NCBI RefSeq assembly: GCF_964019385.1
Contig: NC_088643.1
Coordinates: 72,650,574 to 72,714,573, forward strand
Length of the DNA: 64,000 nt
DNA from: Sycon ciliatum
Lineage: Eukaryota; Porifera; Calcarea; Leucosolenida; Sycettidae
Direction: 5' to 3'
The position numbers and the translations under genes were made by a program. The notes under the pieces were generated by a model that saw nothing but the letters and a program-made list of their open reading frames with translations, was not told where the DNA came from and made no database searches. The number at the start of each line of letters is the position of its first letter. Within the stretch, counting starts at the first letter, position 1. This document shows, piece by piece, positions 1 to 64,000 of this stretch.

Positions 1-26
1 AATGAGAAAAAGAAGAAAGATGTGTG

Positions 27-99
27 CGACCATAATCGTCAGGAATTGAACCCGCAACCTCTCGATTGGAAATCGACTGCACATACCACTGCACCATAT

Positions 100-101
<2 letters not shown>
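27..101 (-). repeat. tRNA-like sequence (degenerate tRNA or SINE head)
   Basis: On the minus strand there is a B-box-like GGTTCAATTCC (complement of 42-52), an anticodon-like hairpin with loop TTTCCAA, and a D-arm-like GCAGTGGTATG. The acceptor arm pairs at only about five of seven positions and the anticodon stem has a mismatch, so this is more likely a tRNA-derived repeat or pseudogene than a working tRNA-Gly. A CA microsatellite follows at 102-142. Confidence 0.45.
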
Positions 102-144
<43 letters not shown>

Positions 145-306
145 GCGCGCGCGCAAACACAAAAGCCTACCCTTCCCCGAGGGAAAGGAACAAGGCAGCT
201 TTCCCTACAACCTGCTGACTGCAGTCAGCAAACCGGCCACGCTCAAGTAACACACGAGACACACTGGACACACTGGACAGTGGACACATCACATAACGGC
301 ACATAC

Positions 307-851
307 CCGAGCAGCTGCACAGCGCACGGACATGGACTTGTCTGTCAGACTGGACTTGGCCAACCGGTAGATGTCCTTGTGAATGGCACTAGCGCCGTCG
401 GCCAAACCGATCAGTAAACGCTGGAAAGCTTGCAATATCTCCGCCTTGCCTTGTTGCTGTCAGATGGTCCAAGCAATCGGAGTGAAACGTGTTAGAAGAA
501 GATTTGCGACTAATACAGATGCAAAGAATGATTCCCAACAAGAACACTAGCACAGAGTACACAAGTTGTATACTATACTTGCAATGACTACACACACACA
601 GTCTGACTGGCCTGGCCAAGCAACGGGGTACCAGTATCTCTGCCAACACCAACAGCAACACTACCACCCATACCCATACATAGCGGTTTGCTTTAAGCCG
701 TGTAGACCACAATATGGCCACAAATACTATAGCACCGTACAATCATTGCCATGAATCAAACATACCTCCGAGTACTTGACAGCTTTGAAGAGCAACTGTG
801 CGGAGTCTTGGAAGGATGGACCAGCCTACACCGCCATATTCACACACAATA

Positions 852-928
<77 letters not shown>

Positions 929-3295
929 GACACACAGACAAACATACAACCACAGACAGACAGATAGACAGACAGACAGACACACACATATGTGACACAT
1001 GTGACACACACATACGCATACATACACAAACACACACTTATGTACACACATACACACACACTCAAAGCAAAAAGGAGTGCCGTATGGTTTCTACTTGGCA
1101 ATACAGGGATGAATTTATCCTGTATCGCATCGCAGTTTGCGATGCAAAATCAATCTACTGCTACTCAAAAGTCGCCATGACTCACAGAAAACTGCGATAC
1201 ATACAGACTGTCCATGCCTAGCCTTCGCTGTCAAGTAACATGCATCCAGTACAGTGTAGACAAAGTGTCTGGGGTCCTTGCTGCAAAGTGTATGTGGTGC
1301 AGGCACTCAATCTGCGTGCACATGCATGATTCAGTTGGTTTTTTTGCAAATGGGCTTTCAGGCATCACTCTCAAGAAGGACAATGTGGTAAACACCCAAC
1401 CTTCAAAGAAAAATGCTAATCAAAATCAAAGAGTGCTACACAATTGTGATTTTGTATAGCAGAAACTGCTATGCGAAAATATGACAATACATTCATCCCT
1501 GCAATACATCAGCACAAGTGCTGCAAGTTCTGTTCGCACGGCGACAGACCACGCACACATTTCACAAATGAAATTGCACTTTTTCTCAGTACTTACACTC
1601 AAGAAAAGAACAAGCTACAGGCTGCTCACAATCAACACTTTTCAAAACTTCTCCACTAGTACTTTCATGAACGAAAAATGCTGGTTAGGATGGATAGGTA
1701 GATGTGTAGTGAATTTTGTGCGGGACGTCATCGGTCCGTCTTTGTGGTACATGCACCTTGCTCGTTACGAAGCTGCCCTGTCTGTTATCGTGTTCACAGG
1801 CTTGATTCATCACACCAAGCAAGTGTGGGGAATCTAGCAACTTTGTGAATACTCTAGTGTGGTCAACTTTTTCTCATGTGGCCATGCTGAAGGTCTCCCA
1901 ACTCTAAAAAACACACACAGAATATGGATTCAAACCTCACCATTCGGCCCAGCTTCAGATAGATATGACCGAGGCATTCCATAGAAGTTCTGCAAGAAAA
2001 TGCCACAGTAAAAAAAATGATGGTTGACGTGCCACTACGTATAAGGTACACAATAGGAGAAACACGAGTCTGTGATGGACAGTAACCGAAATACCGAGAT
2101 AGAAATCCCAAACTGACCAAATACAGTGAGAGCCAGTAGTACACTGCTCAACCTATACTTCAATGACTATGCGCTAACTGGAAAAAAGTCAGAACTAAAT
2201 GTTCCCTGGGCAGACACAGACCTATCACATGTACACGGGCAATCCTCACACTGCCCCCCCCCCCCCACTACCACCACCACCACACACACCCGTGTTGCCC
2301 AACACGTTCTTCACAAGGAACATTCCTGTATCGACAAAATCAGGAGCCTCACGGGGTGGGGGTACTACATGCCATGCGGAAAGTCAGCTGCTCAAAATAC
2401 AGCAACCAAAAAAATATTCAAACGGACGGCGAGGAGACAACAATTTCATGACCGCAATCAATAAGACAAGCTGAATCAACATGTGATATTATAATATATT
2501 ATTGTACAATTTTTTTATGCAGTATCAAACGGTGGAAACAAAGTACTGTACATGTAGACACATGTCGATTCAGCTAGTAATAGCAGGTAGTCATTTAACG
2601 ATATAATCGCACAGGTCACATTGTACACCACATAGTGCTTTAAACAATAATAATTGTACTTGCAGATTATGGGAATCTGGTATACCCGCACACCAGTCAT
2701 TTATTGAGCATTCAATACTTGAGTAGCTTTCCCGAACAATTTGTAATCATTACCCTCTCCTTTGCCGTTGTACATAAGGGGCTCGTCGTGGATATGTCAA
2801 TAACAATAAAATAATAATAATAGCAATAGCCTATCTCCAACACACATGTACAGCTTACAGTCTTGCACTGACAGCCGCCGCAGAATCATCCTTGGGGTTC
2901 TTGAGCATATCGTGGCAAAGAGTAATTGTGCTTCTTAGGCCCATGCTGTCACCACAGGAGAACAGCAGTCCAAAACAGCGACCCAGCACACTACGGGTAG
3001 CAGGGCCATGAGCCTCTGCTAACTGTTTGTTCAGCTGCTCCTGAAGATCTTTCTGACATGATTTCAACTGATCCTGCAGTGCCAATGCAGTTCAACAATA
3101 ATTATACAGATTGAAATTTGAACAGCCTCGCAGACTCCATGTTGTTTTTGTTTGATCATACACTGTTCAACAGTACTATACCTTAGGTGTGGTGGGAAGG
3201 TTTTCCTCAACACCTTTCAGCCAATTGAATATGTAAACTGGTTTCTTATTAGCATCCAATTGCTTGAGAACTTTTTTATCCAGTAGCAACGCCAT
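307..3295 (-). CDS. HEATR5: HEATR5 (HEAT repeat-containing protein 5), N-terminal exons; gene continues beyond position 1
   Basis: Five coding exons read right to left: 3182-3295 (start codon 3293-3295), 2859-3073, 1941-1989, 766-825 and 307-456. All have GT-AG borders and compatible phases. They encode about 196 residues beginning MALLLDKKVLKQLD and containing KKPVYIFNWLKG, MECLGHIYLKLGRM and SLTDKSMSVRCAAAR. These match in order the N-terminus of human HEATR5A/B (KRPVFIFEWL, LGRMLG, SLLTDRSMAVRC). Known role of the family: a large HEAT-repeat protein of the aftiphilin/gamma-synergin complex that works with AP-1 and clathrin in endosome-to-Golgi traffic. The remaining roughly 1,800 residues lie off the left edge. 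The next exon was not found in 1-306. Vertebrate A and B paralogues cannot be told apart here. The gene is head to head with the TMED gene, 706 bp between start codons. Confidence 0.88.
855..925. repeat. (AC)n microsatellite in a HEATR5 intron
   Basis: About 70 bp of near-perfect AC repeat, followed by ACAG/ACAC-type impure repeats to about 1060. It lies directly upstream of the acceptor for the 766-825 exon. It explains all His-Thr and Cys-Val open frames in this stretch. Confidence 0.95.
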
Positions 3296-4001
3296 GGCTT
3301 AATTCCACATTTGAGCCAGCAGGAAACTAATCGTGAGACTTCATCACCCAAAATACTACTGTATTGCTATATCGGAATTCCTCGCATCTATAGGACTAGA
3401 CTGCTATAGATCCTAGAAATGAACTAGGACCATCCATAAAGAATATTTTTCGTTCTCGCCCTCCAAAACAGGCTAAGTAAGTTTCGTTCAGCCCCATCTA
3501 TGTCTATGATCATAGGCATCTATCATGATCTATCTCTGCTTCTGCTTCTGTCACCAAAACCACAGCGTTGAACTGCAGTGTACGTGTAGACCTACGGTAG
3601 TCTTGTACATGTACGGCGTAGGTCTACATGGTCTACCCGAGTACATGTACCTGTAGTCTGTACACATCACCATGCATGCACGTCAGCTCGATCGGCTGCA
3701 TGGCACAGGATGTGTGCGACATAAACTGGTAACGACAAGACGATCGTACATCTTGCATCGATGTTCAGCCTTCAATTATTATAAATTAGCAAAACCTTCG
3801 ATTGAAATTAATTTGTTCAGCAAGCAATACGTTTCGTTGTATAAAGCAGCTAGCAGTGCTTCTTTGCTGATTTCGTAGTTTCCAGCATCTCCAAGGTTCA
3901 GCACCGGCGCACTGGGAGTCCGGAGACCATTCTATTTTTTCGTTATTGCCACTAGTAGTAGTAATTTCTTTTGTGTACACGCCTACCATTTTCATCCCAC
4001 A
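3296..4001. promoter_or_regulatory. Intergenic, presumed bidirectional promoter region between HEATR5 and TMED
   Basis: 706 bp separate two divergent start codons and no ORF in it looks coding. It contains GTACATGTAC palindromes (for example 3605-3614) but no TATA box that I can defend. The promoter role is inferred from the head-to-head layout only. Confidence 0.4.
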
Positions 4002-6199
4002 ATGATGCACTTCAGCCTGACGATCGTCTATTTTTTCGCGCTGCTGTGCTCCTGCCATGGGAAGGAATATTATTGGACCGTGAAAGTGATGCCCGGTTTG
4101 CGGGAATGCTTTTATGAGACGGTAGAGACGGGCACGGAAATTGAAGCTGAGTTTCAGGTATGCTGAGTACTATACTGTGCACACATCACACATCCGAATG
4201 AGTAGAGTACAATGTAGTTAGGTTGGCACTGTCTGAGTAATCTATAGATGCATTCACAGGGGCGTCGGAAGGTATTTTAGTGTGGTACGGTCAGCCATCT
4301 GAAGTACGATTTACTCGTGGGGGAGTGGTGGCGGAGCCGAAAATTTGGGAATTTTAGATCCCAGATCAGTGTATTTTGTTGATTCACGAGGTATCTGGGG
4401 CAAAAAGTGGTACGGTCAATACCGTAGTGACCGTATCGTGTGCGACGCCCCTGATTCAAGTGTGCGCCCTTGGTGCAGACGAAGTGGAAGGTGGTCTACT
4501 GGACGATCATAACCTGAAATACACCCTACATGATTGTACATATGTACTACCGGTATTAAAAGTAAAGTTTGCACATCCGTGTTACAACCGGCTATACACT
4601 TGCGTTGAGATACGCGGTGCAAAAACACTGCTTTATTCTGTGCACCAGGGAGTACTAAAAAGTAAAAAGTACTCCCTGCTGTGTACTATCCCTACTGAAT
4701 TGGCTGTGCCGTCTTCTACGCTGTGCGAATTTGGCCTGCGATTCACAGAAATTGTGGATCCTAGGTAAAGCATGGAATGTGCCACATACAGCCCAGTGAC
4801 GTGGAATTAGAGGTACTAGGACAGCGACCCGCTTGAACACCGGTTATCCCTGTGCATTGTGCAATCTTCTCGCTGTACATAACCAATTCGGGGAAGAAAT
4901 TTTGAAGAGATACCAGTCCAAGTGATAAACGGCTGTGCCAAGACCTGTACGTCTCCTTGATTGAGATGTTGGTTATGGTGCCAAAGTATTCACTAATCAC
5001 ACATGCATGGTTGGCAAAGTTCAGAACGGAAAGTGCGGTGGTGGAACAGTGATGGCTAGTGAAAATGTGACCACCTGTGCCGGCACGCGTTCTGCACCCC
5101 GAGTCAAAGTACATAGCTGTGCAACTCACTGTGCAGCTCCGATAGGAGTGATCACTCGCCAGAGCTGTAGTGCCAGGCTTGTAGACTGATACGTGCTGCC
5201 GGTGACTGTCAGCACAAGCAACTGTACATGTACTTGAACTTCTAGTTGGTTGTGCTGCCCGCCAGCTTAGCTAGAGTGTATTTGCAATGTATTCTGAAAC
5301 ATGATGCTGCAGCAGCAGCCCGGCGCTTTCTGAAACTTGTTTTATTCCACATGAAATGACACTTCATGGTTTGCTGTGTTCCATGATTGTGTGATGGCGC
5401 CGTTGCATGCAAGAATACAGTGTGTGGTAGGATACACCGATTGTCCAGCTGCATGCACAGTGTATGATCATTGTGTTTGAACACGCCTGTTGCAGTGTGA
5501 CAGTGTACGGTGTGTGGATAATATGCTGCACCGGCACTCACAGCTATCAGCCGAGCCGCACTTGATGGCTGCGTATTCCAACCAACGGTTGCTTGCTCAT
5601 TTCTTGCCACTCCTAGTATGTTCACGTGCATATCTGTGCACATGAATGTGTGTGTGTGTATGTGTGCCAGCTAGTCCAGTTGGTGGGTACACTTATGCCT
5701 GATTGTGTTGGGTCTGTTGCCAACAGGTGTATTGTTGTATCTGCCACCTTTGTTGGTTTCAGGATACTTTCTATTTGAAGTATACATACCTGTTAGCCAT
5801 GGACTGCTTCTGGCTAGATTAACTCTTGTGTAATCAATGATGCTAGTGACGCTTAGATCAGATCCACTCTGATTTAGCCACCCACACTAGTAGCAAGTAT
5901 TACCTTCACTGGGGGCAGGGGTAACTGCAGTTGGATCCCAGGACGGATACCCTGATGCCGTCAATCCTTTTTCTGCACCTTGTCCTCACCCACTTACTGA
6001 GGTGTGGTGAGCCCATAAGTGGGATCATTTTCAAGTCCACCCAGAGTTTTGGGGATTTCAGGGGGTGTCGGCCGTTGGGCGGTTCAATAGCCAGTTGAGT
6101 CATCTTTCCAAGATTCCTTTTGAGTCTCTCTCCCCTCTCCCGGGGAGACCCACGTGACCAGTTTTGGCAGTGAGCAACAAGTACAAGTACAAGTGTGTA

Positions 6200-6239
<40 letters not shown>

Positions 6240-7082
6240 TATGTGTTGTCTTTTTTTCTAGCTTCTGTCTGGTAGCCAGACTAGTGTAGACTTTGAGATC
6301 TCGGCGCCGAACGGGCGGATGGTGTATACGGAGAGGCAGCAGAGCAGTGGTGCCTATGATCACACGGCAGAGCAGACGGGTGACTATGAGTTTTGCATCA
6401 ACAACCAGTTTGGCTCCTGGGGTGAGAAGCTAGTCTTTCTGGACTTGGCGTTTGACCGCTCGCCTCACTTGCCTGATGATGTCCCTACCGAGGACCATGA
6501 ACCTGGACATGAAGCTGAGGAATCTGCACAGGGAATGGGCGTAAGTGTGCGAGTGGACTATTTTCACTTGATCGTCTACGTGCAGGAGTGCCAACAGCTT
6601 TGATTGATGTACATGTATGTTGAGCTAAAGGTCAACCCATCCGTGGCTACTCCTGGACTTTGAAGAGAACTTCAGACATATTGGATCATTTCGCCAGACT
6701 TGCCTTCGTACATTCCATTGCTGTCAAGGTTTCATTTTTAGCATTTGCTGGCGATTCTTTGTACATGTTGAATGCATCCTGTCAAATGTCAGGAAATGCA
6801 AGCAATCTGTTTGCACTTGACCAATGTAATGTGTGTCTTAACTCTGTGCTTTGTTGCATACAGGAAAGTCTGCGGAAGGTGGGCCAACAGCTCGACCAAG
6901 TGCGTACCATTCAGGAGTACCTGCGAGTTCGCGAGGCACGGCATCGCCATACAGCCGACGACAATTTCAATCGTGTGCTTGTATGGTCTGTGTGTGAATG
7001 TGCCGCTCTCATTTTCATCGGCTCTGTTCAAGTGTTTGTCCTAAGAAAGTTCTTTGAGAATAGCGGCAAGACGACAGCATAG
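4002..7082 (+). CDS. TMED: p24/TMED family cargo receptor, gamma (TMED1/5-like)
   Basis: Three exons, 4002-4157, 6262-6540 and 6864-7082, all phase 0 with GT-AG borders, encode 217 residues, the usual p24 length. Residues 1-20 form a signal peptide (hydrophobic LTIVYFFALLC). A GOLD domain follows, with the expected cysteine pair near C36 (LRECFYE) and C97 (DYEFCINNQF). A coiled-coil stretch (RKVGQQLDQVRTIQEYLRVRE) precedes one membrane segment at about 183-205 and a short tail with the FF motif (RKFFENSGKTTA). Known role: type I membrane proteins that cycle in COPI/COPII vesicles and sort cargo between ER and Golgi. The tail lacks a terminal KK dilysine. ATG 4002 is followed at once by a second ATG at 4005, and either could start. 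Intron 1 (2.1 kb) carries a 197-bp inverted-repeat element. Confidence 0.93.
4257..4453. mobile_element. 197-bp MITE, TIR CAGGGGCGTCGGA, 5-bp TSD ATTCA
   Basis: The ends are CAGGGGCGTCGGA and its near complement TGCGACGCCCCTG. The direct repeat ATTCA flanks both sides (4252-4256 and 4454-4458). It has no coding capacity and sits in TMED intron 1. A longer relative with the same ends and a 5-bp duplication lies at 17669-18216. Confidence 0.75.
6196..6234. repeat. (GT)n microsatellite in TMED intron 1
   Basis: A short GT run ending about 25 bp before the exon 2 acceptor. Its length variation could affect the polypyrimidine region, which is an inference. Confidence 0.9.
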
Positions 7083-7973
7083 GCATAGGCCAGGAGAATT
7101 TTATACAAACAACACCCAGTGACTCTGATCCTGGTGATTGTGTGAGTGTGCTGCTGCTGCTGCTGCAGCTGTTCCACTTGCTGGTGACGGTGTACTCTGC
7201 TTATTGCTCTTTGGTGAGTAATGCTACGATATAATAATTGTAGTGGTGGCAGTGTGGCGTATGCTGAGCACTGTGTTCACTCGTACTCCTCGGACTGTCT
7301 TTTCGGACATGGTTGTACACGGGGTGCACATATTTGAGCTCCATTTCAGCTTCACCTGCCTCAAGATCAGCAGCATCACTGACGATCATTTTTGATCATC
7401 TGGAACAACTACTTTGTCCATGCTGTACAAAGTACTTTTATCACAGCAATAAATGTGTGCTCACGACTTCTTCTTTTTTCGATATTTCCTCTAGGATTTT
7501 TTTGCTTTTGCTTCAGCGTTCATTGGTCAAGATGGGACTCGTTTACTGCTGTAAGCTTTAAATGCTGGATTTTTGCTGTGTCTAAATGTGAGATGCAACC
7601 TCAATACAGTGCAAGCAATGCCGCACTGGTGTGTATGTATGTGTTGGTGTGTGGGGGGGGGGGGCAACTACTGTAGTTTTGTTGATGGGTGCACTTCTGC
7701 TGGTGGTCAGGTGCGTTGCCATCATGCTTCACTGCTTTGTAGCAACACAGCTTCCATCCTTTCTATTGTATAATGCCACCTATGATCGGCCACATCGTTC
7801 CTGCTGTGCATATGGTATCGCCTTTGCAGTTTCTAGTAGTACACCTCACCAATACACATTATTTTATGGTATGATTGGCCCCATGAATTGTGGAGTTACA
7901 ACACCGCAAAGCTTCCCGTCATTGTGAACTGGTCTGTAGTACATGTAGTGATGTACCGGTACTACAAAAGTAG
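7083..7973. other. 3' flank of TMED, no gene seen
   Basis: No exon-like coding segment was found on either strand. Short open frames here lack similarity or splice context. There is a run of G at 7652-7663. AATAAA at 7449-7454, about 370 bp past the stop, is a candidate polyadenylation signal. Confidence 0.4.
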
Positions 7974-7981
7974 TGTATGTA

Positions 7982-8287
7982 TCAAGAGTAGATAAACAAG
8001 AGTGTGCAACTCGCGGACGGGTTGGCCCACGGCGGAATTTTTTGTTGACGTAATCTTTTCGACGACGCACGCGCTGCGAGCCTTTTGGAGAGTTTTCCCT
8101 CGTGCACTTGGCTGGGCTTTACACTACAAGGTCGGTGCCCAGCACGTGCTCTCACACTGCTCTGCGGCAAAGCCGCGTTTCTCTGAAAAAAGGTGACGTA
8201 AACAAAAAATTCCGCCGTGGGCGCGGGGTATCTGCAGATTGTGCAGGAGAGATCCGGAGTTGCACACTCTTGTTTATCTACTCTTGA
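7982..8287. mobile_element. 306-bp hAT-type MITE with perfect 8-bp TSD TGTATGTA
   Basis: Terminal inverted repeats of at least 31 bp begin TCAAGAGTAGATAAACAAGA and end with the exact complement. An inner inverted pair around GGCGGAATTTTTTGTT extends the foldback. TGTATGTA flanks both sides (7974-7981 and 8288-8295). An 8-bp duplication is characteristic of the hAT superfamily. There is no transposase, so it is non-autonomous. Confidence 0.85.
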
Positions 8288-8570
8288 TGTATGTAACAGT
8301 ATGTTCATATGATATAGTGAAGCCTTTCAGATCAAGATCCATTCTGATCTACAATTGTAGCACCCCATGCACACCAGAAACATCAAGTCACGAGTCATAA
8401 TGGATAATGAGTAGTTATTGTTAGGCCCCATCAGCTAATGCAGTCATGTATTCTTGGTACAGAGTTATGAATTTATTTGAATAATAATATTATTTATGAC
8501 TGCATGCTTTCGGATCATTACTACATTAGGAGCAATGCAGATGGATCCCACAATGGATACTACTTGTCAA

Positions 8571-8630
8571 GTAGCAAGAGTCCATAACCCCAAAGGGGTT
8601 ATCATGTGCCTTATGGACTCTTGATACTAG
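8571..8630. repeat. Small hairpin repeat (AGCAAGAGTCCATAACC family)
   Basis: An imperfect palindrome. AGCAAGAGTCCATAACCCC is followed by a complementary AAGGGGTTAT and then TTATGGACTCTTGAT. A second member is at 59195-59241. Confidence 0.6.
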
Positions 8631-8942
8631 TACTAAAGTCAGTAACTAAGCACTATTATGTTGCTGTCAATTCTCTCCCGGCTGATCTCTCCTTCAAACA
8701 TTTCCATCTTCACATTCAATGACTATGTATTTTCACCCTTGGGATTCCTGCAATGAGCATGGGCATTTGCTTTGAAAAATCAATCAAATAAAAATGTCTT
8801 TCTGCATGGATCTTATCCTACCCACTTACATGTAGAGCAGTATGGCCATGATGACCAATAACAGGGTTCCATACTCCATAGTGCCTACATACATGTAGTA
8901 TAGTCATAATTATTTCCCAGAGTCGTGAAGCTCTCTCCTCTC

Positions 8943-9305
8943 TAGGGCAGACCCGAATTTGCTAGCAATTCTTCTAGCAAAATATCGAAGAATTTTGAAA
9001 GGGAATTTGCTGGCAAAATGGAGCAAAATATCGGTGTGTTGGCTGGGAATTGGGAGATTTTACACATATACGGTGCACATGACTCATTTCGGCACAGTTT
9101 TACCAACACGTGACTCACTTTTTCTCATTTTTGCCAACACGTAACCCACTTTTGGTCAGTTTTCTCACACGTGACACAAATTTGGAGCAAAAAGGGAGCA
9201 AAATATCGAGTGGCCTAGCAAAATGAAAGCAAAATTTCGACGATACACGAGCAAAATTATGCCGCAAAATATCGAGATTCAGCTGGCAAATTCGGGTCAG
9301 CCCTA
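8943..9305. mobile_element. 363-bp hAT-type MITE with perfect 8-bp TSD CTCCTCTC
   Basis: The ends TAGGGCAGACCCGAATTTGC and the complement of GCAAATTCGGGTCAGCCCTA form inverted repeats of about 20 bp with one mismatch. CTCCTCTC occurs at 8935-8942 and 9306-9313. The interior is rich in AGCAAAATATCGA motifs and has no ORF. Confidence 0.85.
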
Positions 9306-9313
9306 CTCCTCTC

Positions 9314-10510
9314 CCTACATAATCAATCACATGACATGTGCCATGCAGTATCAAACACGAGTCCACGCTTGGACGGGATTGGGACCGGGAGTACCCCCAC
9401 CGGAAGCATATCTGGTTCCGTTTCACTCACAATTATTGTCACTGCCATAAGTAAGTTGTCACAACTTTTAAATCAGGTTATTTTCGGTGATTTCGGTAGA
9501 AATACTAGTCTAGGCACCTAAGTAATAGTTCAGATTACACCAAAATGGCACGATAGTAGGTGCTGTATGACTATTAAAAGGGAATGCTGATCACCTAATT
9601 CTAAGTCAGTAAGTGACACCTGAAGCCCATCACCATGATCACTGCTTCAGGTCCCTGACACCTAAATTTACATGTTCTACAGTATCTAATATCAAGATGA
9701 CTGCAGGATGGTCACCATGCCAGTACCAGTGCCATCGTGACCGAAAACGCAGCAGACATATCACATGTGTCACCAACAGGACACAAGAAGAGTGCTCTCG
9801 GTATCACACGAACAGTGAAAGAACTACTTTGACAGTATTCGTTTTGCAAGCCGGCGTTATGCCGTTGAATTTGATGTTACAATGTACAGAGCAAAGTATG
9901 ATTAATTTTGATCAAGGCCAGTAGATTCACCTCACAGACTCAGCCATCACAAATAACGTTAGGAGTTATGGATGCAACGAAAAGCAAAAAAAAAAAAGAG
10001 AGAAGAGGGAGAGCTCTTGATCACTGCATATAAATCAACTGCATACAAAATAATTTGTTAGGCGCACAAAGACAAAGCGGTATTCTAACCATATAAGAAC
10101 CGATGACCTAGAACAATTGCCGCAGGAAGAGGGCCTGCTGAAATACAAAGACGAGTAGACAACTGGGATAGGGATAATGAATCTACACAGGTGATGCAAT
10201 ACGATCACACCACAGAAAAATGGAGGGAGAAGAGTGCAAAGTCGAACAGTGGAAATACGCACGCCCAATAGAACGTATACATTTACCCTAAAGCCTAAGA
10301 AGACTATCTAGATAGATTATAATCATACCGGAGATAACATGTGTATTATGCGATTTTCATGACAGATGCCTACACCAAATCATGAGTGAAATATTGACAA
10401 GCAACTAACCTGAATGAAAGTAAACGTTTCAGTCCAAGAATATGTTTATATAGGAATTGGGAACATTATCGTTTTCGTTAAGGTCACAGCAAGTTGGCCA
10501 ATTCAGATGT
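9314..10510. other. Intergenic between convergent TMED and Ki-67 genes, nothing recognised
   Basis: No convincing coding segment. It should contain the 3' UTR of the Ki-67 gene, which reads leftward from 10511. Confidence 0.4.
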
Positions 10511-13500
10511 TTACGTTCGACGAGCTCGAGTTCTCGCTGCAGTTGCTGGCTTGGCAGTCATACGAGACGCCTTGGCTGGCGAGGCGACCTTGGCAGCAGC
10601 TGCAGCTCTACGACCGCGGGTTGGCTTAGCAGGAGACTCGGCAGGTGTCGCTGCCGCTCGACGGCCGCGGGTGGGCTTAGCAGGCGACTTGGCAGGTGCC
10701 GCAGCAACTCTACGGCCACGGGCTGGCTTAGCAGGTGATTCGGCAGGTGCTGCAGCATTTCTACGGCCACGGGTCGGCTTAGCAGGTGACTCGGCAGATG
10801 CCGCTGCCGCTCTACGGCCACGGGTCGGCTTAGCAGGTGACTTGGCAGGAGTCACTGCCGCTCTACGGCCACGGGTTGGTTTAGCAGGTGACTCGGCAGG
10901 TGCCGCTGCCGCTCTACGACCACGGGTTGGCTTAGCAGGGGACTTGGCAGGTGCAACTACAACCGCAACTCTACGACCGCGGGTCGGCTTAGCAGGTGAC
11001 TCGGCAGGTGCCGCAGCAGTTCTACGACCACGGGCTGGCTTAGCAGGTGACTCTGCAGGTGCCACTACTGCGACTTTACGGCCACGGGTCGGCTTAGCAG
11101 GTGACTTGGCAGCTGTTGCTCTACGACCGCGGGTCGGCTTAGCAGGTGACTTGGCAGATGCCGCAGCAGTTCTACGACCGCGGGTCGGCTTAGCAGGAGA
11201 CTCTGCAGGTACCACTGCTGCGACTTTACGACCACGGGTCGGCTTAGCAGGTGACTTGGCAACTGCTGCTCTACGACCGCGGGTTGGCTTAGCAGGTGAC
11301 TTGGCAGGTGCTGCAGCAGTTGTACGAGCGTGGGTCGGCTTAGCAGGTGACTCGGCAGGTACCACTACTGCGACTTTACGACCACGGGTCGGCTTAGCAG
11401 GTGACTCGGTTGGTGCCGCAGCAGCTCTACGACCACGTGCAGCCTTGACTGGTGATGCGACAGGAGTGGCATCCTTCTGAGAGGTAGCGGGCATTTTGCG
11501 AGCAGATGGAGAGGCAACTACTTTCTTGCCACGGCGTGAAGACTTAGTGCTGCGTGCCTTGGCCGGTTTGGTAGCAGGCACAGGTGATTGTGCAACACTA
11601 CTGAGACTTGTGCCTACAGTCACTGTTACAGGTTTGAGAGAAACGCCAGCCTGGATGGCTCTGCGCACCGGAGTAGCAATGGCAGCAGGGGGCTTCGTCG
11701 ACTTCAGAGCTGGACGCGACCTGATGGAGTCACGGACTGGTGTTGGAAGCGCAGGCTCTGGTGCGGTACGTCGGAGACTGGTACCCTTGCGAATGGCAGC
11801 ACGGACTGGAGTAGTGAGCGCAGCACGTGGCTTTGTACTCTTGAGTTCCGTGCCAGCCCGGATAGAATTGCGCACGGGTGATGGCAAACCAACAGGAGGC
11901 TTGGTGGACTTCAACTTTTTCCCAGCTCTGATGGCAGTGCGGACCGGCGTTTTGAGTGGCAGCTGTGGCTTGGTGTTGCGCAATTTCTTGCCAGCCCGGA
12001 TTTCTGCACGTACTGGGGTCTTCAAGGCGGCAGCAGGTTTGGTAGTACGTAATCTGGAGCCAGCTCGAATAGCTGCCTTTGCAGGTGTTGGGAGAACCTT
12101 GGGTGGCTTAGTACTCTTGAGAGACCTTCCAGATCGGATGGAATCCCGGACAGGAGTATTGAGTGCCTTTGGAGGTGCCGTGCTGCGGAGGCTACCACCC
12201 TCAAGAATCCCGTTGCGCAGTGGGGAAGAGAGCACCCTGGGTGGCTTGGTAGTCTTCAGCGAGGCTCCAGCCTTGATCTGTGACTTCAAAGGTGTGGAAA
12301 GGACCTTTGGTGGCTTCGTAGACTGTAGCGAAACACCAGCCTTGATCTGTGACTTGATCGGGGTGGACAGCGACTTGAGTGGGCGTGCCCTCTTCAGGAG
12401 AACGCCTGCTCTGATTTGAGAACGCACAGGAGTAGAGAGTGATGCCGATGGCTTGGTGCTTTTCAGGGTCCTGCCAGCTCTGATTTGAGAACGCACAGGC
12501 GTAGAGAGTGATGCCGATGGCTTGGTGCTCTTCAGGGTCCTGCCACGCCTGATGGCCATTCGAGCCGGGGTTGGCAAGGCCTTGGGCGGTGCGGTATTTC
12601 GCAGTGGCGGCCTGGCCCGGATGGCTTCACGGATTGGCGTGTTTAGTGCCTTTGGGGGCTTGGTGCTCTTCAGCGTCTTCCCTGCTCGGATAGCAGAGCG
12701 GGTAGGCGTGTTGAGGGCCCTTGGAGGCATGGTGCTCTTCAGCGACTGGCCAGATTGGATAGCAGCACGGATAGGTGAATTGAGAGCCTTTGGAGGTGCA
12801 ATACTCTTCAGAGCTCTTCCAGTCTTGATGTCATTGCGGACGGGAGTCGACAGTGCCTTTGGTGGCTTAGTGCTTTTAAGCCTCCGGCCGGCTCTAATTT
12901 CAGCGCGAACAGGCGTTTTGAGAGCTGGTGATGGTTTGGTGGACTTCAGCGATCGTCCTGCTTTGATAGCCTCCCGGACAGGCGTGGTCAAAGCCTTGCG
13001 TGGTTTTGTACTCTTCAGAGACCTGCCGGCCTTGATTTCAGCACGGATGGGCGTCTTGAGAGCTGCCCTCGGCTTGGTTGATTTTAGGGACCTGCCAATC
13101 TTGATATCATCCCGGACTGGTGTAGTCAATGCTTTGCGAGGCTTGGTGGACTTGAGCGTTCTCCCAGCTTTGATCTCAGCACGGACAGGAGTCTTCAGAG
13201 CAGCCACTGGTTTCGTTGATTTTAGAGACCTGCCTGCTTTGATATCATCGCGGACGGGTGTAGTCAATGCCTTGCGGGGCCTGGTGGACTTGAGCTTAGT
13301 CCCAGCTTTGATCTCAGCACGGACAGGAGTCTTCAGAGCAGCCACTGGTTTCGTTGATTTTAGAGACCTGCCTGCTTTGATATCATCGCGGACGGGTGTA
13401 GTCAATGCCTTGCGGGGCCTGGTGGACTTGAGCTTAGTCCCAGCTTTGATCTCAGCACGGACAGGAGTCTTAAGAGCAGCCACTGGCTTCGTTGATTTCA

Positions 13501-15444
13501 GAGACCTGCCTGCTTTGATATCATCGCGGACAGGCGTGTTCAGGGCCTTTGGTGGCTTAGTGCTCTTCAGGGGCTTGCCGGCACTGATTTCAGACCGAAC
13601 AGGCGTTGCCAGGCCTTTCCTGGGCCCGGATATCACAGGAGCATCGGCGATCAGGTCACCGCAAACTGGTGTTGCTCGAGCAGGCGATCGGCGGCTGGTT
13701 CCAGAATCGCTATCACTGGACTCAGTCTGCTCAGCTACGTCTTGCAGACTCATCATCGGCATTGCCGACATTGATCTGCGGCTTGTGCTAGCGTGCGTGG
13801 CCGAATCAAGCACCGCGGGTGTGCTACGCCGCCGGCCCTCGGGTGTCTTGCCTAGCCTGACAGGCGTATTCGGAGGTAAGGCCTTGTCAATCAACTCAGG
13901 ACTGAGCGGCGCGGCAAATACAACACTTCGTCGCTTATTGGAGACAGCCGACCGCCGCAGGGCGCTCCTGGATGGAGTCATATTGCGAGCAATTCTAGGA
14001 GAACTTGTCGCCCCGATTGGTGACTTCGCCCCAGGAATCTGCAAAAAAACAGAAGAAAAAACGCGGGTCAATGTGTCAGGAATGCGACATCAAAACAAAC
14101 TGACGACTACTGCATTCATATCATCATGATTCTACACTGCATCCACCCCACCATATGTCTGGGTCAGTGGCACAGTATTGCACGAGATTCCACATAAAAT
14201 TACGAAACACGACAATAAGCAGGGTGTAACTTAAGGCTCGCCCAAAGCTCTCTATCACATGAGGCATAGTCCAATGCCAAGCAGCACAAATATAGTAGTA
14301 CGTATGAATCCAGCCAGAAGAATTTATTGAATTCGCTTAGCCGGCCGTGTACATATAAGCCCTTTTCCCTGTCTGAACCTTACACTTCCAGGTTTTGACA
14401 CCGCCCGAATAGGTACAAGTAACCCAGAAAATGAACACAGTTATGTGCTGCATTGCATTTGATATGCTAGATGCTTGAATCATGATGTGCGGGAAGCACG
14501 GAAGTAAATTCACTTCCTGAAAAGTGCGAAAAAGTGCCCGAAAGACGGTTTACAGTGTCCGAGAAGAAATACGGGGAGAGGTATTCGAATTGAAAGCTAG
14601 TACATCCATACTGTATTTACGGGCCTTCAGGACAGTATACAGAGTCAAGTCCAAGCATACCCAGTGCCAGAACAGGGCATGGGCTTTCGGACGGTAATCC
14701 ATGACAGTCAGTATGAATACCTATGCGTATTAATTAAACAAATGCACACTCAGTACTGACACGGATAGTCAGAGGATCACGATCCCAGGCAACCTACTAG
14801 TATTGTAAGTACATACACACTCTCGACACCGTCATTCATTAGGATCGCAGGATCACGATCCCAGACACAAGACGACAAGTGACATCAAACGGGCTTGTTC
14901 TAAACGTGTCATCCCAATTATGTAGTGTACATGTGACGTAACGCCAACATTCAAATAATTTACCTCGTAACGGAATCTTCGCAACCCGATTCCAAGTATC
15001 TCTCCACCCTTCAAGCCAACCTGGGAGGTAACGGCAATGCCATCGATGGTGGCTGGATTGCTCTCGTCCATATTCTTCAGCCATACCTATAGGAGACAGG
15101 GAATCCATAGAACAATAGTGGTACTCACGAATGAACGTGGCTGGAAATTTCCATCAAAGCATGTTTAGTTGGACTCACTCGTTTGTTTTCGTCGATCACC
15201 AGCTTGGCATGAACATCGGAAACGGTAGGCAGCTGGACGCGTATATCACACTCCGCGTGCCTAGCACACAGATGGCACACCACAAGAATAGTATTCGATC
15301 TCAACTCTACCCTAGCCCTAGCAAGACTCCGGCATTTCAGGCACTCACTCACCTGCCAAACAGACATTCAGTGCCACTCAGAGGGAAAACGCTTGCGTCT
15401 GCTCCACTCCTGTTAATGACCACCAAATTTCCAAAAGGATCCAT
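10511..15444 (-). CDS. MKI67: Ki-67-like protein: FHA domain, PP1-binding domain, CDK-site repeat arrays
   Basis: Four exons: 15353-15444 (start codon 15442-15444), 15179-15260, 14964-15086 and 10511-14038. Phases agree and all borders are GT-AG. The protein is 1,274 residues. Residues 1-99 form an FHA domain whose start (VVINRSGADASVFPLSGTE, then ECDIRVQLPTVSDVHAKL) matches human Ki-67 residue by residue in spacing (VTIKRSG..FPLS, ECDIRIQLPVVSKQHCKI). Residues 136-168 hold a Ki-67/Repo-Man-type PP1-binding domain: RSVVF (RVxF motif), then LSPELIDKALPPNTPVRLGK. About 29 tandem 23-residue repeats follow, with core TPVR..I.AG..LKSTKP. Next is a basic array of 17 SPAK units, mostly SPAKPTRGRR. 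The basic C-terminus ends ARTRARRT. Known role in vertebrates: chromosome-periphery surfactant recruiting PP1 in anaphase. The 122-residue vertebrate repeats are absent. Divergent from CLINT1. Confidence 0.85.
10526..11470 (-). repeat. DNA array encoding SPAKPTRGRR units of the Ki-67-like protein
   Basis: About 17 imperfect units of 42-57 bp. Each encodes SPAK (full CDK1 consensus S-P-x-K) followed in most units by P-T/A-R-G-R-R/K and an Ala/Val-rich linker. The RGR core resembles AT-hooks but lacks the second proline. The antisense frame is open too, which creates a long shadow ORF. Confidence 0.9.
11600..13640 (-). repeat. 69-bp coding repeat array (29 x 23 residues) of the Ki-67-like protein
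   Basis: I counted 29 units matching [ST]-P-x-[RK]-x-x-I, spaced about 23 residues apart. Within about 13190-13470 a 138-bp two-unit block is duplicated almost identically, showing recent expansion. Outer units are more diverged. Confidence 0.9.
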
Positions 15445-16579
15445 TACGGCGTTGAAACATTAGTTAGATAGGCGCTCACATGAGAAGAAAACAAGATGTG
15501 GACAAAGTTTTGAGCTGGTACAAGCCTTTACAACCAGGACGAAGGAAACGACTTTCCATGTGTGCTTGCTTGCCCGAAGCAAGTCCATGCATTGACCGTT
15601 CCTTTGACAAGTTTGAAATGTGGCGGGCCAATCATTCATTGGTGTTCAAGCTGCATACATTTCACATGTGGGACTTTACTTGTTGTGCAACCATGGTGAC
15701 GTTTCAGCCGTTGTGTACGTACGTGTGCGTAGATCTACGGCGTTGCCAATGACGCGAATCGAAACGGCGATTTTTTCAAAGATGCACCATGTAGATCTGT
15801 CACTGTCTGTGCATGGCATGCAGATGATGCACGCCGCCGGTGAGAAGTGATCGTGCAGCGTGAGTGGATATGCAAGATCAACAACTCCCACACGTCGTTC
15901 AACGACGTTCAAACAGAGATCACGAAAAAGTAAAGTCAAGATGATTATGAAGAACCTTTTGACACTGTACTGTTGTGTTGACTGACAGTTTTGTGAGTGG
16001 TGAGGAGAGTGACAACTCTTACCATGCCAGTGATCATGGTGATTACTAATACTAGATCTGGAGACGGGGAGTGTACTACAGAATGTAGTGCTAGCAGTGG
16101 GCTGATTTAGGCCAGTGATTAGCTACATCATTGTACATGGTTACTGCTAAACTCAGCTGAGGGAACTACAATGTAAACTGTATGATTGTAGATATCTACT
16201 GAAGCCCACGCAGGTATGGAGTAGATGTATGCTGTACTCGTAGACCTACTCACTCAGGCTACTGCCTACTCACTGTACCTCATCTCAGGCTACTGCCAGT
16301 ACTGGCTCGCCTCCGTCAGTGACCGAACCACAGACAGTACAGTCGTACTTGTAGCCTGTAGCCTGGGTGTAGGCTGTACTACTACTAGGCCAGAGTCAGA
16401 GAGACCCAACCACAGTTCAGGAGAAGAACGGCGTCAAGAGCCAAGGCCGCTGCGATAATAATATGTGAAGTCAAAGACCGATTACTCCAGTTGTGGCCAT
16501 CAGACGCAGGAAGAGAACGAGAGAGAGTAGCGTTTGAGTTTCATAATCAACCTCTGGGTGCAATTTGAGAATCGCAACA
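15445..16579. promoter_or_regulatory. Intergenic, presumed divergent promoter region of Ki-67-like and CLINT1 genes
   Basis: 1,135 bp between two divergent start codons. There is no coding segment that I can support and no core promoter motif that I can assign. Regulatory role inferred from layout. Confidence 0.35.
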
Positions 16580-18655
16580 ATGTGGAAACTACGCGAAATA
16601 CAGGACAAAGTGTAAGAGTGCTGAGATAATTATTATTTTGTTGAGAATTATTTTGCATTTACATCTCATAACAAGGTGGGCCGGTCTCGTTCAGCATGTT
16701 CCGTTTTGAGTGTCCGTCCGCTTGTAACTTGAGGCCAGTGGCAGGCAAGTGCTCAATAACTATCACGGCCGTGTCCCGGCCTCAATGTAGATCTACCCTG
16801 CCTTTCTCTTTGCCTCTTGTGCAGCACCAACGTGGTCATGAGCTATACGGAGGTAGAGGCCAAAGTCAGAGAGGCGACGAACGAAGATCCTTGGGGACCA
16901 CATGGAACAATCATGAGTGAAATTGCTGCGTACACATACACGTACGAGCAGTTCCCCGAAGCCATGTCAATGCTTTGGAAACGAATGCTGGACAAGAGCC
17001 CGAATTGGCGACGCACGTATAAGGTATGTGTACAGTACAGTAGCTCTCCACTGTGACACCACCCACGTGCACGGTGCAGATTTAAATTTTTGAAATGTTA
17101 CTTCAATTATCATGTACAATTATGTACTAGTACTGTATCACCTCACGTCCATGATGTACTGTACAAGTATAATAAATATATCACCACCTCGTGTCAAGCC
17201 GAATCATGGCATAAGCTGAGCGTGTATAGCCACAGCACCACATCATGGCACATGGCGACCGGCTGGCGTAATGGTACACTTTTTTTTGTGAGAATAATAT
17301 TTCTGTTGATGATAGTAGCACTGATAGGGATACGTTTACATAGCTTTCGGGATGTACATGACTGTACAGTACTGTAGGGCGCCGAAGAGGCAGAGCACCG
17401 AAGAACGAACAGGCTAGAATCTTTCCAGGCACAGCGCACCGATGTATACACGGTGACTCAACTGTGCGTAGACCTGTCATGAAAATAAGAACGGGCTAGG
17501 CTACAGCACGCGGCTGACCTTCCAGTTCTTCGGCGACCGGCTGTACTGTGTGGAACGCTGAACGAGGCGCATGCCGGTACTGGTGGATACCTGCGCGAAT
17601 GCCACACGCTGTAATTACAGAAGTCAAGTACATACACAGTAAAAAAAATTAAAAATATGTATATACACCAGGGGCGTCAGAAGGAGTTTAACATTGGTGC
17701 GGCCAAAGTGTGAGAGGGGGGTCGGGGGGTCATCCCCCGGGAAAATTTTTGAAAATTGAGCCTAAAAAGCCATATAGAATAATAAAAAGAATAATCATGC
17801 TGATGATACACTGCATTGTCGATGTAAAACATGGTACAGTACCTGTACAGGACTCAAGAGTCGACAAGCCACCAACAAGGTTGAAATGTAAAAAATCGAA
17901 AATTATTGTAGTGGTCAAACGAATGCTGAGAAGCTTCGAACGTTCGTTCTCGAGTCGACATTCGAATGTCAAGTTGACTGCCCAAACGAATATCGTAACT
18001 CACAAAACTGTGAACTCTGCACTCGTAGCAGCGATTTTCATGCATGCAAGCACGTACACACGTCTACTTTTGAAGCCGTGCCGCACTGTCTACAGGAGAT
18101 GACTGTACATGTACATATGTATACATGCCATGTCATGTAACTAGTACTACTACTAGTAGCTGGCGCGAGGTGCGAAAGTTTTGGCCGCACCTGCCGCACC
18201 GGTTCCGACGCCCCTTTACACAGCAGAGTAGAACTCCCCAAATCCGAGCAGGTGGCGACCGAGCACTGCCCGTAACTCACAACATGCATTTTTGCATAAA
18301 AACTGTGTGTCATAAAGAAGAGAAATATTCATAATTCAACGTCTCCTTATCTGCGTGCATTTGCTGGGACCCACTCCATACAATGTATGGAGTGGGTCCC
18401 AGCAAAGAGTACTACGGTACTGCCTCGGAAATCCGGACTCTTGCTGAAATGACATTGTAGTGCAGTAGTGAGTCCCCATTTTATGATTGCACGACCTACT
18501 CTCCGTAAGATGCGCCCTCGATCCTGGGGACAAAATACGCGACATCACGAGTGCGTGGCTTGCATATGCACATGGTGTCCGGATTGCAAAAGTGTGCAAA
18601 AAGTGTGCGGCTTGTCGCAAGCATGTGAGGGAGAACTGAGTGATGTATCGCACGC

Positions 18656-18725
<70 letters not shown>

Positions 18726-21700
18726 TTCTCGCAAGCATGTGTAGGGTAGATTCAATATTGTAATGTAAATCCATAATAATTATTGTACATATCCAAGATG
18801 GTAAATCTTCACAGCATCTCACTGCAGGGCGAGTACACACTGCATGCACTCCCTTGTAGGTACAGTGCACCGCTATGTACAGCATTACAACCTGGGAGTG
18901 GGAAGAAACTTTGGAAACCCGAAAACAATGCCATACTAGTAATTTTATAGTATTTAAAAAAGAAGAAAGAAAAAAGGACCAAGAAATTACAAGTTACTCT
19001 ATAATGTCCACTATCACCACCGGTTACTAAACAATTAGAACCTTCCAAGCTGGAAGGCTGTTGGAGTGCGCATCCAAGATGTGCTACACTGTTAGCCAGG
19101 TAGTTGTAGAACGTCGGTACCGGTACCGTCGGTCAGTGTCGTGCAATGTTATCGCATGAGCTGATTGTTTAGTAACTGATGGTGTTAGTGGACATTATAG
19201 AGTAACTTGTAGTTTCTTGGTCCTTTTTTTTCTTTACTATAAATTTATCCTTGGCTCTCCATCCGAGTCCGTACTAGTAATTGCCATGGTAACCCGAGCT
19301 TAGGTTGCCCTATAGAGAGATGTGCCCATATCTGAGGCGTCCAAATAGGAGATGCTGGAGTGTATTGAAGTGTAGCCAAAAATCAGGAAGTATAGCATTA
19401 TGTAAGGGGTCGTCCATAATTATCGAACTTTTTTCACAAAACGAAATAATTTCGTTATGGGGTGGGAGGGGGTTGACCAATTTCGTTTCAGAAAACATTG
19501 ATTCATGTACATGTCCGTTGTATATGCATGTATGTCAACATTTTTTACGTTCTGAGGGGGAGGGAGGGAGGGGTTGGGTCTAAACTAAAATAATTCGTTT
19601 GGTGAAAAAAGTTCGATATTTACGGACGGCCCCTAATTTGCAAATACATGTTCTCCAGAATGGATACATGCGAGCTGTACAGTGTGTGTCATGAAAAAGG
19701 CAATGTAAACGTGACTTGTCTTAGTTCAGCGCATCCGGGTGTCTTCTCTGAACAGGCAGTCACCCTTCTCCACTTCCAGGAACGCAGATTTAATAGATGC
19801 TGCATGTCACTCAACTCAGGTGGCTAGGTAAAGGATGCATAGCAAAGGATAGTGTGTCTTCTACTTCACCACCTGAGCTGCCATGCGTGGTATCTCCGGC
19901 TACTTTGACATAATCATATAGAACAGGTAATGTGCTTAAATTTTAATTTGGAGATGGATCACATGTGGCGATTCTCCTTTGGCATTGTGTCTTACCTGCA
20001 GAGTTTGCTGTTGCTGACGTACTTGGTGAGAAACGGCTCGGAGAAAGTAGTGACAAGTGCTAGAGAGCACCTTTATGACCTGCGGGCGTTGGAGAATTAC
20101 AAGTTTGTTGATGAAGTGGGCAAGGATCAGGGTGTCAACAGTAAGTGTGTTGAGCTGTGCTGTAGCTGTGCTGTAGTTGCAACTAACGTTGTTACTTGCA
20201 AGCACCCCCCCCCCCCCCCCATCTTTTCTTGTGTCGAACATTGCTTCTCCAGATACGATTCCCTACTTGTAGTCAAGTATCCTTGATTGAGCTGTAGGTT
20301 TAAGTTCTCCTCATATTGCGAAAGAAATTCACGGTGTTCTGCCTGTTTTCTTGGCATGCATGTATATGTAGTGGCATAGAGGTACATATGCCATACTGTA
20401 TTCCATCTCCTCGCGTGTTACATTATTGTCTTGTGCAGTTCGTAACAAAGTCAAAGACTTGGTAGCGCTGGTCCAAGACTCTGCTCGTCTTCGAGATGAG
20501 CGGCGTGCGGCCAAGAAGACCAGGGACAAGTATGTCGGTGTGTCCTCTGGCCAGCAGAGTAGCTACAGTGGAGGAAGCGAGCCCTATGATCAGTATGGTA
20601 AGCTGTGACGTTTTGTGAGTTCTTGCCTGTTGTCTGTATGTTTTGCTCAGCAGTGTCAGGACGAATTACTGCATGGCTCATCTGCATACTGGTTCGCTTT
20701 TAACCCTATAACGCCTGACTGTACAGTGCATGCTGAGGTGACTTCAAACTTTCGCCATTTGGTCCATCCTTGTTCGAATTCAACAAACGAAAGGTCTAAT
20801 CGTATCAGAAAAGCCTCAGCTGTCGGCTCAAAAAAACCCGAAGACAGTCCAAGGTCATGGCGCAGAGTTATGACACTCGAACGAAATTTGCGTGGCCGAG
20901 TCAGCTCGCGCTGGCGTAAATTTGAAACGCCAGCAAGGGATTTTCACTGACTCGCTGCCGACGCGTGCACGTCTGGCATACGTCATTTTGAAGCTGCATT
21001 TTGAAGCTCTCTCCTGCATAAAAAATTGACCGTTCTGCGATCGATATTGTTGAAATGGCTGAGAATTTAGTACCGCGCTCGCAGGTCTGGCATTGGAGCG
21101 CTCAGATCGCGCTGCGGCGTTACTCCTACGACTCTATCAATTGCGAACTGGGTATGGCTGTGTTCGTCTTGGAGAGAGCTTTCCATAGAGCCCGAGGTTG
21201 TTGGAATACTCCAAAGGATATCGAATTTACAGTCAGATGAAAATGTGAGTTTGTGAATTTCATGCGTCTGCTGAAATAATTTGAAGCATACCATCACTCT
21301 TTTTCCGGACAGCTAGCTATTTCAACCTTGTCAGGTCTTATCAGCAGAGCTCAGCTGGATTGATGGGGGCACATGTGCACCAACTCAAGGTGATACAGAA
21401 AGCCGAACCATGACTGGGTGCATCTATGTGTTACGTGTGTGTGTGTATGTATGTATGTGTGTGCGTGTGTGTGCGGCATGTCTTTTGTGTGTACACATTG
21501 TACACCTCACACTCTACAGGCGGGGGCGGGGGCCGAGCAGGAGCATTCCACGATGCCACGCCTGACGCATCTCCGCGCCGCACTCGCAAGCCAGTCACGG
21601 CGGAGTATCATGATAGTGAAGAGGACGGAGCAGCACCGCCGGAACGCTTCAGCCCCTTCCGCGATGTTGATAGGTAAGTCGGAGCTGAGTCAAGCTGCAG

Positions 21701-24700
21701 CTGACTGGTGAAGCCATTAGAGGAAGTGGTGGGTTAAGGTGGCAGACCACCTTCGGCCACACTGCAGGACACATCGATATTCAAAACACTGCAAAGCAGC
21801 CAATATTCATCATTTTTGCTTCAAATTTTGAGGAGACATTCCTTTAGAGTGTCTGCCTGCAATAAATCCAAAGATAGAGCCATCAACCAACTGTTAGCTG
21901 CTCACTGAGCTTTTAAATATCAGGAATCGAAGTTTGCTGCGGACTTGGAAAATTTCGGTTCATGATATAACAAAGACCATCTCAATCAAACAATTAGTAA
22001 AGTTTGGCCAGCAACATATCTGAGGTGCCAACGAAGAGATATTTTGAGAAAGCCCACTGAGACAGAAATGATCAGAAGCACATTGGAACAGAATCGGAAC
22101 GGTACGCAAGCATTTATTTTCTTTGGACGCCAAATTATATTTCTGAGTGCAAGTTCTGTAAAAACAAAGAGTGTTAGCACCTAGACAATTTCCCATAGAT
22201 CTGTTTAGATATTAGGTTTGTTGGTCTAGGATGCATGACGGCTGAGATATCGTGTACCAAAGTTTGCCGGGTAAGCCCAAAAAGTGCAAACTTTTGCCTA
22301 TCTAGAATCCTCCAGCACAATATGTTTCTCCTTCTTCCTGCTGAGCTCGGTCTGCAAACCCCTTCCTGATTGCCCGTCTTCGCTTTCTAGCTGACTTTTC
22401 TTCTTCACTGGACTTGCGCCTCTTGTGATAAGCCTTGTCGGAGTCAAATCTACTCGAGAAGGCTGTAATGGATAGGCTAACTGCACAACCAGATGCGAAC
22501 AGGATGTTGGCCACTGTCTTGTATCCATCGTTGAAGATTGCCGTCGTAAGATGAGCAGCTGTCTCCGCAGTTTGCCTGCTGCAGAAGGACTTTTTGGGAC
22601 ACATGCCCCAAACGAGACCATTCAACGCTTCATTGGCATTCTGTGTTGCAGACCTGGCACAGCGAAGCAGAAGTGCGTTATCTGTTAGACGCACGTACAC
22701 AGGCTTCATCTCGTCAAAAACAGCTTTGGGTAATGCATCATGGTGTGTATACTCAGCCCCACCGGCTTTCTTGCTTTGCCAACCACACCAAGAAGTTAGT
22801 CCAAGTGGGCAGTACTCGTGGCGTGGTTTGTCTGCAGTTGAGCCACTATGGCAAAATGATGCCCATATAGCCAGCCCTCTTCATCTCAGCAAGATCACCA
22901 GCATGTGTCTTGATTGTGTCCCCATAGTAGTGCTGCAAGGAGTCAATGCGTTTGTCAGTAAGTCGACCCCTTCCACCAATTGGTTTGCCGTCTGATAGCT
23001 TCTGCTCTCCAAGTCGCTGCCGAAGGTCTCGCAAGTTCTTTCCAAGACGTTTTCTGACGTGCCCAACACATTCCTCCTTGGCGATCTCCACGTCACCGTA
23101 TGGTTTCGTTGCCGAGACAGCCATGTGACCTTTACTATCACCATCGCCAATGTATGTAGTGTATTTGATCTTGTTCGTGTCCTCCGACCTTGCCCAGAGC
23201 TGCTTCACTGCTTCAGTCTCCATGGCCGGTGAAGATACAGTGGTGTTGATCTGGCAGTCATCTTTGTGTTTCGCCTTCCAAGTATTGAACTGCACCTGTG
23301 TGATAGATTTCAGATCCAGTTTCTGTTGCCAGACTTTGCACAAATCGCAATGCTTGGACAAAACCAGGACATCAATAACTTTTTGGTTGTCAAAGGAAAT
23401 CACAGACTGGACATTGTAAAGGGATGAATAACCTCGTCGCATCCGAGTACCGTCCATACTGACAGCGACACGATCTGGATACTCGACATTTTCCGCTGTT
23501 TTAGTCGTCAACAACTCCGTTGCCCATTTCCGCATAGACTTGTCACAAATCTCAACAGCTGCGTCATGTAAAGCAATACTGTGATTCTGGAACGGTTCTT
23601 TTCGCACAGGTTCTGGCAAATCCATAACTGCACAGAATTTGCGCAATCCCTCTCTAGCTCTGCCAATCATTCTCATTTAGGGCTGAAACGAACATGGATT
23701 TCGTCTTAACGAACCTTCTTTATCATAACGAACGAACATGCGACATGCCAAAGAGTACACACACTATAACAGGGAGGGAGGTGGGAAGTCAAAATAGCAC
23801 TAGCTTCCTAACAAACTCCTTTCTGTCTACACAGCTCAGGCTGTAGCTTGGCAATGTAAACAGCCTCTAGCACATCCAGGTGACATTTGCTGCGCGCCCG
23901 CGCATGAATCTTGAAGTGCTCTGGAACATTCTTACATACTGCATTCAGGCAAGAAGGGGACATGATCAGATGTGTAGTTATTGCAGAATCATTTTTCACA
24001 GCTGATGGCTTGTGTGAATCACGCTGGTTGGGTTCACACTTACTAGTACTCGGGATAGGGTTAGCCTGCGCTACCTGATCCGATGGGCTCCTGGTCGGTG
24101 TCCGTGCAACTTGGCGTTGTTGTAGTAGCCGAGTACTGCGGCGAGCGCTGGCTGTTGTCTGCACCTTCTTGGAGCCGACACGCTGTATGATGGTTGAAGC
24201 GGTGATAGTTGGCTTTGTCAGGGCTGTTGCCAGTGCCTTCTGTTTGGGCGGTCTTCCTCTCCTGGGTTTGACGTAGTCGACACCTGGTGTTGCGGCCATG
24301 ACTAGTCTTGGCGGAATATGCTGCGACATGCGATCACCTAGGCATTGTGTTGTCTTGCCGATGTACCTATTTTGACTTCCCACCTCCCTGTTATAGTGCG
24401 TGTACTCTTTGGCGCAACTCACACTATCATTCAGCCTGTGTATGTTTCATCACAATTTTCCACCAATATGCTGTATAAATTGACATCGTTGTGCTTCGTC
24501 ACATTATCAGTGCTGCCAAATAATTTTCGCCTCGGCAATTTTTTTTACAGAGAATTCAAAATATCACCTAAAACTAGGGATGAAACGATCATCCATTTCT
24601 TCTTATCGAGTACCGTTTATTATTAACGATCGAGTTATCATATAACGAGTATGCTGGATTTGTATGACAAATAAATTTTACTGGTCTCCGGGGGGGGGGG

Positions 24701-27700
24701 GGGGGGGGGGGAATATGTGCATGACACACTGGATCCCAAAAGTGCGAAGGTGCCTAGAAAAAGGTGTGAATTGTGTCACCTTGGATGACGCGTGCTGGAG
24801 TTGACTATGCAGACAGTGTGACTAAGCTAGTACTATGCATAATAGGTACACTGCACATGCCTGCACATGCACAAGTAGTGCATACTCGATAACAGCATAA
24901 CGAGTAGCGATCACAGAGATAACGAGTAAGTTCCGAGTACTCGGTGTAATCGTTTCATCCCTACCTAAAACACCATGAAAATTCGCTTCGTTGCCATGGT
25001 AACCCCGGAGTTGTCATGAATTTTGTAATGATGAGTGTGGTCGCACACTGACTCTGTACAGACTGTCAGCGTACATGTACATGCCATCCAGCCTGATCCA
25101 GGCATGTTTCTTTGCACTTCCACAGCCAAGCGCTAGCCTTTTTAGAAGCAAATGTACAGTGATTTGTGCCTTCAGTTGCGCTGAAAAGTGAAAGTACAGG
25201 ACTTCTGCATAGGAAAGTAATGATCTCCGACATTTTGGCTGCTTTTCGGACGTTTCCCTTTTCGGACCGGTTTTCGGAAGAGCCTTCAAAAATCGGACAC
25301 TGTCCGAAAAATCGGACGGTTTGGCAGCACTGCATTATCACCATATACTGATTTTGAAGAGTAATGGTACGAAAGGCCTCATTAGATTTTCAACTAGCTT
25401 CGTCTCTTCGTGTGCTGATAATTTATCAATTGAAATAATAATTATTATCTTGGAATGGGCAACTTTGAAAGTCTGTATCTCACGAACCATTGGACCGAAT
25501 CACCTCAAATTTTCAACATAGACCCTTTAGGATGTATCCATTCCTAAACTGATGCCGTTTACGCGATACGAGGAACTTCAATTTTTGACTCCTGTGACCT
25601 GAATATCTGCTAGTACAGCATTACATTTGTGAGTTCTGCATTCGACAAGGATATATGGGCGAATTGGTGGCCCGCCGATGCGAATGTCTTTACTTGAGGT
25701 GTTCCTCAACACGTCAGGTGATGCGTCCGCGAATCCGGCTAGCTTTACTTTTTTTTACAGTGACGCTAGGTGCTGAGGGACGGGCCTGCAGAAGAACATG
25801 AGACACATTTAGCAACACTGCTGCAGTATCTTTCTCACGTAAAGGGCATTCACGGTGGTGTACATGTGCCATTGGAATGTACACACATATCGTGACATAA
25901 TCGGAAGAAAGATGTTGGAATCTCCAAAGTATGAACGTGATTATGTAGCCTAGAGTACATACCCTCCTTCTTCTGCACTCAACCTTACTGTAGTCGTTAC
26001 TGAGCACTTGAGAATCCGGAGTTGACATATCGCTTAGCCAATCGTGAACCTCGCAGGAGCCGTAACTCACCTTTATTTCACACTGATGTTTCCTCACGAT
26101 GGCAGCGTTCTGACATTGTTGAGACTGTGCGCTATGCTGAAATGTGCCTGCCTCGTTCTTTTTTTCCTCGTTTACTTTGCATTGCAGCCCGCCTCGTGCA
26201 AGTCCATTAGCAACTCGCTCCAAGAAACCGTCATCCGCCAAGACACTCGACATGGGCAAAGCAGCCAACCTGGCTGCATCCAACAAAGCAGCACCGGCTG
26301 CCGCACAGCCCCCTGCGCAGCAGCAGGCCAGCAGTTTACTTGACATTGCTGGCGGCACGGAAACCTCGGATCCATTCGGTTTGCGCGGTAAGTACTAGTA
26401 GTGGCTACCACTGCCTTACCATAGGGTCAGGACAACTATTTCTTCAGCACCACGTGGTGTTCAAATTCTTTGCGGGTGTGGCTGGGCAGCTACAGTTGTA
26501 TTGAATCCACACAAAGAAGTAGAAGGATTAACGAAATGTTACCACTATCTTCGCTTGTGAAGTAAAATACCTTTAAGACAAGTCGTTCCCATGGCGAGCT
26601 GTATGCAAAGCTGCTACACTTCAAGAGTACATATCCTCCAAGAGTGTGCAACTCCACTATGTGTGCTGTCCCGACAGAATTTCAAGCTGACGTCATTTTT
26701 TATTCTGCAGTGCGCATTGTACACATATTATCAGACGTATCCTGGACCTGTAGTTGACAAATCTACAAATCATTTTAAATTAGTTCAAGGAAACACGTGT
26801 GCTGCGTTGATACCCCGTACAAACATCGTAAATTACTCGTTCGAGAAGCATTGCATCATAAGAATGACGTCAACTTGAAATTCTGTTGGGACAGCAGGGT
26901 ATGTGGGAATTGCACACTCTTCGGGGTATTTCTCTTGCTATCGTACCAATGAGCTCCCCCAGAGAAGTGTTTGCAAGATAAAATCAAGAGGTACATGTAC
27001 AAGAAATAGTGTGCTTGTCTTATAGTTAGCACCAGCCAGGTAGCACCAGTGACAGTGTGCACCTGTTTAGCTAGCTCGGTAAAATGTTTCAGTTTGTAAA
27101 CATAAGGTTGTGGGTTCGATTCCCATCATTTCATATAAAGCATCCATCGTATCTGCTCTTTGGGTTCCCATGAGAGAGTTAGATGGTTGGAGATGCTACA
27201 GTGATGATAAATGTCCCGTCTTCGGCTCTTTCTGGTAACTTCTCAGGAAGTAGTCTTCCTCAAAGGACCGACATTTCAATTTTCTTTTTTTCTTCTTTTT
27301 TCTTCATTTTTTCTTTTTTTTCGTGAGGTATTTGTCAAAGTGGCAATGAATGCATGCAGTAGTGACATGTGATGGGAATCTTTTTTTTCATTTTTGTTCT
27401 TGCTTGTTTTTATTGGTATTACAGGCCAAGCGCCTGATGACTTTACCGACTTAGCATCAGCGCGTTCAACAGGTGTTGCTCAGCCTGCCGCTCCCGGCGG
27501 TAATGGATTTACGGACTTCACAGACTTCCAATCTTCAACGTCAACGTCCGCTAATAGTTCTTTCGTGAGTGCACAGCCTGCTGCACCTGCACAGCCGTCA
27601 GCGACACCTCTCATGCCTGGGTATTCTCCACAGCAAGTTTTGATGCCGATGGGCTCCACATCACAGCCAGCAGTAAGTTCTTGCAGATGGACATGGATTT

Positions 27701-29241
27701 TATAGCAGTTGAACGTGCATGCTTGTTTGGAGTGCTGAACCCACGTTAAAGCCTGCTGCATCACCCATCTATACTCTAGTTTTCTCTGGTGCACGCCGCT
27801 CTTGTAAGCATTCATGGTTGTGTCTGGACCGTGTCCTGCTGTAATGTCTTGCTCTTTTGCTCTTTTGTTTGTAGACTTCAACTGCCGCCATGTCCACGCC
27901 TGTCAGTGCTGCAGAGCCTGCAGTAAGTACTAAAGTAGGGATTCTTTTCTATTGCTCTCGTCCTTTCAGTCAAAATAACGTTTGAGTTTTTGTGATGAAC
28001 TTTGAAGGAGGCATGTGCATGGATTTGCAGATGCATGTGCGTAATGCCCTCAAGGAAGTTAGTTGCTCCCCACACTGGAGCTCGCGCTTTTCCTGCCGAC
28101 CTGACTTGCCACTTGACTTACTGCCATCCACAGTCGCTACCACTATTGTGCAATACCCTCTGTTGAAAGTTATGTTTTTGCGTCATATAACCAAAGTTTA
28201 ATTGTAATAATTGGAAGTACATGTAGTACAGTCCCCTCCTGAACATGCCTTTACATGCCGTTGGCGTGTACTGGAGCACGTCCGACTGTAGAGTTGTGTA
28301 TGAGATTGGCTATTTTGGGTGGCCAGTACATGTACCCCCCCCCCCCCCCCCCCACGGCGTGGGCCTTTCCAATGATGTTCGTATATTGGGATATACATGT
28401 AACTCTCTTCATCTGTTATGCTCTGTGACTGTGTAGTCATTAGGCCTAGTAGTTATGAAGAAGAAAACACAGGCATGGTCTTGACTGCTGGCCTGTGTGA
28501 CGATACGGGCTGGGGAAATAGTGCACTGGATGATCCACAGGGCACGCGTCGGAGTAAAGGTGGTTTTTCCAGAACTTCTGAGGTGCCATGCATCTTTGTT
28601 TTTTGCCTCTTTCGTTTTCCCAGAAACCCAGCAGTGACCTGCACAAGTGGACAGACTCCACCGGTGTTAACATTAGCTTGGATTTTGGTAACAAGGGTGG
28701 CGCTGACAAGAAGATGCCTACAAAGAAAGTGTCGATGAATGAGCTGATGGCAGTACCGGCAGCTGGACCTGGTGTAGGTGCCACCATGTCTGCCAACCCG
28801 TCCGCTGCTGCAATGGGCATGCAAGCTGGTGGTATGGGCATGCAAGCTGGTGGTATAGGAATGAATGCTGGAGTCGCCGGTATGGGTATGCAAGCTGGCG
28901 TCGGAGTCGGTGCTGGAGGTATGATGATGCAGGGCGGAGGCGCCAACGTTCGCATGATGTCACCGGGTATGCAAGGTGGAATGATGTCATCATCTCCTGG
29001 CATGCAACGTGGAATGATGTCGTCGCCAGGTATGCAGGCTGGAATGATGGCGTCACCAGGCATGCAAGCCGGAATGATGGCCTCACCGGGAATGCAGGGT
29101 GGTATGATGCGTCCGCAGGGAGGAATGCAGGCTGGTGGCGGTTCTGGGATGATGATGGGCGGAATGAATCAACAACAAATGGGAATGCAAGGTGGTGCTG
29201 GTGGCGGTGTCAACAACTATGGTGGACGACTCCATTTCTAG
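16580..29241 (+). CDS. CLINT1: Clathrin interactor 1 (epsinR), ENTH-domain adaptor
   Basis: Nine exons: 16580-16611, 16825-17023, 20002-20140, 20439-20597, 21520-21673, 26188-26387, 27425-27672, 27875-27922 and 28624-29241. Phases agree throughout, giving 598 residues. The ENTH domain (about 1-130) starts MWKLREIQDKVTNVVMSYTE and contains EAKVREATNEDPWGP and YLVRNGSEKVVTSAREHLYD, nearly identical to human CLINT1. Then come a basic/Ser-rich linker, PSSAKTLDMG, a DPF motif (TSDPFG) and acidic-Phe motifs (DDFTDL, FTDFTDF) of the type that bind AP-1 gamma-ear and clathrin partners. Residues 394-598 begin with the conserved SSDLHKWTDSTGVNISLD and end in a Met/Gly repeat tail (GMQAGGMGMQAG, SPGMQAGMM). 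Role in the family: PtdIns4P-binding adaptor for AP-1/clathrin vesicles at the trans-Golgi and endosomes. Intron 5 (4.5 kb) is a transposon graveyard. Confidence 0.95.
17669..18216. mobile_element. 548-bp TIR element, CAGGGGCGTC ends, 5-bp TSD TACAC
   Basis: It begins CAGGGGCGTCAGAAGG and ends CCGACGCCCCTT. TACAC flanks both sides (17664-17668 and 18217-18221). It belongs to the same family as 4257-4453. It contains a GC-rich GGGGGGTCATCCCCC hairpin near its left end and lies in CLINT1 intron 2. Confidence 0.65.
18360..18406. repeat. Perfect 47-bp palindrome
   Basis: Two 23-bp arms (TTTGCTGGGACCCACTCC... and its exact complement) are separated by a single A. It would extrude as a hairpin with essentially no loop. 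It lies in CLINT1 intron 2. Confidence 0.9.
18658..18722. repeat. (AG)n microsatellite
   Basis: About 64 bp of perfect AG repeat in CLINT1 intron 2. The Leu-Ser open frames on the complement come from it. Confidence 0.95.
18929..19288. mobile_element. Foldback (long inverted-repeat) element, about 360 bp
   Basis: The left arm (about 18929-19037) and right arm (about 19162-19288) are complementary over about 110 bp. Shared segments include GGACCAAGAAA, ACAAGTTACTCTATAATGTC and TACTAGTAATT. It has no ORF. Parts recur at 46540-46640 (ACTCGGACGGAGAACCAAGG, AAAAAGGACCAAGGA), showing a dispersed family. Confidence 0.7.
19406..19633. mobile_element. 228-bp PIF/Harbinger-like MITE, 3-bp TSD TAA
   Basis: The ends GGGGTCGTCCATAATTATCG and the complement of CGATATTTACGGACGGCCCC form TIRs of about 32 bp with few mismatches. 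TAA flanks both sides (19403-19405 and 19634-19636). A TWA 3-bp duplication fits the PIF/Harbinger superfamily. In CLINT1 intron 2. Confidence 0.75.
22302..23676 (-). pseudogene. Mutator-like transposase, 5'-truncated and frameshifted
   Basis: In CLINT1 intron 5, antisense. The upstream part (22846-23676) carries VSMDGTRMRRGYSS, TTYIGDGDS, EECVGHVRKRLG and IGGRGRLTDKRID, hallmarks I know from the Mutator-like transposase domain common in invertebrate genomes. The reading frame shifts at about 22860-22880. A second frame then continues the same family (HEYCPLG..SWC, then TQNANEALNGLVWG) to an intact C-terminus at 22302 (ETYCAGGF). The N-terminal part of the family is missing, because the ORF begins at 23676 next to a hAT-like end (TTAGGGCTGAAACGAA on the plus strand). 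It is a dead copy unless the shift is a sequencing error. Confidence 0.8.
23747..24422 (-). mobile_element. Inverted-repeat unit enclosing a GIY-YIG endonuclease ORF with AT-hook (Penelope-type)
   Basis: Arms at 23747-23797 and 24367-24413 are complementary over about 47 bp (GCCAAAGAGTACAC...GTCAAAATAG; one arm has 4 extra bases). A 204-residue ORF (23808-24422, minus) begins in the right arm. It has YIGKTTQCLGDRM (second half of GIY-YIG with its conserved Arg), SAITTHL, VLEAVYI (catalytic Glu) and LQPELCRQK, like the endonuclease of Penelope-like retroelements. Between HIP and SAITTHL there are about 120 extra residues holding a textbook AT-hook (KPRRGRPPKQK) and Ser/Thr-rich sequence. No reverse transcriptase is adjacent. 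It could be a 5'-truncated Penelope copy or a separate small element. Confidence 0.65.
24508..25331. mobile_element. TIR element CAGTGCTGCCAAA, flanked by CATTAT; hosts a nested MITE
   Basis: It begins CAGTGCTGCCAAA and ends with the exact complement TTTGGCAGCACTG. CATTAT lies directly outside both ends (24502-24507 and 25332-25337). After removing the nested 389-bp element the unit is about 430 bp with no transposase. Superfamily uncertain: the ends look hAT-like but the duplication is 6 bp. Confidence 0.65.
24575..24963. mobile_element. 389-bp hAT-type MITE, TSD CCTAAAAC, nested in 24508-25331
   Basis: The ends TAGGGATGAAACGAT and ATCGTTTCATCCCTA are complementary apart from the last base. 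CCTAAAAC is perfectly duplicated (24567-24574 and 24964-24971). The interior carries CGAGTA motifs and a 20-bp poly-G run at about 24690. Confidence 0.85.
26621..26938. mobile_element. Foldback MITE, diverged relative of 7982-8287
   Basis: The left arm begins TCAAGAGTAC and contains AAGAGTGTGCAACTC, like the 7982 element. The right arm complements it over about 70 bp (GAATTTCAAG, TGACGTCA, GTGCAATTCCC). No clean target duplication was found. In CLINT1 intron 6. Confidence 0.6.
27066..27136 (+). repeat. tRNA-like sequence in CLINT1 intron 6
   Basis: An A-box-like TAGCTAGCTCGGTAAA, an anticodon-like stem (TGTTT/AAACA) and a T-arm GTGGGTTCGATTCCCAT with five pairs are present. The acceptor arm does not pair, so a tRNA-derived repeat is likelier than a functional tRNA. 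Confidence 0.45.
28760..29200 (+). repeat. Met/Gly-rich coding repeat in the last CLINT1 exon
   Basis: Degenerate units of about 18-27 bp encode GMQAGGMGMQAGG and then SPGMQAGMMA. The human CLINT1 tail is also Met-rich (for example MGMNMN), so low-complexity Met/Gly content is a shared feature, while the tandem unit is local. Confidence 0.8.
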
Positions 29242-29959
29242 AAGAAATCCCTGCGTCCTGCTGGTCGGGTCGTTAGGTTTATGTGACAAGTAGAAGATTA
29301 TGATGGGTTTCCTACTCTTTTTTTGTCCTGTGTGTAGGTTTTTAGCATGTCGAGACTGGTCTCTCTAGACTTAGGTTGTGTTTTCGTCGTCGATCCTTGT
29401 GAAGCGTGTCAGTTCCCAATGCCTTCCCTCTTTCTCAAACAATTTTTATAATCTTATTCACATGATCATGAGGACTTTGCTTTTGGTGGCGTGTGTGCCT
29501 TTCTATTATATTTTTATGCTGCAGTTCTCCATCTCTCTGTCCCTCTCTCCACAAATGCCGCTTGGCTTTATATATATTTTTACAATCTTCTTGCTCGCTT
29601 CTTCTGCTGAGTGCAGCAGGCTTGCACACGCGCACAAATTAGTATTTTTTCAATTCTTGACGTTCGCTCACGTAGGTTTTGCGCCGCTATGCTATTATTA
29701 TTGCAACGGGTTGGTGTCTTACACTTGTTTTGTTTTGTGGAGCCTGGGCCGCTCCGTGTGATACGCCTTTCTTCGCTGGCGTGTAGAAACCGTGCTTGGC
29801 CGTCCCTGGCACTTGGGTAGTAGCCTACATTGTCGTCCTCTTACTGTCATCGTCTTGTTTGTTTGCTGTTGTGACACCTGAGATGGGTTTTCATCTTGAA
29901 AGCTTACTACTGTATTCGTTTCTTCGTTTTCCCACTTGTGGTATCTTGTTCTCGAGTGA

Positions 29960-31379
<1,420 letters not shown>

Positions 31380-31613
31380 TCACACGTCCGCATTTATTGT
31401 GGGATTGCCTGTGTCATCGTCGTCATCATCATCATCGGCATTGCTGAGCCTAGCAAAGTCGGTACTGTCCATGTTGCGCTTGCCCTTGCGATAGAAGATA
31501 ACGATGACGGCAACCAGAGCCAGTATTCCCAGCATCACGAGGATAATGACAAGGGCAATGATGCCCGGCTTCACGCCACCGCTATCATTCGGGGTAGGTG
31601 GGTTGTTGCCTGC

Positions 31614-31650
<37 letters not shown>

Positions 31651-32475
31651 ACAGATATGCGCATACAACGTGTCATGTACACAGCCACAAATGGTCACCT
31701 ATGGCTAGCCGCTTTCGTCACTTACACAGTTGCATGCGGATGTGCAGGTGCTACCATGCACATAAAACAATGATTGAAGTCCATTCTCAGGCCGCAGTGT
31801 ACTTGCCTAGTACTGGCCAGGAGACAACGGACAGTCTGGTTAGCACATCTCCGGAAAGATTTGATTTAATACATCTGTGTTGCCAACAGCTACATGTGTG
31901 TGTGTGTGTGTATGTGTGTGTATGTGTGTGTGTGTGCACGCACGCGCGCATGCACGTGGAGACACCTAGTCAGCTCAGGGAGATGGTGCTGGGCAGGATA
32001 GTGAAGATACAAAACTAATATTTTAAAGTGCAGTCAAATGCAGTGACTAATGAGTAACGAGACTGCAGATTATCACAAAATCCTCTGCAATGATCGCATG
32101 CAAACACATCCCTGCTCATGGGCCGCATACATAAGTACGTCAATGTGTGTATGCACCAGACACAGCGGCAGCACCCAGGTATAGCCAGTGGCAAACAGTG
32201 ACACACGCTTATAAGTTGACATTAGTCAAGTGGTGTGGCTTCACTGTCCGAAGAGTGCTCAATGCCCATGTAGGGCAGAGCCGTGTACACAAGAGAGAGA
32301 TTGGAAGCTTCCAATCTCCCTCTCTTGTGTATAAGTTAACATTAGTTAGACAACCAAAAGCACACACACGGAAAGTGAATATCAAATGTCTCTGCACTGT
32401 ACTCACCGCCCGTATCATACGTTCCATTGCCATCTATGTTAGCAGTGACATATGGACACACACACACACACATGT

Positions 32476-32508
<33 letters not shown>

Positions 32509-34770
32509 GTATGATGTGCATACAGTGCCAACACAATCGATTCAAGAGAGTGTGATAGTTTTACAACACCAAGTCTGGCCATCAAAAAGAATCAGAAATC
32601 CAGAATGTACCGCAATGCCGCCACACACCGTGGGGAGCTGGCCACCTCTAGAACATCATTATCCTGGGTTTTGAGAGACGGTTGTCTGCGGGAAGTACCA
32701 AGATGTGCTCGGAATACGCAAGGGTGGCTTTATAGGTTAAAAAACAAACATCACTGGATGTGGTTGCACTGCATGACAGTACACGCTTGGCCAATGCACC
32801 CACAGTAGGTGCTTGGCCAATGCACCCAGTAGAATACAACTTCCCTGTTCGCACTGCCCTTATTCAGTTCACTTACCGGGACATACAATCTCGACGCGAA
32901 AAATGGGGCATTTGCTTTGTCCACCGATCTTGGTGGCGACATCACAGTTCATCAAGTAGTCCGACACCGCCAAGTCCTTCAGGTTGTTACTGCAAGATGG
33001 TGGCAGGCAGAACGTTGTGTTGAAGGCATGGTCTTTCTCAAACGCTGTAGATGTGCAAAAGAGGGCACTGATACCGAAAAGAGCCTGGCACTGAGTTTGA
33101 GCATTGCGCCACTTCGAGCAGCCATGGATATCTGGGCAGCGGGGCTGAACATAATTGGCCTGCCGGCTCAGGCACGTGATCAGATCGCCAACGCATGGAC
33201 GGAAGAGCTGCGGCTTGGCCAGGTCGGCCCTGCACGTTGGGTTGGTGATGTTCCGATAGCGGTCATCTAACACATTCTGTACACTAAGAAGAGAGGTAAA
33301 AACACGAACAGCACAAACACCAGCCACGCAGGTATGAGCGTCTCTCACAGCAATAGCTCTCTGACTGTAGCCCCACCGGTTCTGTGTACTCTGACTGTAG
33401 CCCCACCGGTTCTGTGTACTCTGACTGTAGCCCCACCGGTTCTGTGTACTACAGTGGAACTCATGTAGTACATACACGAATCCATTCGGACTGCACACGA
33501 TAATGTTCTAATTTGCTAAATATGTACTGTACATATCACAAGTCGCCTGATGGTTGCATTGTACAAGAAACTCTGAGTTGCAATGAACTCTGTAAATCTC
33601 CTTTGTGCCTGCTGTGTATCATTGTCTATATAATGTACTGCTCCTGTGCAATTTCATCAATTGTCAAAATGGCCGCACATGCTGCTGTCGGAGCGCTAGA
33701 AACTCTGCCCAAAGTGAATTATGACCATGGCACATCGATCGTGGTGACGACCTAATCAGGCTAATGTTTTCTTAGCCTACCATAGCAGTGGGATGCAAAA
33801 TTCCATACTCCGTTTCCATGGTTACCAAGGGCTGTTGCCATGGACGTTCGTAATATGCCTTGTACTATCACGTCTAAAATTTGTGGACTCCTTCATTAGC
33901 CCCTTACCAACAGTTTAGGGTCAAGTTTTAGGTCCATGTTAGAACCGAGGCCGTGCAGCATGTCTGTGTATGATGGTCCTACCGGTAGGACCGAGGTCTA
34001 TGCAAGCTATCAATAATGTAACAACTCAGCCATTTTAAAGGGAATACATGTACCGGTACTTACCCTGGCTGACAGCACTGGATAGAGTCATCAGCAAACT
34101 TGCAGCAGTCAGTCCAGGATTGGTTACCGGAAGACGCCGATGCAGGGCAAGTATTGCTCTTGCAGTAATCTTTCAAAAGAAGAAGCAGCGCACATAATGT
34201 ACCAGAACAATATGCTGTTAGTGGCCATCAGTACAGCCTGAAACACAGTCGGTAGCCATGCAAAGCCAGCTGCGCACTGAAACTTCGCAGGTTGCTGCCT
34301 AGGTTACTCCCCACGGAGTTAGCACAGTAGAGCAGTAGCTATCTTGCAAGCACGGGAACACTGCATGGCATGCGGGTCCATGCAGGAAGCAACCACATGT
34401 ATGGCAGTATGCACAGTAACAAAAGCAATGCTGCAAGGCTAACATCAGGTGTTTCGCATGGGCCAGCAGAGGTTTTGAGCCGGAAGAATGTCAAAGGAAC
34501 ATGCACACAGACAGACAGCCTGGACAGACTGACAGACAGACAGACAGACAGACAGCCTGGACAGACAGACAGACAGACAGACAGACAGCCTGGACAGACA
34601 GACAGACAGACAGACAGACATACAGACATACAGACAGACATACAGACATACAGACATACAGACAGACAGGCAGGCAGGCAGACAGACAGACAGACAGACA
34701 GACAGACAGCCTGGACAGACAGACAGACAGACAGACAGACATACAGACAGACATACAGACATACATACAG

Positions 34771-34802
<32 letters not shown>

Positions 34803-35064
34803 GGTGATAGACCTAAGGCAACACGTCCATACATACACGGGATAGAACTCACCTGTACAACTAGCAGCACTTCCACTCAGCTGACCATTAGCCATACATC
34901 GCCGCACCGCATTCCCACTGCTCAACTGATAGCCACTATCACACACTGCTGTGACGGTGGAGTTGTACGGTATTTTGGAGGCCTGCGGTGTGAGTGAACC
35001 ATGACTTGGCGTGGCGGGAACAGAGCACTGGATCACTGTGATCATGACAAATAGGTGTACACAC

Positions 35065-35137
<73 letters not shown>

Positions 35138-36718
35138 AAACCCTCGCCCGAAGAAGAAACCTTGTCTGGAACCTCGCCAAATCGTCTGATGATTGCACTT
35201 AGCAAGAAACTGACAATCTCTTAATTAAATCTCCTTTGTGTCGTTTGTGTGACACAGAAGAGATATAATTAGGGGCTAGGTGGAGGGAGTGTGTGCCATG
35301 GAACAGCTCACACAGTGTCTGCAGGCACTGCAAAGCTTCGGTCACAGTGCCTTCATGCATGCACATGAGCCTTGTGACCCAGTAGGCACCATGCATGCAT
35401 GGTATTGCCAGGTCTCCAAGACCATAGGCAAACCCCTAGCCACATGTAGTATAGGGAGAACTCGGAGCCTGACCACTGGAGACAGCACACGGATAGAATA
35501 CGAGTAAAAAGGAGTTCATCCTACTGGCTGAAGGGTTTTACTTCGAGTTGACATGAGGAAATGTGAACTTTCCCACAACTTCATGTCCCGGTATGTTTAC
35601 AAAGAGCTATAGAAGGTCATGAGAAGACCGAACATCTTTGTTACATGGCATGCTTTATTGCAAAAGAAGGATCCACGAGCGGGATTCGAACCCAGCACCC
35701 CTGTCTTTCCGGGACAGTGCCCTACAGATTAGGCTACCAGGGATCACACACACAGACACACCAGGCCCGTAGCACTTTTGGTTGGTCCGGCAAGATCCGA
35801 CTTCGATGCCCCCCCCCCCCCCCCCCCCCGAGCCCACACTCATACATATGCCGGTACATGTACAAAATGTACATGATTCAGTGTACATACATTGTACATG
35901 TACATGTACATGTAAACGTGACCATGCAGAGTGACATAGGGCGAGAAAAGGAAGAAGGACGTTCGGCATGAGTCAGGAAAAAGGGCATACAAACCTCGGC
36001 TTCGCCTCGGTTTGTATGTCGGTTTATATTTCACGTACAAGCGTACTGTTGGGTTGTATTATATACATATAGTAGCAACCGTATCTAAATGCATGTGATA
36101 AAAGAACCAAAATGTACCTTTGGAGGAGGAGAAAGGATATTGCAATGGAATATCTTTGGTACAAACCCTATCTAGAAAGAATTGGAGGAAGAAAAGAATC
36201 AATACATTTCAGGAAGTACAGTGTAGGAACATTTCACGGGCATGGCTGTCCACATGACCTTCAGCAGGGTCATACTCCTGAAAGTGATGACATGTATATG
36301 TAGGTCTACTACCGCCACTACTATGTGCTACATGTACCTCTATGCTTCTTATTGCACACATCCTCATCAATGGTACCGGGTGAACATCCTGAGCTGCTCA
36401 CATCTGTGAGGTCCTGCTTTTTTTTTTTTTTTTTGCTTTTTTTTGGGTCAAATATTGGTCCGGCAGCTGCCGGACCTGCCGGACCGCCTGCTACGGCCCT
36501 GCACACACAGCTCCTTCTTGCTACACTGCCCCCCCCCCCCCACCCAACAGGCTGGGTCTTCACGCTGTATCTACTCGCGGGGGGGGGGGGGGGTACGATG
36601 GGTCGTGGGTTCGAGCCATTGTCAGGTGCCAATGTTGCAAAAGAAGGATACATGAGCGGGATTCGAACCCAGGACCCGTCTTTTCGGTACAGTGCCATAC
36701 CGAATAGGCTACCGGGGA

Positions 36719-36760
<42 letters not shown>

Positions 36761-36771
36761 GCACGCGCGCA

Positions 36772-36802
<31 letters not shown>

Positions 36803-39800
36803 CCGTGGCTCCTTCTTGCTACAGCTTGATCCACTGCGGCAACACCACACTGTACACATGCACATACATGTACAATTGTACATAGTACAGTGGTACCGAG
36901 TCCAGTACTGTACTTGCACTGGCATGCCCGCACCTTACATACATACAAACACATAATATTATATAGTAGAGTAGTAGCAAGTCCAGTACTTACATACATA
37001 GTACAGTGTGTGTGGAACAGGCCTCAGTTACGGGCAAAATAAACACAATGAAAAGGCACAACCGTGAGCAGTACCAAGTCCAGTACTTACACTGGCATGC
37101 CTGTACCGTGCCCGTCAGGTTGCCGTCAGCCGCGCAGCGTCGTGTAGTGCTGCCCGCCTGCGCATAGCCAGTGTTGCACTGCACCGTTACCACGGCGTTG
37201 TACGGCAGCCGAGCAGGGCCGGACGGACTCAGCGATCCTCCCGTGCTCACGGCCGGCGGGTAGTCGCAGAACACAGCTGATAGACAGCAGCACCGGTGTG
37301 AACAGGCAGAAGAAAACACATAGACGCAAGACCATTGCCACACAATGCCACACAAGCCCATACACCTGAACCATGCTTACCAGTGTAAGCCCACACAAGC
37401 CCATACCTGGATTATGCTCCTATTCAAGTCCCATCATCAAGTTATCATCATCAAGTTCTACGTATACGCAGTGCACAGAGGTGTGCATACACGCCCATTA
37501 CTGAGGCACTCTTCGCACTTTCATAAAAACGAGAACGCAATTGTCACGATCTGCGTCAGAATCGTTCACACTGACTTTTCTGCATCTGCAGGGAACACCA
37601 CCGATCTGGTACTGAGATCATGGCACATGAGCAGCTCCTAAAGCGTTGGTAGGGGAGTGGATCACACTCACCACAAACATGGGTTCATGCCATTACAAGA
37701 CGTTGCAGTATAAGTACCGTAACGTTGATCATGATAATTATAGTAATATGTTTGCAGGGCAACCCCATAACCATTACACTCCAGTCTCATTTTAGAGTTC
37801 GAGTTTTCGATCCTAAGACGAAGGTAGGTGTGAGAGAAGTCGTCCTGATTCCATAAACTTTGTGATCATTGTGATTTCATGTACGTTGAAGTTGAAATTT
37901 GTGTGCCCGTGTACTGATACTTGATCAGATTAATGTTCAACATGTTCTATTAGTGAACTAGTGAACATGTTCTATTCATTTTTACTTCAAGCACTAGTAC
38001 AGTACTATCAAGCACACCCCTCGGATAAAGTTTGTCAAGTGGAAAAATCTGACCGGTTAGTGTTGCTCACTAGCCACTAGTGACTACTAGTAGATTTGTT
38101 CGTCCACAAAATTTGCAATATACCCGGCACCAGACCCGGAGCCTGCTCATGAGAGGTGGCTAGGCCCCGGGTCGGCTACAGAGCCGATCATGTCCCCCAT
38201 GCCTAATGTCAGTGTCATGGGAGGATGCATGCTACACACAGTCATATCTAGTTGTTTCAACTAGCCATTCCGCTAGCCACCAATATACAGCTAGCACAGT
38301 AGTGCGTGGACAGTGAGCAGCCTGCACCATCAGACCTTACGCATGCACCATCAGACCTTGCGCATGCACCATCAGACCTTACGCATGCATTTCGGATATC
38401 CACCGGTGGCCAGTGTGCTGGCCATGCCATTGACAGCGTGGTACCAAGCAGTGTTGCTGCAGATAAGGTCAGCGGCGTTGTCCAGACGGAATCCAGCGAG
38501 GCATGCGTAGTGCAGCAGCGAGCCGTTGGTGAACCGCGTCAGGCTTCCCGTCATGGCCGGTGTGCGTGTGCCATTGACTGGAGTGCCGGGGTCTGCACAT
38601 AGAGGATCTGCCAGAACACAACACAGCACAGCGGTCGGACACAATAGCGGAGCATTATCATGATCATGGATCTTCAGCAGAGAGACACAGAGAACCTTCA
38701 GCAAATCCCGTGCACCGTACAACCGGAGCAGTATCATGATCATGCATCCTCGGATAGAGACACAGAGAACCTTCATTGAGTAAATCCCGTGCACAATACA
38801 ACTGTTGTATTCAAACAAACAAATAGGGAGGGAGTTGAAAAGGGCAAAGCCTGAAGAAAAATTGACTGTCACTACCAGGACTCCGAGACATACCGGCTTC
38901 CTGTGGCACTACACAGGCTGGTGGGATGCAGCCCTCACTGTGCCTACACACATCACGCACGCACACTAATGTGTGAAGAGCCCCAATTATTTACCAAATA
39001 TTCCTATATATATTATTTAAAAAGTTTTAAGGGAGGAGTTGAAAAGGGAAAGCCTGGTCTGAAGGAAGAAAGGACTGTCACCACCATGACTCGATCCAGG
39101 AACTTTCCCTAGGCTATAGGCCAGCGATGCTCAACCGCTAAGCTGTGGTGTAGCCATAATTACAACAGACGGTTATTACTTTGGTGATGGGTTTGAAGTG
39201 GTTCTTGTCGGATTTTGAAGGTGAAAATATTGGCTTAAATGGATAGGTGCTCCTTCACTGTGAGTCTATTCATGCCACTGAGCCTAACTTAAAAGTCTCA
39301 TTTCCCCAAATTTGGCACTTGTCGCGTTTTGCATCTACAAAACTATGCTCATGGCATTTTTTCTGTTGGTCCTTTCATGGCATATTCCAGCAATCCATGT
39401 ATTCTTTCGGACTGTCAGATGAATAGATCAGAAACTGGACAACATGTCTGCAATACACACAGTGGCGTCACACTTACTTTCACAATGGGTACCGTTGTAT
39501 AAACTTGGACACCTGAGCAACACAGCAGCAACAACAACAAGATGACGTTTCAACCGGTACGCCGGATATGTGAACACTATTTGGATGCCGGCAGCATGCA
39601 AGCAACACTGATGTCCTTGTTCTCCGTATAGGTCACCTTCAACCTAGGATAACACATTCACCCGCGTGCATTTCTGTGACATGGATGAGCGACTCCCTCA
39701 GCTAAATAATTGAACTGATGAATATTGTTCCACGTCTTTACTATTCGATGTTGGCATTCGACCATTACAAGACACACCTACAAGGTGGCCACAGTGCTGC

Positions 39801-41023
39801 CGGTTATGGCCAACGTATCAGGACATACAGGCCAATCCACAGTTCCCCACACGTGACAACATAACCCACTGGCCAATAAGGCCGCTCGTGCCATTATTTT
39901 TCAAATCGGTACAATGCCCTGTTACCAGGGTTACGGATGTGGGTTAATCTTCCTCCAACTGGCGTTTCTATTAAATGTGAGCCTAGGTTACAAGAAGGTA
40001 GATACGCTTCTCACCGAGAGCAAAAGACCACGAGGACCTTGATTCTTTAGACAGTCCATAATTATATCGTGTGAAGACCTACTTGGTTTGTAATCCACAT
40101 CTTCACCATTCCGCCTTATGAATAATTATGGTGTAGGTGACGGATCGCTCTCCCAGTACTTTCCGGTGGCAGCGTGATCAAAGCAAAACGAGAGAGCTTG
40201 GAAGCTCAGCGCCCTACGCTATGCGTTGTTGCTTAGCTCATCGTGCATGTTGTTAGAACTGATGGAAATATTTCCTGGGACCGGCGCTGACTCTGCCGAT
40301 CACGGGCGTTCTGGAGTCGACGGGATGTCTGTCCTGACGTTTCCTGGGACCGGCGCTGACTCTGCCGATCACGGGTGTTCTGGAGTCGACGGGATCTCTC
40401 TTCCGACGTTTCCTGTGACCGGCGCTGACTCGCCCGTTCACGCTTCTTTTGGAGACGACAGGATCTCTCTTCCAAAGTATGTTTTTGCTGACGCATCCTA
40501 TCACCTATTCGGCAACTAGCGTCCATTCTACCTGCATTTCCTCCTCGTCTCCCTATTTCTTTCCAGAAAATCTCCCTATACATCAGGGAGTCGTATACAT
40601 AATACGACGAATATTGTGGTTAGCTGTGTGTGGCCAGCTAGCTGTGTTTGATGGTACGGCACGGTACGGGACAGATACGGGAGCCAGCAAATACTGTGGC
40701 CAGCTGTTTGTGGCCAGGTACGTTTGATGGTACGGTACGGTACTAGACAGATACGGGATAGCGCCAGGCGTGACACAAACAAACAAATTGAAGCTGTGTG
40801 GACCCTGGCTAGCGCCAGACGTTACTGAAGTAACGTCTTCTGCATAGCTACGGGAATAATGCGCCAGCTATTACTTACGTGCAGTTGAAGTAAGAAGGGG
40901 CCAGTGGATTAGGACTAGGATTGCAGGTGCCTCCGTTGTCACACTTTACACCGATTGCACACGGGCCTGGGATATCCTGACCCACCGCAACGTGCAGACT
41001 GCACAGGCCTATGACATAACACA

Positions 41024-41102
<79 letters not shown>

Positions 41103-43801
41103 AAAAATTCAGTGTACTCGTGCAACTCCGCCGACCATAACTAGCTGAGAACAACTATGTACATTGCATGCTTCAAGTGCCAGTCTGGCGCCATCTGAAG
41201 AAAAGCTCAAGAAGATGAACGAGCGCATGGCCAGCAGTACATATGAGGAAGCAAAGCGAGATTTGCTTGCCTCGCTCGGAAGGACGCCGGACAAGGCGTG
41301 GAAGACTTTGCTTACAGACAAGCAGCGGTCAGAGGAGTATTAGAAGCCAGTGGGAGGATCAGATCCAAGGCCCACTGCGTTGATGCAGTGCATGGCGACA
41401 TCGGTCAGAGACGCTCAGAAGCAGCTGGAGTCTCGGCCGAAGGACGTAGAAGCGCAAGACGTAGAGGCGCAAGACGTAGAAGCGCAAGACGTAGAAGCGC
41501 AAGACGTAGAGGTGCAAGGCGTAGAGGCGCAAGGCGTAGAGGCGCAAAACGTAGAAGCGCAAGACGTAGAAGCGCAAGACGTAGAAGCGCAAGACGTAGG
41601 AGCGCAAGGCGTAGAAGCTAAGGAAATGAGAAGGGCGATACTAGTTAGCACGGAAGAAGTGAGCGGCGAGACTGTGTGGAACACGGAGATCGGATGTATG
41701 TTATCTGGTCCAGCGTCCGCCCCACGTCGAAGTGAACTGGTGACCGTGTCGTGTGTGACAGCCCACATCGGCGAGCTAGGTGAAATTATCGGTTGTGTGT
41801 TGTCTGGTCCAGCGTCTGCCCCTGGTCGAAGCAGTAAGCATGTGACCGTGTCGGGTGTGACAGCCCACAGCGGCAAGCTTCGCGAAATCGAGTTGGCCAA
41901 AGTGGTGAGCAGTAGTGATATTCCACCTTGGCCACCCCACAGCAGCGGATGACTCGTTCTGGGCGTGAAGTCAGAGCCCCGGTCGCTTTTGACTTGTGAG
42001 TTGTTGTACGGCGGTGAGAAGCCCTTTGGTGGGGAGAATGTTGCGAAACCACAAGTTCTCAAGAGTGAAAGGCCTTCTCGCTTGTGACACTGTGCTCGTT
42101 TCAATGCAGTTGTATCTCGACTCCGCCGTACCACTGATGATTACGACGTAGTATACGCTACATGCGCTATGTGCGGTTTGCTGTGTGCGCTGTAGTTGTA
42201 TGTTGTATGTGTATGCTTTTTCTCATATACGCTGTCATTGTCACGCTATAACTACCTGGTGGTTTTAGTGTTATTAATTCATTATTTTTAGTCGATCGAA
42301 GTGAAATATACTGTCAAGAGTTAGTAGTTGTCCTCGTGCCGTGTGGTCGTTCGTTCCTGATACTTAAGAGAACCAGAGGGTTCGTAACACCACCTGCAAT
42401 TGTTGCCAAAACCCACATAATTCATGGGAGTCAAGGTGTGGTTAGGTTAGTTAGGTGGTAAACTTGTATGTGTACTTCGCAGTATTTCGGTTTAACCATG
42501 GCTGATACCAGCAAAACATTCCACGAACTGAAACAGTGTTACCAACAGGTAGTGAACACCGCCGCGGTTTAGCACTTGGAGGTTAGTGACACGCAGCACA
42601 TGCCTGTCCTTCTGCTGCCCACCGACATACCACTGAATCAAACCATGTCCATTGCACTAGACACAAGTTACTATATCCGCATGTACATAATGTACATCAT
42701 TCAAGTGATTAAAAGGTACTGCACCGGGGGGGGGGGGGGGAGGGGGGGGGAGGGGGGGGGGGGGGCTGCACAGCGCCAGACCCATACCAGCACTGGACTC
42801 ACGCTACGATTGGATTTCATTGAGCAGCACTGTACATGATGTGTACATGTCCAGGCAACGGAACACGTCATGCCAAGGTTCTGTTTAGCTTCCATTCAGC
42901 TGGAAGTAAGATCCAGGCCTCCACAATAACACCTGTCTCTGTACATAGAAGCTGCGGGCGATGCTGGTGTACTGTTACAGTGCTCATACCGTGAATGTAG
43001 TCCTGACCGGCATGCAGCTGTAGAGAATGGATCACCGACTACTCATGACTGTGTACCATCGTTCACCGCCTATGGCTTTGTGGTGTACTGAGGGCTGCAC
43101 CAGCTACCCCCCCCCCCCCACACACACACACACACACACACCTACATACTCGAGTCTCCGCTTACGGAGAGGTTAGTAGCTGTTTTGGCCTTGTTAGATC
43201 TCATCCGATCACCCTCCAAGTAAAGCCATTGCTACCGCCAGTCAACGTTTTGACACGTAGTCATTGCATGGACTGGCAAATGTGTTGGTGAAGTGCACTG
43301 CACAAATGATGGGAGGGCCATGTCTACAGTATTAAGATTGGCCAATTCGGAAATACCGAATCATCCTTATTCGGGAACGCTGGAAAGTGGAATTCTTCCT
43401 TCCGGCGCACAAATGCAAGGCTACTGTGTAGAAGGTATTCAGTTGGGTGTGACATCCATGCAAAACCGATTCAGGAATCCCTTGGCCAGGTGTCCTGTCC
43501 ATACGTACCGTCCTGTACTGCATGGTCGTTGTACACCGTACTAATACTATTACTAGTAGTAGGAGGAGCCCAAAATTATGCTTTCAGTTGGGGCATTGTC
43601 TTTACTTGGCTTTAGCAATTTTCAAACACATCAGTGAACAGAATGACTTTGTAACCAAGGCGATCAATTCGCAATAAAGCCTTTGGAAGGTATGCTGCTC
43701 AACAATAAAAAATAGATAAAATTAAACTTAGTTCATTGCAACAGATTTGCCAATCATTTCTTACCGATTAGCGCCGTTGCAGCGATCGCTAACAACCTCA
43801 T
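31380..43801 (-). CDS. Type I membrane protein: EGF-like region, three sushi (CCP) domains, Cys-rich ectodomain, acidic tail
   Basis: Nine exons: 43765-43801 (start codon 43799-43801), 40879-41008, 38894-38943, 38383-38607, 37091-37276, 34853-35035, 34064-34169, 32877-33283 and 31380-31609. Every junction is GT-AG with matching phase, giving 517 residues. A signal peptide (MRLLAIAATALIGLCSLHV) precedes an EGF-like segment (CAIGVKCDNGGTCNPSP). Three CCP domains follow at about 73-147, 148-209 and 210-270, each from its own exon bounded by phase-1 introns (for example CNTGYAQAGSTTRRC). Residues 271-441 hold 18 cysteines in an arrangement I do not recognise. A membrane helix (GIIALVIILVMLGILALVAV) lies at about 456-481. 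The tail is basic, then acidic, with a run of eight Asp. Sushi domains mediate protein recognition. Ligand and function are unknown. Confidence 0.8.
32211..32346. repeat. Near-perfect palindrome flanked by 16-bp direct repeats
   Basis: ACACAAGAGAG...CTCTCTTGTGT at 32287-32330 is a 44-bp palindrome centred on AAGCTT with a 2-base indel in one arm. ATAAGTTGACATTAGT (32211-32226) and ATAAGTTAACATTAGT (32331-32346) form a direct repeat 120 bp apart. In a receptor intron. Confidence 0.7.
33358..33450. repeat. 30-bp tandem repeat, three copies
   Basis: Unit CTGACTGTAGCCCCACCGGT plus 10 bases, three essentially identical copies, in the receptor intron upstream (in gene direction) of the 32877-33283 exon. 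Confidence 0.9.
34508..34798. repeat. (CAGA)n/(CATACAGA)n compound microsatellite
   Basis: About 290 bp of CAGA-type repeats with four interspersed CAGCCTGGACAGA blocks, then CA. It directly follows the 34853-35035 exon (in gene direction). Confidence 0.95.
35058..35134. repeat. (CA)n microsatellite
   Basis: About 77 bp of CA repeat, 25 bp upstream (in gene direction) of a CCP exon acceptor. Confidence 0.95.
35665..35748 (-). repeat. tRNA-derived SINE-like copy 1
   Basis: Complement strand: GATCCCTGGTAGCCTAATCT, then GGTGCTGGGTTCGAATCCCG (B-box), then GGATCCTTCTTTTGCAA. It shares head, B-box and tail with 36640-36722. The strand-wise order A-box-like, B-box, then common tail fits a SINE. 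Confidence 0.65.
35763..36503. mobile_element. Possible TIR element with CAGGCCCGTAGCA ends
   Basis: The left end CAGGCCCGTAGCA and right end TGCTACGGCCCTG are complementary except one base. Both are flanked by CACAC-type sequence, which is uninformative beside CA repeats. Near both ends lies GGTCCGGCA. No ORF. Could also be two unrelated copies in opposite orientation. Confidence 0.4.
36640..36722 (-). repeat. tRNA-derived SINE-like copy 2
   Basis: Complement: GATCCCCGGTAGCCTATTCG, then TCCTGGGTTCGAATCCCGCT, then TATCCTTCTTTTGCAA. About 80% alike to copy 1 by eye. A CA repeat follows at 36720-36802. Confidence 0.65.
38323..38388. repeat. 21-bp tandem repeat overlapping a receptor splice donor
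   Basis: Three copies of CACCATCAGACCTTACGCATG. The donor of the 38383-38607 exon lies in the last copy, and two further copies of the donor-like ACCTTACGCATG (one with G) follow in the intron. Confidence 0.8.
38820..38890 (-). repeat. SINE-like fragment, family 2
   Basis: Complement reads GAGTCCTGGTAGTGACAGTC then TTTTTCTTCAGGCTTTGCCC and TTTTCAACTCCCTCCC. Same block order at 39022-39140 (minus) and 53600-53690 (plus). Confidence 0.6.
39022..39158 (-). repeat. SINE-like copy, family 2, with tRNA-like head
   Basis: Complement: TTAGCGGTTGAGCATCGCTGG (A-box-like), then TCCTGGATCGAGTCATGG (B-box-like), then GTGACAGTCCTTTCTTCC and TTTTCAACTCC. This is the longest of three copies. Confidence 0.6.
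40257..40500 (-). pseudogene. STPR-like 23-residue repeat fragment
   Basis: The minus-strand frame (ORF 40233-40583) contains about three tandem 23-residue units. Two read SQRRSQETSEERSRRLQNTR and SQRRSQETSGQTSRRLQNAR. Basic/Arg-Glu-rich 23-residue units of this form are known as STPR (score-and-three peptide) DNA-binding repeats and also occur in transposon-borne proteins. There are no flanking exons or splice phase fit. It sits in an intron of the receptor on the same strand, so it is most likely a relic. Confidence 0.5.
40600..40770. repeat. Duplicated block of about 80-90 bp
   Basis: GTGTTTGATGGTACGGCACG...GACAGATACGGGA occurs twice (about 40644-40682 and 40717-40758) with a shared GTGGCCAGCT lead-in. 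Confidence 0.6.
41025..41099. repeat. (CA)n microsatellite
   Basis: About 75 bp of CA repeat just upstream (in gene direction) of the EGF-like exon acceptor. Confidence 0.95.
41178..42389 (+). mobile_element. 5'-truncated LTR retrotransposon: 3' internal region, polypurine tract and 3' LTR
   Basis: A 351-bp LTR-like segment at 42039-42389 begins TGTTGCGAA and ends TTCGTAACA (TG...CA, short inverted ends). Immediately before it is a purine-rich GGTGGGGAGAA (42028-42038), the position of a polypurine tract. Upstream, plus-strand frames hold LKKMNERMASSTYEEAKRDL (ending at a stop at 41341-41343) and a 15-bp repeat encoding VEAQD (41448-41620). No reverse transcriptase or integrase remains. The family cannot be assigned. 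It lies in intron 1 of the receptor gene. Confidence 0.6.
41448..41620 (+). repeat. 15-bp tandem repeat (GTAGAAGCGCAAGAC)
   Basis: About 11-12 units encoding V-E-A-Q-D in one plus frame. In another it gives RRGARR-type basic repeats. Confidence 0.9.
42727..42838 (+). repeat. Poly-G tract and dispersed repeat end
   Basis: A G run of about 40 bp is broken by two A. It is followed by a block ending GATTGGATTTCATTGAGCAG then CACTGTAC. The same block end occurs at 53150-53176 and, diverged, at 62932-62958. Confidence 0.6.
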
Positions 43802-46189
43802 GGTTCACGTCCGGAGCACACACGTCGTCCAGTCCGGCGGGGGGCGAAGTGGAGGAACCACAGCTCCGGAGAAGGGTGGATCGACTAGTTGAAGGAAGAG
43901 TAGTCGTATGAGGTTTGTTTGAATAGAAGTGACCGCTGCACTGTACTGTTTGGTGCGATTCTTCCCTGCACGCGTGCACGTGCTCTGCGCGTTGTATTTT
44001 CTTCCCAAATGCAAATGTGCCGCTGGTAGCAGTCACCGCTTTTGCTTTTTCCGTTCAACTAATTACTTAGCTAGAAATCATAGAAGATCTGCACTGCACT
44101 GATTATTTTGACTGGAGAGATTGAAGCACGCACCGAAAGCAATGTTGCTGCAACTCCTCAGTCCTGTGATAACGTCGAGACTGAAAGGGGCGAAATATGC
44201 ATAGCCAGCTGCAACTGCGCACCGAGTCGATGTCCGGTAAAACAAGAAGTAATGAGGTGGATTTGATCCAGTCCCGATCACGCTACCAACTAACGAACAG
44301 TGTTACTTGCTCCCTTGCAACGATCGCCGCAAGACAGTAACTACTGCACTCGATGAGGATGGCCGGCTGTGGATGTCAACCACGGTAGTATCAAGCTCAT
44401 GCAGCAGAAAACTAAGCCGTCATCACCCCTGCACCCCGAGGTAAGAGTTTTAGTTGGCAGGTTAGTTTGTACATGTACCAGTGCGTCGTTTTCCCTGTGC
44501 CCAGTGCTGATGCCAGTGGCTAGTGATGGAGATGATTCTGCTCTGCTCAGCACTTCCTGTCATATCACCAAAGAAAGTCCCATTGCATTGGCCATTGATC
44601 CACTTCTCCCGGCAAACGGACCAAGACAGGCAGGACCTCTTGGTGCGGGCCGCCGGGCACCGGCGCTTGTCACGTGCCGAGTTCTTTATTCTCGACGATG
44701 CCTTGTCGTGTGCGCGGGACACCACCTGCACCTGCACAGTACAGAGTCCTGCAGGCTGCACACTTCTAGTAGTTCTACTAAGTACTAGTTCTAGACTACA
44801 GACTCAGCTCCGTAAAAATGGCACTGCTGAGTGCTGGCGTGCTGAGCGCTGGCTGAGTGCAGTGCCAGTGAGTCGGTAGCTGCTACATACTAACATAGTA
44901 CAAGTCACATGTATTTTACTACTCCCGGTACAAGTACATACATCCTACGCTACTCTGATACTGACTGAGTCTGTGACTGTCTGTGCCTGTGGCTGTGCAT
45001 TATGGCTACACATGCTGTCATATTCACAATCAGTGATAATGCACAGAAAACTTTTATTTTGTCTATCGAGTAGCATACAACATGACGATTTTTGTCTCTT
45101 GAAGTGCCAATGAGGCGCATATGCCAGTTATGGAGCTAGCTGTGCGATCGTCATGTGCATGTAGTCTACTGAGCAAGTGCACAGCATATAGCATAGCAAT
45201 ACAAGTAAAGACTAAGTCATTTTTAGCTGAGTGGCAGATGTTGGACATGTCTGGAACATGACCTGGAGCTGGTTAAGGTGCTGCTCATGACAATCAGCAC
45301 AACACTCAACAGCTGTTTTAGCTGTCAAGTGACACATGCACACCAATCCAAGACCATGGTGACCGATGAAGATCGGATGGTTTTGTCTTCAGCTAATCTA
45401 TTAGAATAGATAGGCTATAGAGGCCACCTGCGAGGGTATACTGTAAATGCTCATTCACAATACCACTTCCTGTGACGCAACAATACACACGCGGCTTGCA
45501 ACGAGCTGCGACCGCGACACACGATTCCCGTTACATATTAAACATAGCGAGTAACGAATATCCAAAAATCGTAAGCTAACAAAAAAAAGTTTTAAAAACA
45601 TTAAATTTTCATGAGTTTTCCGCAACTGTAGGAGCGCCACTGCACAATCTTCTATTTACAAAGTACCTACTTCAAGTAATATATAACAATATTCGCGGGA
45701 TCCGCGTCGGCATCGCTTGAAAGTTCGTTCAGAAACACACAAACTAGCCTTCGCATCCGCAGGCCACCACTATGCCTGTTAACCTTAGTGGCGAATGCAG
45801 ACCTCACAAGTGAGTCAGGGGAGACCTACTTCAAGTAGCTAGGGTTTACCGGGTGTTAGCGGCCGTCGTGAGTGCCCTTCGGGAACGGACACGATAATTT
45901 ACTTTTCATTTATTTATTTTACTTCAAGTACAGGTATCTATCTATCTACATGTATCTAGTATCTACCATCTACCCATAGAGGGTAAGCCAATAAGTCCTG
46001 CATCGTTTCGGATACTACTATGCCGGACCTCATGCCGTCTCCCTGTGTGTTACAACACCCTGACGTACATATAATTATACATACTATAGGGCTCACTGAT
46101 CACGTTTCTTGTCTGCCTGAACTGCTTGCACTTTCCCTATAAAAATGTTGAAATGCGCAATTTTTTCCAGTTTCAGGTGGTGCCAAGTG
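43802..46189. other. Intergenic upstream of receptor gene; no gene recognised
   Basis: It contains the receptor promoter by position. A plus-strand open stretch at about 44369-44788 has some coding-like composition but no recognised domain or splice partner, so I do not call it. Nothing else is supported. Confidence 0.35.
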
Positions 46190-46721
46190 CTGTAAAACCG
46201 GAAAGTCTAACGAGTCACAAAGTCTAACGTCCAATTTGTTTTCGTTATTTGAAGAAACGTTATCGCGAGATGTCTGTGTAAAGATGCGCATACAGTTTGT
46301 GGCCAGGTAGCCATCGTTAAACTTTCTGCACGTTATCATGCCAAAATTACAAAAAACGTTTACATTTTTAAGAAAAGGGGAAGCTATGCGAACAAGGATC
46401 ATGCAAAACCGAACGCCTCAGTAAAACAGCAATGTACTTCGACTATGACACTTTAGATCATGACGGGACAATCAGCAGTGGTAACAAGCAGCAGTTTCAC
46501 ACGAAGATAGTTTCGCCGTATAGATAAGGACGGCTCATCAGGTGTGCAAGAATGAACTCGGACGGAGAACCAAGGATTATTTACAAAAAAGTAAAAAGGA
46601 CCAAGGAATGCTTGTTTCCGCTGCTTATTGTCCATCTAAAGTGTCATAGTCGAAGTACAGTGCTGCTTTACTGAGGCGTTCGGTTAAACTTTTTGGTCGT
46701 TAAACTATCCGGTTTTACAGT
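46190..46721. mobile_element. Composite foldback element with CTGTAAAACCGGA ends
   Basis: The outer ends CTGTAAAACCGGAAAGTCTA and the complement of ATCCGGTTTTACAG match. An inner foldback has arms 46408-46458 and 46634-46685 complementary over about 50 bp (AACCGAACGCCTCAGTAAA, TACTTCGACTATGACACTTT). The loop shares GGACCAAGGA and CGGAGAACCAAGG with the foldback at 18929-19288. Confidence 0.65.
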
Positions 46722-47051
46722 ACCTGATTATTATTCTATCAGGTCGGTCAGAATGGGAGCAGGTTCTTGAGCAACCGGCCTTCCTGTTAGACCACTATAA
46801 TTGAATGGTTCGTAACCCTAACTAACAAAAAACAACAACAACAGCAACAACAACAGTGCCCTCCCGTATCTACAGACCGATATTTTCACTGCAGACAAGA
46901 TGAACAGAGCCCAACCCCCTCCCCCCCCCCCCCCCCCCACCACCAACCAATATAATTTAGGGTGCCTCAACTCAAATGTTCAAAATACGGTCACTTTGCT
47001 GCATACATCACTTCAAATTTTTTGAACAAGCGTTTCGGAGACAGCAGTTTT

Positions 47052-47278
47052 AATATAGCTACAAAGACAACTAATTGCACAGTAACCATTTCATATAATT
47101 ATGTCGACATGTATGTGTAAAATGTTGTACTTCGAAGTATGATTATCGCAAGGCACACAAGTTCTGAACGAATCCTCGCTTTCCCTTCCTTGTGTGCCTT
47201 GCGATAATCGAACAACATTTTACACATACATGTCGACATAATGTGCTTACTGTGCAATTAGTTGTCTTTATAGCTATT
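47052..47278. mobile_element. Foldback element, arms of about 90-110 bp
   Basis: Arms 47052-47160 and 47192-47278 are complementary (TTATCGCAAGGCACACAAG, ACATTTTACACATACATGTC, ACAACTAATTGCACAGTAA). The left arm carries two short insertions relative to the right. It has a 31-bp spacer and no ORF. Confidence 0.75.
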
Positions 47279-48763
47279 AAATTGTTTGAATTGTATTTCC
47301 AATGTGTAAGTGGCTGCAATGGAGTCTGCAAGTGCTTAGAACAGGATACCCCAATATCTTCTCTAAAGAATATTGATATTGGTGGACGACCCCCTAGTAC
47401 TCTCTGCTGGCAAGTACACGACTGTAAATTCTGAACAATACATGTGGATCATTGCCAGATTTCACCAACCTGAGCCATTTTTTGATAATTTAAAAGTGTG
47501 AGTATGGTTGTAAAACGGTCACCAAAAAAAACAAAACAAAAACAAAAAAAACAACGAGAGACGTGGGAGGAAAAGTAAAAAGAGCTCCCCGGCGGCGTGT
47601 TGGATAAAACAGCTAGAAAGAGTCTACATATTGAAAAAGAAAGAAAACAGAGCTTTCTATGAGCTGGCTATGGCATGGATTAAAACGCGTCAACAAGAGC
47701 TTGAGGACTGGACCAGCGCAAGCTATCATTGATGATATTGCCGAAAGAGCACAGAAGCACTGGGTGGCCACCAGCACTGACCAGTGTTGAGCATATTGAG
47801 ACTGACATACGTGTACAGCACTAGGCTGCACGCTCTCAACACAAAGAGAGAAAATATGCTAATAACGCTCCTCTGCACACTCGCAACAGAGCCAAGAGCT
47901 ATTCTGAAAAAGCCCCTCCAAGTAGTGTATCGTAAATGTATACTTCCGACAACAAGGATCCCCGTTAGTAGACAGAGCAAAGACTGCCACAGATAAAAGC
48001 AAAACAATAAATAGAATAACGGAAAGCAACCTAAAAGAAGCAGAGGGGTTTATGACAATACACTACTTATCATGGAGGTGAGACTGATGTTCTTGGCGGG
48101 TTACAGGTCTTGGGTAGTACGCCTGCTAGTGAGCAGCAATGTTCATGGCAAGGGAGTATTTGAGCAAGTGGCAAATGCTGCTAATTGCCTGTTGGTAATC
48201 ACAAGTGTGGTGTCCGTAGCGACACCTGGACACCAACAGCAACTTGCCATTTTCTCTACTCGGTAGATGGCACCCGGGCAACTTGCCGTTCTCTCTACTC
48301 GGTAGATGTCACTCGGTAGTTCTCCCGCTCAATGCCCACATAGCGCAAAGAGTCAGTTGGTCCGTAACTAGGGAGCACGAAGAGAAAGATATACGGCCAA
48401 AAATGTAATAAGTGATACAAAACAAGGCAGAGCGAGGCACACCAAGGCAGAGCAGACCATCCTCAAACGCTACTATAAGGACAAAGTTCTTCAGTTATTG
48501 GTACCGTTAAGAACAGTCAGAGCCCCCGCCCCCACTCTTCGTCGCCATGCTTTGGAGGTGTGGTTCTGTCTGCGGGTCATACGGCACCATACAATGTCAA
48601 TCTGTACGCAGTTTACCTTTGAGTGTATTTTGAACATTTGAGTCGAGGTACCATTACCGGTCAGGTACCTAAATCTACCTTGCTGAGTATTGATAACGGT
48701 CACCTACATGACTGTATGTTTCAAACACACTGCACATGCCAATACACGTTGTCTTCCCATGGA

Positions 48764-58928
<10,165 letters not shown>

Positions 58929-60224
58929 TGCCACAGCACACGCAAGGAATGAATTGCCGCACGCAACAGTCAGAAAGTGAAGCGTGAATTTCGAAAAGGC
59001 CAGTTCAAACCAACGCAACCACACTTGCGTTGATCGATCTTCCAAACATAACACCCCTGCCCTGTACGAAACTTCGAAATGTGCATGCACTTCTTGTTGC
59101 CCTTTTGCGATCGATCCCGTGCACACCTGAGCAAACCGCGGGAAAGCAGCGTGTGTGCACCATCCGACGAGTGCGCTACTCCGCTATACTACTGCTAGCA
59201 AGAGTCCATAACATAACTGGGTTATGTACTCTTGCTGCTAGTCTAGTCTGCTACCCACCCACCACGTGTTTCTGGATCGACTTTTCTTTTTCTAGACAAA
59301 AGACAGTAAAGTCAAGTTTTGTTGCTAAAATCTGAATCAAATAATTTGAATGATTTGTCTGATTTTCAAATCGCATCTGACAATGATGATGATATAATAT
59401 GACCACTTGCACTGTCGACTGAATGACCATCGACACGTCGTAATCGTCTCTTCTTCATTATTTTCTTCATTTCATTTGATAGGTGGACAAGAGACTACGA
59501 TCATGATCATTGTGTACAGACTTCACTCCCTCTCTGTTGGTGTTAGTTGCTTCTTCTTCTAATACCAGCAAATCGAAGTACAGTACATGAAGAGAGTTAC
59601 ATGGTTGTGCATCAATTCAGGTCATGTAGGAAACGCTGCATTGTGAGATTTGTTCTTGCTGGCTGTGTCCAAAGTGCAAATCGTGTTGTACTCCAGTATG
59701 GCCAATCAAAGAGGAGAAAGTGCACAATGGCAACATTGCTGTGCCATAGAGATGGTGCCCAGCTTGTCCGCACTTTTCCACCTTGACAAACCAGGTATGG
59801 TGTGAGAAGTTGTGTACTCAATGATACTCAATCTGCGTACTCAATGATAGAAAGATGAACGAGAAAGGGATAACGTCAACTATAGACAAGTAACGCTAGT
59901 GAAAATAGTATAGATGGCCAATTTGTTGTAGGAATTGTGACATTGGAGAGCTTTTGAAAGATGTTATTTTGTGGAGCAGCTTTAGTAAATAGTTTGGTAT
60001 ACCGGGCAGGATCACCCGGTAGAGCAATACAACTCAAGAGTCATGGAGAGGGGAGTAGTGTATACAAGAGAGCATGCAAATCCAGGGAAGTGGTTATGCT
60101 GGGTTTACAAGAGCTTGTGTGGGCAATTTCATGTTTGTGCGTGTGCAAGTGAGTCGTTGTATTTGTGGGTGACACGTCTCCCTGTCATTTGTGCATGCAT
60201 GCTTCTACTTGTGTTTGACTGCAG
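58929..60224. promoter_or_regulatory. Region between divergent EZH and RAB3GAP2-like genes
   Basis: It should hold the EZH promoter and the 5' exons of the RAB3GAP2-like gene. I could not identify the latter. The short frames at 59547-59786 have no recognisable similarity. Confidence 0.35.
59195..59241. repeat. Small hairpin repeat, second AGCAAGAGTCCATAAC member
   Basis: CTAGCAAGAGTCCATAAC and the complement-like GTTATGTACTCTTGCTGCTAG form an imperfect hairpin related to 8571-8630. Confidence 0.6.
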
Positions 60225-63669
<3,445 letters not shown>

Positions 63670-64000
63670 GTAAGAAAATAAATAAATAGAATGCTGGTAA
63701 TTGAATGTCTGTTTGTTCCGTGTGATGGACATTTTTTCTCTCTCTTTTCTTTTCACAGATAAAGGGTAAATTGCTGGTCTTCTTCTTACATTGCATGTTC
63801 AGTGAAGCCCTGATATGACATACATTGGCTGGGAATGGGAAAGAGTGTGGTAGTTAGTATCCAGGGTACTAGTACTTTGTGCGAAAGCGTTGGGGCATCG
63901 CGAGCCTCTAACCTGGCTCCTGCACACATCCCATGGGAAGTGTCAAACAGCTCTTTTGAGTATGATAACTGCAATGCTGGCTGTGACAAGCATCACAGTA

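Follow-up and report, generated by a model that had tools for sequence, protein, structure and literature searches.

We have found that a four-exon gene on the minus strand of a 64-kb window (the whole stretch of DNA analysed) is most probably a single-copy member of the Ki-67/Repo-Man family from a non-vertebrate animal, most likely a sponge, kept in a pre-split state and with a proposed role as a CDK1-regulated, PP1-recruiting coat protein. The coding sequence opens with the ATG at 15444. Exon 1 (15353..15444, residues 1-31) contains the start of an FHA domain and ends within codon 31 at the donor CAG/GTGAGT. Exon 2 (15179..15260, FHA residues 31-58) has AG/GT borders and is in phase, and exon 3 (14964..15086, FHA residues 59-99) lies between the acceptor CTCCTATAG and the donor GAG/GTAAAT. 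Exon 4 (10511..14038, residues 100-1274; acceptor TTTTTTTGCAG), with its 1,192-residue open frame, alone holds the PP1 dock and both repeat arrays and ends with the stop TAA at 10511-10513. All introns are GT-AG, and the predicted spliced CDS of 3,825 nt encodes 1,274 amino acids with a single terminal stop. Spliced translation thus bears out the coordinates, minus strand, four exons, in-phase joins and protein length of the original prediction. That the animal is probably a sponge follows from its homeodomain set, as none of the 30 best homeodomains is of a Hox type; a search of the assembly for COX1 gave no match, while the control matched in 8 of 14 genomes.

Both domains that had been proposed for profile search, FHA and PP1_bind, score above their Pfam cut-offs. 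FHA (PF00498, cut-off 20.7) reaches 40.9 bits on the first 217 residues and 37.3 on the whole protein. When the FHA part was compared by phmmer with 177,635 distinct PDB sequences, two human Ki-67 chains were matched at E 1.8e-22 and 2.2e-22, and the next chain over this region, an uncharacterized protein, at E 0.062. The alignment to human Ki-67, originally described as gapless over the first 99 residues, has one gap, with 47 of 99 columns identical; the extra residue lies at about 59-60, adjoining the exon 2/3 junction.

The reciprocal search was also successful, as the human Ki-67 FHA stretch brings back the three FHA exons of this gene from its own 538 Mb genome. These make up three of the four matches at E<=10 and score 22.2+20.2+17.4 bits, exon 2 showing 50% identity across its match. 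One other locus (C11) scores 21.4 bits and, at E 0.092, ranks barely below the best single FHA exon (E 0.053); in this search, the gene is separated from the other locus by the summed exon score only. PF12196, the part of NIFK to which the FHA domain of human Ki-67 binds, has no match in the genome at E<=1, and none in the control genomes either.

The PP1-docking segment (13820..13939, minus strand; residues 133-172) contains KRRSVVF, LSPE and IDKALPPNTPVRLGKTP. Its Pfam match to PP1_bind (PF15276, cut-off 27) covers residues 134-172 with 42.9 bits (5.5e-11) on the first 217 residues, and reaches 38.1 bits on the whole protein. The RVxF and LPPNTP-type motifs, expected within residues 136-168, are indeed there, RSVVF at 136-140 and LPPNTP at 153-158. 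Searched alone against PDB, the PP1 part matches Repo-Man (7.9e-7 and 8.2e-7) and Ki-67 (3.5e-6), the next chain standing at 0.46; all dock matches below E 0.4 are Repo-Man and Ki-67 chains from PP1 complexes. Judged by these scores, the FHA and PP1-dock matches are not products of chance. The KiR motif, as set out in PMC5005033, agrees at 11 of its 14 specified positions. The dock keeps the full set of three CDK1 switch sites of Repo-Man, a set that the human Ki-67 chain, as printed, does not have. In its RVxF the x is Val, where Ki-67 and Repo-Man have a Ser/Thr that Aurora B targets. The first two exons of a PP1 gene in the same genome, joined by eye, read RLLEVRGRQPGK and contain an Arg that, by comparison with human PP1, would sit at the position of Arg20 of PP1 gamma. 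This Arg20 is the residue read by the KiR motif, according to PMC5005033.

As far as these searches can tell, the gene is single-copy in the 538 Mb genome. PP1_bind has one genome match at E<=0.001 (two candidates scored), and a 178-residue N-terminal query has four at E<=1, all of them exons of this gene. This bears on an unlikely alternative, in which exons 1-3 encode a short FHA protein wrongly joined to an independent Repo-Man-like PP1-targeting protein in exon 4, or an FHA-only form exists beside the long one. The intron between exons 3 and 4 is the longest (925 nt). Read-through beyond exon 3 adds 36 residues before a stop (a 77-residue frame, 14853-15086), so an FHA-only end is possible. 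Besides, the dock is nearest to Repo-Man, which is not known to carry an FHA domain; with its FHA, this protein departs from the Repo-Man pattern of a dock alone. Against two products stand the join itself (phase 0 on both sides, a GT donor and a strong polypyrimidine acceptor), the lack of any second PP1_bind match or second N-terminal copy in the genome, and the identical order, FHA then PP1 dock, given for human Ki-67 in PMC8354752.

Array A (11630..13630, minus strand) consists of 29 units of exactly 23 residues with the core L-x-[TS]P-x-[RK]-x-x-I-x-x-G-x-x-L-K, the spacing being 23 residues in all 28 intervals. Every one of the 29 units carries the CDK1 consensus [ST]P-x-[RK]. Full-consensus CDK1 sites number 51, compared with a mean of 6.7 and a maximum of 15 in 500 shuffles. 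pN/pS among the units is 0.46. Of 17 genome matches at E<=1, 13 fall inside this gene and the remaining four have E 0.05-0.5. The vertebrate Ki-67 repeat (PF08065) matches neither the protein (Pfam, E<=1) nor its own genome (E<=1), and the control genomes do not match it either. The claim of a Ki-67 ortholog with an FHA-PP1-repeat design therefore stands as to family membership (FHA, dock, return search, single copy) and falls as to the repeats, which are not PF08065; on this account we place the gene as a pre-split family member, not as a vertebrate-type Ki-67. We rejected the idea that array A arose from the PP1 dock, since the alignment of the KAL(PP)NTPVR string common to both is at chance level, its score being attained by 473 of 2,000 shuffles.

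Alternating charge blocks have been described for human Ki-67 (PMC9106583, from passages of that source). When all full-consensus CDK sites of array A are taken as phosphorylated, 36 of 651 25-residue windows have a charge of zero or below. Because most phosphorylated stretches stay positive, blocks of the human type are not reproduced, and a charge-block mechanism of that kind agrees weakly with this array.

Quite improbable, in our estimate, is that array A forms a tandem WH2-like actin-binding array, by which the protein ties actin to chromatin instead of, or besides, a Ki-67 coat role. The WH2 profile of Pfam reaches 60.3 bits on the whole of array A and 35.3 on eight units (cut-off 23.1), neither the reversed nor the column-permuted control of eight units matches WH2, and there are 26 I-x-x-G-x-x-L-[KR] motifs where 500 shuffles yield a mean of 0.03 and a maximum of 1. 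On the other hand, only summed repeats pass the cut-off, and such sums count copies of one motif repeatedly. Three single units tested gave 15.5 bits (E 0.014), 14.5 bits (E 0.029) and no match. None of them attains the cut-off, and the matches span 12 residues of the 28-position profile without its N-terminal third. The two scrambled controls matched other families by chance, down to E 0.002. Array A has no match in PDB at E<=1, and the structure predicted for 319 residues of exon 4 has short helices only, at a low-confidence pLDDT of 44. That we are dealing with a different FHA protein which gained its PP1 motif independently is very improbable indeed: FHA domains and RVxF motifs are both widespread, and locus C11 comes close to the top-scoring exon when the human stretch is searched back, but the Ki-67 match is about 20 orders of magnitude above the next PDB chain and the PP1 match spans an extended dock, beyond RVxF alone.

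Towards the C-terminus lies array B (10568..11404, minus strand), with 17 matches to [SA]PAK[PA] spaced 15-19 residues, ten of which read SPAKPTRGRR. It has no Pfam match at E<=10, either to an AT-hook or to any other known domain. With regard to the C-terminal LR domain by which Ki-67 binds chromatin, residues 906-1274 consist of 25% K+R and 15% L+R and have no Pfam match at E<=10.

A possible G2/M promoter cluster (15612..15642, unstranded) was found 168 bp upstream of the ATG, with TTTGAA, 4 nt, GGCGGG, CCAAT and ATTGG. The cluster was spotted by eye and its statistics came afterwards. It is the sole match to the tested CHR+CDE pattern in the 64-kb window; the pattern occurs 14 times in 5,000 simulated 500-bp stretches, and none of the stretches with a match has two CCAAT boxes within 60 bp.

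We infer from sequence when this protein acts, where it localises, that it is phosphorylated and binds PP1, and its cell biology as a whole. The gene would be turned on in G2/M through its CDE/CHR and CCAAT cluster, and the highly basic arrays of its product would coat chromatin. CDK1 might phosphorylate roughly one site in each repeat at most, together with the three PP1-dock sites; this would make the protein less positively charged and prevent PP1 from docking before anaphase. Upon dephosphorylation PP1 would dock and help to reset the surface of the chromosomes, and the FHA domain might recruit a phosphothreonine partner. Overall, the protein would coat mitotic chromosomes, be regulated by CDK1 and recruit PP1.

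A more far-reaching reading, which we hold rather unlikely, is that we see here the Ki-67/Repo-Man gene of ancestral animals, with FHA and a PP1 dock that has the complete CDK1 switch, whose parts were afterwards divided between two genes in vertebrates, and that array A is an independently evolved brush, maybe binding actin and chromatin. If so, vertebrate Ki-67 would have kept FHA and repeats and Repo-Man the three-site switch, and each array A unit would carry a WH2-like core beside its CDK1 site. As parts of two vertebrate proteins occur together in one single-copy gene of a probable sponge, the order of gain and loss of FHA, PP1 dock, CDK1 switch and repeats becomes testable. Array A does not match the vertebrate Ki-67 repeat model yet has one CDK1 site per unit, which fits the idea that repeat number and phosphorylation outweigh repeat sequence, and the CHR/CDE cluster is a hint that the regulation of this gene in G2/M may be equally old.

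The suggestion that the gene newly dates this design to an early animal does not hold, as Ki-67 relatives outside vertebrates have already been published. Family members from Ciona, Saccoglossus, Hydra and Trichoplax have been aligned over the conserved PP1 region (Booth et al. 2014, PMC4032110), and for the Ki-67 of the annelid Platynereis (2025) FHA and PP1 domains, as here, and a phylogeny are reported (PMC12669781). The repeat regions and control sites of the present gene do, however, show instructive differences. According to passages of PMC8354752, all homologues compared there have some version of the PF08065 repeat, and PMC4841783, likewise in part, describes a conserved 22-residue CD motif as common to all Ki-67 homologues.

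Repo-Man (CDCA2) resembles this protein in its PP1 dock with three CDK1 switch sites and scores slightly above Ki-67, but has Thr as the x of RVxF (PMC5005033, as excerpted) where Val stands here. From vertebrate Ki-67 (MKI67) the protein differs in its 23-residue unit, against about 120 residues (passages of PMC8354752), in its basic SPAK/TRGRR tail, and in a dock that starts at residue 133, 33 residues past FHA, whereas the human RVxF Ser is residue 507 (PMC5005033, as excerpted). The upstream CHR/CDE/CCAAT cluster resembles the human MKI67 promoter (PMC8629999, as excerpted), both elements of which have the opposite orientation to those of this gene. Like vertebrate Ki-67, the protein has an N-terminal FHA domain followed by the PP1 dock (order after PMC8354752, in part) and tandem repeats that are long, basic and disordered, contain many CDK1 sites and are encoded in one exon, and its gene likewise has CHR, CDE and CCAAT elements upstream.

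The Ki-67/Repo-Man-family gene lies on the reverse strand exactly where the original prediction had placed it (10511-15444). Its exons (exon 1, 15444-15353; exon 2, 15260-15179; exon 3, 15086-14964; exon 4, 14038-10511; all on the reverse strand) have GT-AG borders and, as claimed, join in phase, giving a predicted gene model of 3,825 nt and 1,274 residues with a single terminal stop. Since read-through past exon 3 adds 36 residues and then meets a stop, a short FHA-only form is possible.

Both domains expected of the protein were recovered above their Pfam cut-offs in its first 217 residues: FHA at residues 28-92 (40.9 bits vs 20.7) and PP1_bind at residues 134-172 (42.9 bits vs 27). A Yop-YscD_cpl match at 37.9 bits (cut-off 33.2) covers the same residues as FHA; we take it to reflect a shared FHA fold. 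Among PDB sequences, the FHA region matched two human Ki-67 chains (E 1.8e-22 and 2.2e-22), the next chain being an uncharacterized protein at E 0.062. The alignment with human Ki-67, identical in 47 of 99 columns, is not gapless as had been predicted; it contains one gap, adjoining the exon 2/3 junction.

The sponge's own genome (538,412,230 bases in 313 contigs, the window being C1:72650574-72714573) was searched as well. With the human FHA stretch as query and a limit of E 10, it yielded four matches: exons 2, 1 and 3 of the Ki-67-like gene (22.2, 20.2 and 17.4 bits) and one other locus, on contig C11 (21.4 bits); the margin over this locus is small for single exons and clear when exons are summed. 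A 178-residue query from the Ki-67-like protein matched only its own four exons (E up to 1), and PP1_bind matched once (E up to 0.001, in a search that ignores introns, so that an intron-interrupted dock could escape). For these two reasons the Ki-67/Repo-Man-type gene appears to be single in this genome; the same intron-blind PP1_bind search (E up to 0.001) found no separate Repo-Man gene.

The PP1-docking segment alone matched Repo-Man chains in PDB at E 7.9e-7 and 8.2e-7 and Ki-67 at E 3.5e-6, the next match being a ribosomal protein at E 0.46. The KiR motif, as given in the available part of PMC5005033, specifies 14 positions and selects for Arg at one PP1 position; the dock agrees at 11 of the 14, the others having Ile for Phe, Val for Leu and Leu for Arg/Lys. 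The same part of PMC5005033 describes phosphorylation of Repo-Man by CDK1 at 400, 412 and 419, which blocks PP1; counted from T394 and F404 of that paper, these are the LSPE, NTP and GTP sites. All three are present in the window protein, as Ser145, Thr157 and Thr164. The human Ki-67 chain in 5j28 carries Arg, Met and Ala there, the human reference sequence presumably having Thr in place of Met. The RVxF 'x', an Aurora B target in human Ki-67 and Repo-Man according to the part of PMC5005033 at hand, is Val in the window protein; Ser137, shortly ahead of it (KRRSVVF), could replace it as target.

The PP1 N-terminal family occurs at two places in the genome. One (L033) is an intron-split PP1 gene on the same contig, 167 kb from the Ki-67-like gene; its first two exons, joined by eye, give RLLEVRGRQPGK, in which we take Arg to stand at the KiR-selected position, as placed by the human PP1 sequence. 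The other (L032, C3:7266666-7266809), on another contig, is a divergent PP1-like phosphatase with a single 351-residue open frame; it has Arg there too.

Exon 4 also encodes two repeat arrays. Array A (11630-13630, reverse strand) comprises 29 units, all 28 spacings being exactly 23 residues, with invariant P at -6, P at +1, I at +6 and L at +12, and [ST]P-x-[RK] in 29/29. Mean pairwise identity is 58% for protein and 56% for DNA; units 3 and 5 are protein-identical, as are 4 and 6 (138-bp period). Codon positions agree in 65% (first), 69% (second) and only 35% (third) of comparisons, and this low third-position agreement, together with a pN/pS of 0.46 among units, suggests protein-level selection, not recent copying alone. 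In the genome, 13 of 17 matches to a unit (E up to 1) fall in the Ki-67-like gene and the other four lie at E 0.05-0.5, so the unit seems convincing only in this gene. The Pfam WH2 model scored 39.4 bits on the whole protein with no single stretch reaching E 1, 60.3 bits on array A alone and 35.3 bits on eight units; it did not match these eight when reversed or column-permuted, both controls giving chance matches to other families (best E 0.002). Of three units scored singly, two gave 15.5 and 14.5 bits, short of the cut-off of 23.1, and one did not match; coverage was limited to the profile core, and array A had no match among PDB sequences up to E 1. We treat the WH2 resemblance as a lead, not as membership.

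Array B (10568-11404, reverse strand) has 17 [SA]PAK[PA] matches 15-19 residues apart, 10 of them SPAKPTRGRR, and residues 906-1274, its region, matched no Pfam family up to E 10. SPKK and similar basic motifs bind DNA or RNA, and by this likeness array B would be expected to do the same.

Full CDK1 consensus sites number 51 in the protein, whereas 500 shuffles averaged 6.7 and reached at most 15. Phosphorylation of them all would lower the computed net charge from +230 to +128 and leave 36 of array A's 651 25-residue windows, and 72 of array B's 340, at zero or below. With so few such windows, the charge-block mechanism demonstrated in human Ki-67 (PMC9106583, in its available part) is at most partly available here; lowered positive charge is the safer inference.

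Elsewhere in the window, Pfam identified SET pieces (PF00856) and a CXC domain (PF18264) in reverse-strand exons at 48767-51152, which we take to resemble an EZH2-type histone methyltransferase, a Mutator-like transposase fragment (22849-23676, reverse; PF20700, 4e-42), a p24/GOLD family exon (6262-6600, forward; PF01105) and a Sushi repeat exon (36993-37376, reverse; PF00084). A tRNA-Ser(GGA)-like element lies at 35669-35743 (reverse); a similar translated string recurs near 36.3-36.9 kb, which suggests a tRNA-derived repeat. Genome-wide, at least 117 homeodomain matches were found (150 of 191 candidates scored). The best 30 of the 117 resemble, in our reading, NK, Msx, Hmx, LIM, POU, PRD and related types; none of the 30 looks like a Hox type, a composition that probably indicates a sponge. 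Nine NK-like matches stand in tandem at C1:64401823-64600837 (L004-L006, L008, L009, L011-L013, L018), eight very similar and L013 with an in-frame stop; at about 16-19 Mb on contig C14, weaker homeodomain matches form a large local cluster, many of them in long open frames.

A candidate G2/M promoter cluster starts at 15612, reading on the forward strand TTTGAA, ATGT, GGCGGG, CCAAT and then ATTGG, ten bases after the start of CCAAT. Noticed by eye first and tested afterwards, it is the only place in the window where TTYRAA has GGCGG or CCGCC within 3-6 bases, whatever the orientation. Among 5,000 simulated 500-bp stretches (first-order Markov), 14 such matches arose, and no stretch that had one also had two CCAAT boxes within 60 bp; CCAAT or ATTGG alone is frequent (106 in the window). 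The cluster might instead serve a divergent gene; as promoter of the Ki-67-like gene it is suggestive, not proven. In the human MKI67 promoter, as described in the available part of PMC8629999, four nucleotides separate a CDE from a TTTGAA CHR, and there are also a second CHR and CCAAT boxes. Read in gene direction, the cluster upstream of the Ki-67-like gene keeps this order (CDE, then CHR) and the 4-nt spacing, but its CDE and CHR are both inverted.

Comparing the conserved PP1 region, Booth et al. 2014 (PMC4032110, available part) list Ki-67 family members from Ciona, Saccoglossus, Hydra and Trichoplax, and Platynereis Ki-67 has FHA and PP1 domains (PMC12669781, 2025), its authors stating, in the part available, that to their knowledge phylogenetically validated orthologs were unreported in other invertebrates. 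Among the matches listed in our literature search, of partial coverage, no paper concerned a sponge Ki-67 gene. According to the available part of a 2021 review (PMC8354752), Repo-Man probably arose by Ki-67 duplication, some version of the Ki-67 motif occurs in all homologues compared, and the repeats are extremely variable and, where present, confined to one exon. Since the vertebrate Ki-67 repeat model (PF08065), tested on the window gene, did not recognize it, we file the gene as a putative pre-split member of the Ki-67/Repo-Man family with repeats of its own, not as a vertebrate-type Ki-67.
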